A DNA stretch of 64,000 nt from Streptomyces sp. NBC_01689 (lineage in GTDB: Bacteria; Actinomycetota; Actinomycetes; Streptomycetales; Streptomycetaceae). Numbering within the stretch: position 1 is the stretch's first letter; the number at the start of each line of letters is the position of its first letter. The notes beneath the pieces were generated by a model that was not told the DNA's origin, searched no databases, and was given only the letters and a program-made list of their open reading frames with translations. Of the stretch, positions 1 to 64,000 are shown piece after piece. The position numbers and the translations under genes were made by a program. The DNA lies in contig NZ_CP109592.1 in assembly GCF_036250675.1 (NCBI RefSeq), positions 3,596,001-3,660,000 of the forward strand, in the 5' to 3' direction.

Positions 1-151
1 TTTCTTGGTAAGTGTCCGCCACTCGTCCGTGACCAACGGCTTCGGAACCCCCTCTTCAGGGACATACAACCCGATGCAGCCGCCGAGCCCGATCCAGCCC
101 GTCACGCCCGTCACGCCCGTCTTGGCCGTCACAGGAAGAGCCGCACAGACC

Positions 152-1381
152 GTGAACCTCACCGGAACGTCGTTCCTCCTCACCGCGATCGCCCTGGTCG
201 TGGTCGCCCTCGCCCTCCCCCTCGTCCTGTGGTCGCGCGTCCCCGGCCCCGCCTTCCTGCGCAGCACGGCCCGCATGCTGATGCTGCTGTTCGCCCAGGG
301 CACCGCCGTCACCCTCGTCTTCGTGCTCGTGAACAACGCCAACAGCCTCTACGACAACTGGTCCGACCTCCTCGGCACGGGCAACCACGTGCAGGCGGCC
401 GCCGACCTGGGCGCCGACGGCACCGGCGGTATCTCGGTGCGGGACCTGCCCAGGATCCGCCAGACGTTCACGGCGGCGGACGGCCCCGCCATGCACCGGG
501 CGGGCGGGGTGCGCGTCACCCAGCTGCACGGCCAGGTGTCGGGGGTGAACGCCGAGGTCTACGTCTGGCTGCCGCCGCAGTACGACGAGCCCGCGTACCG
601 CGACCGCAGGTTCCCCGTCGTCGAACTCCTGCCCGGCTATCCGGGCTCGGCCAAGGCCTGGTTCGGCTCACTGAAGGTCCACGAACAACTGCTGCCGCTG
701 ATGCGGGACGGGCGGGTCGCGCCCTTCATCCTGGTGGCGCCGCGGACGACCCTGCTGGCCAAGGCCGACACCGGCTGCGCGAACGTCCCCGGCAGGGTGA
801 ACGCCGACACCTGGCTCAGCATCGACGTGCCGAAGATGGTGACGGACAACTTCCGCGCCGAGGCCGCGCCGGACGGCTGGGGCGTCGCCGGCTACTCGGC
901 CGGGGCGCACTGCGCGACCAAGCTCGCCGTCGCCCACCCCGACCGCTACCGGGCGGCGGTCAGCATGTCCGGGTACAACGACCCGATCGGCGAACGCGAC
1001 TCGCTGCCCGCGCACGACGCGGGTCTGCGCCGCCGCAACAACCCCCTCCTGCTGCTGCGCGCCCACCGCGTCCCGCCCCGCGTCGCGCTCTACTACTCGG
1101 GCGAGGTGCACGACGGCTACGAGGCGGGTGCCGCGCTCCGGCGGATCGCGAAACCGCCGACCACCGTGGAGGTGGTACTGCTGCCGCGCAGCGCCGGAGG
1201 CCACAACATGGCCCTGTGGCGCCCGCAGGTGACCGAGGTCTTCCGCTGGCTGACCCGGCAGATCGACCCCGGCGTCCGGGCTAAGGGGTCTCCGCCTCCG
1301 TCGCCGTCGAACGGCGGTTCCAGGCGCGCGGAGCTCGCCAGTGGTACCGCATCGCGAGAAGCCGCAGCACGAAGGCCGTGA
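152..1381 (+). CDS. Membrane-anchored alpha/beta-hydrolase (esterase-fold) protein
   Basis: A single N-terminal membrane region (two hydrophobic stretches in the first 70 residues after LTGTSFLL) is followed by an esterase D/antigen 85-like alpha/beta-hydrolase domain. The nucleophile elbow GYSAG lies in GWGVAGYSAGAH and a late histidine lies in AGGHNMALW. It probably faces the cell exterior and hydrolyses an ester; the substrate is unknown. The start is uncertain. GTG at 152 (preceded by GGAAGAG) gives the family-like start VNLTGTSF, while ATG at 74 in the same frame would add a Pro/Val-rich 26-residue leader, and the frame is open to base 5. The last ~33 residues after RQIDPG are read through the 3' end of the convergent TRIC-like gene and are probably not part of the fold. 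Confidence 0.75.
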   Translation: MNLTGTSFLLTAIALVVVALALPLVLWSRVPGPAFLRSTARMLMLLFAQGTAVTLVFVLVNNANSLYDNWSDLLGTGNHVQAAADLGADGTGGISVRDLPRIRQTFTAADGPAMHRAGGVRVTQLHGQVSGVNAEVYVWLPPQYDEPAYRDRRFPVVELLPGYPGSAKAWFGSLKVHEQLLPLMRDGRVAPFILVAPRTTLLAKADTGCANVPGRVNADTWLSIDVPKMVTDNFRAEAAPDGWGVAGYSAGAHCATKLAVAHPDRYRAAVSMSGYNDPIGERDSLPAHDAGLRRRNNPLLLLRAHRVPPRVALYYSGEVHDGYEAGAALRRIAKPPTTVEVVLLPRSAGGHNMALWRPQVTEVFRWLTRQIDPGVRAKGSPPPSPSNGGSRRAELASGTASREAAARRP

Positions 1382-1946
1382 CCACCGCGAGCCCGCTGGT
1401 GAAGGGGGTCAGCGCGTCGTAGCGGATGCACAGGGCGACCATGGTGGCGCCCACGATGGCGGGGACCGCGTAGAGATCGCGGTCCCAGCGCAGCAGCGAG
1501 GGCACCTCGTTGGCGAGCACGTCACGCAGCACACCGCCGCCGACCGCGGTGGCCAGCCCGAGGGCGGCGGACGAGGTCAGGCCGAGACCGTACTCGTACG
1601 CCTTCGTCGTGCCCGCGACGCAGAACAGACCGAGTCCGGCCGCGTCGAACACGTTCACCGCGACCTGGATGCGCTCCACCTCGGGGTGCAGGAAGAAGAC
1701 CAGCAGCGCGGCCAGCAGCGGGGTGAGGAAGTAGCCGAGGTCGGTGAACGCGGCCGGCGGCACGGCTCCGATGACGACGTCGCGCAACAGCCCTCCGCCC
1801 AGCGCGGTGACCTCGGCGAGGACGGCGATGCCGAACACGTCGAAGTTCTTGCGTACGGCCAGCAGGGCACCCGAGATCGCGAAGACGAAGATGCCGATCA
1901 GGTCGAGCGTGTGCTGGACGGAGGGACTGAAAAGTTGCTGAAGCAC
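1281..1946 (-). CDS. Trimeric intracellular cation channel (TRIC/UPF0126) family protein
   Basis: This 221-residue integral membrane protein has two tandem copies of the UPF0126 unit. Each carries the Gly-Gly-Gly motif followed by LRDV (GGGLLRDV near residues 50-57 and GGGVLRDV near 136-143), which in bacterial TRIC channels breaks the pore helices. Seven transmembrane helices are expected. The family forms cation (mainly K+) channels; the physiological role in Streptomyces is not known. The gene is monocistronic on the minus strand, and its 3' end overlaps the convergent hydrolase gene by about 100 bases. Confidence 0.9.
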   Translation of the reverse strand: MLQQLFSPSVQHTLDLIGIFVFAISGALLAVRKNFDVFGIAVLAEVTALGGGLLRDVVIGAVPPAAFTDLGYFLTPLLAALLVFFLHPEVERIQVAVNVFDAAGLGLFCVAGTTKAYEYGLGLTSSAALGLATAVGGGVLRDVLANEVPSLLRWDRDLYAVPAIVGATMVALCIRYDALTPFTSGLAVVTAFVLRLLAMRYHWRAPRAWNRRSTATEAETP

Positions 1947-2012
1947 CCCTACATTCTTACCTGCCGCAGGGACTGCACCTTACAAAGAAAGGCCTAAACA
2001 GCAAACGGAGGC

Positions 2013-3404
2013 CTAGAGAGAAGGTTTCCCGGGGGTGAAGAGCCAGGTCTGGAAGAGATCGTCGAGCTGCTTCCCGGAGATCTTCTCCGCGAGCCGGATG
2101 AAGTCGGCCGTGTTCGCGTTGCCGTAGCGGTGCTGCTTGGTCCAGGCGGGCAGCAGCTTGAAGAACGCGGTGTCGCCGATCCGCTCGCGCAGCATCTGGA
2201 GCGTCATCGCGCCGCGCTGGTAGACCGCCGAGGCGAACATGGTGTCCCGCTGCGGATCGGCGACGACCGTCTGCCAGAAGGACGAGTCCGCGGGCCGCGA
2301 GTCGTACCCGGCGAGGAACGAGTCGTGCGCCGAGCGGACGCCCTGGTGCTCGGACCACAGCCACTGGGCGTAGGTCGCGAAGCCCTCGTTGAGCCAGATG
2401 TCCTTCCAGCGCTCGACCGAGACCGAGTCCCCGAACCACTGGTGCGCCAGCTCGTGCACGATGGTCGACTCGGAGCGGACGGCGGAGTACGCGGGCTTGG
2501 ACTGCACCTCCAGCGAGAACCCGGCCTCCGGCATGTCGTCGACGATCGCGCCGGTCTCCTCGAAGGGATACGGACCGAAGATCTGCGACCAGTAGTCGGT
2601 CGCCGCGGCCGTCACCGCGTACACGTCGACACTGTTGCTGTTGGCGAGCACCGGGTCGATCGCGACGTAGATCGGCGTGCCGGCCGGGGTCCTCCCCGAC
2701 CTCACGTCGAACTTCCCGATCGTCGCGGTGGCGAGGTAGGTCGCCATGGGCCGGCTCTCGCGCCAGTGCGTGACGGTGCTGCCGCCCTTGTCGTACGTCG
2801 AGACCAGGCGCCCGTTGGAGACACCGGTGAGGCCCTTGGGAGCCTTGATACGGATGTCGTACGTGGCCTTGTCGGAGGGGTGGTCGCTGGACGGGAACCA
2901 GGTGGAGGCGGCGTTCGGCTCACAGGCGACGAAGACGCCGTCGGCGGTCTTCATCCATCCGTAGTCCGAACCGAAGACGATGGGACCGTTCAGCGCCTCG
3001 GGGACGCCGCCGTAGGTGACGGTCACCGTGAAGGTCCGGCCCTTGGACAGCGGGCCGTGCGGGGTGACGCGGATCTCGTCTCCCGTGCGGGTGAAACCGG
3101 CCCGTCTGCCGTTCACCTCGACCTTCGTGACCTCCAGCTTCTGCAGGTCCAGGTCGAAGGAGGAGAGGTTCTGGGTGGCGCGGGCCGTGAGCGTCGTACG
3201 CCCGTCGAGACGGTCGGTGTCCGGGTTGTACGCCACGTCCAGGTCGTAGTGGCGGGCGTCGAAACCGCCGTTGCCGAGCTGGGGGAAGTAGGTGTCACCG
3301 ATGCCGTCGGCGCCGGGTTTCGGGGCGGAGGAGGCGGCGATGACGAGGAAGGACGCCGCCGCGGTCGCGAGGGCTCCTAAACGTGCCGAACGGGAGAGTG
3401 CCAT
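2013..3404 (-). CDS. Secreted M1-family metallopeptidase (aminopeptidase N-like)
   Basis: This 463-residue zinc peptidase has a Sec-type signal (SRSARLG followed by a hydrophobic stretch to about residue 27). The N-terminal beta-saddle domain has the M1 recognition Glu region MPEAGFS (about 291-297). The catalytic domain carries HELAH (317-321) with the third zinc ligand Glu 340 in WLNEGFA. It ends soon after the catalytic domain, so it is a short M1 enzyme without the C-terminal helical domain of full-size aminopeptidase N. Codon 9 (bases 3378-3380 on the plus strand) is TTA, the rare leucine codon read by bldA tRNA. The product probably trims extracellular peptides that the neighbouring peptide importer could take up; that link is inferred. 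Confidence 0.93.
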   Translation of the reverse strand: MALSRSARLGALATAAASFLVIAASSAPKPGADGIGDTYFPQLGNGGFDARHYDLDVAYNPDTDRLDGRTTLTARATQNLSSFDLDLQKLEVTKVEVNGRRAGFTRTGDEIRVTPHGPLSKGRTFTVTVTYGGVPEALNGPIVFGSDYGWMKTADGVFVACEPNAASTWFPSSDHPSDKATYDIRIKAPKGLTGVSNGRLVSTYDKGGSTVTHWRESRPMATYLATATIGKFDVRSGRTPAGTPIYVAIDPVLANSNSVDVYAVTAAATDYWSQIFGPYPFEETGAIVDDMPEAGFSLEVQSKPAYSAVRSESTIVHELAHQWFGDSVSVERWKDIWLNEGFATYAQWLWSEHQGVRSAHDSFLAGYDSRPADSSFWQTVVADPQRDTMFASAVYQRGAMTLQMLRERIGDTAFFKLLPAWTKQHRYGNANTADFIRLAEKISGKQLDDLFQTWLFTPGKPSL

Positions 3405-3571
3405 GAGCGTCCCTTTCGTACGTGTTCTGATCGCTCCTGATCAGAAGGACACGCGAGACTCTGCACGCTCCCCTCCGGTCATGTTCATGACTTTGCTAAA
3501 TCGTCACGGCCCACTCGCCGGTTGACTCCTGACGGCCGGCTTCCGGATCCCGGAGGACCTCCCGCGACGGA
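3405..3571 (-). promoter_or_regulatory. Upstream region of the M1 peptidase with two palindromes
   Basis: Two perfect inverted repeats lie before the M1 peptidase start. TTCTGATC (3425-3432) pairs with GATCAGAA (3439-3446) across six bases, and GTCATG (3478-3483) pairs with CATGAC (3486-3491) across TT. The first is 20-42 bases from the start codon and could act as an mRNA hairpin or an operator; the second is placed like an operator at a promoter. No -10/-35 pair is clear enough to call. Confidence 0.4.
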
Positions 3572-3619
3572 AGAACCGTGCCCCGGTCACCAGATCTCTG
3601 GTCACCGGGGCACGGTTCT
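3572..3619 (-). terminator. Terminator of the peptide importer operon
   Basis: A 23-base stem (3572-3594 with 3597-3619, one mismatch, two-base centre) begins 36 bases after the last ATPase stop codon. The size and the place at the end of a five-gene operon fit an intrinsic, U-poor actinobacterial terminator. It would also block transcription in the other direction. Confidence 0.8.
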
Positions 3620-3654
3620 CGGCGTACGGGCGCCGCTCCGGGCGCGGGGTCCGA

Positions 3655-5058
3655 CTACTTCTCGGTGTCGGCTCCCGATGCCTTCGGCGCGTCCGGCTCC
3701 TCGGCGGCGGCCGTCTCGGAGCGCTCCTCGGACACGACCGCGGCGGACTCCTCGGACACGACCGCTGCAGACTCCTCGGCCGGGGCCTCGGCGGACTCCT
3801 CGGCGGCGGCCTCCGTGGTCTCCTCCGCGGACTCCTCGGCCGGGGCCGCGGCGGGGGTCTCGGTGGGCTGCAGTTCCGCGGCCACCGCCGCCGACGTCTC
3901 CGCCGACTCCGCCAGCACCTCGTCGGCCACGAACTCGGCGGCGCGCTTCGCGACGGTCAGCAGCACCGTGTCCTGCGGCGCCTGGTCCTCGAAGTTCTCC
4001 GGATGGTGGCAGGCGACCCGCTGGCCGGGCTTCAGCTCCAGGAGCGGCGGCTCGGTCGTCTTGCAGATCTCCGTGGCCTTCCAGCACCGCGTGTGGAAGC
4101 GGCAGCCGGTCGGCGGCGCGATCGGCGAGGGCACGTCGCCCGTGAGCAGGATCCGCTCGCTCTTGGCGTTCCGGCGCTTCGGGTCCGGGATCGGCACCGC
4201 GGACATCAGGGCCTTGGTGTACGGGTGCATCGGCGCCGAGTAGAGCGAGTCGCGGTCGGCGAGTTCCACGATCTTGCCGAGGTACATCACCGCGATCCGG
4301 TCCGAGACGTGCCGGACGACCGACAGGTCGTGCGCGATGATCACGTACGTGAGGCCGAGCTCCTGCTGCAGATCGTCGAGGAGGTTGACGACCTGCGCCT
4401 GGATGGACACGTCCAGCGCCGACACCGGCTCGTCCGCGACGACCAGCTTCGGGTTGAGCGCGAGCGCGCGGGCGATGCCGATGCGCTGGCGCTGGCCGCC
4501 GGAGAACTCGTGCGGGTAGCGGTTGTAGTGCTCGGGGTTGAGGCCGACGACCGACAGCAGTCGCTGGACCTCCTTCCGGACACCACCCTCGGGGGTCACA
4601 CCCTGCAGCTTGAACGGCGCGCTGATGATCGTGCCGATCGTGTGGCGGGGGTTGAGCGACGAGTACGGGTCCTGGAAGATCATCTGGACGTCACGGCGCA
4701 TCGGGCGCATGCCGCCCACACCGAGGTGCGTGATGTCCTTGCCCTCGAACTCGACCGTGCCGGCGGTCGGTTCGAGCAGCCGGGTGATGAGCCGGCCCAT
4801 CGTCGACTTGCCACAGCCGGACTCGCCCACGACGCCCAGGGTCTCCCCGGAACGGACCTCGAAGTCGAGGCCGTCGACGGCGCGCACGGCACCCACCTGA
4901 CGCTGCAGCAGGCCCTTGCGGATGGGGAAGTGCTTCTGCAGTCCGGTCACCTTCAGCAGGACGTCGCCGGGAGCGGCGTCCTTGGTGAGGGTGGCGCCGC
5001 CTTCGTCCTGTGCCTGTGCGGGAATGGTCACTTCCGCGTCCTTGGCTTTCTCGCTCAC
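3655..5058 (-). CDS. Peptide ABC transporter ATP-binding protein (OppF/DppF type)
   Basis: One of the two nucleotide-binding subunits of the peptide importer. Walker A is GESGCGKST (about 78-86), the signature is FSGGQRQR, Walker B is [12 protein letters not shown], and the oligopeptide-transporter C-terminal segment ([11 protein letters not shown]) is present. The start is GTG at 5058, overlapping the stop of the upstream ATPase by four bases (GTGA); an open frame continues upstream but has no family similarity. At 467 residues it is about 90-100 longer than typical. The excess is a C-terminal tail almost wholly of Ala, Glu, Ser, Thr and Pro, with repeats of AEESAE and the octapeptide VSEESAAV, very acidic and probably disordered. 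The function of the tail is unknown. Confidence 0.93.
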
Positions 5059-6149
5059 AGCTTCGGCGCAATCTCTTCGATCCAGATGCGTTCCCGCTGC
5101 TCCTGGGTCATGTGGCAGGCGGCCCAGTGCCGTCCGCCGACCTCGGTCAGCTCGGGACGGACCGTGCGGGTCACGTTGTCCTTGGGAACGTCCGCGTACG
5201 GGCAGCGCGGGTTGAAGGCGCACCCGGACGGGATGTTGATCAGCGAGGGCGGGGAGCCCTTCACCGGGATGAGGCGTTCGGTCTGCTCACGGTCGAGGCG
5301 CGGCATCGAGCCGAGCAGTCCCCAGGTGTAGGGGTGCCGGGGCTCGTAGAACACCTTCTCGGCGGGGCCACGCTCGATGCACCGGCCGCCGTACATCACC
5401 AGGATGTCGTCGGCGAGTTCGGCGACGACGCCCAGGTCGTGGGTGATGACGATGACCGCGGAGCCGAACTCCTTCTGCAGGTCCCGGATCAGGTCGAGGA
5501 TCTGCGCCTGGACGGTCACGTCCAGGGCGGTCGTCGGCTCGTCCGCGATCAGCAGTTCGGGGTTGTTGACGAGCGACATCGCGATCATCGCGCGCTGGCG
5601 CATACCGCCGGAGAACTCGTGCGGGTAGCTGTCCACACGCTTGTCCGGCTGCGGGATGCCCACGCGGTCGAGCATCTCGACCGCGCGGCGCTTCGCCGTC
5701 TTCTTGTCCACCTTGTGGTGGATGCGGTACGCCTCCACGATCTGCTGGCCGATCGTGTAGTACGGGTGCAGCGCCGACAGCGGATCCTGGAAGATCATCG
5801 CCATCTCGCGGCCCCGCAGCTTGCGCACGTGGTCCGGGTCGGCGGACAGCAGCTCGGTGCCGTTCAGCCAGATCTCGCCGGAGATCTGCGCCTTGCGCTT
5901 GCCGTACTGGCCGGCGGTGTGCAGACCCATGATGCCGAGCGAGGTCACCGACTTGCCGGAGCCCGACTCGCCCACGATGCCGAGGGTCTTGCCCTTCTCC
6001 AGCTGGAAGCTGAGCCCGTCGACGGACTTGACCAGGCCGTCGTCGGTCGGGAAGTGCACCTTCAGGTCGCGCACTTCGAGGAAGGCGGAGGGCGCGGGCG
6101 AGTCCATGACGGGCTCGGCCACCGCTCCGCTCTTGCTGAGTTCGGTCAT
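5055..6149 (-). CDS. Peptide ABC transporter ATP-binding protein (OppD/DppD type)
   Basis: Second nucleotide-binding subunit, 364 residues, normal length. Walker A is GESGSGKSV, the Q-loop region is [12 protein letters not shown], the signature is [12 protein letters not shown], Walker B is [12 protein letters not shown] and the H-loop is ITHDLG. The C-terminal oligo_HPY segment with [13 protein letters not shown] is present. It overlaps the upstream permease by four bases (ATGA) and the downstream ATPase by four bases (GTGA), so all three cistrons are translationally coupled and probably made in fixed ratio. Confidence 0.95.
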
Positions 6150-7144
6150 GACAGCCTCACTCGGGGGTCGATCACGGCGTACAGGACGTCCACCACGAGG
6201 TTGGCGAGGAGCACCGCGAGAGAGGTGATCAGAGTGACGCCCAGGATGATCGGCAGGTCCTGGTTCCGGATGGCGTCGAGCACCGCGCGGCCGAGGCCGG
6301 GCAGGTTGAACGTCGACTCCGTCAGGATGGCGCCGCCGATGAGGGCGCCGAGGTCCATGCCGAGCATGGTGAGGATGGGGGTCATCGTGGAGCGCATGGC
6401 GTGCTTGCCGATGACGACCTGCTCCTTGAGGCCCTTGGCGCGTGCCGTGCGGATGTAGTCCTCACCGAGGATCTCCAGCATGGTGGCGCGGGTGATCCGG
6501 GCGTACATCGCGGCGTAGAGGAACGCGAGGGTGATCCAGGGCAGGATCATGCCGCCGAACCAGCCGCCGATGCTCTGGTCGAACGGCACGTACTGCGCGT
6601 TGATCCATTTCAGCCCGAAGGCGAAGATCGCCAGGCTGAGCAGACCGGTGAAGTAGATCGGGAGGGAGACACCCGCCAGGGCGACGACCATCGCGCCGCG
6701 GTCCCAGATGGTGCCCCGCTTGAGCGCGGAGAGCACACCGGCCGCGACACCGAAGACGAGCCACAGCACGGCGGCACCGAGGGCGAGCCCCAGGGTCACC
6801 GGGAAGCGGTCGGTGAGCACCGGCCAGACGGCCTGCTCGCTGCGGAAGGAGTAGCCGAAGCAGGGCGCGGCGCAGTGGGTGACGTCGCCGCCGCCCGAGT
6901 AGGTGCGTCCGGCGAAGATGCCCTTGAAGAACTCCCAGACCTGGGAGTAGATCGGGTCGCTCAGGCCCAGCTTCTGCCGTACGGCCTCGACAGCGGCCGG
7001 GTCGGCCTGCTTGCCCACGAAGCTCGAGGCGATGTCCACGCCCGCCCACTTGGGGACGAGGAAGAAGATGCCGAAGACCACCATGACGATGACCACCAGC
7101 ATCACTGCGGCGGCGAACAGCCGCCTGATCAGGTAAGCGAGCAC
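6146..7144 (-). CDS. Peptide ABC transporter permease (OppB/DppB type)
   Basis: A 332-residue inner-membrane permease with the OppB architecture: an N-terminal helix (LIRRLFAAAVMLVVIVMVVFG), a long extracytoplasmic loop of about 100 residues, then five helices. The coupling (EAA) loop is around ARAKGLKEQVVIGKHAMR, which docks on the ATPases. The loop contains a CAAPC pair of cysteines (THCAAPCFG), common in actinobacterial homologues and possibly disulphide-bonded. It follows the binding-protein gene after 111 bases that contain a strong hairpin. Confidence 0.95.
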   Translation of the reverse strand: MLAYLIRRLFAAAVMLVVIVMVVFGIFFLVPKWAGVDIASSFVGKQADPAAVEAVRQKLGLSDPIYSQVWEFFKGIFAGRTYSGGGDVTHCAAPCFGYSFRSEQAVWPVLTDRFPVTLGLALGAAVLWLVFGVAAGVLSALKRGTIWDRGAMVVALAGVSLPIYFTGLLSLAIFAFGLKWINAQYVPFDQSIGGWFGGMILPWITLAFLYAAMYARITRATMLEILGEDYIRTARAKGLKEQVVIGKHAMRSTMTPILTMLGMDLGALIGGAILTESTFNLPGLGRAVLDAIRNQDLPIILGVTLITSLAVLLANLVVDVLYAVIDPRVRLS

Positions 7145-7166
7145 AGCTTACGGCCCGCCGCGGGGC

Positions 7167-7199
7167 CGCGGGCCACCGGAGATCATCCGGTGGCCCGCG
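7167..7199 (-). promoter_or_regulatory. Intercistronic hairpin between binding protein and permease genes
   Basis: Perfect 13-base arms (7167-7179 and 7187-7199) flank a seven-base loop between the solute-binding protein stop and the permease start. Hairpins at this position in ABC importer operons commonly stabilise or partly terminate the mRNA so that the binding protein is made in excess. That role is inferred here. Confidence 0.6.
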
Positions 7200-7255
7200 A
7201 CCACGCCGCGCCGGCCTTCACCTGCCTTTCGTGCCGTACGGCGGGTGTGCCGGGA

Positions 7256-9052
7256 TTACTTCGCGGACTTCAGACCGAGGTTCACGAAGTCGTACATGCC
7301 GCTGTAGTTGTCCGACGTGTAGACGTTCGCGAGGTTGTCGCTGCGCCAGTTGATGAACTTCTCGAAGGTGAAGGGCAGGTAGTACGCGCCCTCCATGACC
7401 TTGTGGTTGATCTCGGTCGAGATCTGGGTCTTGCCGGCGTTGTCCAGCGTGGTGACGTACTTCGAGAACAGGCCGTCGATGGCCTTGTCCTTGATCAGGG
7501 CGAAGTTGTTGTTACCGCTCGGAACGATGTACTTGCTGTCCCACAGCGGCAGACCGAAGCCCTGGACGGTCGGGAAGTCCGGGCCCCAGCCCATGATGAT
7601 GATGCCGTAGCCCTTCTTCTGGACGTTCGAGGGGCTGCCGATGATGCCGGTGGTCTGCGCGCCGTCGAACTGGTCGATCTGGGCGTTGATGCCGATCTTC
7701 TTCAGCGACGCCTGGAGCGACTGGGCCGTGGCCACCTCGACCGGCTTGTTGTTGCGCACCGCGATGGTGGTGGAGAAGCCGTTCGGCTTGCCGCACGCCT
7801 TCAGAGCCGCCTTGGCCTCCTCGACGTTGCCGTTCTTGTTCGCGCCGGCGATCTTGTACGGGTCGTACTTCTGGCCCTCGGAGCCCGGGACGGACGGCGG
7901 GAGCATGTTGGTGCCGATGTCACCACCGGCGACCGGGCCACCACGGGCGGTCTGCAGCGAGACGTGGTCCGCGCCGAGGATGACGGCCTTGCGGCAGTCG
8001 GCGTTGTCGAACGGCTTCACGCTCTGCGGGAAGGTCGCGTAACGGATGTAGCCGGAGACCGGGTTGTCCAGGTTGGCCTTGTGCTGCTTCAGGGCGGTGG
8101 TGCGGCCCTGCGGCGACATGCCGGTCTGGTTGATGTCCAGGTCCAGGTCACCGTTGAGCAGACGCTGGTCGAGCTGGTTGGCGTCCGAGAAGAACTGAAC
8201 GGTGATCTTGTCCGGGTACGCCTTGCGGATCGGGTCCGAGGACTGCTTCCACTGGGCGTTGCGCTCCAGCGTCAGGCTCTTGCCGGGGCTGTAGGACGCG
8301 AACTTGTACGGGCCGGAGGAGAACGGCTTCAGGCCGTACTTGGACTTGGTGTCCATGTCCTGGCGGACCGGGGAGGCCGAGACCAGACCCAGCACCTCCT
8401 CGAAGTCCGAGTTGGCCTTCGGCAGGTGGAAGACGACCGTCTTGTCGTCCGGCGTGGTGATCGCCTTCAGACCGAGCTTGTCCGCGGACTTGTCCTTGTA
8501 GGGGCCCTTGTACTCGCCCTTCGGGTCCAGGAAGTCCTTCAGGTACGTCGGGCCGCCGGAGAGGACGTCCTGCGCCCAGACGCGCTCGATGCCGTACTTG
8601 ACGTCCTTGGACGTGATCGGCTTGCCGTCCTCCCACGTGACGCCGTCACGCAGGGTGTACGTGTAGGTCTTGCCGTCGTCCGTGACCTTCGCGAGACCGG
8701 TGGCGAGGTCCGGGGTCAGCTCGGCGCCGGCCTTGCCCGGCTCCGTCTTGCCCGTGACCAGCTGACGGCTGTAGTAGCGCGCGAAGTTCCACATGAAGCC
8801 GTAGTAGCCGCGCGTGGTGTCCCACGAGTCCGCGTCCTGGGCACCGCCGAAGCGCAGCGTGCCGCCCTTCTTGGCCAGGGAAGCCTGGGCGACCTTGTTG
8901 TTCGCGGCGTCGAAGCCGGCGGCGCCGGCCTTCGAACCACCGTTGTCGTCGCTGCCACTGCCGCCGCACGCCGCCGTGGTCAGCAGTGCGGCGACCGCAG
9001 CAGCGGCGGCAAAGGCCTGCTTACGCCGCCCTGAGGTGCGTTGGGTAGTCAC
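7256..9052 (-). CDS. Peptide ABC transporter substrate-binding lipoprotein (family 5 SBP)
   Basis: A 598-residue extracytoplasmic solute-binding protein. It has a basic N-terminus (TSGRRKQ), a hydrophobic core and a lipobox LTTAAC with the lipidated Cys at residue 29, followed by a Gly/Ser linker. The SBP_bac_5 fold is recognisable from LTPDLATGLAKVTDDGKTY, the family signature region WEDGKPITSKDVKYGIERV, and the late segment near GWGPDFPTVQGFG. Its size fits oligopeptide rather than dipeptide or nickel binding. It sits between the two permease genes, so it is transcribed second in the operon. Confidence 0.95.
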   Translation of the reverse strand: MTTQRTSGRRKQAFAAAAAVAALLTTAACGGSGSDDNGGSKAGAAGFDAANNKVAQASLAKKGGTLRFGGAQDADSWDTTRGYYGFMWNFARYYSRQLVTGKTEPGKAGAELTPDLATGLAKVTDDGKTYTYTLRDGVTWEDGKPITSKDVKYGIERVWAQDVLSGGPTYLKDFLDPKGEYKGPYKDKSADKLGLKAITTPDDKTVVFHLPKANSDFEEVLGLVSASPVRQDMDTKSKYGLKPFSSGPYKFASYSPGKSLTLERNAQWKQSSDPIRKAYPDKITVQFFSDANQLDQRLLNGDLDLDINQTGMSPQGRTTALKQHKANLDNPVSGYIRYATFPQSVKPFDNADCRKAVILGADHVSLQTARGGPVAGGDIGTNMLPPSVPGSEGQKYDPYKIAGANKNGNVEEAKAALKACGKPNGFSTTIAVRNNKPVEVATAQSLQASLKKIGINAQIDQFDGAQTTGIIGSPSNVQKKGYGIIIMGWGPDFPTVQGFGLPLWDSKYIVPSGNNNFALIKDKAIDGLFSKYVTTLDNAGKTQISTEINHKVMEGAYYLPFTFEKFINWRSDNLANVYTSDNYSGMYDFVNLGLKSAK

Positions 9053-9121
9053 GATCTCGGATCCTCCGGATTTGATGAGAGACCCCGTGTCAGTGCCACG
9101 GGACGCTTGGGGTGTGGCGGC

Positions 9122-10129
9122 TCAGCGGGAAGCCTTCGGGTCCAGCGCGTCACGCACGCCGTCGCCGAAGAGGTTGAAGGCAAGGACGGTGATGAAGATC
9201 GCCACACCGGGGACCACCATGTACATGGGGTCGGACTCGTAGTAGTCGATCGCGCTGGACAGCATCTGTCCCCAGGACGAGGTGGGCGGCTTGACGCCCA
9301 CGCCCAGGAAGCTGAGTGCCGCCTCGGTCAGGATGTTCGTGGGGATCATCATCGTGGTGTAGACGATGATCGGTGCGACCAGGTTGGGCAGCAGTTCCTT
9401 GAACAGGATGTAGAAGCGCCCGGCGCCCAGCGATCGGGCGGCCTCGACGTACTCGCGCTCGCGCATCGAGAGCGTCTGGCCGCGCACCACGCGTCCGATG
9501 TAGGGCCAGCCGAAGAACCCGATGACCAGGATCATCACGAACACACGCACGTTGGAGCCCGACAGGCCCAGCATGTTGTTCGGCATCACCGAGACGAGGG
9601 CGATCGTGAACAGCAGCTGCGGGAAGGCCAGGAGGCCGTCCATCACGCGGCTGATGAGCGAGTCGACCCAGCCGCCGAAGAAGCCCGCGAGGATGCCGAG
9701 GACGGTGCCGAGGACGACGGCGACGACCGCGGAGAGGAAGCCCACGAGGAGCGAGACGCGGGCACCGTAGAGGATGCGGGCGAGGATGTCGCGGCCGTTG
9801 ACGGGCTCGACGCCCAGCAGGTGGTCACCGCTGATACCTCCCAACGACCCGGTGGGAGTGCCGAACAGAGGGTCGATCAGCTTCTCGTTGAAGGTGTCCG
9901 GGTCCTGGCCGAGCAAGTGGGTGATCACTGGCGCGAGCAGGGCGACCACGATGAGGACGAGCACGACGATGCCGCCGGTCAGGGCGAGCTTGTCCCTCTT
10001 CAGGCGTTCCCAGGCGATCCGGCCCAGGGAACGTCCCTGCACGACCTTCTCGCCGGCGGTGGCAGCCGCCGCTTCCTCGGTCGCACTCGGGGCCGCCTCC
10101 GCGGTCGGCTCGTGCAATGGTGCCGTCAT
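9122..10129 (-). CDS. Peptide ABC transporter permease (OppC/DppC type)
   Basis: First gene of the importer operon. The N-terminal OppC segment (GRSLGRIAWERLKRDKLALTGG) precedes six transmembrane helices. The HLLGVEPVNGRDILARILYGAR signature and the coupling loop EAARSLGAGRFYILFKELLPN are typical. The start is ATG at 10129 (MTAPLHEP), preceded by GAGAGGGG at about 11 bases; the frame is open for 37 more codons upstream without similarity. The first ~40 residues are Ala/Glu-rich and probably disordered. Confidence 0.93.
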   Translation of the reverse strand: MTAPLHEPTAEAAPSATEEAAAATAGEKVVQGRSLGRIAWERLKRDKLALTGGIVVLVLIVVALLAPVITHLLGQDPDTFNEKLIDPLFGTPTGSLGGISGDHLLGVEPVNGRDILARILYGARVSLLVGFLSAVVAVVLGTVLGILAGFFGGWVDSLISRVMDGLLAFPQLLFTIALVSVMPNNMLGLSGSNVRVFVMILVIGFFGWPYIGRVVRGQTLSMREREYVEAARSLGAGRFYILFKELLPNLVAPIIVYTTMMIPTNILTEAALSFLGVGVKPPTSSWGQMLSSAIDYYESDPMYMVVPGVAIFITVLAFNLFGDGVRDALDPKASR

Positions 10130-10474
10130 CTGGCAGGGACCCCTCTCAACCGGCGGTAGCCGGCCCACACGTGCCGCTCGTAGCGGCGTGATCAGTCCGT
10201 CGTACACAGGGGCTAAACCCCCTGGAGCGGGAGTCTTCAACGCGTCGGCGATCTGTAGCCAGACCTGACGGTGAATGGATGCCTAAACGTGATGCCATTC
10301 GAGGTGTTCCGTTATCCGGACGGTGGGTAACGGGTGTCGGACACGGGGCAGTTGGTGCGGTCCCGGCGAATACGGGCGCTAACCGGACGATCCCTTGCCA
10401 TCTACGCGCGAAGACATGCCGAATCTCCGGTGAAGAACCCGTGACAGTCCTTCACTGTCCGTCCGAAGACGTCC
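10130..10474. promoter_or_regulatory. Gap upstream of the peptide importer operon
   Basis: These 345 bases separate the SseB-like gene from the importer operon on the same strand. They must hold the importer promoter. I see a weak inverted repeat (CCGTTA / TAACGG around 10309-10333), no convincing -10/-35 pair and no strong terminator. No coding sequence is supported. Confidence 0.45.
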
Positions 10475-11275
10475 TCAGTAGGCACCCCGCGCCGGCGGGT
10501 ACCCGTAGCCGCCGGCCACCGGCGCCTGCGCCTGGCCCGCGTGGGCCTCGCGGTCGTAGAACGGGCGCGCGTTGGCGCGCAGCCACATCGCCACCGGGTC
10601 GTACTCGTCGGACATCGCGACGGTCGACACGGGCAGCCCGTCCGGGACCGCGCCGATCGACTGCTGCATCATCGCCCGCACCGAGTCGACCGCGGCCGGC
10701 GAGGTGTCGTAGACGTCGAGCCCGATGGCCAGATAAGGCGCCCCGAACGCGGGCTGCACCCAGGTCCGCCGCAACGACCGGACGGCGGGCGTGCGATGCG
10801 CGTTCTGCGTGAGCAGGGCGTAGAACTGCGGGATCTCGATGCCGGGTTCGGAGAGTCTGAGCGGGCCCGCGGGCTGTCGCTCCAGGCCGGCGGCGATTCG
10901 GCGCAGATCCAGCCAGGGGATGCCGACCCCGCCGCCCGGGGCGTGCGGATTGAGCCACAGGCCGAAGTGGTCGGGGTAGAGGGTGCGGGCCACGTCGAGA
11001 CCGTCGACGACCTCGTACGACCTGTTCCAGCCGCTGGCCGAGAGCTCCTGGGCGGAGGTGACGCACGGCGCGTAACCGAAGCCGCCCACCTCCATGTTCC
11101 CGTACTGGGCGTCGGGGGAGCCGCCCTGGCCGTGCCAGAGGAGCATCCACACCTGGCCGGACGACGGGGTCGCGAGCGCGCGAAGGAGCGCCTCGTAGGC
11201 GTCGAAACGCCCGGGCGTCACCTGGCGCAGCATGTGCTCGACCTGCCCGGCCGCGGCCGTGCCCGACGCACTCAC
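10475..11275 (-). CDS. sseB: Enhanced serine sensitivity (SseB-like) protein
   Basis: A 266-residue soluble protein with the C-terminal SseB domain, ending in VAMWLRANARPFYDRE, the hallmark shared with the next gene upstream. SseB was named in E. coli because its overproduction alters serine sensitivity; its biochemical role is unknown. GTG at 11275 (VSASGTAAAGQ) is chosen because it has GAAGGGG nine bases upstream; a TTG two codons earlier is less likely. The last ~20 residues are Gly/Ala/Tyr-rich. It lies close to a serine/glycine catabolic operon, a suggestive association. Confidence 0.8.
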   Translation of the reverse strand: MSASGTAAAGQVEHMLRQVTPGRFDAYEALLRALATPSSGQVWMLLWHGQGGSPDAQYGNMEVGGFGYAPCVTSAQELSASGWNRSYEVVDGLDVARTLYPDHFGLWLNPHAPGGGVGIPWLDLRRIAAGLERQPAGPLRLSEPGIEIPQFYALLTQNAHRTPAVRSLRRTWVQPAFGAPYLAIGLDVYDTSPAAVDSVRAMMQQSIGAVPDGLPVSTVAMSDEYDPVAMWLRANARPFYDREAHAGQAQAPVAGGYGYPPARGAY

Positions 11276-11445
11276 CCTCAATCGCCCCTTCGCGAAGAAA
11301 TCACGATGAACTCACTCATTACGCCACCGACACCGGTGGCCGGGGTCCGTCGACACCGCGTCCACACCCCGACCGAGCCATGAAACCAGCTTAAGCGGCG
11401 ATCCTGACAGCGACTTGACGCACGGCACGGGAGGTCTCCGCCGCG

Positions 11446-12228
11446 TCAGTAGCCCTGTTGGTAGAACGGGCGCACGTTCGCGCGCATCCACTCCCCCACC
11501 GGGTCCTGCGCGACGTCGAGGAACACCATGTTCACCGGCCGGTCCACCGGCACCCGGCCGAGGGCGCGGCCGAGCGCCTCCAGCGGCGGCGTCTGCGCGT
11601 CGCCCTCCCAGCCGACCACCTCGACCCCGATGAACATCAGCGGGTCGTCGCCCTCGATGCTGGCCAGACAGCGGCGCGCGGTCAGCACCACGCCGGTCGC
11701 GGCGAACTCCGCCGAGGCCGCGGCGAGGAAGTCCACCGGGTCGTCCTGCCAGTCGGGTTCGAAGAGTTTCACCCGGCCGCCGCTCGCCGGGCCGTCCAGC
11801 GCGGTGCGCCCGGCGCGGCACAGTTCGGCCACCGCCAGGGGCGGCAGCGGGACCCCCACCACGCCGCCCGGGTTGATCGCGACGCCGACCTGCGGGGGGA
11901 GCCCGCGGGCGAACTCGACGGCGGGCGCGATGGTGAACGACAGATGGCTGCCGACGACCTGGCGGAACTGCTCCTCGGAGCTGAAGACCGGCACGTAGGC
12001 CTGGCCCTCGATCTCCAGCGTGGGCAGGTCGAGGGGGCCGGCGTGCGGACCGCCGCCGTTGGGCAGCGGCACCCAGACGAAGCTGCGGCCGAGGACCTCG
12101 ACGATGCGGCCGCCCGCCGAGGGCACCCCGAGGGAGGCGGAGAGCACCTCCTCGAGTTCGTTGCCCGGCCAGCCGCCGTGCGGGTGGGGGTGCGGGTGTG
12201 CTGGTGCCGGGAAGTCGGGGAAGTCCAT
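11446..12228 (-). CDS. SseB-family protein (second paralogue)
   Basis: A 260-residue soluble protein with an N-terminal SseB-type domain (FVWVPLPNGGG ... YVPVFSSEEQFRQV) and a C-terminal domain ending in VGEWMRANVRPFYQQGY. That ending matches the VAMWLRANARPFYDRE ending of the downstream paralogue, so the two derive from duplication. The N-terminus has a His/Pro repeat (AHPHPHPHGG), which might bind metal or be neutral. The gap to the next gene is about 170 bases, so the pair is probably co-transcribed. Confidence 0.8.
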   Translation of the reverse strand: MDFPDFPAPAHPHPHPHGGWPGNELEEVLSASLGVPSAGGRIVEVLGRSFVWVPLPNGGGPHAGPLDLPTLEIEGQAYVPVFSSEEQFRQVVGSHLSFTIAPAVEFARGLPPQVGVAINPGGVVGVPLPPLAVAELCRAGRTALDGPASGGRVKLFEPDWQDDPVDFLAAASAEFAATGVVLTARRCLASIEGDDPLMFIGVEVVGWEGDAQTPPLEALGRALGRVPVDRPVNMVFLDVAQDPVGEWMRANVRPFYQQGY

Positions 12229-12249
12229 CTGTCTACCGCCTGCTGTGAA

Positions 12250-12320
12250 CCGCTGATCCGGTGTTCCGGTGTTCCGGTGTCCTGGTGTGCTGGTGCGCTG
12301 TTCCGCTGTGGTGTTCCGGC
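12250..12320. repeat. GGTGTTCC tandem low-complexity tract
   Basis: The leader upstream of the second SseB-like gene has several copies of GGTGTTCC and close variants (GGTGTCCT, GGTGTGCT, GGTGCGCT) on the plus strand. It is non-coding and looks like slippage-derived repeat; no function is apparent. Confidence 0.5.
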
Positions 12321-12480
12321 TGGAAAGGTTAGTGGGCGCCTACGACCCTCTCGTACGACGATGTCCCGTTCTCCTGCACGAGCTTCGGTACGCCCTTGCG
12401 CCGGGGTGGCCCGCGCGCCCGTACGAGCCGCCCCGGCGCGACGCGTCCGCGGCCTGCCGCGCCCCCTCACCGCCGGGCCC

Positions 12481-13149
12481 TCAGCCGCCGAAGTCGATCC
12501 GGCGCAGCACGTTCGCAGCCGTGCGGTCGAGGAGCACCGCCGAGCCGCAGCCTTCCGGCAGTTCGCCCCGCTCGACCGAGCGCAGGAGCCGGCTCAGCGC
12601 GCCCCGGTGACGCGCGAACGCGTACCGCGAGACGCCCCGGCCGCGCTCGCGCTGGCCCTCCAGCGCCGTGCCGGGCGTGACGTCGAGGAGCAGCAGGTGC
12701 AGGGTGCCGCCGCGACGGCGGGCCTCCCTGGCGAGCCAGCGGCGCACCCAGGCCTGTGTGCCGCAGTCGTGCACGACCACGCCGGTGCCGGAGCGCAGCG
12801 TGCGGCGCAGGCCCGCGTAGTGCGCGAGACGGACGAGGGGGCGGTAGACCGCGTACGGGAGGCGGCGGGCCAGCCGGGCTTCCCAGCGGTCGCGGGTGTC
12901 CTGGGAGTCCACGCGCCGGCCCGCGACCGCGCGGCGCATCAGGGTGGATTTGCCGCTGCCCGGCAGTCCGGTGACCACCACCAGGTCCGCCGTGCCGAAG
13001 TACAGGCCGTGCGGGCTGTGTCCGGCCCGCTCCCTGAGGTCGCGCACGACGGCCGCCGGAAGCGCGCCGCACGCCTCCCGCGCCGCGGTTCCCGGCCGGC
13101 GCGGCAGCGCGAGCGCCGAGGTCGCCGCGTACGCCCTGGTCCTGTTCAC
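12481..13149 (-). CDS. AAA/P-loop kinase-like ATPase
   Basis: A 222-residue predicted nucleotide kinase of the AAA_33 (zeta toxin/polynucleotide-kinase-like) group. Walker A is GLPGSGKST (residues 61-69), and an Arg-rich lid region (ARRRG, RERGRGVSRYAFARHR) is followed by a terminal segment VLLDRTAANVLRRIDF. The substrate cannot be told. GTG at 13149 is chosen because GGAGG sits nine bases upstream and VNRTRAYAATSAL begins the conserved part; the frame is open another 36 codons. It is divergent from the riboswitch-controlled operon. Confidence 0.75.
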   Translation of the reverse strand: MNRTRAYAATSALALPRRPGTAAREACGALPAAVVRDLRERAGHSPHGLYFGTADLVVVTGLPGSGKSTLMRRAVAGRRVDSQDTRDRWEARLARRLPYAVYRPLVRLAHYAGLRRTLRSGTGVVVHDCGTQAWVRRWLAREARRRGGTLHLLLLDVTPGTALEGQRERGRGVSRYAFARHRGALSRLLRSVERGELPEGCGSAVLLDRTAANVLRRIDFGG

Positions 13150-13327
13150 CGTGATCGTCCTCCCCTTGGGTGTGGAGTCCCATCCCCGTCGAGTGTAAAG
13201 AGAAGGTAATGCGCGGTGGTTCCGTTTTCCGTGTTCGGACTGCCACAGGCCGGTCACAGATCCGGACTGCCGTCATCGGACGGCGCGTGCAATGATGTGC
13301 CCGCCAACTGCATACCGGCCGCTTGAA

Positions 13328-13557
13328 TCCGCGCGGGAGAGTTCCCGGTGACGTGCACACCTCCGTGTGACGCACGTTCCGCCGGGACGCCGAAGGAGCA
13401 AGTCCCTCCCTTGAATCTCTCAGGCCCCGTTACCGCGCGGGCGAGGCACATCTGAAAAGCGGGCCGCTGACCGGTGGCTCCACCCAAGGTGCAAGTCGTG
13501 ACCTCCGTTCGCGGGGTCGTGATGAACCTCTCAGGTTCCGATGACAGATGGGGAGGA
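13328..13557 (+). ncRNA. Tandem glycine riboswitch (two aptamers) upstream of gcvT
   Basis: Two glycine aptamers lie head to tail before gcvT. Aptamer I has GGGAGAGT, CCGAAGGAGCAAG and AATCTCTCAGGC, closed by CCGCGCGG (about 13329-13336) with the same self-complementary sequence at 13433-13440. Aptamer II has CCCAAGGTGCAAGTC and CTCTCAGGTTCCG, closed by CATCTG (13449-13454) pairing with CAGATG (13545-13550). The family binds glycine and, upstream of gcv genes, normally turns expression on when glycine is plentiful. The expression platform is probably the GGGAGG and GGGAG region before the gcvT start. An ATG at 13541 lies inside aptamer II and is not the gcvT start. Confidence 0.93.
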
Positions 13558-13591
13558 ACGACCTCGCCGTCATGCCTTGGGAGCCCTACCG

Positions 13592-14710
13592 ATGAGCAGT
13601 AACGCACCCCGTCGTACCGCGCTCGATGCCCTGCATCGCTCGCTGGGCGCGACGATGACCGACTTCGCGGGCTGGGACATGCCCCTGCGGTACGGCTCGG
13701 AACGCGACGAGCACGTCGCCGTCCGTACCCGGGCCGGTCTCTTCGACCTCTCGCACATGGGCGAGATCACGGTCACCGGCCCGCAGGCGGCCGCGCTGCT
13801 GAACCACGCGCTGGTCGGCAACATCGCCTCGGTCGGCGTGGGCCGCGCCCGCTACACCATGATCTGCCGGGCGGACGGCGGCATCCTCGACGACCTGATC
13901 GTCTACCGGCTGGCCGAGACCGAGTACATGGTCGTCGCCAACGCCTCCAACGCGCAGGTCGTCCTCGACGCGCTGGCCGAGCGCGCCGCCGGATTCGACG
14001 CCGAGGTCCGCGACGACCGGGACGCCTACGCGCTGCTCGCGATCCAGGGTCCCGTGTCCCCCGGCATCCTCAAGTCGCTCACCGACGCCGACCTGGACGG
14101 CCTGAAGTACTACGCGGGCCTGCCGGGGACGGTCGCGGGCGTCCCGGCGCTGATCGCGCGCACCGGCTACACGGGCGAGGACGGCTTCGAGCTCTTCGTG
14201 GCGCCGTCCGACGCCGAGAAGCTGTGGCAGGCGCTGACCGAGGCGGGCGCGCCCGCCGGGCTGGTTCCGTGCGGTCTGTCCTGCCGCGACACGCTGCGCC
14301 TGGAGGCGGGCATGCCGCTGTACGGGCACGAGCTGACCACCTCGCTCACCCCCTTCGACGCGGGGCTCGGACGGGTCGTCAAGTTCGAGAAGGAGGGCGA
14401 CTTCGTGGGCCGTGAGGCCCTGGAGGCCGCCGCCGCACGCGCCGCCGCGAACCCCCCGCGGGTGCTCGTCGGGCTCGTCGCCGAGGGCCGCCGGGTCCCG
14501 CGCGCCGGGTTCGCCGTCGTCGCGGACGGCGTGGCCGTCGGCGAGGTCACGTCCGGCGCTCCCTCCCCGACGCTGGGCCGGCCGATCGCCATGGCCTACG
14601 TCGACGCCGCGCACGCCGCACCGGGCACGTCCGGTGTCGGCGTGGACATCCGGGGCAGCCACGAACCGTACGAGGTCGTGGCCCTGCCGTTCTACAAGCG
14701 TCAGAAGTAG
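13592..14710 (+). CDS. gcvT: Glycine cleavage system T protein (aminomethyltransferase)
   Basis: A 372-residue folate-dependent aminomethyltransferase. It takes the methylamine group from lipoyl-H-protein and makes 5,10-methylene-THF plus ammonia. Typical T-protein segments are present: FAGWDMPLRYGS near the N-terminus, RAGLFDLSHMGEI, the NASN motif, RTGYTGEDGFELF, and RLEAGMPLYGHEL. ATG at 13592 (MSSNAPRRT) has GGGAG eight bases upstream. It is first in a riboswitch-controlled operon with gcvH, glyA and sdaA; the P and L proteins must be encoded elsewhere. Confidence 0.97.
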   Translation: MSSNAPRRTALDALHRSLGATMTDFAGWDMPLRYGSERDEHVAVRTRAGLFDLSHMGEITVTGPQAAALLNHALVGNIASVGVGRARYTMICRADGGILDDLIVYRLAETEYMVVANASNAQVVLDALAERAAGFDAEVRDDRDAYALLAIQGPVSPGILKSLTDADLDGLKYYAGLPGTVAGVPALIARTGYTGEDGFELFVAPSDAEKLWQALTEAGAPAGLVPCGLSCRDTLRLEAGMPLYGHELTTSLTPFDAGLGRVVKFEKEGDFVGREALEAAAARAAANPPRVLVGLVAEGRRVPRAGFAVVADGVAVGEVTSGAPSPTLGRPIAMAYVDAAHAAPGTSGVGVDIRGSHEPYEVVALPFYKRQK

Positions 14711-14854
14711 GTCCGCCGGGGTCCGGGCGCGTCGGCGTGACGTACCCCGTCGCGGCCTGTCCCCTGTCCCTTGGCCGTCCCTCGTCCCGGGACACCCCGC
14801 ACCCCGTCCGTACCCGTTCATCAGCACTCCCCCGCGTACAGGAGAATTCAGGCC

Positions 14855-15232
14855 ATGAGCAACCCCCAGCAGCTGCGCTACAGCAAGGAGCACGAATGGC
14901 TGTCGGCCGCCGAGGACGGCGTCTCGACGGTCGGCATCACCGAGTTCGCGGCCAACGCGCTCGGCGATGTCGTCTACGCCCAGCTTCCGGAGGTCGGTGA
15001 CACGGTGACCGCGGGCGAGTCCTGCGGCGAGCTGGAGTCGACCAAGTCGGTCAGCGACCTGTACGCGCCGGTCACCGGCGAGATCGTGGAGGCCAACCAG
15101 GACGTCGTGGACGACCCGTCGCTGGTCAACTCCGCGCCCTTCGAGGGCGGCTGGCTGTTCAAGGTACGCGTCACGGACGAGCCGGACGACCTGATGTCCG
15201 CCGACGAGTACACCGCCTTCACCGCCGGCTGA
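14855..15232 (+). CDS. gcvH: Glycine cleavage system H protein (lipoyl carrier)
   Basis: A 125-residue H-protein of standard length. The lipoyl-lysine is Lys 64 in [12 protein letters not shown]. It shuttles the aminomethyl group between P, T and L proteins. ATG at 14855 has AGGAGA ten bases upstream; the longer frame from 14771 would add a non-conserved leader. It follows gcvT after 144 bases and is 11 bases from glyA. Confidence 0.97.
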
Positions 15233-15243
15233 GGAGCCACCGC

Positions 15244-16506
15244 ATGTCGCTTCTGAACACGCCCCTGCACGAGCTGGACCCGGACGTCGCGGCCGCCCTC
15301 GACGCCGAGCTGCACCGCCAGCAGTCCACGCTGGAGATGATCGCCTCGGAGAACTTCGCTCCGGTCGCGGTCATGGAGGCCCAGGGCTCGGTCCTGACCA
15401 ACAAGTACGCCGAGGGCTACCCGGGCCGCCGTTACTACGGCGGCTGCGAGCACGTGGACGTCGTCGAGCAGATCGCCATCGACCGGGTCAAGGCGCTGTT
15501 CGGCGCCGAGCACGCGAACGTGCAGCCGCACTCGGGCGCCCAGGCCAACGCGGCCGCGATGTTCGCGCTGCTCAAGCCGGGCGACACGATCATGGGCCTG
15601 AACCTCGCGCACGGCGGGCACCTGACCCACGGCATGAAGATCAACTTCTCCGGCAAGCTCTACGACGTGGTCGCGTACCACGTGGACGAGGAGTCGGGTC
15701 AGGTCGACATGGCCGAGGTCGAGCGCCTCGCCAAGGAGTCCCGGCCGAAGCTGATCGTGGCCGGCTGGTCCGCCTACCCGCGGCAGCTGGACTTCGCCGA
15801 GTTCCGCCGCATCGCCGACGAGGTCGGCGCGTACCTCATGGTCGACATGGCGCACTTCGCCGGCCTGGTGGCCGCGGGGCTGCACCCGAACCCGGTGCCG
15901 CACGCCCACGTCGTCACCACGACCACCCACAAGACGCTGGGCGGCCCGCGCGGCGGTGTGATCCTCTCCACCGCCGAACTGGCCAAGAAGATCAACTCCG
16001 CGGTCTTCCCCGGTCAGCAGGGCGGTCCGCTGGAGCATGTGATCGCCGCGAAGGCGGTCTCCTTCAAGGTCGCCGCCACCGACGACTTCAAGGAGCGCCA
16101 GCAGCGTACGCTCGACGGTGCGCGGATCCTCGCCGAACGTCTGGTGCGGGCCGACGTCACCGAGCACGGCGTCTCGGTCCTGTCGGGCGGCACGGAGGTG
16201 CACCTGGTCCTGGTCGACCTGCGCAACTCCGCGCTGGACGGGCAGCAGGCCGAGGACCGGCTGCACGAGCTCGGCATCACGGTCAACCGGAACGCGATCC
16301 CGAACGACCCGCGGCCCCCGATGGTGACCTCGGGTCTGCGCATCGGCACGCCCGCCCTGGCCACCCGCGGCTTCCAGGCCGAGGACTTCGCCGAGGTCGC
16401 GGACATCATCGCCGAGGCGCTGAAGCCGGTCTACGACGCGGACGCCCTCAAGGCCCGGGTGTCCGCTCTGGCCGACAAGCACCCGCTGTACCCCGGCCTG
16501 AAGTAG
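15244..16506 (+). CDS. glyA: Serine hydroxymethyltransferase
   Basis: A 420-residue PLP enzyme that interconverts glycine plus 5,10-methylene-THF with serine plus THF. The PLP lysine is Lys 230 in [14 protein letters not shown]; the substrate-binding SENF motif (35-38) and the [13 protein letters not shown] segment are intact. Downstream of gcvTH it uses the methylene-THF released by glycine cleavage to make serine, which the next gene product deaminates. It may be a second, catabolic SHMT rather than the housekeeping copy. Confidence 0.97.
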
Positions 16507-16606
16507 TTCGCACGGAACGTACGATTCACCGGGGCGCCGCGCACACTGGAATCACAGGTGTGTGCGGCGCCCACCCCATGCACCACCCCGTTTGCGAGGA
16601 GTTCCC

Positions 16607-17974
<1,368 letters not shown>

Positions 17975-18033
17975 GAGGGTCCCCCCGGAATCCGGCCGTC
18001 GGCTGATGTCCCGCGCCGCTCGGGAAGGCGGAC

Positions 18034-19428
18034 TCAGGCGGTGGCGGCCGCGCGCTCGCGCTCGGTCAGGGGCGGCCCGTCCAGCGGGGGCTTCTTCCGG
18101 CCGAGGTAGACCAGGGCCAGCATGTCGGGCATGAGCAGCCGGGCAGGGGGTTTCTCCATGCTCATCACGTCCAGCAGGATGCGCAGGGCGTGCGGGTTGC
18201 GCGAGCCGGCGTCGACGGCCCTGTCCACGAAGGCCGCGAGGTTCTTCTCCAGCCGGGTGGGGGGCTGATCGCTGGCGCCCGGGTAGAACACGTCCTGGCC
18301 CACCGCCAGGTTCCACGCGTTCTCGACCGGGCGGGCCGCGGCTCGCTGGATGCGCCGGGACGTGCCGGGAGCGAGAAGGCCGTGGCGTCGCAGGACGTCG
18401 CGCAGGGCGACGACGCTCTGCGCCGCGGCACTCAGTCCGTGACCGTAGACCGGGTTGTAACCGGCGACCGCCTCGCCGAGGACGGCGAACCCGTCGGGCC
18501 AGCGGGCGGCCTTCTCGTAGTAGCGCCGCTTGTTGGCCGTGCTGCGGGTGGTGACGACGTCCGTCTCGGGCTCGGCCCCCGCGAGGAGTTCGCCGATGAC
18601 GGGGTGCGGCAGCCCGAGCGCGAAGGGGACGAACTCCTCGTTCTTCGCGCTGGGCCGGCCGCCGCGGGTCCCCGCGAGGGTGACCAGCCAGCGGCCGCCC
18701 TCGATGGGCGTGATGATGCCGCCCCTGCCGGGGTTCCGGCGCGGATCGGCCTGGACGTTGACGATCGGGAACCCGTCGGCGGTGGTGCCCGGAGCTCGGT
18801 AGATCCGGCTGGCGTAGCCGACGCCCGCGTCGACTGTGCGTTCGGCCACGGGCGGGAGGCCCAGGCTCCGCAGCCAGGCGGGGGCCCGGCTGCCGCGGCC
18901 GCCGGCGTCGACGACCAGATCGGCGGCGAGGGTGGCATGGGTGTCCCCCGTGCGTATGCGGACTCCGGACACCCGCCCGGAGTCGCCCTCCAGGGACAGG
19001 ACTTCGGTGCGCTGCCGCAGTGAGACGCGCCGGTCCGCCAGCACCCGGGCACGGACCACGGAGTCGAGCAGATCCCGGCTGCAGAGGAGGCTGATGTGGC
19101 GGGCGTGGTGGAAGCGGCGGAACCACTGGCCCGACGGCGCCTTGGAGACCAGGTCGGTCATGATCCGGCTTCGCCGGGCGCCCCGGCCGACGAGTTCGTC
19201 GACGACCCCCGGCAGCAGTTCCTCCAGTGCCTTGACCCCGCCGGACCACAGCACGTGGGCGTGCCGGGCCTGCGGCAGCCCCTTGCGCGGGTGCGGACCG
19301 TCCGGCAGGACGTCGCGTTCGACCAGGGTGACGTCGGCGTGCTCGGCGAGGACGGCCGCCGCGAGCATGCCCGTCATGCCCCCTCCGATGACCACGGCGG
19401 TACGGCGGGAAGCGGCGCTGTCGGGCAT
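18034..19428 (-). CDS. FAD-dependent oxidoreductase (monooxygenase-like)
   Basis: A 464-residue flavoprotein of the PHBH/squalene-epoxidase-like fold. An N-terminal Rossmann motif VIGGGMTGMLAAAVLAEH is followed by VERD at the end of the second strand. A second FAD motif VVDAGGRGSRAP lies near residue 170 and the third, VLGEAVAGYNPVYGHG (GD-type motif with E in place of D), near 310. The substrate is unknown. ATG at 19428 starts MPDSAASRRT. The gene is on the same strand as the MAB_1171c-type block and 383 bases downstream of it, so it may belong to that cluster or have its own promoter. Confidence 0.82.
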   Translation of the reverse strand: MPDSAASRRTAVVIGGGMTGMLAAAVLAEHADVTLVERDVLPDGPHPRKGLPQARHAHVLWSGGVKALEELLPGVVDELVGRGARRSRIMTDLVSKAPSGQWFRRFHHARHISLLCSRDLLDSVVRARVLADRRVSLRQRTEVLSLEGDSGRVSGVRIRTGDTHATLAADLVVDAGGRGSRAPAWLRSLGLPPVAERTVDAGVGYASRIYRAPGTTADGFPIVNVQADPRRNPGRGGIITPIEGGRWLVTLAGTRGGRPSAKNEEFVPFALGLPHPVIGELLAGAEPETDVVTTRSTANKRRYYEKAARWPDGFAVLGEAVAGYNPVYGHGLSAAAQSVVALRDVLRRHGLLAPGTSRRIQRAAARPVENAWNLAVGQDVFYPGASDQPPTRLEKNLAAFVDRAVDAGSRNPHALRILLDVMSMEKPPARLLMPDMLALVYLGRKKPPLDGPPLTERERAAATA

Positions 19429-19811
19429 GTACGGATCTCTCTTCTGTCGCGGGGCCGGAGCGGACGGCGGACCTCGCCCGCCGCACACCACCCCGCATCA
19501 TGCGCGACACCCTGTCGCGGCTGCGAGCGGAGTGGTCCGGGGCCGGCCGCTCACCGGGGTGTGACGGGTCCAGCCGCACCGGTGCGGCGGACAGGTCCGG
19601 CCGAAGGCTTCCCCGCCGAGGGGCGTTTCGATCTTCCGTGGGCGGAGATGCCGGGGGTCACCGCCGGGCGGCGCGGTGCGCCGGTCCGCCCGGGGGTGGT
19701 CCGCCCGGGTGCTGTCCCGTGGCCCTCGGCGGGTGGAGCCGTAGGGCGGACCCGGCCCGGGGAGGTACCGGCCGGGGCGGCGCCCCGGGTGCGGCGGCGC
19801 CCTCGCGCACG
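19429..19811. promoter_or_regulatory. Gap between the 7-TM gene and the FAD oxidoreductase gene
   Basis: This 383-base gap is very GC-rich and non-coding. It contains a perfect 16-base palindrome GCCGCACCGGTGCGGC at 19573-19588, about 145 bases upstream of the oxidoreductase start, and a direct repeat of GGTCCGCCCGGG around 19680-19710. The palindrome is a candidate operator for the oxidoreductase gene or a terminator of the upstream block. No promoter can be called with confidence. Confidence 0.4.
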
Positions 19812-21110
19812 TCAGTCATGGGCGGCGGCCGTCCGGGCGCCCGCCCGCCGGCGGGCCTCCGCCACGATCGGCGACGTCGAGAGCGCGTCCGACAGACGGA
19901 CCATCTGATGCGGCGTCTCCGCGGACCGCAGCGTCCCGACCCGCGCCGGGGGCCCGGCGCCACCCGCGCGGGACGCCTGTACGCCGGCGGCCAGCATCGC
20001 CGCGTCGGCCACGACCGCGGCCCGGTCCACGACGTGCGGGGGCGGCCCCGCGTCCGCGTCCGCCGACGGCGCCCGCGGTGCCGTACGGAAGCGGCCGCCG
20101 ACCGCTCGGGCGAACGCCGCCGGGAGGGCTCTCCCGGCGGCGGGCCCGGCCGCGGTGAGCTGGGCCAGGGCCTCGGCGTACGCGGTCGTGCGCACGTGAT
20201 CGTCGAGGTACGGCGAACAGGCCAGCACACCGTCCCAGATGGCGATCTCCTGACGGGCCAGCCGCACGACGGGCGGATCCCACCAGCGGACGACCCCCTC
20301 CGCCGGCCCGCGCAACGCGTGCAGCTCCGTCCACAGAGGCCTGAGGAGCCGGTGGCGCCGCCAGGCGCGCAGATTGGCCGCCGCCGGCGGGGCGACCCGG
20401 GGGACGGCGAAGCCGCAGGCCACGGTGATCCCGGCGAGCATGACCAGCGGGGGCGAGACGTCGGTGGACAGGAAATCCCAGTCGACGCCCTGCCAACGGG
20501 CGGCCATGGCGGTGTACTTGGCGATCTGGTAGCAGGCGTCGAAAGCCAGCCCGACGACGATCAGGACCAGTCCGGTGCGGGTCACCCCGCGCACCTCCCG
20601 CAGCCAGCCCACGCCCATGGACGCGAGGGCGCCGGTGGCGGCCGTGTGCGCGACCAGGTAGAGCAGGATCATTTCGCGCATGTAGGGCGTGTTCGCGTAG
20701 TACGTGTCCAGGTCCCGGGCCCGTTCCACCGGAACGTCGGCCAGGGCGAACAGCACCCAGATCCCGACGACGGCCGGCCCGTAGAGCCCGAGCACGAGGC
20801 GGTCGGCACGCCGCCGGCGCTCCGGCGGGCCGCCCCTCCACCGGGTCATCAGGACCAGATAGCCCGCGCTGAGCGCCGTCATCCCCGTGTACACCAGGGG
20901 AGCGCTGAAGTTCGCGACACCCGTCGCGTCGTTGACGAACCGGATCGTGGGCGGGGCGGACAGAACGCACACCGCGGAGCCGACGAGCAGGATGCCGGCG
21001 CTGGAGGCGACCAGCGGATCGCGCCAGACCCCGTCGCCGCCCGACAGCTTCAGCACACCGGCCAGCAGCAACAGCACGCCGGGGACGTAGAAGACGACAC
21101 CGCTGTCCAC
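19812..21110 (-). CDS. MAB_1171c-family 7-TM membrane protein (first paralogue)
   Basis: A 432-residue protein with about seven predicted transmembrane helices in the first ~245 residues and a cytoplasmic C-terminal region of about 180 residues. I recognise the layout of the actinobacterial MAB_1171c putative transporter group (soluble part probably the DUF6545 type), whose function is not established. Conserved with its downstream-numbered neighbour: WRDPLV, APPT plus VN and GV, WRGGP, PVER plus D-DTYYA-TP, MI-LYL--H, LST, and LRPLW-EL followed by VRL-R-E--I-DG. GTG at 21110 is the first start in frame. The C-terminal tail is Ala/Arg-rich. Confidence 0.75.
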   Translation of the reverse strand: MDSGVVFYVPGVLLLLAGVLKLSGGDGVWRDPLVASSAGILLVGSAVCVLSAPPTIRFVNDATGVANFSAPLVYTGMTALSAGYLVLMTRWRGGPPERRRRADRLVLGLYGPAVVGIWVLFALADVPVERARDLDTYYANTPYMREMILLYLVAHTAATGALASMGVGWLREVRGVTRTGLVLIVVGLAFDACYQIAKYTAMAARWQGVDWDFLSTDVSPPLVMLAGITVACGFAVPRVAPPAAANLRAWRRHRLLRPLWTELHALRGPAEGVVRWWDPPVVRLARQEIAIWDGVLACSPYLDDHVRTTAYAEALAQLTAAGPAAGRALPAAFARAVGGRFRTAPRAPSADADAGPPPHVVDRAAVVADAAMLAAGVQASRAGGAGPPARVGTLRSAETPHQMVRLSDALSTSPIVAEARRRAGARTAAAHD

Positions 21111-21207
21111 TAGCCCCGCCCGCCTTCCGGGCGGCCGCCGGGCGGCCGCGACGCGGGCCGCGGCACCGCGGGCGGCAACCCCCGCGGGGACGTGACGGGC
21201 CGGGGGG

Positions 21208-22401
21208 TCACCGGGGGGTTCTCTCGTCGTCCGCCGTCACGGGCGCCGGGGCGGCGGTGCGGGCCGCCCCGACGACCGGGGACGTGCGCAACGCGCGCGC
21301 CACGCCCACCAGGGTGGCACGCGACGCGAAGCCCGCGCTGTCCTGGGCGCCGGCCGTCCGGCCCGCGGGCGCGCGGTCGACATGGGCGCGGACCGCGGCG
21401 GCGATCATCGCCGCGAGGCCGATGCGGAAGGCGTCCTCCGCCCCGTACCCCGCGGCGCGGGCCGTGCTCTGCGCGTCGGCCCGGACCCGCCCGTCGAGGT
21501 GCGGGCGGACCAGGTTCAGACCGTCCTGGATGCCCGCCTCACGCCGGGTGAGGCGTACGGCGCAGGACGAGTACCAGGGGATCGGCGCGGCGAGCGGCCT
21601 GGGGGAGGCGCTGCTGAGTTCGCGCCACAGCGGTCCGAGCCGTCTCAGGGTCACCACCGCCCGCCCGGCGGCGACCAGTCGCGGGCCGTACAGCGGCAGC
21701 GTGAAGCCGACGGTGGCGACGGTGGCGGCGAGGCCCACGAGGCCGGGTGCCAGGACGGTGCTCAACACGTCCAGGTCCCGGCCCGCCCACCGGGCCACCA
21801 CCGCGGTCAGCTTCAGCGTGCTGAAGGACAGGTTCAGCAGCCAGCCGGCCACGAGCAGCCACAGGCCGGCCCGCAGCCATCCGTGCACCTGGATCGCCCA
21901 GCGCCAGCACAGCACCGTGGTGGCGACCGCGGCGGTCATGTGGCCGAGCAGATACAGCACGATCATCTGCCCGGTCCACGGCGTGGTCGCGTAGTAGGTG
22001 TCGAAATCCGTCCGCCGCTCGACGGGGGCGCCGCCCCGCACGAAGAGGAGGGCCAGCAGGACGATCACCAGGGCGTAGCCGGTCTGCCAGCGCCGCGCGA
22101 GCCGGCGCACGTGGTCGGCCGGACCACCCCGCCAGTGCAGGATGAGCACGAGGCAGGAGGCGCTGTAGGCGCTGACGACGGCGTAGACCAGGAGGGCGGC
22201 CAGGTTCGGGACGCCGCTCGTCCTGTTCACGGCGGCGACGGTGGGCGGGGCGGCGAAGGCGAAGCCGGCGCCTCCGAGGAAGATCACCCAGCAGACCCAG
22301 CGGACCAGCGGGTCGCGCCAGGACCTCACCAGGTCGGGCAGCTTGGAGGCGAGTCCGGCCCACAGGGCGAGCGCGGGTATGTAGTAGGTCGAGGCGCCCA
22401 C
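21208..22401 (-). CDS. MAB_1171c-family 7-TM membrane protein (second paralogue)
   Basis: A 397-residue paralogue of the next gene, with the same seven-helix layout and C-terminal soluble part. Shared features include SWRDPLVRW, APPTVAAVNRTSGVPN, LHWRGGP, APVERRTDFDTYYATTP, TAVVARWAGRDLDVLST, LGPLWREL and VRLTRREAGIQDGLNL. The invariant Asp/Tyr-rich loop PVER-x2-DxDTYYAxTP between two helices is probably extracytoplasmic and could bind a ligand; that is inference. It starts with GTG at 22401, only three bases after the stop of the HEXXH-protein gene, so the two are translationally linked. Confidence 0.75.
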   Translation of the reverse strand: MGASTYYIPALALWAGLASKLPDLVRSWRDPLVRWVCWVIFLGGAGFAFAAPPTVAAVNRTSGVPNLAALLVYAVVSAYSASCLVLILHWRGGPADHVRRLARRWQTGYALVIVLLALLFVRGGAPVERRTDFDTYYATTPWTGQMIVLYLLGHMTAAVATTVLCWRWAIQVHGWLRAGLWLLVAGWLLNLSFSTLKLTAVVARWAGRDLDVLSTVLAPGLVGLAATVATVGFTLPLYGPRLVAAGRAVVTLRRLGPLWRELSSASPRPLAAPIPWYSSCAVRLTRREAGIQDGLNLVRPHLDGRVRADAQSTARAAGYGAEDAFRIGLAAMIAAAVRAHVDRAPAGRTAGAQDSAGFASRATLVGVARALRTSPVVGAARTAAPAPVTADDERTPR

Positions 22402-22404
22402 GGC

Positions 22405-22959
22405 TCAGCCCTTGGACCGGTGGTGTCCCAGGGACGCGGTGATCCGGCCGGCGATCCGGGTCCGGTCCGTGGCGAGGCCGTCGGCCTCTCCCTCGAGCCA
22501 GACCCGCAGCCGCGTCACCGCCCGCAGGGCGAAGGTCTCCGCGTCCTGTTCCGAACGCTCGTTGAACTCGGTGCGCGCGGCCACGGCCCCCACCGCCCGC
22601 GGCAGATCGGCCCGGTCGCTCAGCACCCGCGCGGCGACCCGGGACCCCGACGTGTGGTGCCCGCAGTCGCCCTGGGTCATGTGCCAGATCTCGTGGCACA
22701 GGATCGCCAGCTGGTGGACGGGAGCGGCCCGCCGGTCGACCACGACGACGTCCTGCTCGGGCAGTTCGAGCCACAGGCCCGTGGCCGTGCCGTGCGGGAA
22801 CTCCTCCTTGAGGAGCACGATCTGACGGCCTCTCATCTCGGCGACCCTGGCCGTCAGCGCGGCGAAGAGCGCGTCGGGGTCCGCGGGGACGGGCAGGGCC
22901 AGTCCGCCGGTCAGCCGCCGGATCAGGTGCCGCATCTCCCTGGCTCTGCCTGTACGCAC
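22405..22959 (-). CDS. ImmA/IrrE-like HEXXH metallopeptidase domain protein
   Basis: A small (184-residue) predicted zinc peptidase. The motif ILCHEIWHMTQGD has the zinc histidines at 89 and 93 and catalytic Glu 90. A later E-x-x-AE-x-FA helix (SEQDAETFALRAV) supplies the third ligand, as in ImmA/IrrE proteins. Members next to XRE regulators often cleave them in response to a signal. GTG at 22959 (VRTGRAREMRHLIRRL) is chosen; GGGGAGG lies close upstream, and ATG at 22935 is possible. Homologues are often labelled toxin in annotation, without evidence known to me. Confidence 0.72.
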   Translation of the reverse strand: MRTGRAREMRHLIRRLTGGLALPVPADPDALFAALTARVAEMRGRQIVLLKEEFPHGTATGLWLELPEQDVVVVDRRAAPVHQLAILCHEIWHMTQGDCGHHTSGSRVAARVLSDRADLPRAVGAVAARTEFNERSEQDAETFALRAVTRLRVWLEGEADGLATDRTRIAGRITASLGHHRSKG

Positions 22960-23162
22960 TGTCCTCCCCGCGAACCTCTGCGTGCACGTCCGGGCCCGGA
23001 GTCCGCCGCCCTGCACGCAAATATGCCAAACCAGCCGCCCCCGCGGCCAGATCAGGCTCTGTCCGGCGCAACAAGTTGCTGGGCCCGAAGTGCCGATCAA
23101 AGAGGACTTGCGCCGGTCTGGCCGTCCCTTGCGCGGTGGATCACCCCCCTGGGGCCCGCCGG

Positions 23163-23909
23163 TCAGCGCACGTCGCGGGGCGGCGCGTCGGCCTCCGGCG
23201 TCGGCGCGCCCTGCTCCTGCGCGCGTTGCACGCCCCGCCCCCGCACGCCCTGCCCACCCTGTGCGTCCTGTGCGTCCTGTGCCCTTCTGCGTTCCAGGAT
23301 GGTGTCGATCCAGTCGGTCACCAACTGGATCTCCTCCTCGGCCAGTTGGGGTGCACGCGCGGCGAGCCTGCGCAGACCGTGCGCGTGGCGCAGGCGGGCC
23401 ATCGGATCGGCGGCCTGTTCCTCCAGGCCGCGCAGCACGGGCTGGAGGGCGTCGTCGAGCGCGGTCTCCGGCTCCGCGGAGAGCCAGCCGTTGGGCTGCC
23501 CGAAATAGAACTTCTCGATGCCCGCCTGGGTGGACGCCAGTGGGCCGCCGGAGCGCCCCGGCCGCTGCTCCGCTCCCCGTCCGGCCGTCCTCCGGCGGCT
23601 GTTGACGAGGTTCGAGAGGGACGCCCGGGAGGCTCCGAAGGCGGCGGCGATCTCCTCGTAGGAGTGCCGCGAGCCGTCCGGCCGGAGTCGCGTCTCCCGC
23701 AGATGACCGAAGCGACGGACGATCCGGTCGGTGATGTCCTCCGCCGGCGGTTCCCCGCCCTCCAGGAGCGCCTCGACGACATCTCGCGGGACACCGCTGT
23801 CGAGGGAGAGCCGTCCGACGTCGAGCACGTCCTCACGGCTCCGCCCGTCCCCGAGGAGGGAATCGATGTGGCTCAGGGTTTCGGCGAGCCCCCGGCGCGC
23901 TTCACTCAC
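23163..23909 (-). CDS. XRE-type helix-turn-helix regulator
   Basis: A 248-residue DNA-binding protein. A helix-turn-helix is clear in SYEEIAAAFGASRASLSNL (about 83-101), followed by IEKFYFGQPNGWL, the stretch that follows the HTH in SinR/XRE-like regulators. The N-terminal 80 residues and the middle (ALDDALQPVLRGLEEQA, then a helical segment ending near IDTILERRR) have no function I can name; the last ~45 residues are Gln/Ala/Gly-rich. GTG at 23909 has AGGAG eight bases upstream. It leads the minus-strand block and is divergent from the lysozyme gene. Confidence 0.75.
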   Translation of the reverse strand: MSEARRGLAETLSHIDSLLGDGRSREDVLDVGRLSLDSGVPRDVVEALLEGGEPPAEDITDRIVRRFGHLRETRLRPDGSRHSYEEIAAAFGASRASLSNLVNSRRRTAGRGAEQRPGRSGGPLASTQAGIEKFYFGQPNGWLSAEPETALDDALQPVLRGLEEQAADPMARLRHAHGLRRLAARAPQLAEEEIQLVTDWIDTILERRRAQDAQDAQGGQGVRGRGVQRAQEQGAPTPEADAPPRDVR

Positions 23910-24363
23910 CAGCAGGTCTCCTGGGCTCGGGTGGGGGCGTTGGCTACGGATCGACGTCCGAGACCCTAGCCCTTGCGGGGACCGGGCAGCCAGAGCACCG
24001 GACACATCGTCAGCCGTACACGGCTACAACAGTTGACACGTATGGCGGTGGGTTGCAGGATCATGACACGACGTGAGGGCCGGTCGTCCGGTGCGGGCGT
24101 GGGGGCCCGCGGGTGTTCCGGTCCCGGGTCCACGGAGTGTCGCCGGACCGCCGCCGTGCACCGTTCAGGTGTGCACGCCGGCGGTCCGGACCGACTCCCG
24201 CAGGTGGCGCGCGGCGGGGGTCGACCGGTCGTTCGAGGGTGGGACCGGGGATGTGGGGGAACGTCACCCGGAGAGGTCGCAAGACCCGTGAAACCCGGAA
24301 TCCACCCCCCGCCCAGGGGCACAATCGCTCGCACCGTCCCCCCACGCACGGAGGAGTCGCTCC
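23910..24363. promoter_or_regulatory. Divergent control region with promoter, palindrome and long-stem hairpin
   Basis: On the plus strand TTGACA (24033-24038) and CAGGAT (24056-24061) with a 17-base spacer form a good vegetative promoter, giving a ~295-base leader for the lysozyme gene. AGCCGT-AC-ACGGCT (24012-24025) lies just upstream of the -35 and could bind the divergent XRE regulator. Inside the leader, 24143-24161 pairs with 24171-24189 (19 bases, one mismatch, nine-base loop). That stem could stall or terminate transcription before the lysozyme gene; it has no U-tract. The start of GH25 has CGGAGGAG nine bases upstream. No coding sequence is supported in the region. Confidence 0.5.
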
Positions 24364-24921
24364 ATGCTCCGCGGCATCGACGTCAGCGCCTATCAGTCGT
24401 CCGCCTACTCCACCGACGGGCTCTCCTTCGTCTTCGTCAAGGCGACCGAGGGCCGTTCGTACGTCAATCCCAAGCTGACCGCCCAGGTGAAGACCGCCCG
24501 TGACGCCGGATGCGTCGTCGGCTTCTACCACTTCCTGTGGCCCGGCGATCTCACCGCCCAGGCCGAGTACTTCGTCGCCAAAGCCCCCGAGAAGGCCGGT
24601 GATCTGCTCGCCGTCGACTGGGAGACCACCGGCGACGGCACCCACGCCAGCAACGCGGAGAAGGACCGTTTCGTGCGCAAGGTCAAGGAGTTGAGGCCGA
24701 ACCACCGGGTCCTGCTCTACACGAACCGCAACTTCTGGCTCAACGTGGACACCACCTCGTACGCGGGAGACGGTCTGTGGATCGCCGACTACGTGACCGC
24801 GGGCGAGCCCCGCATCAAGGCGAAGTGGCGTTTCCACCAGTACACCGACGACCCCGTGGACAAGGACGTCGCGCAGTTCTCCAGCAGGACGGCGCTGCGC
24901 GAGTGGGCGACCGTCGACTGA
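24364..24921 (+). CDS. GH25 lysozyme (N-acetylmuramidase)
   Basis: A 185-residue single-domain glycoside hydrolase family 25 protein, which cleaves the MurNAc-GlcNAc bond of peptidoglycan. GIDVSAYQ (Asp 6) and the DWE motif (Asp 85-Trp-Glu 87 in LLAVDWETTG) are the hallmark acidic residues; the late WIADYV and WRFHQYTDD segments are also typical. There is no signal peptide or binding domain, so either it leaves the cell by another route or acts from within, as phage endolysins do. No phage genes surround it. Confidence 0.9.
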   Translation: MLRGIDVSAYQSSAYSTDGLSFVFVKATEGRSYVNPKLTAQVKTARDAGCVVGFYHFLWPGDLTAQAEYFVAKAPEKAGDLLAVDWETTGDGTHASNAEKDRFVRKVKELRPNHRVLLYTNRNFWLNVDTTSYAGDGLWIADYVTAGEPRIKAKWRFHQYTDDPVDKDVAQFSSRTALREWATVD

Positions 24922-24927
24922 CCGGCG

Positions 24928-24950
24928 GGTGCCCGCCCGGTCCGGGCACC
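24928..24950. terminator. Hairpin between convergent genes
   Basis: GGTGCCCG (24928-24935) and CGGGCACC (24943-24950) form a perfect eight-base stem seven bases after the lysozyme stop codon, between two convergent genes. It is a likely terminator for the lysozyme gene. Confidence 0.55.
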
Positions 24951-25003
24951 GCGCGCCGCCCGGCACCGGAGGACCGGCACCGGACGGCGGACGGGCGCGT
25001 ACG

Positions 25004-25666
25004 TCAGCCGCGGAAGTCCGCCGGACGCTCCGCGGACGCCTCCGCCAGTGCCTCGGTCACCGCCTTCAGGCCCTTCTGGAGGCCGTAGACCGGGGTGCCG
25101 GGCTGCTGGCGCCAGGATTCGTCGATGCTCCCCGCGTCGACCGTGTCGAAGCCGAGCTCGTCGATGAGGTCGCGTACGACCCGCTTGGCGGCCTCGTCGT
25201 CGCCGGCCACCGGGAGAGCCATGCGGTCGGGGTCGCCCGCCGGACGGTGCCGGTCCAGGATGTCCTGCGCGTAGGTACCGTTGAACGCCTTCACCACGGG
25301 GTGGCCGATGTGCCGGGACGTCCAGCGGCTCTCGGTCAGTCCGCCGTCCTCGATCTCGGCGATCCTGCCGTCCCGCTGCTGCGGGTAGTAGTTGCCGGTG
25401 TCGATGACGGCCACGCCGTCGGCGGCGCCGTCCAGCACACCGGACGGCAGGTCGGGCACCGCCTTCAGCGGCACCGTGACCACGACCACCTCGGCACCGC
25501 GCGCCGCCTCCCCGACCGTGACGGGCGTCGCCCCGGTCTCCTCGGCCAGCGCGGTCAGGGTCTCGGGACCGCGGGAGTTGGCCACGGAGACGTCGTGTCC
25601 GAGGGCGGTGAGCCGCCGGGTGAGGTTGCCGCCGATGTTGCCCGCGCCGATGATGCCGATCTTCAT
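25004..25666 (-). CDS. NADPH-dependent F420 reductase-like oxidoreductase
   Basis: A 220-residue Rossmann protein. GIIGAGNIGGNLTRRL is the dinucleotide motif and VANSRGPETL after strand two suggests NADP preference; VVTVPLKAVPDL and FNGTYAQDIL match the F420-dependent NADP reductase / YrrM-like NAD_binding_10 group. It may reduce NADP with F420H2 or act on another substrate. An inverted repeat GTTGAT (25687-25692) / ATCAAC (25709-25714) lies 21 to 48 bases upstream of the start and may be an operator. Confidence 0.85.
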   Translation of the reverse strand: MKIGIIGAGNIGGNLTRRLTALGHDVSVANSRGPETLTALAEETGATPVTVGEAARGAEVVVVTVPLKAVPDLPSGVLDGAADGVAVIDTGNYYPQQRDGRIAEIEDGGLTESRWTSRHIGHPVVKAFNGTYAQDILDRHRPAGDPDRMALPVAGDDEAAKRVVRDLIDELGFDTVDAGSIDESWRQQPGTPVYGLQKGLKAVTEALAEASAERPADFRG

Positions 25667-25800
25667 GAGTGCCAGGCCCTTCAGTGGTTGATACTCCTGA
25701 TGGCGAGCATCAACTCCGGATCGGGAGAGGCTATTCCGGAGACGTACGGCACCCGGGTGAGTGTTCCCCGCGGTCCCACCCGTGCGGCACGGACGAGCCG

Positions 25801-26499
25801 CTAGGCCCGGCCGCCCTCACGCAGCAGGGTCCACGTCCGCTCCAGATCTCCCCGGAGCACCTCCCCCGCGGCCGCGCCGTCCCCGTCCGCGACCGCCCGT
25901 ACCAGCGCCGCGTGTGCCGCGTCCCCGGTGCCGGGGTCGTGTGCGCGCACCCCGGCCAGGGCCAGCATCTCGATCAGCCCCTCCCGCAACGAGGGCGTGA
26001 ACTCCGCGAAGAGATCGGTGAGTACGGGGTTGTGGGCGGCGGCGACCACGGCCGCGTGCAGGGCGATGTCCGCGTCGACGAAGGCCGCGTCGCCCCCCGC
26101 GGCCGCCGCCCGGCGGCCGGCCAGCGCGTCCTCCAGCGCGGTGACGTCCTCGGGGGTACGGCGTTCCGCGGCCAGCCGGGCCGCCTGCACCTCGACCAGC
26201 ATCCGTACCTCGTACAGGTCCGTCACCGCGGCCCGGCGCAGCCGGGTGGGCCAGTCCTCCGCGGCCTCGGCGGCGATGACGAAGACACCGGCGCCCTGCC
26301 GGGGCCGGACGAGTCCCGCGCCGGCCAGCGCGCGCAGCGCCTCACGGACCGTGGAGCGGCCCACCCCGAGTTCGGCGGCGAGCGTGGTCTCCCCGGGCAG
26401 CTTCGTGCCGACGGGCCAGTGCCCGCCTGTGATCTGCTCGCGCAGCCGCGCCGCGGCCTGCTCGACGAGGGGGCTGGGACGGACGGCGTCGAGGGGCAT
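25801..26499 (-). CDS. FadR-subfamily GntR transcriptional regulator
   Basis: A 232-residue one-component regulator. The N-terminal winged helix is clear (LREQITGGHWPVGTKLPGE, then LGVGRSTVREALRALAGAGLV), followed by a C-terminal FCD all-helical ligand domain with the metal-binding pattern (Asp near EVRMLVE, His in ADIALHAAVVAAAHN, and His in AAHAAL). The ligand is probably an organic acid or sugar acid. It is divergent from the ABC ATPase gene across 211 bases, whose expression it may control. Confidence 0.9.
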   Translation of the reverse strand: MPLDAVRPSPLVEQAAARLREQITGGHWPVGTKLPGETTLAAELGVGRSTVREALRALAGAGLVRPRQGAGVFVIAAEAAEDWPTRLRRAAVTDLYEVRMLVEVQAARLAAERRTPEDVTALEDALAGRRAAAAGGDAAFVDADIALHAAVVAAAHNPVLTDLFAEFTPSLREGLIEMLALAGVRAHDPGTGDAAHAALVRAVADGDGAAAGEVLRGDLERTWTLLREGGRA

Positions 26500-26585
26500 C
26501 CGTGATTCACCTGCCGGGACGAAGGGACCGCACGGGATCGGAAGCGTACGGCAGCGCGCACCCGGACCCCACCCGCCTCAGGCTC

Positions 26586-26615
26586 ACTTGTCTGAGGAGT
26601 ACTTGTCCGAGGAGT
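26586..26615. repeat. Tandem 15-base direct repeat, candidate operator
   Basis: ACTTGTCTGAGGAGT (26586-26600) is followed at once by ACTTGTCCGAGGAGT (26601-26615), one base different. It sits in the divergent region between the FadR-type regulator and the ABC ATPase, 87-116 bases from the regulator start. It is a candidate binding site for the regulator, or a recent duplication. Confidence 0.5.
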
Positions 26616-26710
26616 GGAGCCGTGACTAGTGTACGGGCCATGGAAATGCCCTTCCCGACTCCGCCGGCCTGCCCGGGGATCACCCGCGGGACCCACCGGG
26701 CGGAGGCCCG

Positions 26711-27499
26711 ATGACGGAGGTGCTGCGCGCCCACGAGGTCCACGTGGTCCGCGAGGGGGTGCCCCTCCTCCAGGAGGTGTCGCTGAGCGTCCGCGCCGGG
26801 GAGCACTGGGCCCTGCTCGGAGCCAACGGAGCCGGCAAGACCACACTGCTCGGCCTGCTCGGCGCGGTCGCCCATCCGACCCGCGGCCGCGTGGAGGTGC
26901 TCGGCCGCCGGCTGGGCACGGTCGACCTGCGGGAACTGCGCGCGTACGTCGGTCATGTCAACCCCCGCCATCCGCTGCGCTCGCCCCTGTCCGTACGCGA
27001 TGTCGTCCTGACCGGTCTGACGAACTCCGTAGAACGGCAGCCGCGCTGGGCGCCGACACCGGAACAGGGACACCGTGCCGACCGGCTCATCGACACGCTC
27101 GGGCTCGCGGGCCGCACCGGGGCGCGCTGGCCCACGCTCTCCCAGGGGGAACGCGGCCGCGCCCTGATCGCGCGGGCGCTGATGCCCGACCCCCGTCTCC
27201 TGCTGCTCGACGAACCGGCGACGGGCCTGGACCTGCCGGGCCGTGAGCGCCTGCTCGAAGCGCTGGACGCCCTGCGCCGCGACCACCCGCGGCTGGCGAC
27301 GGTCCTGGTGACCCACCACCTGGAGGAACTGCCCGCGGGCACCACGCACGCGCTCCTGCTGCGGGACGGCCGCGAGCTCGCCCGGGGCCCGGTCGACTCC
27401 GTACTGACCGGCGATCTGCTCGGCGCCTGCTTCGGTCTGCCGCTGGCGCTGGAGCGGCGGGACGGACGCTGGAGCGTGCGCATCGCCCGGGCGGCATGA
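26711..27499 (+). CDS. ABC transporter ATP-binding protein without partner permease
   Basis: A 262-residue single nucleotide-binding domain. Walker A is GANGAGKTT, the signature region is TLSQGERGRALIARAL, Walker B is LLLLDEPATGLD and the H-loop is VTHHLEEL. Resemblance is to the ModF/FepC-like group (metal or siderophore uptake ATPases). No permease or binding protein is adjacent, so it either serves a permease elsewhere or has a non-transport role. ATG at 26711 follows GGAGG by five bases. Confidence 0.87.
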   Translation: MTEVLRAHEVHVVREGVPLLQEVSLSVRAGEHWALLGANGAGKTTLLGLLGAVAHPTRGRVEVLGRRLGTVDLRELRAYVGHVNPRHPLRSPLSVRDVVLTGLTNSVERQPRWAPTPEQGHRADRLIDTLGLAGRTGARWPTLSQGERGRALIARALMPDPRLLLLDEPATGLDLPGRERLLEALDALRRDHPRLATVLVTHHLEELPAGTTHALLLRDGRELARGPVDSVLTGDLLGACFGLPLALERRDGRWSVRIARAA

Positions 27500-27503
27500 C
27501 GAA

Positions 27504-27535
27504 GGGGCGCCCGCCGGATCACCGGCGGGCGCCCC
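27504..27535. terminator. Bidirectional terminator
   Basis: A perfect 14-base GC stem (27504-27517 with 27522-27535, loop ATCA) lies in the 46 bases between the convergent ABC ATPase and calcium-binding protein genes. It would end both transcripts. Confidence 0.88.
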
Positions 27536-27545
27536 TCGGCGCGCG

Positions 27546-27758
27546 TCACTTGTTCAGGTGGGTCCAGAACTCGTCGAACGAGAGGACCTTGTCGCCGTTG
27601 AGGTCGCGGGTGGCGATGACGGCCTCCGCCACCGACTCGGTGACGTTCCAGTCACCGCCCTGGGCGAGGGCGCTCTTGAACTCGGCCGCGGTGATGAAAC
27701 CGTCACCGTCCGTATCGATCCGCTCGAACTGCTTGCGTGCTTCCTCGATGTCCGCCAC
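27546..27758 (-). CDS. cabD: EF-hand calcium-binding protein (CabD-like)
   Basis: A 70-residue calmodulin-like protein with two EF-hands. Loop 1 is DTDGDGFITAAE (15-26) and loop 2 is DLNGDKVLSFDE (52-63), both with the canonical acidic ligands at positions 1, 3, 5 and 12. Size and sequence fit CabD of S. coelicolor, a small intracellular calcium buffer or sensor; the symbol is by resemblance. The gene is monocistronic. Confidence 0.88.
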   Translation of the reverse strand: MADIEEARKQFERIDTDGDGFITAAEFKSALAQGGDWNVTESVAEAVIATRDLNGDKVLSFDEFWTHLNK

Positions 27759-27879
27759 CGATCCGCCCCTTCGTAGTGCATTACTGCCGTGTGTACGGAG
27801 GTCAGATTAACGGGCGCGCAGGCCGCGCAGTGCGGCGACCACCCACGCGGACTCCGCGCGGTGTGCGGGCGGGATCCCT

Positions 27880-27933
27880 GGCCCGCGCCTGGAGGAGCAA
27901 CTCCCGGCGCGGGCCCGGCACCGCGGTGCCGGG
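27880..27933 (-). terminator. Terminator of the deacetylase/beta-propeller operon
   Basis: Just after the beta-propeller lipoprotein stop codon a perfect 20-base palindrome (27914-27933, half-site CCCGGCACCG) is followed by a second stem (GGCCCGCGCC 27880-27889 with 27906-27915). The two overlap slightly and could be alternative structures of one terminator. Confidence 0.65.
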
Positions 27934-27934
27934 G

Positions 27935-29116
27935 TCAGCGGAAGATGCCGGTGTGACCGAGCGAGTAGCGGCCCGGCTGCGGGTAGACGGCCAGGCCGTG
28001 CGGTCCGCTGCCGACCCGGATACGGGCCAGCTGCTTCCCGGAGCCGGTGTCGATGGCGTACACCTCGGAGTTGTAACGCCCGGACAGCCACAGGACCTTT
28101 CCGTCGGCCGAGACGCCGCCCATGTCGGGGCTGCCACCGCCGGGCAGACGCCACTTCCTGATCAGTCTGTCCTGGGCGAAGTCGAAGACGGAGATCGTCC
28201 CCTCGCCCCGGTTGGAGATGTACATCTCCCGGGAGTCGCGGCTGACGTACAGACCGTGGCAGCCCTTCCCGGTGTGCAGCAGCGTCGGCTTGCCGAACGT
28301 GTCCCCGTCCAGCACCCACACCCCGTCGGCGACCATGTCGGCGATGTAGAACTTCTTGCCGTCCGGGGAGATCTTCACGTCCTGCGGCATGGCGCCGCGG
28401 TAGGGGAGCTTCTGCTGCGCGACGACCTTCATCCTCTCGGTGTCGACCTTGAGCAGTTCACCGCTGAACTCGCACGACACGATGAAGTAGCGGCCGTCGG
28501 GCGAGAAGTCGGCGTGGTTGACGCCGTAGCAGCTGACCGGTACGGACTTCTTGACCTCCATGGTGTGCGCGTCGCGGAAGACCAGCTCGCGATCGAGGGA
28601 GGCCATGACGATCGCGTACTTGCCGTTCGGGGTGAAGTACAGGTTGTAGGGGTCGTGCACGGCGACGGACTTGCCGGCCCTGCCGGTCTTCGGGTCGATG
28701 GGGGTGAGGGAGTTGCCCCGGTCGTTGTTGACCCAGAGCGTCTTCATGTCCCAGGACGGCACGACGTGCTGGGGCTGCACCCCGACCCGGATCGTCCTGA
28801 CGACCTTGTAGGTCGCCGGGTCGATGACGGAGACCGTGTTCGAGTTGGTGTTGGGCACGTAGACGCGGGACGGGAAGTCCTTGACCGCCGGCGACAGCTG
28901 GTTCGCGCGGTCGGCGGCGTACACGTCCTTCGGGTCGAGCACGGGCGGCATGCCGGGCAGGCCGTCCGCCTTCTTCGGCTGGGCGGGACGGACGGCGGCC
29001 TGGGTGCCGGTGGCCGGGTGCGCGTGGTCCCTGGACCCGCCGCCGCAGCCCGCGAGGGCGGCGAGCACGGCGCCCGCGATCAGGACGCTCCGGAGGTGGT
29101 TGCGGTTGCGGTGCAT
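27935..29116 (-). CDS. YVTN beta-propeller lipoprotein
   Basis: A 393-residue extracytoplasmic lipoprotein with lipobox LAALAGC (Cys 24). The body is a seven-bladed beta-propeller of the YncE/YVTN type: repeats such as VYVPNTNSNTVSVIDPATYKVV, and similar NRGEGTISVFD and SPDGRY/SADGKV strands at ~43-residue intervals. Such propellers bind proteins or ligands and are rarely enzymes. ATG at 29116 overlaps the deacetylase stop by one base (TGATG), so the pair is translationally coupled and probably works together on the cell surface. Confidence 0.87.
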   Translation of the reverse strand: MHRNRNHLRSVLIAGAVLAALAGCGGGSRDHAHPATGTQAAVRPAQPKKADGLPGMPPVLDPKDVYAADRANQLSPAVKDFPSRVYVPNTNSNTVSVIDPATYKVVRTIRVGVQPQHVVPSWDMKTLWVNNDRGNSLTPIDPKTGRAGKSVAVHDPYNLYFTPNGKYAIVMASLDRELVFRDAHTMEVKKSVPVSCYGVNHADFSPDGRYFIVSCEFSGELLKVDTERMKVVAQQKLPYRGAMPQDVKISPDGKKFYIADMVADGVWVLDGDTFGKPTLLHTGKGCHGLYVSRDSREMYISNRGEGTISVFDFAQDRLIRKWRLPGGGSPDMGGVSADGKVLWLSGRYNSEVYAIDTGSGKQLARIRVGSGPHGLAVYPQPGRYSLGHTGIFR

Positions 29117-29979
29117 CAGCTCAGCAGCTCCGTGGTGGTGACCGCGCGCAGACCGCGACGGCCGAGTTCTTCCAGGACGGCGGGAAGCGCGGCGACCGTG
29201 TCCGCGTATCCGAAGTGCAGGCTCACCACGGATCCGTTGCGGATGCCGCCGAGAACCTGGCGGGTGACGGCGGCGGCGCCCGGCGAGGTGTAGTCGAGCG
29301 AGTCGAGGTCGTACGAGAGGACGTGCGGGTAGCCCGCGGCGCGGGCCAGCCGTTCGACGGCCGGGGAGGCACGCGGTGTACGGGAGGGACGGAACCAGGT
29401 GCCGATCGAGCCGGTCAGCCGGCGCAGGCGCTCCGCGCAGCCCCGGATCTCCGCGTCGGCCTCCTTCTCGGACATCGCGTTGATGTCGAGATGGCGCAGG
29501 GTGTGGTTGCCGAGGTCGTGGCCGCCGTCGAGGATGCGCCGGGCCAGGTCCGGGTGTTCGTCCAGCCAGGTCCCGACCGCGAGCACCGTGACGCGGGCCC
29601 CGTTCTTCTCGGCCTCGCCGAGCAGGGTCCTGGCGACGGCCGGATCGCCCTGACCGTGGAAGGTGAGGGCGACCCGGGGACGGTCGCGGGGGCCGTGGCT
29701 GATCTCGGCGGGCTGGCCGGGGAACCGCCGGGGCGCCGCGGCGGCGGGCCGTGCGGCCGGGTGGGCGGCCGACGGTGTGCCGGACGCAGGGGACGCGGCG
29801 AGCGGGTGGGCGGCGGCACCGGACGTGGCGCAGGCCGCGGTGAGACTCCCGGCGGCGAGGGTCCCGGCGGCGAGCGCGACCCCCGAACGCAGCGCCGCAC
29901 GCCGATCCGGCGCGGTGCGCGTGACGCTCTCGTCGGTGGAGTGCTGAGGGGGACGGTCGGGCGTGGTCACTCGCACCAT
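29116..29979 (-). CDS. Variant polysaccharide deacetylase (NodB domain)
   Basis: A 287-residue secreted CE4-like protein. It has a signal region with RR at 26-27 and a hydrophobic stretch ending SLTAAC near residue 50, then an Ala/Pro linker. In the NodB domain motif 2 is GNHTLRH (His 159 and His 163 available for metal), motif 4 is YDLDSLD and motif 5 is VSLHFG. Motif 1, normally TFDDG, reads TFHGQGD (about 106-112). Both Asp of the canonical pair are replaced, so the usual catalytic base and one zinc ligand are missing. It may be inactive, or belong to a branch with a different metal site. No clear ribosome binding site precedes the ATG. Confidence 0.8.
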   Translation of the reverse strand: MVRVTTPDRPPQHSTDESVTRTAPDRRAALRSGVALAAGTLAAGSLTAACATSGAAAHPLAASPASGTPSAAHPAARPAAAAPRRFPGQPAEISHGPRDRPRVALTFHGQGDPAVARTLLGEAEKNGARVTVLAVGTWLDEHPDLARRILDGGHDLGNHTLRHLDINAMSEKEADAEIRGCAERLRRLTGSIGTWFRPSRTPRASPAVERLARAAGYPHVLSYDLDSLDYTSPGAAAVTRQVLGGIRNGSVVSLHFGYADTVAALPAVLEELGRRGLRAVTTTELLS

Positions 29980-30056
29980 TTAAGGGCGTGTCGGGGCGAA
30001 ATCGGGCGATTGGACCGATGGGCGGGGTGCGGGTCGCGACGGAGTACGGGGCCGGG

Positions 30057-30100
30057 CGCACCGCGTACCGGGCCCTCGCCCCGAACCGGGACGCGGTGCG
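30057..30100 (-). terminator. Hairpin after the ATP-binding protein gene
   Basis: CGCACCGCGT (30057-30066) pairs perfectly with ACGCGGTGCG (30091-30100), 17 bases downstream of the ATP-binding protein stop. Probable terminator; the deacetylase gene follows on the same strand. Confidence 0.5.
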
Positions 30101-30116
30101 GGTCGCGAGGGTGCGG

Positions 30117-30620
30117 TCAGCGGTCGGCGACGCGCATCTCGAACCAGGTCGTCTTGCCGCGGGGCAGGAGGTCGACGCCCCAGCGGTCGGAGAGCTTGTC
30201 GACGAGGAAGAGACCCCGGCCGCTCAGGTCCATCTCCTGGACCGGCATCAGACAGGGCAGCCCGCGGGAGGGGTCGCGGACCTCGATGCGGATCCAGCCG
30301 CGGCGCCGTCGCATCCGCAGTCCGAAGACGCGGGCGCCGGTGTGCCGCACGGCGTTGCCGACGAGTTCGGAGACGAGCAGGACGGCGTCCTCGGTCATCT
30401 TCGGGGAGAGTCCCCAGTGGCGCAGGACGACGACCTGGGTGAGCCGGCGCGCGGTGGCCGCGGACTCGGGGCGGGACGGCAGCGGCACCTCCGCCTCCGT
30501 CGGGTTGCCGAACAACTCGAGCGCCTTCAGCGCCCGTTCGTCCTCGACCGCAGGCGACCAGCGCGCCGCGGTCGCACTCACGTGCCGCCGCGGCTGTTCC
30601 ATACCCTCCAGCCCCGCCAT
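30117..30620 (-). CDS. ATP-binding (SpoIIAB/RsbW-like) regulatory protein
   Basis: A HATPase_c domain protein of about 167 residues from the group common in Streptomyces as putative anti-sigma factors or anti-anti-sigma partners. The N box is VSELVGNAVRHTG, the G1 box is VRDPSRGLP and the G2 region is GRGLFLVDKLSDRWG. No cognate sigma factor or STAS antagonist is adjacent. The start is uncertain: ATG at 30620 (MAGLEGM) is taken, with alternatives at 30602, 30629, 30632 and 30713. Confidence 0.8.
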   Translation of the reverse strand: MAGLEGMEQPRRHVSATAARWSPAVEDERALKALELFGNPTEAEVPLPSRPESAATARRLTQVVVLRHWGLSPKMTEDAVLLVSELVGNAVRHTGARVFGLRMRRRRGWIRIEVRDPSRGLPCLMPVQEMDLSGRGLFLVDKLSDRWGVDLLPRGKTTWFEMRVADR

Positions 30621-30798
30621 GCCCCCCATCATGGCCGCCCAGGCCGCTCCCGGGGGCCGTTCCGGAGGAATACGCCCCCCGGAAGCGCTCGTTCCGCACC
30701 ATCCGATCGGCATATGCCAGGGGCAGTTCGGGGTTCACCACAGCCCGCCCCACCTGCTACGACTCACCCCTGAGGGGCAATCTCCCCAGGCCCCCCGC

Positions 30799-30820
30799 AA
30801 GCCAGCCTTAAGGCTGGCTT
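30799..30820. promoter_or_regulatory. 22-base perfect palindrome
   Basis: AAGCCAGCC (30799-30807) and GGCTGGCTT (30812-30820) flank TTAA. The palindrome lies about 110 bases downstream of the enoyl-CoA hydratase stop and 180 bases upstream of the ATP-binding protein start. It may be a terminator hairpin or an operator; the AT centre is unusual in this GC-rich sequence. Confidence 0.5.
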
Positions 30821-30931
30821 AAGGACCGCATAATCCAGCCCTTCGGGGGACACCGGGTAAGACACCGAGTCAACTGCAAGTGGATCAGCGGAATTCGACG
30901 GGTGATTCTCCGCGCGGCCGGACGCGTCCGG

Positions 30932-31699
30932 TCAGAGGAACTTCGCCTTGCCCGGCCCCTCCTCGACGAAGCTGCGCATCCCGCGCTCACGGTCCTCCGT
31001 CGCGAACAGGCCTGCGAACCAGTTCCGTTCGACCGCGAGTCCGGTCTCCAGGTCCGTCTCCAGGCCCGTGTCGATGGACTCCTTCGCGGCGCGCAGCGCG
31101 ATCGCGGGCCCCTGCGCGAGCTTCGCGGCCCATGTGTGCGCGGCGGTGTACACCTCGGCGGCGGGGACGATCCGGTCCACCAGCCCGAGCGAGAGCGCCT
31201 CCTCGGCCTTCACCATCCGGCCGGTGAAGATGAGGTCCTTCGCCTTGGAGGGGCCGATCAGCCGGGAGAGACGCTGGGTGCCGCCGGCGCCCGGGATCAG
31301 CCCGAGCAGGATCTCCGGCTGTCCGAGCTTCGCGTCGTCCGCGGCGATGCGGAAGTCCGCGCAGAGCGCCAACTCGCAGCCGCCGCCGAGCGCGTACCCG
31401 GTGATCGCCGCGACGACGGGCTTGGGGATGCGGGCGACGGCGCTGAAGGAGTCCTGCAGGGCCCGGGACCTGACGATCATCGCCACGTGGTCCATGGCCT
31501 GCATCTCCTTGATGTCCGCGCCCGCCGCGAACACCTTCTCCCCGCCGTGGATGACCACGGCGCGGACGTCCGTACGCCGTGTGACCTCCTCGGCGAGCTC
31601 CTTGAGACGGTCCTGCGTCGCGACGTCCAGCGCGTTCATGGGAGGGCGGTCCAGGCGGAGGGTGCCGACGCCTTCGGCCACTTCGAGATGCACAGTCAT
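30932..31699 (-). CDS. Enoyl-CoA hydratase/isomerase family protein
   Basis: A 255-residue crotonase-fold enzyme that hydrates 2-enoyl-CoA in beta-oxidation or a related pathway. The oxyanion-hole segments FAAGADIKEMQ and GYALGGGCELALCADFRIA are present. The catalytic Glu region GQPEILLGLIPGAGGTQRL is intact, so true hydratase activity is likely. It is monocistronic, following the L,D-transpeptidase gene on the same strand after 87 bases that include a terminator. Confidence 0.93.
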   Translation of the reverse strand: MTVHLEVAEGVGTLRLDRPPMNALDVATQDRLKELAEEVTRRTDVRAVVIHGGEKVFAAGADIKEMQAMDHVAMIVRSRALQDSFSAVARIPKPVVAAITGYALGGGCELALCADFRIAADDAKLGQPEILLGLIPGAGGTQRLSRLIGPSKAKDLIFTGRMVKAEEALSLGLVDRIVPAAEVYTAAHTWAAKLAQGPAIALRAAKESIDTGLETDLETGLAVERNWFAGLFATEDRERGMRSFVEEGPGKAKFL

Positions 31700-31727
31700 G
31701 CAGGCAGGTTAACGCGCGCTAACGACA

Positions 31728-31766
31728 ACGGGCCCGGTGTGCTGGGTCACAGCGCACCGGGCCCGT
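31728..31766 (-). terminator. Terminator of the L,D-transpeptidase gene
   Basis: A 16-base stem (31728-31743 with 31751-31766, one G-U type mismatch, seven-base loop) lies 21 bases after the L,D-transpeptidase stop codon and just before the next gene on the same strand. Confidence 0.85.
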
Positions 31767-31786
31767 GCCGAGGGCCACGGGGACCG

Positions 31787-33034
31787 TCAGGCCGTCCACT
31801 TCTCCCAGGACATGTTCCAGCCGTTGAGGCCGTTGTCCGGAGCGACCGTACGGTCGTGGGACCGCTTGACGACGACCACGTCACCGATGATCGAGTGGTC
31901 GAAGAACCAGGCGGCGGGAGCGTTGCGGTCGCCGCCCCCGCGGACGTCGCGCAGGCCCACGCAGCCGTGGCTGGCGTTGTAGTTGCCGAAGGCGTCGCCG
32001 CCCCAGTAGTTGCCGTGGATGAAGGTGCCGGAGTCGGTCAGGCGCTGGGCGTCCGGCACGTCCTTGATGTCGTACTCGCCGCCGTAGCCGACCGTCTCGC
32101 CGTTCATCCGGGTCACCCGGAGCTGCTCGCTGATCACCATCTGGCCGTTCCAGGTGTCGTAGCCCGGCTTGCCCGTGGTGATCGGGATGGTCTTGATGAC
32201 CTTGCCGTCGCGCTTGACGACCATCTTGTGGGTCTTCGCGTCGACGGTGGAGACCTGGCTCCGGCCGATCGTGAACGACACCGTCTTGGCCTGCTTGCCG
32301 TAGACGCCGGGGCGGCCCTCGACGCCGTCGAGGTTCAGCGTGACGGTGACCTTCGTGCCGGCCTTCCAGTACTGCTCGGGACGGAAGTCGAGGCGGTCGT
32401 TGCCGAACCAGTGACCCTGGACGTCCACGGCCGGCTCGGTCTTGACGGTGATCGCCTTCTCGACGTCCTCGGGGTGCGTGATGCCCCGGGTGAAGCGGAC
32501 CGAGAAGGGCATCCCGACGCCGACCTTGGAGCCGTCCTCGGGGGTGAAGAGCCCCACGAAGGTGTTCTTCGGAGTCAGCGTGGTGAACGCGGACTCCTCG
32601 GCGGCCTCACGGCCGTCGGTGTCCTTGGCCACCGCGTGGACCTTGTACTTGGTCGCGGCGGCGAGGTGGGTCGCGGGCGTCCAGGTGGTCCCGCCGCCGG
32701 TGATCGCCCCGTCCACCGCCTTGCCCTTGCTGTCCTCGACCTTCACGTCGGTCAGCTTGCCCTTGGCCGCGGTCACCTTGAGGGCCCCACTGGTGGCCAC
32801 CCCGTCGCTGCCGTCCTTCGGCGCGATGGTCACCACGGCCTGCGAGGCCTTGGTGTCCGCCTTGCCGGAGCTGCCGGTGCTCTTGCCCTTGCCGTCGCCG
32901 GACCCGGAGTCCGAGCCTCCCCCGCCGCAGGCGGTCACGGCGAGCAGCAGTACGCCCAGCAGCAGCGCCAGGACTCCCTTGCTCCCCCGGGACCGCGCTC
33001 CAACCGACGTCCCCGATATCGGTCGCCCGTTCAC
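31787..33034 (-). CDS. L,D-transpeptidase lipoprotein with Ig-like domains (first of a pair)
   Basis: A 415-residue peptidoglycan cross-linking enzyme that makes 3-3 bonds between diaminopimelate residues. It has a lipobox LLAVTAC (Cys 36), a Gly/Ser linker, then two Ig-like domains as in mycobacterial LdtMt enzymes. The YkuD catalytic domain has HGNYWGGDAFGNYNASHGCVG with nucleophile Cys 358 in SHGCVGLRD. The C-terminus GWNMSWEKW is conserved with the neighbouring paralogue. The N-terminus has a basic segment before the hydrophobic core. Likely anchored to the outer face of the membrane. Confidence 0.94.
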   Translation of the reverse strand: MNGRPISGTSVGARSRGSKGVLALLLGVLLLAVTACGGGGSDSGSGDGKGKSTGSSGKADTKASQAVVTIAPKDGSDGVATSGALKVTAAKGKLTDVKVEDSKGKAVDGAITGGGTTWTPATHLAAATKYKVHAVAKDTDGREAAEESAFTTLTPKNTFVGLFTPEDGSKVGVGMPFSVRFTRGITHPEDVEKAITVKTEPAVDVQGHWFGNDRLDFRPEQYWKAGTKVTVTLNLDGVEGRPGVYGKQAKTVSFTIGRSQVSTVDAKTHKMVVKRDGKVIKTIPITTGKPGYDTWNGQMVISEQLRVTRMNGETVGYGGEYDIKDVPDAQRLTDSGTFIHGNYWGGDAFGNYNASHGCVGLRDVRGGGDRNAPAAWFFDHSIIGDVVVVKRSHDRTVAPDNGLNGWNMSWEKWTA

Positions 33035-33301
33035 GTTCGTTCTCCCCTCGCACGGCCTGATCAGGCCCGCACCCCAGCGCTTCCCCGCGCGTATCGCGCT
33101 AATTAATCACACGGTCAGAAGCGATGGATCCCTGGGATTGTCACTGTTCAGTCCCAACTTCGCCCGAGCGAAGGCGCGCTGGGTCCCCGTCTGCCACCAC
33201 TGTCCCCACCCGCTCACGCTCCGGCGTCCCGCCGTCCCCCGCCGGGCACCCGCGCCCCGCCGGCCGCCGGGGACTCGCCGGCCGCCGGCCGCCCGTGGCG
33301 G

Positions 33302-34519
33302 CTACTTCGCCGCGCCGCCCGCCTTCCACTGCGTCCAGGCCATGTTCCAGCCGCCGAGCCCGTTGTCCGGAGCGACCTTCTTGTCCTTGCTGTGCACGAC
33401 CTCGACGACGTCGCCGATCAGGCTGCGGTCGAAGAACCAGCCCGCGGGGGTGTCCGAGCCGCCGCCCTTCACGTCCCGCAGACCGACGCAGCCGTGACTG
33501 ACGTTGGTGGAGCCGAAGACGTCGCCCGACCAGTAGTTGCCGTGCAGGAAGGTCCCGGAGTCGGTGAGCCGCATCGCGTGCGGGACGTCGGGGATGTCGT
33601 ACTCGCCGCCGAACCCGACCGTGCGGCTGTTCATCCGGGTCGTCTCCAGCATCTCCATGACCACCATCTTCCCGTTGTAGGTGGTGGTCTCGGGCGACCC
33701 CGCGGTGATCGGCACGGTGGTGAGGAGGTCGCCGTCGCGGCGGACCTCCATGGTGTGGTCGGCGGCGTCGACGAGCGAGACCTGGCTGCGGCCGACGGTG
33801 AACGTGGAGGTCCTCGACTGGAGCCCGTAGACGCCCGGCGCCACTTCCACGTCGCGCAGCCGCAGGTCGACCGTCACCTCCGTGCCCGGTTTCCAGTACG
33901 TCTCGGGCCGGAAGTCGAGGCGGTCCCGGCCGAACCAGTGCGGGCGGATGTCGACGGCCGGGCTGGCCTGTACGTGGATCGCGCGCTCGACCGCGGCCCG
34001 GTCGCGGATCTCCCGGTTGAACTCCAGCGAGACGATCATTCCGGTGCCGACGGTGGACCGGTTCTCGGGCGTGAGATAGCCGATGAACCGCTCCTCGGGG
34101 ACGTACGTGGTGAAGGTCGTGTGCCGCGCCGTACGCCGCCCGTGCCCGTCGAGGGCCACCGCGTCCACCGAGTACCGCGCGCCCAGCGCGAGCCGGGGCG
34201 CGTCGGGCCGCCAGGTCAGGCCGTCCGCGGAGAGGTGTCCGGGGACGGCGGTCCGCTGTGCGTCCTGGTCCTTGACGACCCGCACGGAGTCGAGCCGGCC
34301 GTCCTCCACCCGTACCCGCAGCTCCTGCCGCGGTCGTACGTTCTTGCTGTCGTCGGCCGGGGACACCTGGATGACGTCCTCGGCGGCGGGGGGCTTGCCG
34401 AGCACCTCGTCCATCGTGCCGGAGGTGCAGCCGGCGACTCCGGCCAGCAGTGCGGCCCAGGTCAGTGCGGCGGCCAGCGCGGCCCCCGCGCGCCAGGGGC
34501 CCAGTGTCGTATGCCTCAC
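33302..34519 (-). CDS. L,D-transpeptidase lipoprotein with Ig-like domains (second of a pair)
   Basis: A 405-residue paralogue of the adjacent L,D-transpeptidase, same order: lipobox LLAGVAGC (Cys 31), Ig-like domains, YkuD domain with SHGCVGLRD and C-terminal GWNMAWTQW. GTG at 34519 (VRHTTLG) has GAGG five bases upstream; the frame is open far upstream over the divergent glgX leader, which is not coding on this strand. The pair lies tandem with 267 bases between them; each probably has its own promoter. The gene is divergent from glgX. Confidence 0.93.
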   Translation of the reverse strand: MRHTTLGPWRAGAALAAALTWAALLAGVAGCTSGTMDEVLGKPPAAEDVIQVSPADDSKNVRPRQELRVRVEDGRLDSVRVVKDQDAQRTAVPGHLSADGLTWRPDAPRLALGARYSVDAVALDGHGRRTARHTTFTTYVPEERFIGYLTPENRSTVGTGMIVSLEFNREIRDRAAVERAIHVQASPAVDIRPHWFGRDRLDFRPETYWKPGTEVTVDLRLRDVEVAPGVYGLQSRTSTFTVGRSQVSLVDAADHTMEVRRDGDLLTTVPITAGSPETTTYNGKMVVMEMLETTRMNSRTVGFGGEYDIPDVPHAMRLTDSGTFLHGNYWSGDVFGSTNVSHGCVGLRDVKGGGSDTPAGWFFDRSLIGDVVEVVHSKDKKVAPDNGLGGWNMAWTQWKAGGAAK

Positions 34520-34727
34520 GCGAACCTCGTGTCCTTCCGGCCGGGGGCAGCGGATCGCCCCCGGAGAGTGCGGTACATCGGGCCCAACGACCGCGCACCT
34601 CCGGGGAAACGTGAGTGCGAGCCAAGCTCTGGGCAGAACAGTGGGGAGGACGACGCGACGAGGAGCCGCGGCCGGGACGCCGTGCGCTCCTCTTCGGGCC
34701 GCCCACCGAGCCGCGGGAGGCTGAACG

Positions 34728-37103
34728 GTGTCGAGCGCAGCCGAGCAGGAGGCAGTGCAGGAGGGGCGCGCGCCCGACGGCGAAGCGCGGGAGGGAGGCG
34801 CGCCCGAGGGCGGTGTGCGGGACGGGCACGCGTCCGGGACCGAGGTGCGCGGGGGACCAGCGCCGGAGAGCGGGGTGCGGGAGAGACGGCTGCCCGACGG
34901 TGTGCTGCCCGCGCCCCTGCTGAACGGGTCCCGGCGTCCGGCCCCCGCCGTGGCCGTGTGGCCCGGGGCGCCGACCCCGCTCGGGGCCCGCTTCCGGGTG
35001 GGACCGGACGGGGTGGCGGGCACCAATTTCGCGCTGTGGGCGGGCGGGGCGGAGGCCGTCGACCTCTGTCTCTTCGACGAGCGGGACGGCGTGACCCACG
35101 AGTCCCGTGTCCCGCTCACCGAGCTGACGCACGAGATCTGGCACGGCTTCGTCCCCGGAGTGCTGCCCGGCCGCCGCTACGGCTACCGCGTGCACGGCCG
35201 GTGGGACCCGTGGACCGGCGCCCGCTGGAACCCGGCGAAGCTGCTCCTGGACCCGTACGCCCGCGCCGTGGACGGCGACTTCAGCCTGCCGCCCGAGGTC
35301 TACGGGCATGTGCGCGACTGGCCGCAGCAGCAGGTCGCGGACACCGTGCGGGACGACCGGGACTCGGCGCCGTACGTCCCCAAGGGCGTCGTCGTCCAGG
35401 ACGACGACGACTGGTCGGACGACCACCGCCCGAAGACCCCCTGGGCGGACTCGGTCATCTACGAGCTGCATGTACGGGGGTTCACCCGTCTGCACCCGGG
35501 GATCCCGGAGGAACTGCGCGGCACCTACGCCGGGCTGGCGCACCCGGCGGCGATCGAGCACCTGGTCGCGCTCGGGGTCACAGCCGTGGAGCTGCTGCCG
35601 GTGCACCAGTTCGCGCACGAGGACCATCTGCTGCGCCGGGGACTGAAGAACTACTGGGGCTACAACTCGATCGGCTACTTCGCGCCGCACGCGGGCTACG
35701 CCGCCTCCGGGACGACGGGCGGGCAGGTCGGCGAGTTCAAGCGGATGGTGCGGGCGCTGCACGCCGCCGGCATCGAGGTGATCCTCGACGTGGTCTACAA
35801 CCACACCGCCGAGGCGGGCGAGCTGGGGCCGATGCTGTCGCTGCGCGGTATCGACAACCGGGGGTACTACCGGCTCCAGTCGGACGCCCGCCGGTACGCG
35901 GACTACACGGGTTGCGGGAACACCCTGCACGTGGTGCAGCCCCATGTGCTGCGGCTGATCACCGACTCGCTGCGGTACTGGGTGACGGAGATGGGGGTGG
36001 ACGGCTTCCGTTTCGATCTGGCGGCGGCGCTGGCCCGTTCCATGCACGACGTGGACATGCTGTCGCCGTTCCTGGCCGTCATCGCGCAGGACCCGGTCCT
36101 GCGGCGGGTGAAGCTCATCGCGGAGCCGTGGGACGTCGGATCCGGCGGCTACCAGGTGGGGGCCTTCCCGCCGCTGTGGACGGAGTGGAACGACCGCTAC
36201 CGCAACGCGGTCCGGGACTTCTGGCGGGGGGCGCTGCCGGACGTGCGGGATCTCGGTTACCGGCTGTCGGGGTCGAGCGATCTGTACGCGTGGGGCGGCC
36301 GGCGGCCGTACGCGTCCGTCAACTTCGTGACCGCGCACGACGGTTTCACCCTGCGGGACCTCGTCTCCTACGAGCGCAAGCACAACGAGGCCAACGGGGA
36401 GGGGAACCGGGACGGCACGGACGACAACCGCGCCTGGAACTGCGGGGTGGAGGGGGAGACGGACGAGGAACGCGTACGGGCGCTGCGGCGGCGCCAGCTG
36501 CGGAACCTGCTGACCACGCTGCTGCTGTCCACCGGGGTGCCCATGCTGGTCGCCGGGGACGAGTTCGGGCGGACCCAGCGCGGCAGCAACAACGCGTACT
36601 GCCAGGACAACGAGATCAGCTGGGTGGACTGGAGCCTGCTGGAGGAGCCGGGCTGGCGGGCCCTGTTCGATCTGACGTCCCGGCTGATCGCGCTGCGGCA
36701 CCGGCATCCGGTGCTGCGGCGGCGGGCGTTCTTCTCCGGCCGGGCGCACTCGGCGGACGGGCTGCGGGACCTGGCGTGGTTCACCGCGCGCGGGACGGAG
36801 ATGACGGAACGCGACTGGTACGCGCCGGCCGGGACGCTGGGGATGTACCTGTCGGGGCGGGACATCCCCGGACGGGACGCACGCGGGGCGCCCGTGGTGG
36901 ACGACAGCTTCCTCGCGGTGCTGCACGCCGGGGACCGGCCCGCGTCCTTCGTGCTGCCCGGACCGCCCTGGGCACGGCGCTACGAGGTCGTGGTCGACAC
37001 CTCGGCGGAGGAGCAGGCCGCCTCTCCCGGTGTGATCCACCGGGCGGGCGCGACGATCACGGTGCCCGCCCGGTCGGTGCTGCTGCTGCGGGTGGTGGCC
37101 TGA
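34728..37103 (+). CDS. glgX: Glycogen debranching enzyme GlgX
   Basis: A 791-residue GH13 debranching enzyme that hydrolyses alpha-1,6 branches of phosphorylase-limit dextrin. CBM48 begins near TPLGARFRVGPDGVAGTNFALW. The GH13 barrel has DVVYNHTAE, VDGFRFDLAAAL (nucleophile Asp), KLIAEPWDVG (acid/base Glu) and FVTAHDGFTL (third Asp), with the GlgX-typical NGEGNRDG and DNRAWNCG. The first ~65 residues are a Gly/Glu/Arg-rich, probably disordered extension, so it is longer than the ~700 of most GlgX. GTG at 34728 follows GGGAGG by seven bases. It supports glucan turnover with GlgP farther along the window. Confidence 0.95.
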   Translation: MSSAAEQEAVQEGRAPDGEAREGGAPEGGVRDGHASGTEVRGGPAPESGVRERRLPDGVLPAPLLNGSRRPAPAVAVWPGAPTPLGARFRVGPDGVAGTNFALWAGGAEAVDLCLFDERDGVTHESRVPLTELTHEIWHGFVPGVLPGRRYGYRVHGRWDPWTGARWNPAKLLLDPYARAVDGDFSLPPEVYGHVRDWPQQQVADTVRDDRDSAPYVPKGVVVQDDDDWSDDHRPKTPWADSVIYELHVRGFTRLHPGIPEELRGTYAGLAHPAAIEHLVALGVTAVELLPVHQFAHEDHLLRRGLKNYWGYNSIGYFAPHAGYAASGTTGGQVGEFKRMVRALHAAGIEVILDVVYNHTAEAGELGPMLSLRGIDNRGYYRLQSDARRYADYTGCGNTLHVVQPHVLRLITDSLRYWVTEMGVDGFRFDLAAALARSMHDVDMLSPFLAVIAQDPVLRRVKLIAEPWDVGSGGYQVGAFPPLWTEWNDRYRNAVRDFWRGALPDVRDLGYRLSGSSDLYAWGGRRPYASVNFVTAHDGFTLRDLVSYERKHNEANGEGNRDGTDDNRAWNCGVEGETDEERVRALRRRQLRNLLTTLLLSTGVPMLVAGDEFGRTQRGSNNAYCQDNEISWVDWSLLEEPGWRALFDLTSRLIALRHRHPVLRRRAFFSGRAHSADGLRDLAWFTARGTEMTERDWYAPAGTLGMYLSGRDIPGRDARGAPVVDDSFLAVLHAGDRPASFVLPGPPWARRYEVVVDTSAEEQAASPGVIHRAGATITVPARSVLLLRVVA

Positions 37104-37141
37104 CGCGGGGGGGCGTGAGCGGGGCGTCCGCCGGAGCGCGG

Positions 37142-37780
37142 TCAGCCGAGGATGCCCCGGTCGTAACCCACCGCCACCGCGGCCGCCCGGTCGTTGACGC
37201 CCAGTTTGGCGTACAGGTGGGTGAGATGGGTCTTGACCGTGGCCTCGCTGATGAACAGGGCGCGGGCGATCTCGCGGTTCGGCGTGCCCTTGGCGACCAG
37301 CGCCAGCACCTCGCGCTCGCGCGCCGAGAGGGGGCCCTGCGCGGCCGTGGGGGCGCGTACCGCCGAGACCAGCCGGGAGGCCACCGCGGGGGAGAGCACC
37401 GTGCGGCCCTCCGCCGCCGCGCGCACCGCGGTGAAGAGCTCGTCCCGCGGGGCGTCCTTGAGCAGATAACCCGTCGCGCCCGCCTCGATCGCGGGCAGCG
37501 TGTCGGAGTCGGTGTCGTACGTGGTCAGCACGAGGACCCTGGCGCGGGCACCGCGGCGGGTGAGCTCCGCGATGGCCGCGACACCGTCACCGCCCGGCAT
37601 GCGCAGGTCCATCAGGACGACGTCCGGGTCCAGGTCCCGCGCCAGCGCGAGCGCCGCCACCCCGTCGGCCGCCTCACCGAGGACCGCGAACCCCGGAGCG
37701 GACTCGAACATGCCGCGCAGCCCGTCGCGTACGACGGGATGGTCGTCGACGATGAGAAGGGTGATCGCGTCGTCACTCAT
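37142..37780 (-). CDS. NarL/LuxR-family response regulator
   Basis: A 212-residue two-component regulator. The receiver domain has the acidic pocket VDDHP and phospho-acceptor Asp 58 in VVLMDLRMPGGDG, and Lys in YLLKDAPRDE. The LuxR-type HTH is LSAREREVLALVAKGTPNREIARALFISEATVKTHL (summarised; about 150-190). Its start lies within the kinase gene, overlapping by eight bases, so it is the last gene of a four-gene exporter/two-component operon and may control that exporter. Confidence 0.96.
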   Translation of the reverse strand: MSDDAITLLIVDDHPVVRDGLRGMFESAPGFAVLGEAADGVAALALARDLDPDVVLMDLRMPGGDGVAAIAELTRRGARARVLVLTTYDTDSDTLPAIEAGATGYLLKDAPRDELFTAVRAAAEGRTVLSPAVASRLVSAVRAPTAAQGPLSAREREVLALVAKGTPNREIARALFISEATVKTHLTHLYAKLGVNDRAAAVAVGYDRGILG

Positions 37781-39023
37781 GGCGGACCAACGGTACGCGA
37801 GCCGACACCGCCGTACCCTGCCCGGGCTCCGACTCGACGGTGAGCGAGCCGGCGATGCGCTCGGCGCGGGCCCGCATGCCGTCGAGGCCGAAGCCGCCGC
37901 CGCCGGTGCGTGCGGGGACGGCCACCGGGTCGAAGCCGCGGCCGTCGTCGCGTACGTCCAGGGTCACCTCGTCCCCCATGAAGGAGAGGGTCACGCCGAG
38001 GCGGCCCGCGCAGGCGTGGCGCGAGGCGTTCGACAAGGCCTCCTGGGCGATGCGCAGCAGGGTCGCCGACACCTCCCCGTGCAGGTGCTCCGCCGTGCCG
38101 GTGAGCGTGAACTCCGAACGTACGCCGTTACGTCGGCCCCATTCCGCGACCGTCTTGTCCAGCGCCTCCGGGAGTCCGTCGTGCTCCAGGGCGACCGGGG
38201 CGAGATTGTGCACGGAGCGGCGCGCCTCGCCGAGGCTCTGGCGGGCCAGGTCCGAGGCCCGCCCCACGTGTTCGCGGGCCGTCGCGGGGTCGGGGGTGTT
38301 CGCGACGACCTGGAGCTGGGCGATGATGCCGGTCAGGCCCTGGGCGATGGTGTCGTGGATCTCGGCCGCCAGCCTGCGCCGTTCGTCGGCGACGCCCGCC
38401 TCCCGCGCCTGCAGCAGGAGTTGGGCGTGCAGGGCGGCGTTCTCGTCGAGGGCCTGCTGCAACGCGGTGTTGGTGCGCTCCAGTTCGGTGATGGTGACGG
38501 CGCGGTCCCGGGAGCGCTGCTCCTCCTGCTGGGCGATCCGGGTGCCCATCATGAGCAACACGTTGTTGGCGACCAGGAGTCCGGCGAACACCGCCCACTG
38601 GGTCGCGCCGCGGATCGGCATGCCGCCGGACTGCGAGCCCGCGACCATGACGGACGTGGCGACCAGACCGAGCCGCTGCCGGCGCGTTCCGGGGATCACC
38701 TCGTCGGCGTCGAAGTAACCGGCGACGGCGTAGAAGGCGAAGAACGGGTTCAGCCAGGTGAGGGCGAAGGCGATCGCCCAGCGCAGGGCGTAGTAGACGG
38801 TCCCCCGGCGGGACGGGACGCGGCGGCCCCGCCGGGGACCGTGCCACACCTGGAGCACCAGCGCGGCGGCGACCAGCGCGCCGGCCGTGCACCACGCGGC
38901 CGTTCCCCCGGTCAGGTCGCTGGTCGTGACCGCGAGGAGGGTGCCCACACCGAGCAGGCCGTAGGGACCCCAGGTGTGGAACTGGTCCTGCCAGCGTTCG
39001 AGTTGGCGGTCCGCGGCGTTCAT
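37773..39023 (-). CDS. Sensor histidine kinase (HisKA_3, NarX/DesK-like)
   Basis: A 416-residue membrane sensor kinase. About five transmembrane helices in the first 160 residues lack a large extracytoplasmic loop, as in DesK-type membrane-state sensors. A coiled-coil segment (ITELERTNTALQQALDENAALHAQ) leads to the phospho-acceptor His 223 in AAEIHDTIAQGLTGI. The HATPase domain has QEALSNASRHA (N box), DDGRGFDP and GFGLDGMRARAERI. ATG at 39023; the frame is open upstream through the permease gene but not coding. It pairs with the overlapping response regulator. Confidence 0.95.
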   Translation of the reverse strand: MNAADRQLERWQDQFHTWGPYGLLGVGTLLAVTTSDLTGGTAAWCTAGALVAAALVLQVWHGPRRGRRVPSRRGTVYYALRWAIAFALTWLNPFFAFYAVAGYFDADEVIPGTRRQRLGLVATSVMVAGSQSGGMPIRGATQWAVFAGLLVANNVLLMMGTRIAQQEEQRSRDRAVTITELERTNTALQQALDENAALHAQLLLQAREAGVADERRRLAAEIHDTIAQGLTGIIAQLQVVANTPDPATAREHVGRASDLARQSLGEARRSVHNLAPVALEHDGLPEALDKTVAEWGRRNGVRSEFTLTGTAEHLHGEVSATLLRIAQEALSNASRHACAGRLGVTLSFMGDEVTLDVRDDGRGFDPVAVPARTGGGGFGLDGMRARAERIAGSLTVESEPGQGTAVSARVPLVRHE

Positions 39024-39048
39024 GTCCCCAGTCTGCACGGCCTCTCCC

Positions 39049-39999
39049 CTACTCCCAGCGGAACCAGCGCGCGGCGGCGCCGGACAGCAGCACGGTCCAC
39101 GCCGCGAGGACGCCGAGGTGGGACCAGCCCGGCCAGTCGCCCGCCGCGGCCCGGCCCAGCGCCCGGGCCGCGGCGCCGAACGGTGTGGCCTCGACGACCC
39201 GGGCGAGCGCGTGGGGCATGGACTGCACCGGCAGCCAGACACCCGCGCAGAACATCATCGGGAAGAACACCGCGGAGCCCACCGCGTTCGCGATCTTGGA
39301 GGTGGCGGAGAGCGCCGAGACGACGGCGCCGAGGGCGAGGGAGCTCGCGACGGCGAGCAGCAGGGCCGCGGCGTAGCCGAGTTCCTGGCGCGGCAGGGTG
39401 ACCTCGAACGCCAGCCGCCCGACCGCGAGCGAGAGCAGCGCGGAGAGCAGGGCCGCCGCCCCGTGCAGGCCCATCTGTGCCGACAGGAGCGCGGCGGGGC
39501 GGACGGGGGTGGTCGACATCCGCCGCAGGACGCCGCGTTCGCGATAGCCGGTGATCACCGGTGGCATGGACTGCACCCCCGCCATGAGCATCGCGATCAG
39601 CACCGTCACCGGGACGTACGCGTCGACCAGCCGGATGCCGCCCAGCGAGTCGTCCGCCGTCCGGAAGGAGGGGATCGAGCCGAGGATCACCAGGAGCAGG
39701 GTGGGAAAGGCCATCACCCAGAAGAGGGAGCCCGGTTCGCGGCGGAAGAGGCGGGCCTCGGCCCGCAGCACCGCCACGGCGGTCGTACGCCGCGTGGTCG
39801 TGGCGGTCGTGGCGGCGGTCACGGTCGCCGCTGTCGTGGCGTTGGTCAGGGTCGTGGCGGTCGAGTCGACTGTGGTGTTCCCCGGGCTCGTCGGGTTCCC
39901 GGCGCCCGTCGCGTTCCCCCCGCTCGTTCCGCTCGTTCCGCTCGTCCTGCTCGTCCTGCTCGTCCTGCTCGTCCTGCTCGTCCTGCTCGTCCTGCTCAT
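39049..39999 (-). CDS. ABC-2 type exporter permease
   Basis: A 316-residue ABC-2 membrane protein with six helices; ERGVLRRMSTTPVRPAALLSAQ is the conserved loop and FFPMMFCAGVWLPVQSMP the typical later region. The start overlaps the ATPase stop by four bases (ATGA at 39996-39999). Directly after the start, six perfect copies of a nine-base repeat encode Arg-Thr-Ser repeats, then a Thr/Ala-rich stretch to about residue 70 before the first helix. That N-terminal extension is unusual for the family. The operon suggests export of a drug, lipid or peptide sensed by the downstream kinase. Confidence 0.92.
   Translation of the reverse strand: MSRTSRTSRTSRTSRTSRTSGTSGTSGGNATGAGNPTSPGNTTVDSTATTLTNATTAATVTAATTATTTRRTTAVAVLRAEARLFRREPGSLFWVMAFPTLLLVILGSIPSFRTADDSLGGIRLVDAYVPVTVLIAMLMAGVQSMPPVITGYRERGVLRRMSTTPVRPAALLSAQMGLHGAAALLSALLSLAVGRLAFEVTLPRQELGYAAALLLAVASSLALGAVVSALSATSKIANAVGSAVFFPMMFCAGVWLPVQSMPHALARVVEATPFGAAARALGRAAAGDWPGWSHLGVLAAWTVLLSGAAARWFRWE
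39923..39996. repeat. Nine-base tandem repeat at the start of the exporter permease gene
   Basis: CTCGTCCTG (plus strand) occurs six times without a break at 39941-39994, with degenerate CGCTCGTTC copies just upstream. It encodes an Arg-Thr-Ser repeat in the permease N-terminus. The unit is a multiple of three, so copy-number change alters protein length without frameshift. Confidence 0.9.
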
Positions 40000-40898
40000 G
40001 ATTCCGCTCCCGTCAGATCGAGGAAGGCGTCGTCCAACGTGGCGTCGGTGACGCGGAGTTGATGGGCGGTGATGTGACGGCGGGCGAGCAGGGTGAGGAC
40101 GGCGTCGACGGTCTCGTCGGTGCCCCCGAGCGTGATCCGGCCGTCCTGGTGCGCGACGGAGGCGAGATGGGGCAGTGCGGCGACCTCCCGCTCGTCCAGG
40201 GGCGTCGAAGGAGTGAAACTGATGACGGTGGAACGCGACGCGCGCCGGATCAGTCCGGCCGGGGTGTCGAGCGCGGCCACCCGCCCCCGGTCGACGACCG
40301 CGATCCGGTCGCACAGCCGCTGGGCCTCCTCCATGAAGTGGGTGACCAGCAGGACCGTGACTCCGCCGGCCCGGACGTCCTCGATGAGCTCCCAGGTGTC
40401 ACGACGGGCCCGCGGGTCCAGCCCGGTGGTCAGCTCGTCCAGCACGACCACCCGCGGGTCGCCGACCAGCGCGAGCGCGATGAACAGCCGCTGTTTCTGG
40501 CCCCCGCTGAGTTTCCCGAACCGCTCGCCGAGCCGCTCGGTCAGTCCGAGCCGCTCGGCGAGCGGACGCCAGTCGGCCGGGCGCGGGTAGAAGGCGGCGT
40601 AGAGCTCCAGCGCCTCGCGCACCGTGAGCTTGGCCTGCAGTTCGCTCTCCTGGAGCTGGGCGCCCAGGACCCGGCTGACGGCCTCGTGGTCGGCGACGGG
40701 GTCGAGCCCGGTGACCCTCACCCGGCCCGCGTCGGGGATCCGCAGACCCTCGACGCACTCGACGGTGGTGGTCTTGCCGGCACCGTTGGGGCCGAGGATC
40801 CCGAAGATCTCGCCCTCTTCGACGGCGAAGGAGACCCCGTCGACGACGGCCCGCCCGCCGTAGGACTTGCGCAGTGCGCTGACTTCGATGACTGACAT
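39996..40898 (-). CDS. ABC-2 type exporter ATP-binding protein
   Basis: A 300-residue ABC ATPase of the DrrA/antibiotic-exporter class. Walker A is GPNGAGKTT, the signature is LSGGQKQRLFIALAL, Walker B is VVVLDELTTGLD, the H-loop is VTHFMEEA. The C-terminal ~70-residue DUF4162-like extension (ISFTPSTPLDE ... LRVTDATLDDAFLDLTG) is typical. In Walker B the usual EP after the catalytic Glu reads EL, so Glu is kept. ATG at 40898; first gene of the operon with the permease, kinase and response regulator. Divergent from the heterodimeric exporter across 169 bases. Confidence 0.93.
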   Translation of the reverse strand: MSVIEVSALRKSYGGRAVVDGVSFAVEEGEIFGILGPNGAGKTTTVECVEGLRIPDAGRVRVTGLDPVADHEAVSRVLGAQLQESELQAKLTVREALELYAAFYPRPADWRPLAERLGLTERLGERFGKLSGGQKQRLFIALALVGDPRVVVLDELTTGLDPRARRDTWELIEDVRAGGVTVLLVTHFMEEAQRLCDRIAVVDRGRVAALDTPAGLIRRASRSTVISFTPSTPLDEREVAALPHLASVAHQDGRITLGGTDETVDAVLTLLARRHITAHQLRVTDATLDDAFLDLTGAES

Positions 40899-41067
40899 GC
40901 TCCGAGCATCCCGCCGGGGCCGGGACGGCCACATCGTCCATCGCGCTCGAAGGGGCATCAGCCGATCGGTCGATGCTGCCCTACGACCCCGCGCGCCCCG
41001 TGGAACGATTCAGCTCCGGCCAAAACTCGGTGGGCACTGTCAGTGCCGGTCCGTACGCTCGGTCCTG

Positions 41068-43032
41068 ATGTCCACTTCAGATGCAGTGACCACGGACCGT
41101 GCCGGAACCAGGGAACACTCGACCGTCAGCAGCCTGCTGCGCCTGTGGCCGTACGTACGGCCGGTGCGTGCGCGGCTGTTCGGCGCGGCCGTGGTCGCGG
41201 TCGTGGCGTCCTGTACGGGGCTGGTGATCCCGCTCGTCCTGAAGTGGATGGTGGACGGTCCCGTGACCGACCACGACCCGGCGGGCGTCTGGCTAGGCGC
41301 GCTGTACCTCCTGCTGCTCGGGATCGCCGAGGCCGTCCTGTTCGGATTGCGGCGATGGCTGGTGGCCCGCCCGCTGGCGGGGGTCGAGGCGGACATGCGG
41401 GCGGACCTCTACCGGCATCTGCAGCGTCTCCCGGTCGCCTTCCACGACCGCTGGGCGTCCGGCCAGTTGCTGTCCCGGGGCACCACCGACCTGATGCTGC
41501 TGCGCCAGTTCCTCGCCTTCCCTCTGACGTTCCTCCTGGTCAACGGCGTCACCATCCTGGTCGGCGTCCTCATCATGCTCGACCAGGAGTGGACCCTGGG
41601 GCTGGTGCTGCTCGCCCCCGCGCTGCCCGTCATGATCGTCTGCTGGATCTTCGAGCGGCGTTACTCACTGGTCGCGCGGCGGGCCCAGGACCAGGTGGGC
41701 GACCTGACGACGGTCGTCGAGGAGAGCGTGCTCGGCATCCGCATCATCAAGGGCTTCGGGCGTCATCGCAGCCAGGCCCGCGCCTTCCGTGAGCTGTCCC
41801 GCACCCTGCGCGGCACCGAGCTGGCCAAGGCCCGGCTGCTGGCCTCCATCTGGGCCGTCATCGTCACCCTGCCCGAACTCGCCATCGGTGCCGCCCTGAT
41901 CCTCGGCACCACGCAGGTCGCCGACGACCGTCTCTCCGCGGGCACGCTGGTCGCCTTCCTCTCCACGGCCCTCGCCCTGCGCTGGCCCGTCGACTCCATC
42001 GGCTTCCTCCTCGCGATGAGCCAGGAGGCGGCGACGGCCACGGAGCGGTACTTCGAGGTGATGGACGCGGAGGCGGAGTCCTCGAAACCCCCGAAGTCGT
42101 CCGCGTGCTCCGAGGACTCGGCGGACTCGGAGGACTCCGAGTCCGCCGAGCGCTCCGCCACCGCCACGGCCGTCGCCACCGGACGGGACGCGGCTTCCGG
42201 CACGGCTTCCGATGCGGCTTCCGGCACGGCTTCCGATGCGGGCGCGGACCCGGAGGCCCTCGCCCGCGCGGACACGGCCCCGGGCGACGGCGGACTCCGG
42301 TTCCACGGCGTCCGGTTCCGCTACCCGGACGCCCCCGCGGACTCCCCGCCCGTCCTCGACCGCGTCGACCTGCACATCCGGTCCGGCGAGTCCATGGCCC
42401 TGGTCGGCGCGACCGGTACCGGCAAGACCACCCTCACCGCGCTCGTCCCCCGGCTGCACGAGGTGACGTCCGGGCGGATCACGCTGGACGGCGAGGACAT
42501 CACCGCGATGCCCCGCGAGGAACTCCGCACCCGGGTGGCGGTCGCCTTCGAGGAACCCACGCTCTTCTCGGCGAGTGTCGGCGAGAACGTGCTGATGGGC
42601 GCGGAGGACACCGCCGGCGTGGCCGATCTGGAGCGGGCCCTGGCCGTCGCCCAGGCCGACTTCGCGCACGCCCTCCCGCAGGGCACGTCGACACAGGTCG
42701 GCGAGCAGGGGCTGAGCCTGTCCGGCGGCCAGCGCCAGCGCCTCGCCCTCGCGAGAGCGGTGGTCGGCCGCCCCCGGTTCCTCGTCCTGGACGATCCCCT
42801 GTCGGCGCTGGACGTCCACACCGAGGCCGCGGTGGAGGCCGCGCTGCGTCGCGTCCTGGCCGAGACGACCGCCCTGATCGTGGCCCACCGCCCGTCCACG
42901 GTGCTGCTCGCCGACCGCGTCGCCCTGCTCTCCGGCGGCCGCATCACCGCGGTCGGCACCCACCACGAACTGCTGCGTACGAACGCCGAGTACGCCCATC
43001 TGATGTCCGGCGACGAGGAGACCGAGCGATGA
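41068..43032 (+). CDS. Heterodimeric ABC exporter, subunit with degenerate ATP site
   Basis: A 654-residue ABCB-type half-transporter: six transmembrane helices (about 30-320), then a nucleotide-binding domain. Walker A is GATGTGKTT and the signature LSLSGGQRQRLALARA is canonical, but Walker B reads FLVLDDPLSALD. The catalytic Glu is thus Asp, marking the non-hydrolytic site of an asymmetric heterodimer. Between membrane and ATPase domains a ~75-residue linker is Ser/Glu/Asp/Ala-rich (about 334-407) and includes two copies of an exact 24-base repeat. ATG at 41068 has a weak ribosome binding site. Its stop overlaps the partner start (ATGA). Confidence 0.93.
   Translation: MSTSDAVTTDRAGTREHSTVSSLLRLWPYVRPVRARLFGAAVVAVVASCTGLVIPLVLKWMVDGPVTDHDPAGVWLGALYLLLLGIAEAVLFGLRRWLVARPLAGVEADMRADLYRHLQRLPVAFHDRWASGQLLSRGTTDLMLLRQFLAFPLTFLLVNGVTILVGVLIMLDQEWTLGLVLLAPALPVMIVCWIFERRYSLVARRAQDQVGDLTTVVEESVLGIRIIKGFGRHRSQARAFRELSRTLRGTELAKARLLASIWAVIVTLPELAIGAALILGTTQVADDRLSAGTLVAFLSTALALRWPVDSIGFLLAMSQEAATATERYFEVMDAEAESSKPPKSSACSEDSADSEDSESAERSATATAVATGRDAASGTASDAASGTASDAGADPEALARADTAPGDGGLRFHGVRFRYPDAPADSPPVLDRVDLHIRSGESMALVGATGTGKTTLTALVPRLHEVTSGRITLDGEDITAMPREELRTRVAVAFEEPTLFSASVGENVLMGAEDTAGVADLERALAVAQADFAHALPQGTSTQVGEQGLSLSGGQRQRLALARAVVGRPRFLVLDDPLSALDVHTEAAVEAALRRVLAETTALIVAHRPSTVLLADRVALLSGGRITAVGTHHELLRTNAEYAHLMSGDEETER
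42190..42237. repeat. Two exact 24-base tandem copies in an exporter linker
   Basis: The 24-base unit at 42190-42213 is repeated exactly at 42214-42237, encoding the Ala-Ser-Gly-Thr-Ala-Ser-Asp motif twice in the acidic linker of the ABC exporter subunit. Each 24-base unit itself has two partial copies of GGCTTCCG. Confidence 0.88.
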
Positions 43033-44942
43033 CGGCGCCCACGACCACCGCGCCGGACCGGGAACCCGGCGGGGACTCCCGCGAGGAACCCGCCACCGGA
43101 TCCGGCACGGACCCCGGCAGCGGCGGCCCGGCGGGGCGGGCCGAACCGCACCAGGACCCCTTCGACCGGGACACCCTGCCCACTCCCCCGGGCGCCACCG
43201 CCGGCCTGCTGCGCTCCCTGCTCGCCCCGCTGCGCACCCGCGTCGTGGTGACGGCCGTCCTGCTGCTGCTCCAGCAGGCGGCCGTGCAGGCGGGGCCGCT
43301 GCTCGTCGCGTACGCCATCGACCGGGCCGTACCGGCGCTGCGCCGGGGCGACCACGGTCCGCTGGTCGCGGTGGGTGCCGCGTACCTGCTGTGCGCGCTG
43401 GTCGCCGGCGGCCTCCAGTACGCCTTCATCGGCGCCTCCGCCCGCGTCAACCAGGACGTGCTGCTGGATCTGCGCGGCCGGATCTTCCGGCACGCGCAGG
43501 CGCTCAGTGTCGACTTCCACGAGCGGTACACCTCGGGCCGGCTGATCTCCCGCTCCACGACGGACGTCGAGTCACTGCGTGAGCTGCTCAGCGAGGGCCT
43601 GCAGGAACTGATCACGGTCATCCTGTCCTTCGTCTACATCTCGGCGATGCTGCTCTGGCTGGACCTCGGGCTCGGCGCGGTGGCGGTGGCCTCCTTCGTC
43701 CCGCTCTACCTCCTCGTACGGGTCTACCGGCGCCGGGCGGGCCGCATCTACCGGCTCCGCTCGACCGCGATCGCCGCCGTCATCGTGAAGTTCGCGGAGA
43801 CGATGAACGGCATCAGGCCGGTCCGCGCGTTCCGCCGCGAGGCGGTCAACGACGCGGAGTTCCGGGTTCTGAACAAGCGCCACGAGCACACGAACGGCGA
43901 CGCCCTGCTGGAGATGGCCCGCTATGTCGTCGGCTCGCGTCTGGTCGCCAACACGGCGGTCGCGGCGATCGTGCTGTGGGGCGCGTACCGGGTGGCCTCC
44001 GGGTCGCTGGCGCTGGGTGTGCTGGCCGCAGCGGTCCTGTATCTGCGCCGCCTCTACGACCCGATCGACCGGCTGGGCATGTTCCTCAACTCGTACCAGT
44101 CCGCGGCGGCCTCCCTGGAGAAGATCGCGGGCCTGCTGGCGCAGACGCCCTCCGTGCCGGAACCCGCCGCCCCGCGGCAGCTGCCCGCCCTCGCCTCCGG
44201 ACAGCCGGGCCGCGGGGTCGCCTTCGAGGACGTCCGCTTCGCGTACCGGACCGGCGGCGAGGTGCTGCCCGCCTTCTCGCTGGCGCTCCCCGCGGGGCAG
44301 ACCGTGGCCGTCGTCGGCTCGACCGGCGCGGGCAAGTCCACGCTCGCCAAGCTGCTCGCCCGCTTCTACGACCCGTCGGACGGCCGGGTGCTGCTCGACG
44401 GTGTGGACCTGCGCGAGCTGTCCGTGCCGGAGCTGCGGCGCGGAGTGGTGATGGTGACCCAGGAGGCCTTCCTCTTCTCCGGGACGGTCGCCGAGAACAT
44501 CGCGATCGGCCGCTCCGACGCGAGCCGGGAGGAGATCGAGCGGGCCGCCAAGGCGATCGGCGCCCACGACTTCATCAGCGCGCTGCCCGAGGGATACGAC
44601 ACGGACGTCCGCAAGCGGGGCGGCCGCATCTCCGCCGGTCAGCGCCAACTTGTCGCTTTCGCAAGGGCGTTGCTCGCCGATCCGGCCGTCCTGATCCTCG
44701 ACGAGGCGACCAGCTCGCTGGACGTCCCCGGCGAGCGGGCCGTGCAGCGCGCGATGCTCACGGTCCTGCGCGGCCGGACGGCGGTGGTCATCGCCCACCG
44801 GTTGTCCACGGTGGAGATCGCCGATCGGGTACTGGTCATGGAGCACGGACGGATCGTCGAGGACGGCACTCCGGCCGAACTCGTGGCGTCCACGGGCCGG
44901 TTCGCGGACCTGCACCGGGCGTGGCGGGACAGCCTCGTGTGA
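43029..44942 (+). CDS. Heterodimeric ABC exporter, subunit with catalytic Glu
   Basis: A 637-residue partner half-transporter. The first ~55 residues are Pro/Gly/Asp-rich, then six transmembrane helices, then the ATPase domain. Walker A is GSTGAGKST and Walker B is LILDEATSSLD with the catalytic Glu. The signature reads RISAGQRQLVAFARAL (SAGQ for SGGQ), so the hydrolytic site would use this Walker pair and the LSGGQ of its partner, the known arrangement of asymmetric exporters such as BmrCD or TmrAB. ATG at 43029 overlaps the upstream stop by four bases. The substrate is probably a drug, lipid or peptide. Confidence 0.94.
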   Translation: MTAPTTTAPDREPGGDSREEPATGSGTDPGSGGPAGRAEPHQDPFDRDTLPTPPGATAGLLRSLLAPLRTRVVVTAVLLLLQQAAVQAGPLLVAYAIDRAVPALRRGDHGPLVAVGAAYLLCALVAGGLQYAFIGASARVNQDVLLDLRGRIFRHAQALSVDFHERYTSGRLISRSTTDVESLRELLSEGLQELITVILSFVYISAMLLWLDLGLGAVAVASFVPLYLLVRVYRRRAGRIYRLRSTAIAAVIVKFAETMNGIRPVRAFRREAVNDAEFRVLNKRHEHTNGDALLEMARYVVGSRLVANTAVAAIVLWGAYRVASGSLALGVLAAAVLYLRRLYDPIDRLGMFLNSYQSAAASLEKIAGLLAQTPSVPEPAAPRQLPALASGQPGRGVAFEDVRFAYRTGGEVLPAFSLALPAGQTVAVVGSTGAGKSTLAKLLARFYDPSDGRVLLDGVDLRELSVPELRRGVVMVTQEAFLFSGTVAENIAIGRSDASREEIERAAKAIGAHDFISALPEGYDTDVRKRGGRISAGQRQLVAFARALLADPAVLILDEATSSLDVPGERAVQRAMLTVLRGRTAVVIAHRLSTVEIADRVLVMEHGRIVEDGTPAELVASTGRFADLHRAWRDSLV

Positions 44943-45196
44943 GAGGGCGGGGACCGGCAGGACGGCGGGACGACCGAACCCGCTGGACGGCCGGGCGCCG
45001 GACCCGCCGGGCGCCGGACCCGCCGGGCGGCCGGGCGGCCGGGCGTCGGACCCGGCGGGCCTCGACAGCGACCCCGCCGTCGCCGCCCGTACCGCCACCG
45101 GAACCGGCACCACCGGACCCCCGGGGCCGGGCCGTTCCCCAACGGCCGCCGGTCCGGGCCTGGTTGAATGACCGGCCCGCACCAGGAGGGGGAGAG
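44943..45196. repeat. GC-rich degenerate repeat tract between genes
   Basis: The 254 bases after the exporter gene have tandem copies of a CGGGCGCCGGACCCGC-like unit (about 44991-45025) grading into CGGGCGGC variants. This is probably slippage-derived; it can form strong stems and may stop transcription. It ends in the AGGAGGGGG ribosome binding site of the next gene. No open frame is supported. Confidence 0.5.
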
Positions 45197-46492
45197 ATGG
45201 GACTGGAGACGGGCGTCGCCGTGGCGGGGCTGCTGGTGGGAATCGTCGCGGCGGGGTTGGCCTGGGCGCCCCGGCGCCAGGCCGGCCGCGAGCAGGGCAT
45301 CGCTCTGTTCGTCCGGGTGCGCGGTCATCTCAAAGGCCACCGAGCCGAGTTGAGCACCGCGTGCGCCGAGGCCCAGACCGCTCACCGCGCCGACCGGGAA
45401 CTGGTGCTGCTGACCCGGCCCGGATGGATCCCGGACCGTCCGCTGCCCCTGGACGCCGTGCGGATGACGCTCCGCGAGTCCCGGCCGGACGAGCAACTCG
45501 GCTCCTGCCGCGCGGACCTGGTCCGCTACTGGCCACAGGTGCCCGGGGCGCGCCGCGCGGCGACCTACTCGGCCGCGATCGAGGCGTACGACCGGCCCGG
45601 CGTCTGGTTCAACGGGACGTCCTACCGGCTGCTCGACGTGACGCCCCCGCCCGCGGGCCTGCCCGGGGACGGACTCGACCTCGCCTTCGCGCTCGGCCGC
45701 TACTTCGACGGCCTCGACACCACCGAACCCCTCGCCTACGAGGAGGCGCTGCGCCATCTCAAGGGCGCCTCCGCGCCGTTGCGGGGCCCGTTCCGGCGCG
45801 GGCTCGGCAGTCCCTTCGCCCTGCACGGCCGGGCGGCGCTGCCCGGGGTGAGCACCCTCACGATCAGGGTCGAGAACGGCGGGAGCGGCGGCACGGACGG
45901 AGCCGCGGACGGCGGGAGCGACGGCACCGGCGGGGCCTACTTCTTCATGCACCGGCGCGACGCCGGCAGGGTCGCCGTGGCCATGGACACCACCCACGTC
46001 GCCCCGGCCGGTGAGTTCCAGCCGCACGCCGACGTCCTGCCGGTCTGGCACTCGGACCTCGACCTGTGGCACAACACCATGCGGGAGTACGCCGAGGAGT
46101 TCCTGGCCGCCCCGGACGCCACCGGCGGCGGCGGGGTCACCCTGGACTACGCCCATGACCTGCCGTACGCGCACTTCGCACGCGCGGTGCGGGACGGCCG
46201 CGTCCGGGTGCGCTTCCTCGGCCTCGGTCTCGATCCGCTGTCCTGGAAGCCGGAGATCTGCCTGGTGTGCGTGTGGGACGCCGCGGCCTTCGACGAGATC
46301 TTCGCGGGGATGGGCGAGCACAACGAGGAGGGCGTGCTGGTGGTCGGCGCCCGGGCGGGCGACGGGTACCGCGGTGTCCCCTTCACCGCCGGGAACGTGC
46401 TCGGCTACGCCGGACACGCCTCGACCCTGCCCGCGGGCCGGGCCTGTCTGACGCTGGCGTGGCGGTGGCGCCGCGAGCTCGGCCTGCTCTGA
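45197..46492 (+). CDS. Conserved hypothetical protein with N-terminal membrane anchor
   Basis: I do not recognise a function. This 431-residue protein begins with a single hydrophobic segment (TGVAVAGLLVGIVAAGLAW, residues ~5-23) followed by a positively charged stretch (APRRQAGR), so it is anchored with the bulk probably inside. The rest is soluble with a Gly-rich insertion around residue 235 (ENGGSGGTDG). A conserved-looking motif YFFMHRRDAGRVAVA and FQPHADVLPVWHSDLDLW lies in the second half; I recall similar segments in the C-terminal part of large Streptomyces regulatory proteins. AGGAGGGGG precedes ATG at 45197. Confidence 0.75.
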   Translation: MGLETGVAVAGLLVGIVAAGLAWAPRRQAGREQGIALFVRVRGHLKGHRAELSTACAEAQTAHRADRELVLLTRPGWIPDRPLPLDAVRMTLRESRPDEQLGSCRADLVRYWPQVPGARRAATYSAAIEAYDRPGVWFNGTSYRLLDVTPPPAGLPGDGLDLAFALGRYFDGLDTTEPLAYEEALRHLKGASAPLRGPFRRGLGSPFALHGRAALPGVSTLTIRVENGGSGGTDGAADGGSDGTGGAYFFMHRRDAGRVAVAMDTTHVAPAGEFQPHADVLPVWHSDLDLWHNTMREYAEEFLAAPDATGGGGVTLDYAHDLPYAHFARAVRDGRVRVRFLGLGLDPLSWKPEICLVCVWDAAAFDEIFAGMGEHNEEGVLVVGARAGDGYRGVPFTAGNVLGYAGHASTLPAGRACLTLAWRWRRELGLL

Positions 46493-46632
46493 GGCCCCGG
46501 CGTCCGGTGCCCCGGGCTCCACCCCGATTCCCCTGCCCCTCCCGCTCGGCTACCGTCGTGGGCGGGGGCGCCCGGCCGCCCGGCGGACCCCTCGCACCGA
46601 CTCCGCGCGTTCCCGTGTGTCACGGAGGCCCG

Positions 46633-47610
46633 ATGAAGGCGATCGCCCAGGACCGGTACGGCTCCCCCGACGTGCTGGAGCTGCGGGAGCTGGACAGACC
46701 GGCGCCCGCCCCGGCCGAGGTTCTCGTCCGGGTGAGCGCGGTGTCGGTCAACGCCTACGACTGGCACCTCATGCGCGGCGACCCCTATCTGGCGCGGCTG
46801 ACCTTCGGTGTCCGCCGTCCGCGGACCCCGGTGCGTGGCCGGGACTTCGCCGGACGGGTGGAGGCGGTCGGCGCGGACGTGCGGCGACTGCGCCCCGGGG
46901 ACGAGGTGTTCGGGGAGACCGACGGCGCGTTCGCCCAGTACGTGGTGGCCCACCAGGACGCGGTGGCCGTGAAACCGGACGGGCTGAGCTTCGAGCAGGC
47001 CGCCGCGCTGCCGCTCGCCGGGAACACGGCGCTCGTCGGCCTGCGGGACCTGGGACGGGTGACGGCGGGACAACGTGTCCTGGTCAACGGCGCGTCGGGC
47101 GGGGTCGGGACCTTCGCCGTACAGATCGCCAAGGCGTACGGCGCGGACGTGACCGCCGTGTGCAGCACACGGAACGTGGACCTGGTCCGCTCGCTCGGCG
47201 CGGACCGCGTCGTCGACTACACCCGGGAGGACTTCGCCCGCGTGGGGACGCGTCACGACGTCGTGTTCGACCTGGTCGCGAACCGCTCGCTGACGGACCT
47301 GCGGCGCGCGCTCACGCCCACGGGCACGCTCCTGCTGTCCGGCGGGGGTGTCTCCGCGGGCGGCAGTCTGCTCGGGCCGATGCGTCTCATCCTCAAGGGG
47401 CGGGCGCTGTCACGCTTCGTCGGCCAGCGGGTGCTCACGTTCTTCGCGGCACCGAGCGGGGCGAACCTGGCCGTGCTGCGGGAGTTCGTCGAATCCGGGA
47501 AGGTGACCCCGGTCGTCGACCGGACGTACGGGTCGCTCGGCGAGGTGCCCGACGCGATCCGCTACGTGGAGGGGGAGCACGCCCGCGCGAAGGTCGTCGT
47601 CACGGTCTGA
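46633..47610 (+). CDS. NAD(P)-dependent quinone oxidoreductase-like MDR protein
   Basis: A 325-residue medium-chain dehydrogenase/reductase without catalytic zinc. MKAIAQDRYGSPDVLELRELDRP is the usual zeta-crystallin-like start; RPRTPVRGRDFAGRVEAVG and GDEVFGETDGAFAQYVV follow, with the nucleotide motif VNGASGGVGTFAVQIAKAYGA. It probably reduces quinones or enones with NADPH. ATG at 46633 has ACGGAGG six bases upstream. It stands alone. Confidence 0.92.
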   Translation: MKAIAQDRYGSPDVLELRELDRPAPAPAEVLVRVSAVSVNAYDWHLMRGDPYLARLTFGVRRPRTPVRGRDFAGRVEAVGADVRRLRPGDEVFGETDGAFAQYVVAHQDAVAVKPDGLSFEQAAALPLAGNTALVGLRDLGRVTAGQRVLVNGASGGVGTFAVQIAKAYGADVTAVCSTRNVDLVRSLGADRVVDYTREDFARVGTRHDVVFDLVANRSLTDLRRALTPTGTLLLSGGGVSAGGSLLGPMRLILKGRALSRFVGQRVLTFFAAPSGANLAVLREFVESGKVTPVVDRTYGSLGEVPDAIRYVEGEHARAKVVVTV

Positions 47611-48011
47611 CGGGGAGCGGCTTCACGAACGCGCCAATCCCTCTCAGGACGGGACCGTTCACCACGTTCCCCACGGCCTCGCACGCGATCACGCCGGCCG
47701 GCGTTCCGGCGCGGTCGGAGCCGGTCCGGGTGCACGGCGGGGCACGGGTTCGTATACCGAACATGACCAACCGGAGAACGAGACGATTCCGGCCAAGTTC
47801 TTGATGCGGTCCTGACAGAGGGCGAGATCTCCTGCCACTCTTCCCACGGTCGCTCCACAGCAACCTCACAGTGACCTCGCCGTGCCGCGACCGAAGTCCA
47901 TCGTGCAACTGGTTCTGCGTTCTTCCCTGTTCTGCCCTGTTCTGCCCGGACGGGTACCCACCGCCCGGATCCCCACTGGCCGCGCGAGCCGTGGCCACGC
48001 AGAAGGAGTCA
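47611..48011 (+). promoter_or_regulatory. Promoter region of the first M4 protease
   Basis: CGGCCAA (47790-47796), TCCTGACA (47810-47817) and CACTCTTCC (47836-47844) match the same three elements with exactly the same spacing (13 and 18 bases) upstream of the second M4 protease. The reverse of 47786-47795 is TGGCCGGAAT, a perfect fit to the AdpA consensus TGGCSNGWWY. CTGACA and CACTCT could be the -35 and -10 with an 18-base spacer. The remaining leader of ~165 bases has no clear structure. The first ~150 bases after the MDR gene hold nothing I can identify. Confidence 0.6.
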
Positions 48012-50057
48012 GTGTTGAGCAGCATGTCCTCGCACAGACGCACCTCCCACACCGCCCGTCGCCGTGTCGCCGCCGTCGCCCTCGTCGGCGTCTCCGCCCT
48101 GCTGGCCGCCGCGGTCCAGTCGGGCGCCGCGAACGCCGCGCCCCAGAAGCCGGTTCCGGGCCGGATCGACCCCGGGGCCGTCGCCCTGAAGCTCACCCCC
48201 TCGCAGCGCGCCGAGCTGATCCGCGACGCCGACGCCGCCCGGGTGACCACCGCCAAGGATCTCGGCCTCGGCGCCAAGGAGTCGCTGGTCGCCCGTGACG
48301 TCATCAAGGACGCGGACGGCACGGTGCACACGCGCTACGAGCGCACCTACGACGGCCTCCCGGTCCTCGGCGGCGACCTGGTCGTCGACACCGCCAAGTC
48401 CGGCCGGACGGAGCGCGTCATCAAGGCGACGGCGGCCACGATCAAGGTCGCCTCCCTCACCCCCTCGGTCGCGGCCGGCACCGCGGAGCGGCAGGCCCTC
48501 TCCGCCGCCAAGGCCGACGGGTCGAAGAAGACCGCCGCCGATCGCGCGCCCCGCAAGGTGATCTGGGCGGCGGACGGCAGGCCGACCCTCGCCTACGAGA
48601 CGGTCGTCGGCGGCTTCCAGGACGACGGCACCCCGAACCAGCTGCACGTCATCACCGACGCGGCCACCGGCAAGAAGCTCTACGAGTACCAGGGCATCGA
48701 GACCGGCGTCGGCAACACCCAGTACAGCGGCCAGGTGACCCTGACGACGACGCAGTCGGGCTCCAACTTCACGCTGACGGACGGCGCGCGCGGCGGCCAC
48801 AAGACGTACAACCTGAACCGGGGTACGTCCGGCACCGGCACGCTGTTCTCGCAGACCAGCGACACCTGGGGCAACGGCACCATCTCCAACGCCGCGACGG
48901 CGGGCGCCGACGCGCACTACGGCGCCGCGGAGACCTGGGACTTCTACAAGAACACGTTCAACCGCAGCGGCATCAAGAACAACGGCGTGGGCGCCTACTC
49001 CCGGGTCCACTACGGCAACTCGTACGTCAACGCGTTCTGGGACGACAGCTGCTTCTGCATGACGTACGGCGACGGCTCCGGCAACGCGGACCCGCTGACG
49101 GCGCTGGACGTGGCGGGCCACGAGATGAGCCACGGCGTCACCTCCAACACCGCGGGCCTCAACTACACCGGTGAGTCGGGCGGCCTGAACGAGGCGACCT
49201 CCGACATCTTCGGCACCGGCGTCGAGTTCTACGCCAACAACGCCTCCGACCCCGGTGACTACCTCATCGGCGAGAAGATCGACATCAACGGCGACGGCAC
49301 CCCGCTGCGCTACATGGACAAGCCCAGCAAGGACGGCGGCTCGGCGGACAACTGGTCCTCCAGCGTCGGCGGCCTGGACGTCCACTACTCCTCGGGCGTC
49401 GCCAACCACTTCTTCTACCTGCTGTCCGAGGGCAGTGGCGCGAAGGTGATCAACGGCGTCAGCTACAACTCGCCGACCGGCGACGGCCTGCCCGTCACCG
49501 GCATCGGCCGCGACAAGGCCCTGCAGATCTGGTACCGGGCGCTCACCACCAAGTTCACCTCGACCACCAACTACGCGGCGGCCCGCACCGGCACGCTCGC
49601 GGCGGCCGGTGAGCTGTACGGCACCACCAGCGCCGAGTACACGGCGGTCGCGAACGCCTGGGCGGCCGTGAAGGTCGGCACGCGCCCCGGCGGCGGCGGT
49701 GGCGGCGGTACGTCGTTCGAGAACACGGCCGACGTATCAATTCCGGACAACGGAGCGGCGGTCACCTCCTCGATCGCCGTCACCGGCCGCACCGGCAACG
49801 CCCCCTCGAACCTCCAGGTCGACGTGAACATCGTGCACACCTGGCGCGGTGACCTGGTCATCGACCTGGTGGCCCCGGACGGCTCGACGTACCGGCTGAA
49901 GAACTTCAGCTCGTCGGACTCGGCGGACAACGTGGTGGCCACCTACACGGTCAACGCGTCCTCCGAAGTCGCCAACGGTACGTGGAAGTTGAAGGTCCAG
50001 GACCAGGCGGCGCAGGACACCGGCTACATCAACAGCTGGAAGCTGACCTTCCCGTAG
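48012..50057 (+). CDS. Secreted M4 (thermolysin) metalloprotease with P/Homo B domain
   Basis: A 681-residue neutral zinc protease. It has a signal peptide (RRTSHTARRRVAAVALVG, then cleavage near ANAAPQ), an FTP/PepSY propeptide (to about residue 215), and a catalytic domain with HEMSH (370-374) and third ligand Glu 394 in GLNEATSD. A C-terminal P-domain (about 565-681, ENTADVSIPDNG ... INSWKLTFP) follows a Gly-rich linker; P-domains bind or stabilise. The start is GTG at 48012 by position relative to AAGGAG; TTG at 48015 and ATG at 48024 are possible. A tandem paralogue follows without the P-domain. The protein probably feeds peptides to the importer earlier in the window. Confidence 0.94.
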   Translation: MLSSMSSHRRTSHTARRRVAAVALVGVSALLAAAVQSGAANAAPQKPVPGRIDPGAVALKLTPSQRAELIRDADAARVTTAKDLGLGAKESLVARDVIKDADGTVHTRYERTYDGLPVLGGDLVVDTAKSGRTERVIKATAATIKVASLTPSVAAGTAERQALSAAKADGSKKTAADRAPRKVIWAADGRPTLAYETVVGGFQDDGTPNQLHVITDAATGKKLYEYQGIETGVGNTQYSGQVTLTTTQSGSNFTLTDGARGGHKTYNLNRGTSGTGTLFSQTSDTWGNGTISNAATAGADAHYGAAETWDFYKNTFNRSGIKNNGVGAYSRVHYGNSYVNAFWDDSCFCMTYGDGSGNADPLTALDVAGHEMSHGVTSNTAGLNYTGESGGLNEATSDIFGTGVEFYANNASDPGDYLIGEKIDINGDGTPLRYMDKPSKDGGSADNWSSSVGGLDVHYSSGVANHFFYLLSEGSGAKVINGVSYNSPTGDGLPVTGIGRDKALQIWYRALTTKFTSTTNYAAARTGTLAAAGELYGTTSAEYTAVANAWAAVKVGTRPGGGGGGGTSFENTADVSIPDNGAAVTSSIAVTGRTGNAPSNLQVDVNIVHTWRGDLVIDLVAPDGSTYRLKNFSSSDSADNVVATYTVNASSEVANGTWKLKVQDQAAQDTGYINSWKLTFP

Positions 50058-50357
50058 ACCGCGGGTGGACACGCACCGAACCACGGGCGCCGCTCCGGTG
50101 GATCAACTCCCCCGGGGCGGCGCCCCCTTTACGGTGCCCGGAGTTTGCGTTGCCCCGCCCTTTACCCGTGATCGGGTCCGTATTACGTACAGCGATCTTC
50201 ATCCAACGGACGCTTTTCGGCCAACCTGAGCTTGCACTCCTGACATGTACGCGCCCTGGATGTCACTCTTCCACCGCACGGCTCACCCGCACCGCAACTT
50301 CCCATCGTCCGGAAGGCCACCCCACGGCGTCCGGACGCCCCCACAGAAGGAGCTTGC
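50058..50357 (+). promoter_or_regulatory. Terminator of the first M4 gene and promoter of the second
   Basis: GGGCGCCGCTCC (50085-50096) and GGGGCGGCGCCC (50114-50125), with one G-U pair, form a terminator followed by CCTTT, 27 bases after the first M4 stop. Then come CGGCCAA (50218-50224), TCCTGACA (50238-50245) and CACTCTTCC (50264-50272), spaced 13 and 18 bases as in the first M4 promoter. GAAGGAG precedes the GTG start of the second gene by five bases. Confidence 0.65.
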
Positions 50358-52019
50358 GTGACTCCCCTCTACGCGCGTCACAAGCGCACCACCCTGGCCA
50401 TCGCCACCGCTGTCGCCGCCGGAGCCCTGCTCACCACCGGTCTGACCACCGGTGCCTCCGCCCAGTCCGAGCCGCTCGCCGCGGCCGGCCGGGCGAACCT
50501 CCCCGGCGCCACGGTCCAGCTGTCCGACGCCGCGCGCACCAGCCTGATCAAGCGGGCCGACGCCGCCGCGCCCGAGACCGCCCAGCAGATAGGCCTCGGT
50601 GCCAAGGAGAAACTGGTCGTCAGAGACGTCGTCAAGGACGTCGACGGCACGGTGCACACCCGCTACGAGCGCACGTACAACGGCCTTCCGGTCCTCGGCG
50701 GCGACCTGGTCGTCCACGAGTCCAAGGCCGGCCGGACCGAGGGCGTCACCCGGGCCGTGCAGACAGCCATCAAGGTCGCCTCGCTGAAGCCGCAGGTCAC
50801 CACCGCGAAGGCGGAGAAGCAGGCGCTGACCGCCGCGAAGTCGGCCGGCTCCGCGCAGACCACCGCCGACCGCGCCCCCCGCAAGGTGATCTGGGCCGCC
50901 TCCGGCAGGCCGACCCTCGCCTACGAGACGGTCGTCGGCGGTCTCCAGGACGACGGCACCCCGAACGAGCTGCACGTCATCACCGACGCGGCCACCGGCA
51001 AGAAGCTCTACGAGTACCAGGGCATCGAGACCGGCACCGGCAAGAGCCTCTACTCGGGCACGGTCACGCTCAGCACCACCAAGTCGGGCACGACCTACAA
51101 CCTGACGGACGGCACGCGCGGCGGCCACAAGACGTACAACCTCAAGCACGGCACGTCGGGCACCGGCACCCTGTTCACCGACGCCGACGACGTGTGGGGC
51201 ACCGGCACCGCCTCCAGCTCCACCACGGACCAGACGGCCGCCGCCGACGCCGCGTACGGAGCCCAGGAGACCTGGGACTTCTACAAGAACACCTTCGGCC
51301 GCAACGGCATCAAGAACAACGGCGTGGGCGCCTACTCCCGGGTCCACTACGGCAGCTCGTACGTCAACGCGTTCTGGGACGACAGCTGCTTCTGCATGAC
51401 GTACGGCGACGGCTCCGGGAACACCCACCCGCTGACCTCGCTGGACGTGGCCGGACACGAGATGAGCCACGGTGTCACCTCCAACACCGCGGGCCTCAAC
51501 TACTCCGGCGAGTCCGGCGGCCTGAACGAGGCGACCTCCGACATCTTCGGCACCGGCGTCGAGTTCTACGCGGCCAACGCCTCCGACCCCGGTGACTACC
51601 TCATCGGCGAGAAGATCAACATCAACGGCGACGGCACCCCGCTGCGCTACATGGACAAGCCCAGCAAGGACGGCGGCTCGGCGGACTCCTGGTCCTCCAC
51701 GGTCGGCAACAAGGACGTGCACTACTCGTCCGGCGTCGCGAACCACTTCTTCTACCTCCTCGCGGAGGGCAGCGGCGCCAAGACCATCAACGGCGTCTCG
51801 TACAACTCGCCGACGTCCAACGGCTCCACGGTCACCGGCATCGGCCGCGCCAAGGCGCTGCAGATCTGGTACAAGGCGCTGACCACGTACATGACCTCGA
51901 CGACGAACTACAAGGCGGCCCGCACCGCGACGCTCTCCGCGGCGTCCGCGCTGTACGGCTCCGGCAGCACGGAGTACGCGACGGTGGCCGCGGCCTGGTC
52001 CGCGGTCAACGTGAGCTAG
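50358..52019 (+). CDS. Secreted M4 (thermolysin) metalloprotease, short form
   Basis: A 553-residue neutral zinc protease, tandem paralogue of the previous gene. It has a signal peptide (ARHKRTTLAIATAVAAGALL, cleavage near ASAQ), an FTP/PepSY propeptide, and a catalytic domain with HEMSH (His 367) and GLNEATSD. It ends after the M4 C-terminal domain (ATVAAAWSAVNVS) and lacks the P-domain. Large stretches of nucleotide sequence in the catalytic domain are nearly identical to the upstream copy. GTG at 50358 has GAAGGAG five bases upstream. It resembles the S. coelicolor neutral protease I remember as SCO5447. Confidence 0.95.
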   Translation: MTPLYARHKRTTLAIATAVAAGALLTTGLTTGASAQSEPLAAAGRANLPGATVQLSDAARTSLIKRADAAAPETAQQIGLGAKEKLVVRDVVKDVDGTVHTRYERTYNGLPVLGGDLVVHESKAGRTEGVTRAVQTAIKVASLKPQVTTAKAEKQALTAAKSAGSAQTTADRAPRKVIWAASGRPTLAYETVVGGLQDDGTPNELHVITDAATGKKLYEYQGIETGTGKSLYSGTVTLSTTKSGTTYNLTDGTRGGHKTYNLKHGTSGTGTLFTDADDVWGTGTASSSTTDQTAAADAAYGAQETWDFYKNTFGRNGIKNNGVGAYSRVHYGSSYVNAFWDDSCFCMTYGDGSGNTHPLTSLDVAGHEMSHGVTSNTAGLNYSGESGGLNEATSDIFGTGVEFYAANASDPGDYLIGEKININGDGTPLRYMDKPSKDGGSADSWSSTVGNKDVHYSSGVANHFFYLLAEGSGAKTINGVSYNSPTSNGSTVTGIGRAKALQIWYKALTTYMTSTTNYKAARTATLSAASALYGSGSTEYATVAAAWSAVNVS

Positions 52020-52035
52020 TGATCCGTTAGACGCC

Positions 52036-52076
52036 AGGGCGGTACCCGGGGAGTGATCGGCTCCGGGTACCGCCCT
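52036..52076 (+). terminator. Terminator of the second M4 protease gene
   Basis: AGGGCGGTACCCGG (52036-52049) pairs perfectly with CCGGGTACCGCCCT (52063-52076), with a 13-base loop, 17 bases after the stop codon. Confidence 0.85.
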
Positions 52077-52088
52077 ACGCTGTCCCCC

Positions 52089-52607
52089 ATGGTCTCCCCG
52101 GACACTCCCTTCACCTACGAGGACGTGGGCGCGACGCGCGACGGCCGCTGCCCGCCGGGGTTCCGGCCCCTCCACCTCCGCACCCGTATCGGCGAGGGCG
52201 AGGACGTCTTCCGCGCCGCCTCCGAAGCCGTCATGACCTGGGCGATGCACCGGGCGATCGGCGCGGCGATATCCGCCACCACCGACCGGGCGGCCGTCGG
52301 CACCGACGTCACCGTCGGCCTCGGCCCGATCAAGGCCCCCTGCCGGGTGGTCTGGACGGTCGAGGAGTACCGCCGCGCCGGCTGGGCGTACGGCACCCTG
52401 CCCGGCCACCCCGAGTGCGGCGAGGAGGCCTTCGTGGTCGACCGCACCGGCGACGGCACGGTCTGGCTGACCGTGACCGCCTTCAGCCGTGCGGCCAAGT
52501 GGTACACCCGCGCGGCCGGGCCGGCGGCCCGCGGCCTCCAGCACGCGTACGCGCGCCGCTGCGGTCAGGCCCTGCGCCGCCTGTGCGCGGGGCTCGACCC
52601 GGTCTGA
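52089..52607 (+). CDS. DUF1990 family protein
   Basis: A 172-residue soluble protein of the DUF1990 family. Typical segments are FTYEDVGATRDGRCPPGF at the N-terminus, GEGEDVFRAASEAVMTWAMHR, and the terminal WYTRAAGPAARGLQHAYARRCGQALRRL. The function of the family is unknown. ATG at 52089 (MVSPDTPF) is preferred over an upstream ATG at 52053 that lies in the terminator stem of the protease gene. It is convergent with glgP. Confidence 0.85.
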   Translation: MVSPDTPFTYEDVGATRDGRCPPGFRPLHLRTRIGEGEDVFRAASEAVMTWAMHRAIGAAISATTDRAAVGTDVTVGLGPIKAPCRVVWTVEEYRRAGWAYGTLPGHPECGEEAFVVDRTGDGTVWLTVTAFSRAAKWYTRAAGPAARGLQHAYARRCGQALRRLCAGLDPV

Positions 52608-52644
52608 CGGCGGCGCGGAGACCCGGGTCCCGGTGCGCGCGGGC

Positions 52645-55263
52645 TCAGCGCATCAGGACCCCGGCCGCCTCCCCCGCCTCCTCCGCGGGCACCGCCACGA
52701 CGCCCACCTCGGCGCCCGACGCGAGCAGCCGGTGCGTGGGCAGGATGCGGACCGTGTAGCCGAAGGGTCCCGTGCGGTCGAGCGAGAGCGGGCCCTCGTA
52801 CACCCACCGCCCCTCCAGGTCGGGGCCGCCCGCCGGCTTGAGCGGGACACAGGTCGCGTCCGCGATCCGGTCCTGCGAGTCGACGCGCCCGGAGACCGCC
52901 TGCACCTCGACGTCGTCGGGGGCCAGGTCGGCGAGCGCGACCCGGACCCGCAGGGTGAGGGTGGTGCCGAGTTCGGCGCTGGTCGTGGCGGCGGATGCCT
53001 CCACGTGGTCGACCGCGACCCGGGGCCAGGCGGCCCGGACCCGGGCCTTCCAGGCCGCCAGCTCACGCGCCGCCTCCGCGGAGAGCGCGCGGTGCGAGCG
53101 GGCCGCGGGGGTGTAAAGGCGCTCCACGTACTCGCGCACCATCCGCCCGGCCAGGACCTTCGGGCCGAGGTGGGTCAGCGTCTGGCGGACCATCTCGATC
53201 CAGCGGTCCGGCAGACCGCCCCGGCCCCGCTCGTAGAAGCGGGGGGCGACGCGCTTCTCCAGCAGGTCGTAGAGCGCGGCCGCCTCCAGGTCGTCGCGCC
53301 GGTCGTCGTCGGTCGCCGTGCCGTCGGCGGTCGGGATCGCCCAGCCGAAGTCCGGGCGGAACCACTCGTCCCACCAGCCGTCCAGGACCGAGAGGTTGAG
53401 GCAGCCGTTGAGCGCCGCCTTCATCCCGCTCGTCCCGCACGCCTCCAGCGGGCGCAGCGGGTTGTTGAGCCAGATGTCGCAGCCCGGGTAGAGCTTCTGC
53501 GCCATCGCCATGCCGTAGTCCGGCAGGAACACGATCCGGTGGCGCACCCGCGGGTCGTCCGCGAACCGGACCAGTTCCTGCACCAGGCGCTTGCCGCCGT
53601 CGTCCGCGGGGTGCGCCTTGCCCGCCACCACGATCTGGACCGGCCGCTCGGCGTGCAGCAGCAGGTCCATCAGCCGGTCCCGGTCCCGCAGCATCAGCGT
53701 GAGCCGTTTGTAGGAGGGGACGCGGCGCGCGAAGCCGACGGTCAGCACGTCGGGGTCCAGCACCCCGTCGATCCACCCGAGTTCGGCGGTCCCGGCGCCG
53801 CGCTGGCGCCAGGAGGCGTGCAGCCGTTCACGGACCTCGGCCACCAGTTGTTCCCGCAGCACCCGGCGAAGGTCCCAGATCTCCTGGTCGGCGATGTCCG
53901 CCACCGCGTCCCACCGGTCCGAGCCGCCGACCGTGAGCGCGTCCTCGGTGCGCTGCGCGCCGATCTGCCGGGCGCCGAGCCTGAAGACCTCCGGCGCCAC
54001 CCAGGTCGGGGCGTGCACACCGTTGGTCACCGAGGTGATCGGGACCTCGTCCGGGTCGAATCCCGGCCACAGACCGGAGAACATCTCCCGGCTGACGTGA
54101 CCGTGCAGCAGGGAGACGCCGTTGGCGCGCTGTCCCAGCCTGAGGCCCATCACCGCCATGTTGAAGAGGTTCGGCTCGCCCCCCGGATAGGTCTCCATGC
54201 CGAGGCCGAGGATCCGCTCGACGTCGATGCCGGGGAGTTCGGCGTCGGGGCCGAAGTGGTGCGCCACCAGTTCGCGGTCGAAGCGGTCTATGCCGGCCGG
54301 GACGGGGGTGTGGGTGGTGAAGACCGTTCCGGCCCGCACCGCCTCCAGCGAGGCGTCGAAGTCGAGTCCGGTCTCGGCGAGTTCGGCGATCCGCTCCAGG
54401 CCGAGGAAGCCCGCGTGGCCCTCGTTGGTGTGGAACACCTCGGGCTCCGCGTGGCCGGTGAGGCGACAGTACGTCCGCACGGCGCGCACGCCGCCTATGC
54501 CGAGCAGCATCTCTTGGAGCAGGCGGTGTTCGCTGCCGCCGCCGTACAGCCGGTCGGTGACCCCGCGCTCGCCGAAGTCGTTCTCCTCGACGTCGGAGTC
54601 CAGCATCAGCAGGGGCACCCGGCCGACCTGGGCCAGCCAGATCCGCGCCCGCAGCGCCCGCCCGCCGGGAAGGGCCAGCGCCACCTGGGCGGGGGTGCCG
54701 TCGGTCTCGCGCAGCGGGACCAGCGGGAGTTCGTTCGGGTCCAGCAGCGGATAGTGCTCCTGCTGCCAGCCGTCCCGGGACAGCGACTGCCGGAAGTAGC
54801 CGTGCCGGTAGAGCAGTCCGACCCCGATCAGGGGTACGCCGAGGTCGCTCGCGGCCTTCAGATGGTCGCCGGCGAGGATGCCGAGGCCCCCGGAGTACTG
54901 CGGGAGCGCGGCGGTGATACCGAACTCGGGTGAGAAGTAGGCGATGGCGGCGGGGAGTTCGGACGACTGGGTCTGGTACCAGCGCTCTCCGGTCAGATAG
55001 TCCCGCAGGTCGTCGGCGACCGCGGCGAGCCGGCGCAGGAAGCGGCGGTCCTCCGCGAGTTCCGCCAGCCGCCGGGGCGGCACGCCACCCAGCAGCCGTA
55101 CGGGGTCGCCGTCCGACGCGGACCAGTGCTCGGGGTCGACGGACTGGAAGAGGTCGCGGGTCTCGGCATGCCAGGACCAGCGCAGATTGCGCGCCAGGTC
55201 GCTGAGCGGATGGAGGGCTTCGGGCAGTACGGGCCGGACGGTGAATCTGCGGATTGCCTTCAC
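52645..55263 (-). CDS. glgP: Alpha-glucan phosphorylase GlgP
   Basis: An 872-residue GT35 phosphorylase that releases glucose-1-phosphate from alpha-1,4-glucans. The DUF3417 N-terminal region typical of the actinobacterial form is present (RNLRWSWHAETRDLF). The PLP region is CGTSGMKAALNGCLNLSVLDGWW with the PLP lysine in GMKAAL, and VAGKAHPADDGGK and PSYKRLTLMLRD are the usual active-site segments. GTG at 55263 has GAAGG eight bases upstream. It is divergent from the S8 protease and next to the GlgE operon; glgP next to glgE is also the arrangement I recall in S. coelicolor, where no protease gene lies between them. Confidence 0.96.
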   Translation of the reverse strand: MKAIRRFTVRPVLPEALHPLSDLARNLRWSWHAETRDLFQSVDPEHWSASDGDPVRLLGGVPPRRLAELAEDRRFLRRLAAVADDLRDYLTGERWYQTQSSELPAAIAYFSPEFGITAALPQYSGGLGILAGDHLKAASDLGVPLIGVGLLYRHGYFRQSLSRDGWQQEHYPLLDPNELPLVPLRETDGTPAQVALALPGGRALRARIWLAQVGRVPLLMLDSDVEENDFGERGVTDRLYGGGSEHRLLQEMLLGIGGVRAVRTYCRLTGHAEPEVFHTNEGHAGFLGLERIAELAETGLDFDASLEAVRAGTVFTTHTPVPAGIDRFDRELVAHHFGPDAELPGIDVERILGLGMETYPGGEPNLFNMAVMGLRLGQRANGVSLLHGHVSREMFSGLWPGFDPDEVPITSVTNGVHAPTWVAPEVFRLGARQIGAQRTEDALTVGGSDRWDAVADIADQEIWDLRRVLREQLVAEVRERLHASWRQRGAGTAELGWIDGVLDPDVLTVGFARRVPSYKRLTLMLRDRDRLMDLLLHAERPVQIVVAGKAHPADDGGKRLVQELVRFADDPRVRHRIVFLPDYGMAMAQKLYPGCDIWLNNPLRPLEACGTSGMKAALNGCLNLSVLDGWWDEWFRPDFGWAIPTADGTATDDDRRDDLEAAALYDLLEKRVAPRFYERGRGGLPDRWIEMVRQTLTHLGPKVLAGRMVREYVERLYTPAARSHRALSAEAARELAAWKARVRAAWPRVAVDHVEASAATTSAELGTTLTLRVRVALADLAPDDVEVQAVSGRVDSQDRIADATCVPLKPAGGPDLEGRWVYEGPLSLDRTGPFGYTVRILPTHRLLASGAEVGVVAVPAEEAGEAAGVLMR

Positions 55264-55647
55264 GAGTTCCACCTTCACGAAGGACGTAAACGGCAGGACG
55301 TACGCGGCCGAGGGACGCACGTCCTTGTGCGCCCTTCGTCATCCACGACGTTAGCGGCGAGAGCACCTCCGCAACTACGGCGCACGGGGGGAACTCCGGC
55401 GTGGACGGCCCGGGGGTCCGGCTCCGGACGTCCTCTTGACAAGGCCTTGGGCATCCCGGTGGATTCGGCGGGAACTCTCCGCAACCTTCACCTGTACCCC
55501 ACGACTGATATGGCCGATTCCGCACTCATGGGCGGCCTTGTGGTGCTTCACACCGCACGAGAGGCTGCCAGGTGGCGTGCGGCGGACCGCGGCCCACAGC
55601 GGTCGGCCCGGTCCGCGCACACCGAGTCGAGGAGGGGAACCCACGTC
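55264..55647. promoter_or_regulatory. Divergent region between glgP and the S8 protease gene
   Basis: For glgP (minus) a possible -10 TAACGT and -35 TTGCGG occupy 55348-55353 and 55369-55374, spacer 15 bases, which is short. AAGGACGT (55280-55287) and ACGTCCTT (55319-55326) form an inverted repeat near the glgP start. For the protease (plus) TTGACA at 55436-55441 with TGGATT 18 bases on is a weak promoter candidate; the leader to the start is then ~180 bases. No open frame is supported. Confidence 0.4.
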
Positions 55648-56850
55648 ATGGCACGGACCAGACAGCGGCGTCCGCACCGGGCCGGGGGCCTGGTCGCGGC
55701 CGTGACGGCAGCGGTGCTTCCGGCCGTCGCACCGCCGGCGCACGCCGCGGCGGAGGACCGGCCGGACGGCGTCGGCGCCTCCGGTGCCGCCGCCGGAAGC
55801 TACATCGTGACGCTCAGGGTGAGTACCCGGGCTCCGTCCCCCGAGGGGAAGGGGATCGCCGAGAAATACGGAGCGAGAATCAGCCACACGTACGGCACCG
55901 CGCTCAACGGCTACGCCGTACGGGCCGGTGCACGGCAGGCCCGCCGGCTCGCGGCGGACCCCCGGGTGGCCTCGGTCGTCCCGGACACCCGGGTGCGGCT
56001 CGACCGGGCCGGGACGAACCCGCCGTCCTGGGGCCTGGACCGGATCGACCAGTCCGGCCTGCCGCTCGACCGCAGGTACGCCGCACCGGCGTCGGCCGGC
56101 GCGGGCGTGACCGTCTACGTCATCGACACCGGTGTCCGGATCACGCACCGGGACTTCGGCGGCCGGGCCCGCTACGGCTGGGACTTCGTGGGGGACGACC
56201 GGAGCGCGGGCGACGGCAACGGGCACGGCACGCATGTCGCGGCCACCGTCGCCGGGGCGGCGTACGGCGTCGCGCGAAAGGCCCGGGTCGTCGCCGTCCG
56301 GGTGCTCGGCGACGACGGCTCCGGCACCACCGCGCAGGTGATCGCGGGTGTCGACTGGGTGACCCGGCACGCGCACCGGCCCGCGGTCGCCAATCTGAGC
56401 CTGGGCGGAAAGGCCAACGCCCAACTGGACGCGGCCGTACGCAACTCCATCGCCTCCGGTGTGACCTATGCGGTCGCCGCGGGCAACGGCGGACAACCGG
56501 CCGATCTGCGTTCGCCCGCCCGCGTCCCCCAGGCCCTCACCGTCGGCGCGGTCGACCGGACCGACACCCGGGCGCGTTTCTCCGACTACGGCGCCTCGCT
56601 CGACCTCTTCGCCCCCGGCGTGGCGATCACCTCCGCCTCCTACCGGAGCGACACCGGGAGGGCGACCCTCTCCGGCACGTCGATGGCGAGTCCGCACGTC
56701 GCGGGCGCCGCGGCGCTCTATCTGGCCGACCACCGCCGGGCGACACCGGCCCAGGTGGGCAGGGCTCTCGTGCGCCGCGCGGTGTCCGGAAAGGTCGCCG
56801 GCGCAGGACCGGGGTCGCCCAACAGGCTCCTGCGGGTAGACGGTCCCTAG
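55648..56850 (+). CDS. Secreted S8 (subtilisin-like) serine protease
   Basis: A 400-residue subtilase. It has a twin-Arg/Sec-like signal (RTRQRRPHRAGG followed by a hydrophobic core, cleavage near AHAAAE), an I9 inhibitor propeptide (YIVTLRVS ... VASVVPD) and a catalytic domain with Asp 160 in VIDTGV, His 193 in GHGTHV, oxyanion Asn 280 in AAGN and Ser 345 in SGTSMASPHVAG. It resembles bacterial aqualysin/proteinase-K-type proteases. GAGGAGGGG precedes ATG at 55648. It lies between glgP and glgE and is probably transcribed on its own. Confidence 0.95.
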   Translation: MARTRQRRPHRAGGLVAAVTAAVLPAVAPPAHAAAEDRPDGVGASGAAAGSYIVTLRVSTRAPSPEGKGIAEKYGARISHTYGTALNGYAVRAGARQARRLAADPRVASVVPDTRVRLDRAGTNPPSWGLDRIDQSGLPLDRRYAAPASAGAGVTVYVIDTGVRITHRDFGGRARYGWDFVGDDRSAGDGNGHGTHVAATVAGAAYGVARKARVVAVRVLGDDGSGTTAQVIAGVDWVTRHAHRPAVANLSLGGKANAQLDAAVRNSIASGVTYAVAAGNGGQPADLRSPARVPQALTVGAVDRTDTRARFSDYGASLDLFAPGVAITSASYRSDTGRATLSGTSMASPHVAGAAALYLADHRRATPAQVGRALVRRAVSGKVAGAGPGSPNRLLRVDGP

Positions 56851-56949
56851 GGACCCGTCCGGGGAGACGGGAACCCGCCCCGTCCACGCCGGACGCGGCC
56901 GGTTCTGTACGCGGACACAGGCGTAAGGAGTTAACAAAGCGTCGGATTG

Positions 56950-56994
56950 CCCACCCGAACAGGGTGGGAAGGCTCCTGCGGTACAGCCCGCAGG
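56950..56994 (+). promoter_or_regulatory. Two stem-loops upstream of glgE
   Basis: CCCACCC (56950-56956) pairs with GGGTGGG (56962-56968) across five bases, and CCTGCGG (56975-56981) pairs with CCGCAGG (56988-56994) across six. They lie 57 to 101 bases before the glgE start. They could be the terminator of the S8 protease gene or structures in the glgE leader. Confidence 0.45.
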
Positions 56995-57050
56995 CCCCAC
57001 CTCCCCACACCCTCATCCGCCCACCCACGTTGACGCGGACAGGAGCGGTC

Positions 57051-59164
57051 ATGCCCGCCACGCACCACACGTCGCCACCCTCGACGACCCACTCCGACAC
57101 ATCACCCCCACGCGCGGCCGACACCGTTCCCGGTGTCCCGGAGAAACCCTCCGCGGACCTCCGTACCGGCGTCGGACGCATCCCCGTCCTCGACGTACGT
57201 CCCCTGGTCCTCCAGGGCCGTCGGCCGGCCAAGGCGGTGGTCGGCGAGGCCGTCGAGATCTCCGCCACGGTCTTCCGCGAGGGCCACGACGCGGTCGCCG
57301 CCAACGTCGTCCTGAAGGATCCCCGCGGCCGGACCGGGCCCTGGACCCCGATGCGCGAGCTGGCCCCGGGCACCGACCGCTGGGGCGCCACGGTGTCCGC
57401 GGACCGGACGGGCCGCTGGACGTACACCGTGGAGGCGTGGAGCGATCCGGTCTCCACCTGGCGCCACCACGCCGGAATCAAGATCCCCGCCGGCATCGAC
57501 ACCGAACTGGTGCTGGAGGAGGGCGCGCGACTGTACGAGCGGGCGGCCGCCGACGTGCCCGCGGGCCGGGCCGGAAGAGACGTCGTGCTCGCCGCGGCGG
57601 ACGCGCTGCGTGACACCGGCAGGTCCGCCGCGGCCCGCCTCGCCGCCGCCCGCACCCCCGAGGTGGACCGGCTGCTCGCCCGCCATCCGCTGCGCGAACT
57701 CCTGACGTCCTCCGAGCCGTTGCCGCTGCTCGTGGAGCGCGAGCGGGCGCTGTTCGGGTCCTGGTACGAGTTCTTCCCGCGCTCGGAGAGCGGGCAGCTG
57801 GACCCGCCGGTGCACGGCACCTTCCGCACCGCCGCCGAACGCCTGCCCGCCATCGCGGAGATGGGCTTCGACGTCGTCTACCTGCCACCGATCCATCCCA
57901 TCGGGACGACCTTCCGCAAGGGACCCGACAACAGTCTCTCGGCGAGCCGTCAGGACGTCGGGGTGCCCTGGGCGATCGGCTCGCCCGAGGGCGGCCACGA
58001 CGCGGTCCACCCCGACCTCGGGACCATCGACGACTTCGACGCGTTCGTCCGCCGGGCGGCGGACCTGCGCCTGGAGATCGCCCTCGACTTCGCGCTCCAG
58101 TGCTCCCCCGACCATCCGTGGGTGGAGAAGCACCCGGAGTGGTTCCGGCACCGCGCCGACGGCACGATCGCGTACGCGGAGAACCCGCCGAAGAAGTACC
58201 AGGACATCTACCCCATCGCCTTCGACGAGGACATGCCGGGACTGGTCCGGGAGACGCTGCGGGTGCTGCGTTTCTGGATGGACCACGGGGTCCGGATCTT
58301 CCGCGTGGACAACCCGCACACCAAGCCGGTCGCCTTCTGGGAGGAGGTCATCGCCGAGATCAACCGCGGGGACCCGGACGTGATCTTCCTCGCCGAGGCG
58401 TTCACCCGGCCCGCGATGATGCGCACCCTCGGGGCGATCGGCTTCCAGCAGTCGTACACGTACTTCACCTGGCGCAACACCAAGCAGGAGCTGACCGACT
58501 ACCTCACCGAGCTGTCCGGCGAGTCGGCCGCGTCCATGCGGCCCAACCTGTTCGTCAACACCCCCGACATCCTGCACGAGTTCCTTCAGCTCGGCGGGCG
58601 TCCGGCCTTCGAACTGCGGGCGGTGCTCGCCGCCACGCTGTCGCCGACCTGGGGCGTCTACAGCGGTTTCGAGCTGTGCGAGAGCACCCCGCTGCGCAAG
58701 GGGAGCGAAGAATACCTGAACTCGGAGAAGTACCAACTGCGTCCGCGTGACTGGGAGTCGGCGGAGCGTGACGGACATAGCATCGCGCCGTTGCTGGGTG
58801 CGCTCAACGCGATCAGGCGGAGCAGTCCGGCGCTGCGGCAACTGCGCGACCTGCACTTCCACCACACGGACAAGGAGGCGGTGATCGCCTACTCGAAGTC
58901 CGTCACGGACACCCGCGGATCGAACACGGTTGTGGTGGTGGTCAACCTCGACCCCCACCACACCCAGGAGGCCACGGTCTCGTTGGACATGCCGCAACTC
59001 GGCCTGGAATGGCACGAGTCCGTGCCGGTGCGCGACGAGCTCACCGGCGAGACCTACCACTGGGGCAGGGCCAACTATGTGCGTCTCGAGCCGGGACACA
59101 GGCCCGCGCACATCCTCACCGTCCTGCGACCGTCCTCACCGCACATCGGAGGGTCACCCACCAC

Positions 59165-59168
<4 letters not shown>
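57051..59168 (+). CDS. glgE: Alpha-1,4-glucan:maltose-1-phosphate maltosyltransferase GlgE
   Basis: A 705-residue GH13_3 enzyme that transfers maltosyl units from maltose-1-phosphate onto alpha-1,4-glucan. The N-terminal DUF3416 domain precedes the barrel, with nucleophile Asp 420 in [10 protein letters not shown], acid/base Glu 449 in [10 protein letters not shown], and the maltosyl-phosphate pocket in the [13 protein letters not shown] region [12 protein letters not shown]. Relative to the S. coelicolor enzyme (Asp 394 and Glu 423 from memory) both residues are shifted by 26, consistent with an N-terminal Ser/Thr/Pro-rich extension. ATG at 57051 has AGGAG seven bases before it. Its stop overlaps treS (ATGA), so the two are translationally coupled. 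Confidence 0.96.
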
Positions 59169-60883
<1,715 letters not shown>

Positions 60884-61014
60884 AAGCGGGGCGGGGCGGT
60901 TTCCCCCGTCCCGCCCTGGGCACCCATCAGTAACACCCCCGACTCGCCCGGACTCCGGGTCCCTGGGTCCTCGGGTCTCCCGTCCCCCGGTCCCTGGGGA
61001 AAGGACGCGACGCC

Positions 61015-62451
61015 ATGTCGGAAGCCGCCACGCACCCTGCCACGGAACCCGTCGCACGCCCCGAGCTGCTCGCGTCGCTCGACCCGCTGCTGCGGGAGTG
61101 GCTGCCACGCCAGCGCTGGTTCGCGGGCAAGGGACGCCCGGTCACCGGATTCTCCCTGGTGACGGCCAATGAGTTACTGCCGACGTCCGGTCAGCTGGGC
61201 CTGCTCCACCTCCTGGTACGGGCGCACCAGCCGGCCACCCCCGCCCAGGGCTCCACCCCCCGGCAGGGCGACTGCTACCAGTTGCTGATCGGCGTGCGCG
61301 AGGCCCTGCCCCCGCATCTCGCGCCCGCGCTGATCGGGCACGTGGAGGAAGGCCCGCTGGCCGGGCGCACCGTCTACGAGGCGCTGCACGACCCCCGCCC
61401 GGCCGACGTGCTCCTGGAGGCGCTGCGCACCCGGGCCCGGATCGGCGAACTCCGCTTCGAGCGCGACCACCGTCAGCAGATCCCGAGCGGGCTGACGCCC
61501 CGGCTGGTGACCTCCGAGCAGTCCAACTCCTCCCTCGTCTATGGAGATACGTTCATCCTCAAGCTGTTGCGCCGCATCGTGCCCGGCGTCAACCCCGACC
61601 TGGAACTGCCGCGCGTACTCGCGCGGGAGAACTGCCCCCGGGTCCCCGCGCCCACGGCGTGGATGACCGCGGACCTCAGAGACGCCCGGAATCCGGCGGC
61701 CGGTGAGACCTACGTCCTCGGCGTGCTGCAGCCCTTCGTCCGGGGCGCGACGGACGGCTGGGAGCTGGCGCTGCACGGACTGGCCAAGGGCGAGGACTTC
61801 GGCGCCGAGGCGCGGGCCCTGGGCCGGGCCACGGCCGAGGTGCACACCGCGCTCGCCCGCGCGCTGCCCACGACCACCCTGGGCCATGTACAGATGGAGT
61901 TGCTTGTCGACGGGATGACCGAGCGGCTGGCCGCGGCGGCCCAGGCGGTGCCCGCGCTGCGCCCCTACGCGCCCGGTCTGCGGACCGCCTTCGAGGCGCT
62001 GGGGGACCTGGCCGCCGAGGGACGGACCTGGACCGCGCAGCGCGTCCACGGGGATCTGCACCTCGGCCAGTGCCTGCGGTCCCCCACCGGCGAGTGGTCG
62101 CTCATAGACTTCGAGGGCGAGCCGTCCAAGCCGCTGGCCGAACGCCGGATGCCGCAGCCACCGCTGCGGGACGTGGCCGGGATGCTCCGCTCCTTCGACT
62201 ACGCGGCCCGCTCTAATCCCCGGACCGCCGGCCCCGCCCCCACCGTCTCCGACTGGGCGGACATCTGCCGGGCCGCCTTCTGCGCCGGTTACGCGGAGGC
62301 CGCCGGACGCGATCCGCGCACCGACCCCGTCCTGCTGCGCGCGTACGAGACGGACAAGGCGGTCTACGAGGTCGTCTACGAGGCCCGGCACCGGCCCGAC
62401 TGGCTGCCCGTGCCGATGGCGGCGGTGGGCCGGCTCGCCGCGTCCCCCTGA
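61015..62451 (+). CDS. pep2: Maltokinase (Pep2/Mak)
   Basis: A 478-residue kinase that makes maltose-1-phosphate from maltose and ATP, the GlgE donor. It has the cap domain near LREWLPRQRWFAGKGRP, and kinase motifs VHGDLHLGQC (catalytic loop, near residue 345) and LIDFEGEP (metal-binding DFE). Codon 54 (bases 61174-61176) is TTA, the rare leucine codon, so full translation needs bldA tRNA. ATG at 61015; AAAGGA is about ten bases upstream. A gap of ~130 bases separates it from treS, with no evident terminator, so it is probably in the same transcript. Confidence 0.95.
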   Translation: MSEAATHPATEPVARPELLASLDPLLREWLPRQRWFAGKGRPVTGFSLVTANELLPTSGQLGLLHLLVRAHQPATPAQGSTPRQGDCYQLLIGVREALPPHLAPALIGHVEEGPLAGRTVYEALHDPRPADVLLEALRTRARIGELRFERDHRQQIPSGLTPRLVTSEQSNSSLVYGDTFILKLLRRIVPGVNPDLELPRVLARENCPRVPAPTAWMTADLRDARNPAAGETYVLGVLQPFVRGATDGWELALHGLAKGEDFGAEARALGRATAEVHTALARALPTTTLGHVQMELLVDGMTERLAAAAQAVPALRPYAPGLRTAFEALGDLAAEGRTWTAQRVHGDLHLGQCLRSPTGEWSLIDFEGEPSKPLAERRMPQPPLRDVAGMLRSFDYAARSNPRTAGPAPTVSDWADICRAAFCAGYAEAAGRDPRTDPVLLRAYETDKAVYEVVYEARHRPDWLPVPMAAVGRLAASP

Positions 62452-62487
62452 CGTTTCCCGATCACCCTCGCCGAGGAGGCCCTGCCC

Positions 62488-64000
62488 GTGACGCCCCGCC
62501 CCCCGTCCGACGACAGTCCGAAGAAGAACGGTGCCAAGAAGCCGGTCAGCGGCAAGAAGGCGGCGGTCCAGAAGACCGCGGCCCAGCAGAAGGCGGCCGG
62601 GAAGGCCGCCCGGAAGGCGGCCGAGGGGAAACCGGCACCCGAGGTCTCCGAGAGGCCCGCCGACCGGAAGCCCACCGGGGGCAAGGGCCCGAAGTCCGCC
62701 GGGGGGAATCCCCGGCCGGCCGCCGCCGACCGGCCGCCGGCACCCGTCGTGGCCGCCTCCGCGCCCACCGGCGCCCCGCCCGCCGCCTCCACCGACGCCC
62801 CTCCCCTCACCGCCCCCGTCCCCGCTCCCGCCGCCGCCTCCGCCGACGCCCCTCCCGTCACCGATCCCGCCGGCACCGTCACGCCGGCTGACGACCCGCT
62901 CGGTTCCCTTCCCGCGCACGGCGGTTCTCCTGACGGTGCGTCCGGGACCGCCGCCGTCCCGGCGTTCACGGGGATCGGTCCGGGCGACCGGGAACGGCTG
63001 CTCTCCGGCACGCACCACGATCCGCACGGGGTGCTGGGCGCCCATCCGGTGCCGGGCGGCGTGGCGTTCCTGGCCTTCCGGCCGTACGCCCTGGGCGTGA
63101 CGGTCGTGACCGACGATCTGCGTGCCGAGCTGCACGACGACGGTGACGGCTTCTTCTCGGCCTTGCTGCCGCTGCGCGCGGTCCCGGACGCCTACCGCCT
63201 CCTCGTGGCGTACGAGGGGACGGTCCAGGACACCGAGGACGCCTACCGCTTCCTGCCGGCGCTCGGCGAGCTCGACCTCCATCTGCTGGGTGAGGGCCGT
63301 CACGAACAGCTCTGGCGCGCGCTGGGCGCCGAGCCGATGGTCCACCAGGGCGTGGCGGGCACCCGCTTCACCGTCTGGGCGCCGAACGCGCGGGGCGTCA
63401 GGCTCGCCGGCACCTTCAACTTCTGGGACGGCACGGGGTTTCCGATGCGCTCGCTCGGCGCCACGGGCGTCTGGGAGCTGTTCGTGCCCGGCATCGGTGA
63501 GGGCGAGCTCTACAAGTTCGAGATCACCCGCCCCGACGGCACCCGCACCGTGCGCGCCGACCCCATGGCCCGGCGCACCGAGGTGCCCCCGGCGACCTCC
63601 TCGATCGTCCACACCTCGCACCACACCTGGCACGACGAGGAGTGGATGGCGGAGCGGGGCGGGCGTCCTGCCCACGAGGCGCCGTTCTCCGTCTACGAGG
63701 TGCATCTCGCGTCCTGGCGACCGGGCCTGACGTATCGTCAACTTGCTCAGCAGCTCCCCGCCTACGTCGCCGACCTCGGCTTCACCCACGTCGAACTCAT
63801 GCCCGTCGCCGAACACCCCTTCGGCGGCTCCTGGGGCTACCAGGTCACCGGCTTCTACGCCCCCACCGCCCGCCTCGGCACCCCCGACGACTTCAAACAC
63901 CTCGTCGACGCCCTCCACCAGGCCGGCATCGGCGTCCTCATGGACTGGGTCCCCGCCCACTTCCCCCGCGACGAATGGGCCCTCGCCGCCTTCGACGGAC
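62488..64000 (+). CDS. glgB: 1,4-alpha-glucan branching enzyme GlgB (3' end outside the window)
   Basis: The 5' part (504 codons) of a branching enzyme that introduces alpha-1,6 branches into the glucan made by GlgE. It has an N-terminal domain from about residue 165 (LLSGTHHDPHGVLGAHP near 173-189), a CBM48 domain (TRFTVWAPNARGVRLAGTFNFWDG), and the beginning of the GH13 barrel (GFTHVELMPVAEHPFGGSWGYQVTGFYAPT). GTG at 62488 has GAGGAGG eight bases upstream. The first ~165 residues are a low-complexity extension: Lys/Ala-rich like histone H1 (KKNGAKKPVSGKKAAVQK) to about residue 75, then Pro/Ala/Thr-rich. The catalytic residues lie beyond the window. Confidence 0.93.
   Translation, partial: MTPRPPSDDSPKKNGAKKPVSGKKAAVQKTAAQQKAAGKAARKAAEGKPAPEVSERPADRKPTGGKGPKSAGGNPRPAAADRPPAPVVAASAPTGAPPAASTDAPPLTAPVPAPAAASADAPPVTDPAGTVTPADDPLGSLPAHGGSPDGASGTAAVPAFTGIGPGDRERLLSGTHHDPHGVLGAHPVPGGVAFLAFRPYALGVTVVTDDLRAELHDDGDGFFSALLPLRAVPDAYRLLVAYEGTVQDTEDAYRFLPALGELDLHLLGEGRHEQLWRALGAEPMVHQGVAGTRFTVWAPNARGVRLAGTFNFWDGTGFPMRSLGATGVWELFVPGIGEGELYKFEITRPDGTRTVRADPMARRTEVPPATSSIVHTSHHTWHDEEWMAERGGRPAHEAPFSVYEVHLASWRPGLTYRQLAQQLPAYVADLGFTHVELMPVAEHPFGGSWGYQVTGFYAPTARLGTPDDFKHLVDALHQAGIGVLMDWVPAHFPRDEWALAAFDG

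What the first reader, a model, noticed from the sequence alone, without database searches (positions are those of the whole stretch)
18034..23909. XRE regulator, ImmA/IrrE-like peptidase and two 7-TM MAB_1171c-type paralogues with an FAD oxidoreductase: a candidate unstudied signalling module
Seen: five minus-strand genes in order HTH, HEXXH peptidase, 7-TM protein, 7-TM protein, flavoprotein. The peptidase stop and the next start are three bases apart. The two 7-TM proteins share motifs (WRDPLV, PVER-x2-DxDTYYAxTP loop, LST, C-terminal L-R-x-E-x2-I-x-DG). Known: ImmA/IrrE peptidases cut XRE repressors in ICEBs1 and Deinococcus. Inferred: the 7-TM proteins sense a ligand through the DTYYA loop and pass a signal to the peptidase, which releases the XRE regulator, with the flavoprotein as output or ligand maker. 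I know of no experiment on this arrangement.
Basis: partly seen in the sequence, partly recalled or inferred. Interest (0 to 1): 0.85.

Follow-up and report, generated by a model that had tools for sequence, protein, structure and literature searches.

The report
Membrane-protein, peptidase and EspR-like regulator module
A three-gene unit (a DNA-binding regulator, a zinc peptidase and a seven-helix membrane protein) recurs across actinobacteria, and its regulator belongs to the family of EspR, a known virulence regulator of mycobacteria, which suggests that EspR began as the output of a membrane-signalled protein-cutting switch.

Summary
In detail: five minus-strand genes (regulator, HEXXH peptidase, two 7-TM paralogues, flavoenzyme) at 18034-23909 of a Streptomyces-type chromosome. 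It is a real, widespread module. The peptidase lies directly before 88 of 104 MAB_1171c-type genes in fetched loci. In 296 class genomes, all 62 with a strong peptidase hit also have the 7-TM gene and the regulator. Across 42 divergent peptidases only H81, E82, H85 and E129 are invariant, the zinc-site pattern of ImmA/IrrE (M78). The regulator family includes mycobacterial EspR (profile E 8e-44). The 7-TM gene is in 62 of 118 mycobacterial genomes, nearly always beside espR. In 40 genomes examined without it, EspR's C-terminal linker (RIAARTVGLS) has drifted; its DNA-binding domain has not. Tree distances fit a chain 7-TM - peptidase - regulator. The flavoprotein is a Lsd18/MonCI-type epoxidase, an exchangeable accessory. 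A conserved box (24023-24038) occurs exactly twice in the genome, both times before such modules. Best reading: the 7-TM protein controls a peptidase that cuts an EspR-type regulator in its C-terminal linker. A whole-word search found no paper holding both EspR and ImmA.

The parts
23163..23909 (-). EspR-family HTH regulator (HTH about aa 83-106; C-terminal helical domain)
23331..23375 (-). aa 179-193 LRRLAARAPQLAEEE: family-conserved C-terminal linker (R185 in 37 of 41), proposed peptidase recognition/cleavage segment (inferred)
22405..22935 (-). M78 (ImmA/IrrE)-like zinc peptidase; relatives named 'toxin' in public records
22681..22695 (-). HEIWH, aa 81-85; H81, E82, H85 invariant in 42 divergent relatives
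22549..22551 (-). E129, presumed third zinc ligand, invariant in 42 divergent relatives
21208..22401 (-). 7TM-1, MAB_1171c/DUF6545 family: seven hydrophobic segments (family average), read as N-out/C-in, cytosolic C-terminal DUF6545 region
21979..22002 (-). DTYYATTP in predicted outer loop 4 of 7TM-1 (lineage-specific)
19812..21110 (-). 7TM-2, tandem paralogue of 7TM-1
18034..19428 (-). flavin-dependent epoxidase of the Lsd18/LasC/MonCI family
   Evidence: E 2.8e-114
24023..24038 (-). conserved upstream box TGTCAACTRTYGTRGC, 129 nt before the regulator start: candidate operator or promoter element

Best explanation
The regulator, peptidase and 7-TM protein form one transmembrane signalling module. 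The 7-TM protein (N-out, C-in, cytosolic DUF6545 tail) receives a signal at the membrane, perhaps a hydrophobic molecule, and switches the cytosolic M78-type zinc peptidase on or off. The peptidase recognises and cuts the EspR-type regulator in the linker between its C-terminal (dimerisation) helices, so that the regulator can no longer dimerise and its target promoters, including its own through the upstream box, change state. The epoxidase is an exchangeable effector or ligand-modifying enzyme. Shown here: the module, its conservation, the invariant zinc-site set, M78 relatedness, EspR relatedness, chain-like co-evolution, the linker constraint, the box. Inferred: zinc binding, cleavage and its site, sensing, direction of control, role of the box and of the epoxidase.
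For: Peptidase directly before 88 of 104 7-TM genes (one search prints 89; one tandem gene in L118 was credited by an over-long match); regulator within 3 kb in 75 of 104. In 296 class genomes: peptidase (E<1e-15) 62, 7-TM 58 by NF042915 and present in the other four too, regulator in all 62. Only H81, E82, H85, E129 invariant in 42 divergent peptidases; profile match to 17 M78 proteins 97.4%, E 1.3e-11, controls at most 0.3%. Regulator profile hits EspR structures at E 8e-44; without rows of the mycobacterial family it hits EspR at 1.9e-48 to 5.8e-47. Partial tree-distance correlations over 66 systems: regulator-peptidase given 7-TM 0.46, peptidase-7-TM given regulator 0.70, regulator-7-TM given peptidase -0.04. 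Linker 103-111 identity 0.927 in 47 distinct EspR with the pair against 0.574 in 40 without it; DNA-binding part 0.944 against 0.942. Precedents: ImmA cuts ImmR at F95-M96 between two predicted C-terminal helices (PMC8960796, passages); PprI cuts DdrO between L108 and R109 (PMC4374696, passages); EspR without its last 10 residues neither dimerises nor activates espACD (PMC3315491, passages).
Against: No structure, interaction or biochemical result. The linker result rests on two losses by parsimony, one of them a 39-tip clade, on a tree with some weak nodes, so a changed role of EspR in that clade could explain it. Tree correlation can come from linked inheritance alone. Streptomyces also has regulator-peptidase pairs with no 7-TM gene in the stretch fetched (L269-L279, L282) and peptidase-7-TM-epoxidase units without an adjacent regulator (e.g. 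L111, L113, L116, L119-L125). 25 of 113 regulators stand alone and 5 of 112 peptidases do. The 7-TM family has no relative by profile in the PDB. The window regulator alone is not significantly EspR-like (E 0.02). The box is missing from 5 of 24 window-type regulator loci.
Confidence: 0.6

Rival explanations
1. The 7-TM protein is a transporter ('MAB_1171c family putative transporter'); the peptidase/regulator pair only controls its expression in response to a cytosolic signal.
For: The NCBIfam name; a MAB_1171c knockout in M. abscessus lost about half its biofilm and is listed among the 'MIC mutants' of surface transport (PMC8707978, passages).
Against: No substrate is shown in the passages seen; that the family name rests on that screen is my guess. 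Apart from M1, the columns at least 75% identical start at R177 and 12 of 17 lie in the cytosolic tail. The 7-TM tree follows the peptidase, not the regulator, once the peptidase is accounted for.
Confidence: 0.17
2. A toxin-antitoxin pair: the peptidase is a toxin neutralised by the regulator, as its public name says.
For: Records name it 'toxin'; XRE plus zinc-peptidase (COG2856) pairs were predicted as toxin-antitoxin systems (PMC2701414, passages); copies on plasmids and a phage.
Against: A third, membrane gene is present in every one of 62 peptidase genomes; espR persists without the 7-TM gene in 55 of 117 EspR-bearing mycobacterial genomes, and without the peptidase too in the 40 loci checked, which does not suit addiction; no PADLOC hit; the M78 proteins ImmA and PprI cut repressors.
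Confidence: 0.08
3. The peptidase cuts the 7-TM protein (or another membrane substrate) and the regulator is only the autoregulator of the operon.
For: Strong peptidase-7-TM co-evolution (partial r 0.70) and tightly coupled reading frames (57 of 67 gaps at most 20 nt).
Against: Regulator-peptidase pairs exist without a nearby 7-TM gene; the EspR linker loses constraint where the pair is absent.
Confidence: 0.07
4. The peptidase has become a non-cutting adaptor that binds the regulator and ties it to the membrane protein.
For: Binding alone would also explain co-evolution and the linker constraint.
Against: Invariance of the four zinc-site residues and of no other column among relatives 19-55% identical to the window's argues for catalysis or at least zinc.
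Confidence: 0.08

Closest known systems
ImmR-ImmA of ICEBs1 and DdrO-IrrE/PprI of Deinococcus (M78 peptidase plus XRE repressor)
   Same: Small XRE-type regulator with a C-terminal helical domain next to a HEXXH...E peptidase related to M78.
   Different: Those pairs, as recalled, have no dedicated membrane partner; here a 7-TM gene accompanies the peptidase in all 62 genomes with a strong hit. The regulator is EspR-like. Cleavage is not shown here.
EspR (Rv3849), ESX-1 regulator and nucleoid-associated protein of mycobacteria
   Same: Family profile match E 8e-44; the 7-TM gene is in 62 of 118 mycobacterial genomes and 63 of 65 places compared lie within 383 nt of an espR-type gene, with the peptidase in all 59 such loci checked.
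   Different: No peptidase or membrane partner is mentioned in the passages of PMC3315491 seen; the window regulator is longer (248 against 132 aa) and distant.
MAB_1171c family (NF042915) / DUF6545
   Same: 7TM-1 passes both models; 7TM-2 passes DUF6545.
   Different: Known as a 'putative transporter'; the one paper found (PMC8707978, passages) is a knockout screen and the passages seen give no link to peptidase or EspR.
BlaR1-BlaI and MecR1-MecI (recalled)
   Same: Logic: membrane sensor plus zinc protease relieves a DNA-binding repressor.
   Different: There, as recalled, sensor and protease are one protein of another peptidase family; here they are separate genes.
Lsd18/LasC and MonCI polyether epoxidases
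   Same: The flavoprotein matches them over its full length, E 2.8e-114.
   Different: Here it stands beside a signalling module; substrate unknown.

Membership tests
M78 (ImmA/IrrE) peptidases | HEXXH plus downstream glutamate | tested here: met
   invariant in 42 of 42 divergent members
M78 (ImmA/IrrE) peptidases | Pfam PF06114 curated cut-off | tested here: not met
   window protein 12.3 bits against 22; 17 of 42 family members match at E<=0.01; one member (G050:C120) passes with 25.8 bits
M78 (ImmA/IrrE) peptidases | profile-profile relationship | tested here: met
   hhalign 97.4%, E 1.3e-11, 113 columns, against 17 M78 proteins (from 30 fetched loci); ten column-shuffled controls and two partner families at most 0.3%
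M78 (ImmA/IrrE) peptidases | cuts its XRE-type regulator | not testable with these tools
   needs biochemistry
EspR family | full-length profile similarity to EspR | tested here: met
   family profile E 8e-44 (one EspR row in it); profile of 52 rows without the mycobacterial family 1.9e-48 to 5.8e-47, best non-family hit 4e-4; 13 window-type Streptomyces rows 1.4e-8 to 1.4e-7, best non-family hit 0.01
EspR family | window protein alone matches EspR | tested here: inconclusive
   E 0.02, best non-family hit 0.2
EspR family | DNA binding and dimerisation through the C-terminal domain | not testable with these tools
   -
MAB_1171c family NF042915 | model cut-off 100 bits | tested here: inconclusive
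   7TM-1 137 bits (met), 7TM-2 87 bits (not met)
MAB_1171c family NF042915 | transport activity | not testable with these tools
   named 'putative transporter' only
Lsd18/MonCI epoxidases | full-length homology to solved members | tested here: met
   query 7-459 of 464, E 2.8e-114
Lsd18/MonCI epoxidases | epoxidises a polyene | not testable with these tools
   -
toxin-antitoxin system | a model of PADLOC-DB | tested here: not met
   0 hits for the five proteins
BlaR1/MecR1-type sensor-protease | sensor and protease in one polypeptide | tested here: not met
   separate genes in the window; no called protein labelled with both profiles

The most novel reading that the evidence does not exclude
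Actinobacteria possess a widespread three-component transmembrane proteolytic signalling system (7-TM receptor, M78 peptidase, EspR-type regulator). EspR of mycobacteria is its output protein.
Probability: 0.5. Interest if true: 0.9.

Novelty: new variant of a known kind. Interest (0 to 1): 0.8.

Why it matters
It would give EspR, studied as an orphan regulator, an ancestral partner set and an upstream input; assign a testable role to a family now named only 'putative transporter' or DUF6545; correct many 'toxin' annotations; and add a split, receptor-coupled version to the ImmA/IrrE kind of protease switch. It makes concrete predictions: a cleavage segment (AxRAxxL between the C-terminal helices), an operator (24023-24038) and exchangeable downstream enzymes that may reveal the ligand class.

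Tried and rejected
Own error: searches used the peptidase one base out of frame (22405-22936) and are discarded; repeated in frame for the PDB search and the protein search; the own-genome peptidases come. Paper searches by word start for EspR plus ImmA and for ImmA/IrrE in Streptomyces returned noise; the whole-word search gave 0 papers with EspR and ImmA; the listings show no title or abstract start on this arrangement, and of those papers I read only passages of PMC4374696, PMC8960796, PMC3315491 and PMC2701414. DUF6545: 0 papers. The library holds open-licence papers only. Viral contig scans with the phage peptidase, the window peptidase and 7TM-1 found no relative. No sigma-70 promoter or terminator pattern; the inverted repeats were not followed up. 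7-TM profile against PDB: three hits at E 0.05-0.7, taken as chance. Considered and rejected: the DTYYA loop as universal ligand site (9 of 50); the flavoprotein as core component (25 of 104).

Biases and rows dropped: the loci were chosen for a 7-TM hit; nine weak places (E above 1e-4: G124, G195, G286, G054, G130, G470 twice, G394, G363) were not fetched; six fetched loci gave no 7-TM match over 500 nt (L151, L153-L157). The peptidase and regulator profiles were grown inside these loci. In some searches only 6 or 12 first-look candidates per genome were scored. One search used regulator rows at E<=1e-8, peptidase rows at E<1e-15 and 7-TM rows at E<1e-5, typed; weaker rows, short matches for the most part, were left out (one search has 88 genomes at E<=0.001, 62 of them used). 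In one search three fragment rows were left out and only part of the EspR rows typed; the two exceptions are G582 (1,638 nt) and a second, weak G642 place (2,329 nt). The box was picked by eye before counting, so its expected number (0.006) is not a blind test; with up to two mismatches the genome gives four matches and the reversed control five. The 19 box loci are the window plus 18 of the L004 type, many of them orthologues; five more distant window-type loci (L099, L104, L115, L126, L137) lack it. The first linker comparison used loci chosen for similarity and was biased; it was redone on 99 loci, not every genome with EspR; the linker bounds were set. One search reports a stop in the 7-TM match of three genomes; of these L352 (G568) has A104S in EspR and L351 (G593) has the intact motif. 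Fisher p-values ignore kinship.
Full report
1. What is there. Public relatives of the peptidase (52 rows, one of them the window's own) are, where named, mostly called 'toxin' or 'toxin-antitoxin system, toxin component', in Streptomyces. Relatives of the regulator (105) are mostly 'hypothetical protein'. The window lies in a 9.96 Mb genome of Streptomyces type. The same genome holds a second copy of the arrangement, regulator - peptidase (HELWH) - 7-TM - epoxidase, at C1:2482461-2486366 (L004 6462-10367), and a third peptidase relative at C1:6593665 with no regulator or 7-TM nearby.

2. Is it a module? From 7-TM (NF042915) hits in two overlapping samples of 296 genomes, one of the phylum and one of the class, I fetched 100 neighbourhoods and added L004 and the window. 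By family profiles in six frames: 104 7-TM genes in 96 loci; peptidase directly upstream on the same strand in 88 (one search prints 89; the second gene of the L118 tandem was credited by an over-long match); regulator within 3 kb on either strand in 75; both in 67; epoxidase downstream in 25. Of the 16 without an upstream peptidase, five are the second or later gene of a tandem set (L090, L104, L117, L118, window) and three have the peptidase a little further off (L059, L085, L115). Of 67 peptidase-7-TM gaps between called genes, 57 are at most 20 nt and 35 are overlaps of 1 or 4 nt. Conversely, a search of the 296 class genomes with peptidase and regulator profiles: 112 peptidases (E<1e-15), of which 107 lie within 3.5 kb of a regulator or 7-TM gene; 113 regulators (E<=1e-8), of which 88 lie near a peptidase or 7-TM and 25 alone. 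By genome: peptidase 62, 7-TM 58 by NF042915, regulator 69. All 58 7-TM genomes have the peptidase, and the other four peptidase genomes also have a 7-TM gene (G050, G235, G560; G419). The peptidase profile was built from module members, so it may miss peptidases elsewhere.

3. The peptidase. In 42 members (19-55% identical to the window's) the only invariant columns are H81, E82, H85, E129. Single-sequence Pfam matches to M78 are weak (17 of 42 members at E<=0.01), but profile-profile comparison with 17 M78 proteins (the usable ones of 30 Pfam-detected loci from the same class) gives 97.4% and E 1.3e-11 over 113 columns, against at most 0.3% for ten column-shuffled controls and the two partner families.

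4. The regulator is of the EspR family. A profile of 41 module regulators finds EspR structures 3r1f, 4ndw and 3qf3 at E 8e-44 to 9e-44. That profile holds one mycobacterial EspR row (and two other rows of the same family). A profile of 52 rows without that family finds EspR at 1.9e-48 to 5.8e-47 (first five rows; best non-family protein 4e-4), one of 13 window-type Streptomyces rows at 1.4e-8 to 1.4e-7 (best non-family 0.01), and the window protein alone only at 0.02.

5. Mycobacteria. EspR is in 117 of 118 genomes sampled, the 7-TM gene in 62. Of 65 7-TM places compared, 63 lie within 383 nt of an espR-type gene. All 59 espR loci with a 7-TM gene that were checked also hold the peptidase. 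In named records, 79 of the 80 closest espR loci (of 290 relatives) carry peptidase and 7-TM, convergent with espR; the 80th ends at a contig edge. In the first 20 loci examined without the pair, espR is directly followed by the gene that otherwise lies beyond the pair, with no remnant at tblastn E 1e-3. On a tree of 68 loci, with some weak nodes, parsimony needs two losses: one leading to a 39-tip clade, one to a single genome (L300).

6. The linker. Among 99 espR loci (47 distinct proteins with the pair, 40 without), the DNA-binding part (1-85) is equally conserved (mean identity 0.944 and 0.942). The C-terminal part (86-131) differs (0.854 against 0.649) and the linker 103-111 most (0.927 against 0.574). 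With the pair, A104, R105, T106, V107 and G108 are kept in 46 or 47 of 47, including the deep-branching L346-L348; without it they vary. The single-genome loss L300 has RIASRSVGLS against RIAARTVGLS in its sister. Family-wide the same segment holds the most conserved residue of the C-terminal stretch tabulated, R185 of the window protein, in 37 of 41. In ImmR and DdrO the cut lies in the C-terminal part, and EspR without its last ten residues no longer dimerises. I therefore propose this linker as the recognition or cleavage segment. A changed role of EspR in the large clade is the main alternative.

7. Order of contact. In 66 complete systems tree distances correlate: regulator-peptidase 0.62, peptidase-7-TM 0.78, regulator-7-TM 0.46; in 26 Streptomyces systems 0.80, 0.83, 0.73; 0 of 2000 permutations reached any of these. 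Partial correlations leave regulator-7-TM at -0.04 (all; 669 of 1000 permutations at least as high) and 0.18 (Streptomyces; 13 of 1000) once the peptidase is accounted for, while the other two stay at 0.46-0.70. This fits a relay 7-TM - peptidase - regulator, though linked inheritance also produces correlation. Streptomyces further splits the unit: regulator-peptidase pairs with no 7-TM gene in the stretch fetched (L269-L279, L282) and peptidase-7-TM-epoxidase units without an adjacent regulator (among L111-L127).

8. The 7-TM protein. Family-averaged hydropathy shows seven segments, and loop charges fit N-out/C-in (my reading); apart from M1, columns at least 75% identical start at R177, and 12 of 17 lie in the cytosolic tail. 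The DTYYA motif is in 9 of 50 members. No relative by profile in the PDB. The only experiment found is the M. abscessus MAB_1171c knockout: about 50% less biofilm, listed among the 'MIC mutants' (PMC8707978, passages).

9. Accessory enzymes. The flavoprotein belongs with Lsd18/LasC and MonCI. Elsewhere the gene after the 7-TM can be a PAP2-like membrane protein (three of four tested, one over Pfam's cut-off), amidase, amidohydrolase, short-chain dehydrogenase or methyltransferase (one tested each); an acyl-CoA dehydrogenase follows the epoxidase at L068. In phage Adler the gene after the 7-TM is annotated in one of two records as a cytochrome P450. Several of these act on lipids or other hydrophobic molecules, which hints at the ligand class; no more than a hint.

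10. Control region. TGTCAACTRTYGTRGC lies upstream of the window regulator and of 18 L004-type regulators (19 loci), but not of five more distant window-type ones. The 18 also have GCCACAGYTGTGGC 44 nt on; the window does not. In the window's genome the box occurs without mismatch exactly twice, both before the two regulator-peptidase modules; at up to two mismatches it is at chance level (4 against 5 for the reversed pattern). In the loci held at that point (3.19 Mb, some overlapping) it occurs only in module loci.

11. Mobility. A Streptomyces plasmid carries the same five-gene order (NZ_CP108815); 21 plasmid records, all Streptomyces, hold a 7-TM relative. Mycobacterium phage Adler carries regulator, peptidase and 7-TM in a row (profile E 5e-38, 9e-45, 1e-49). 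Three viral contig scans found none.

12. Verdict. The module is real, widespread and, as far as the searches run here go, undescribed as such; regulator-peptidase pairs as a class are known (PMC2701414, passages). It works, most likely, like ImmA-ImmR with a membrane receptor in front. Cleavage is the untested centre of the claim.

Noticed in passing
L342 (KC960489 2649-11029), 3480-7093: Mycobacterium phage Adler (95.7 kb, host M. abscessus) carries regulator, peptidase and 7-TM as consecutive genes, followed by a P450-like gene.
   Followed up: partly
L004 5589-6242; similar genes in L270, L272, L277, L282: A gene with a MmyB-like ligand-binding domain (PF17765 in L004; the others by likeness) lies divergently beside the regulator of the second module and of regulator-peptidase pairs; the palindrome GCCACAGYTGTGGC lies between.
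   Followed up: partly
L268 6564-7208 (G000:C1:6593665) and L281 5935-6591: A lone relative of the peptidase with neither regulator nor 7-TM in the stretch fetched; neighbours look like acyl-CoA synthetase and carboxyltransferase genes (by eye).
   Followed up: no
L343 2750-7939 (NZ_CP108815): A Streptomyces plasmid with exactly the five-gene order of the window.
   Followed up: partly
L104, L115: Variants in which the epoxidase lies between two 7-TM genes (L104) or between peptidase and 7-TM (L115).
   Followed up: no
window 13592-17974: Genes resembling gcvT, gcvH, glyA and an L-serine dehydratase run convergent to the module (named from recall, not searched).
   Followed up: no
L103, L106: Two regulator-peptidase-7-TM units in direct tandem, twice in one genome (G485); the gene after one L103 unit is PAP2-like, the others were not tested.
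   Followed up: no
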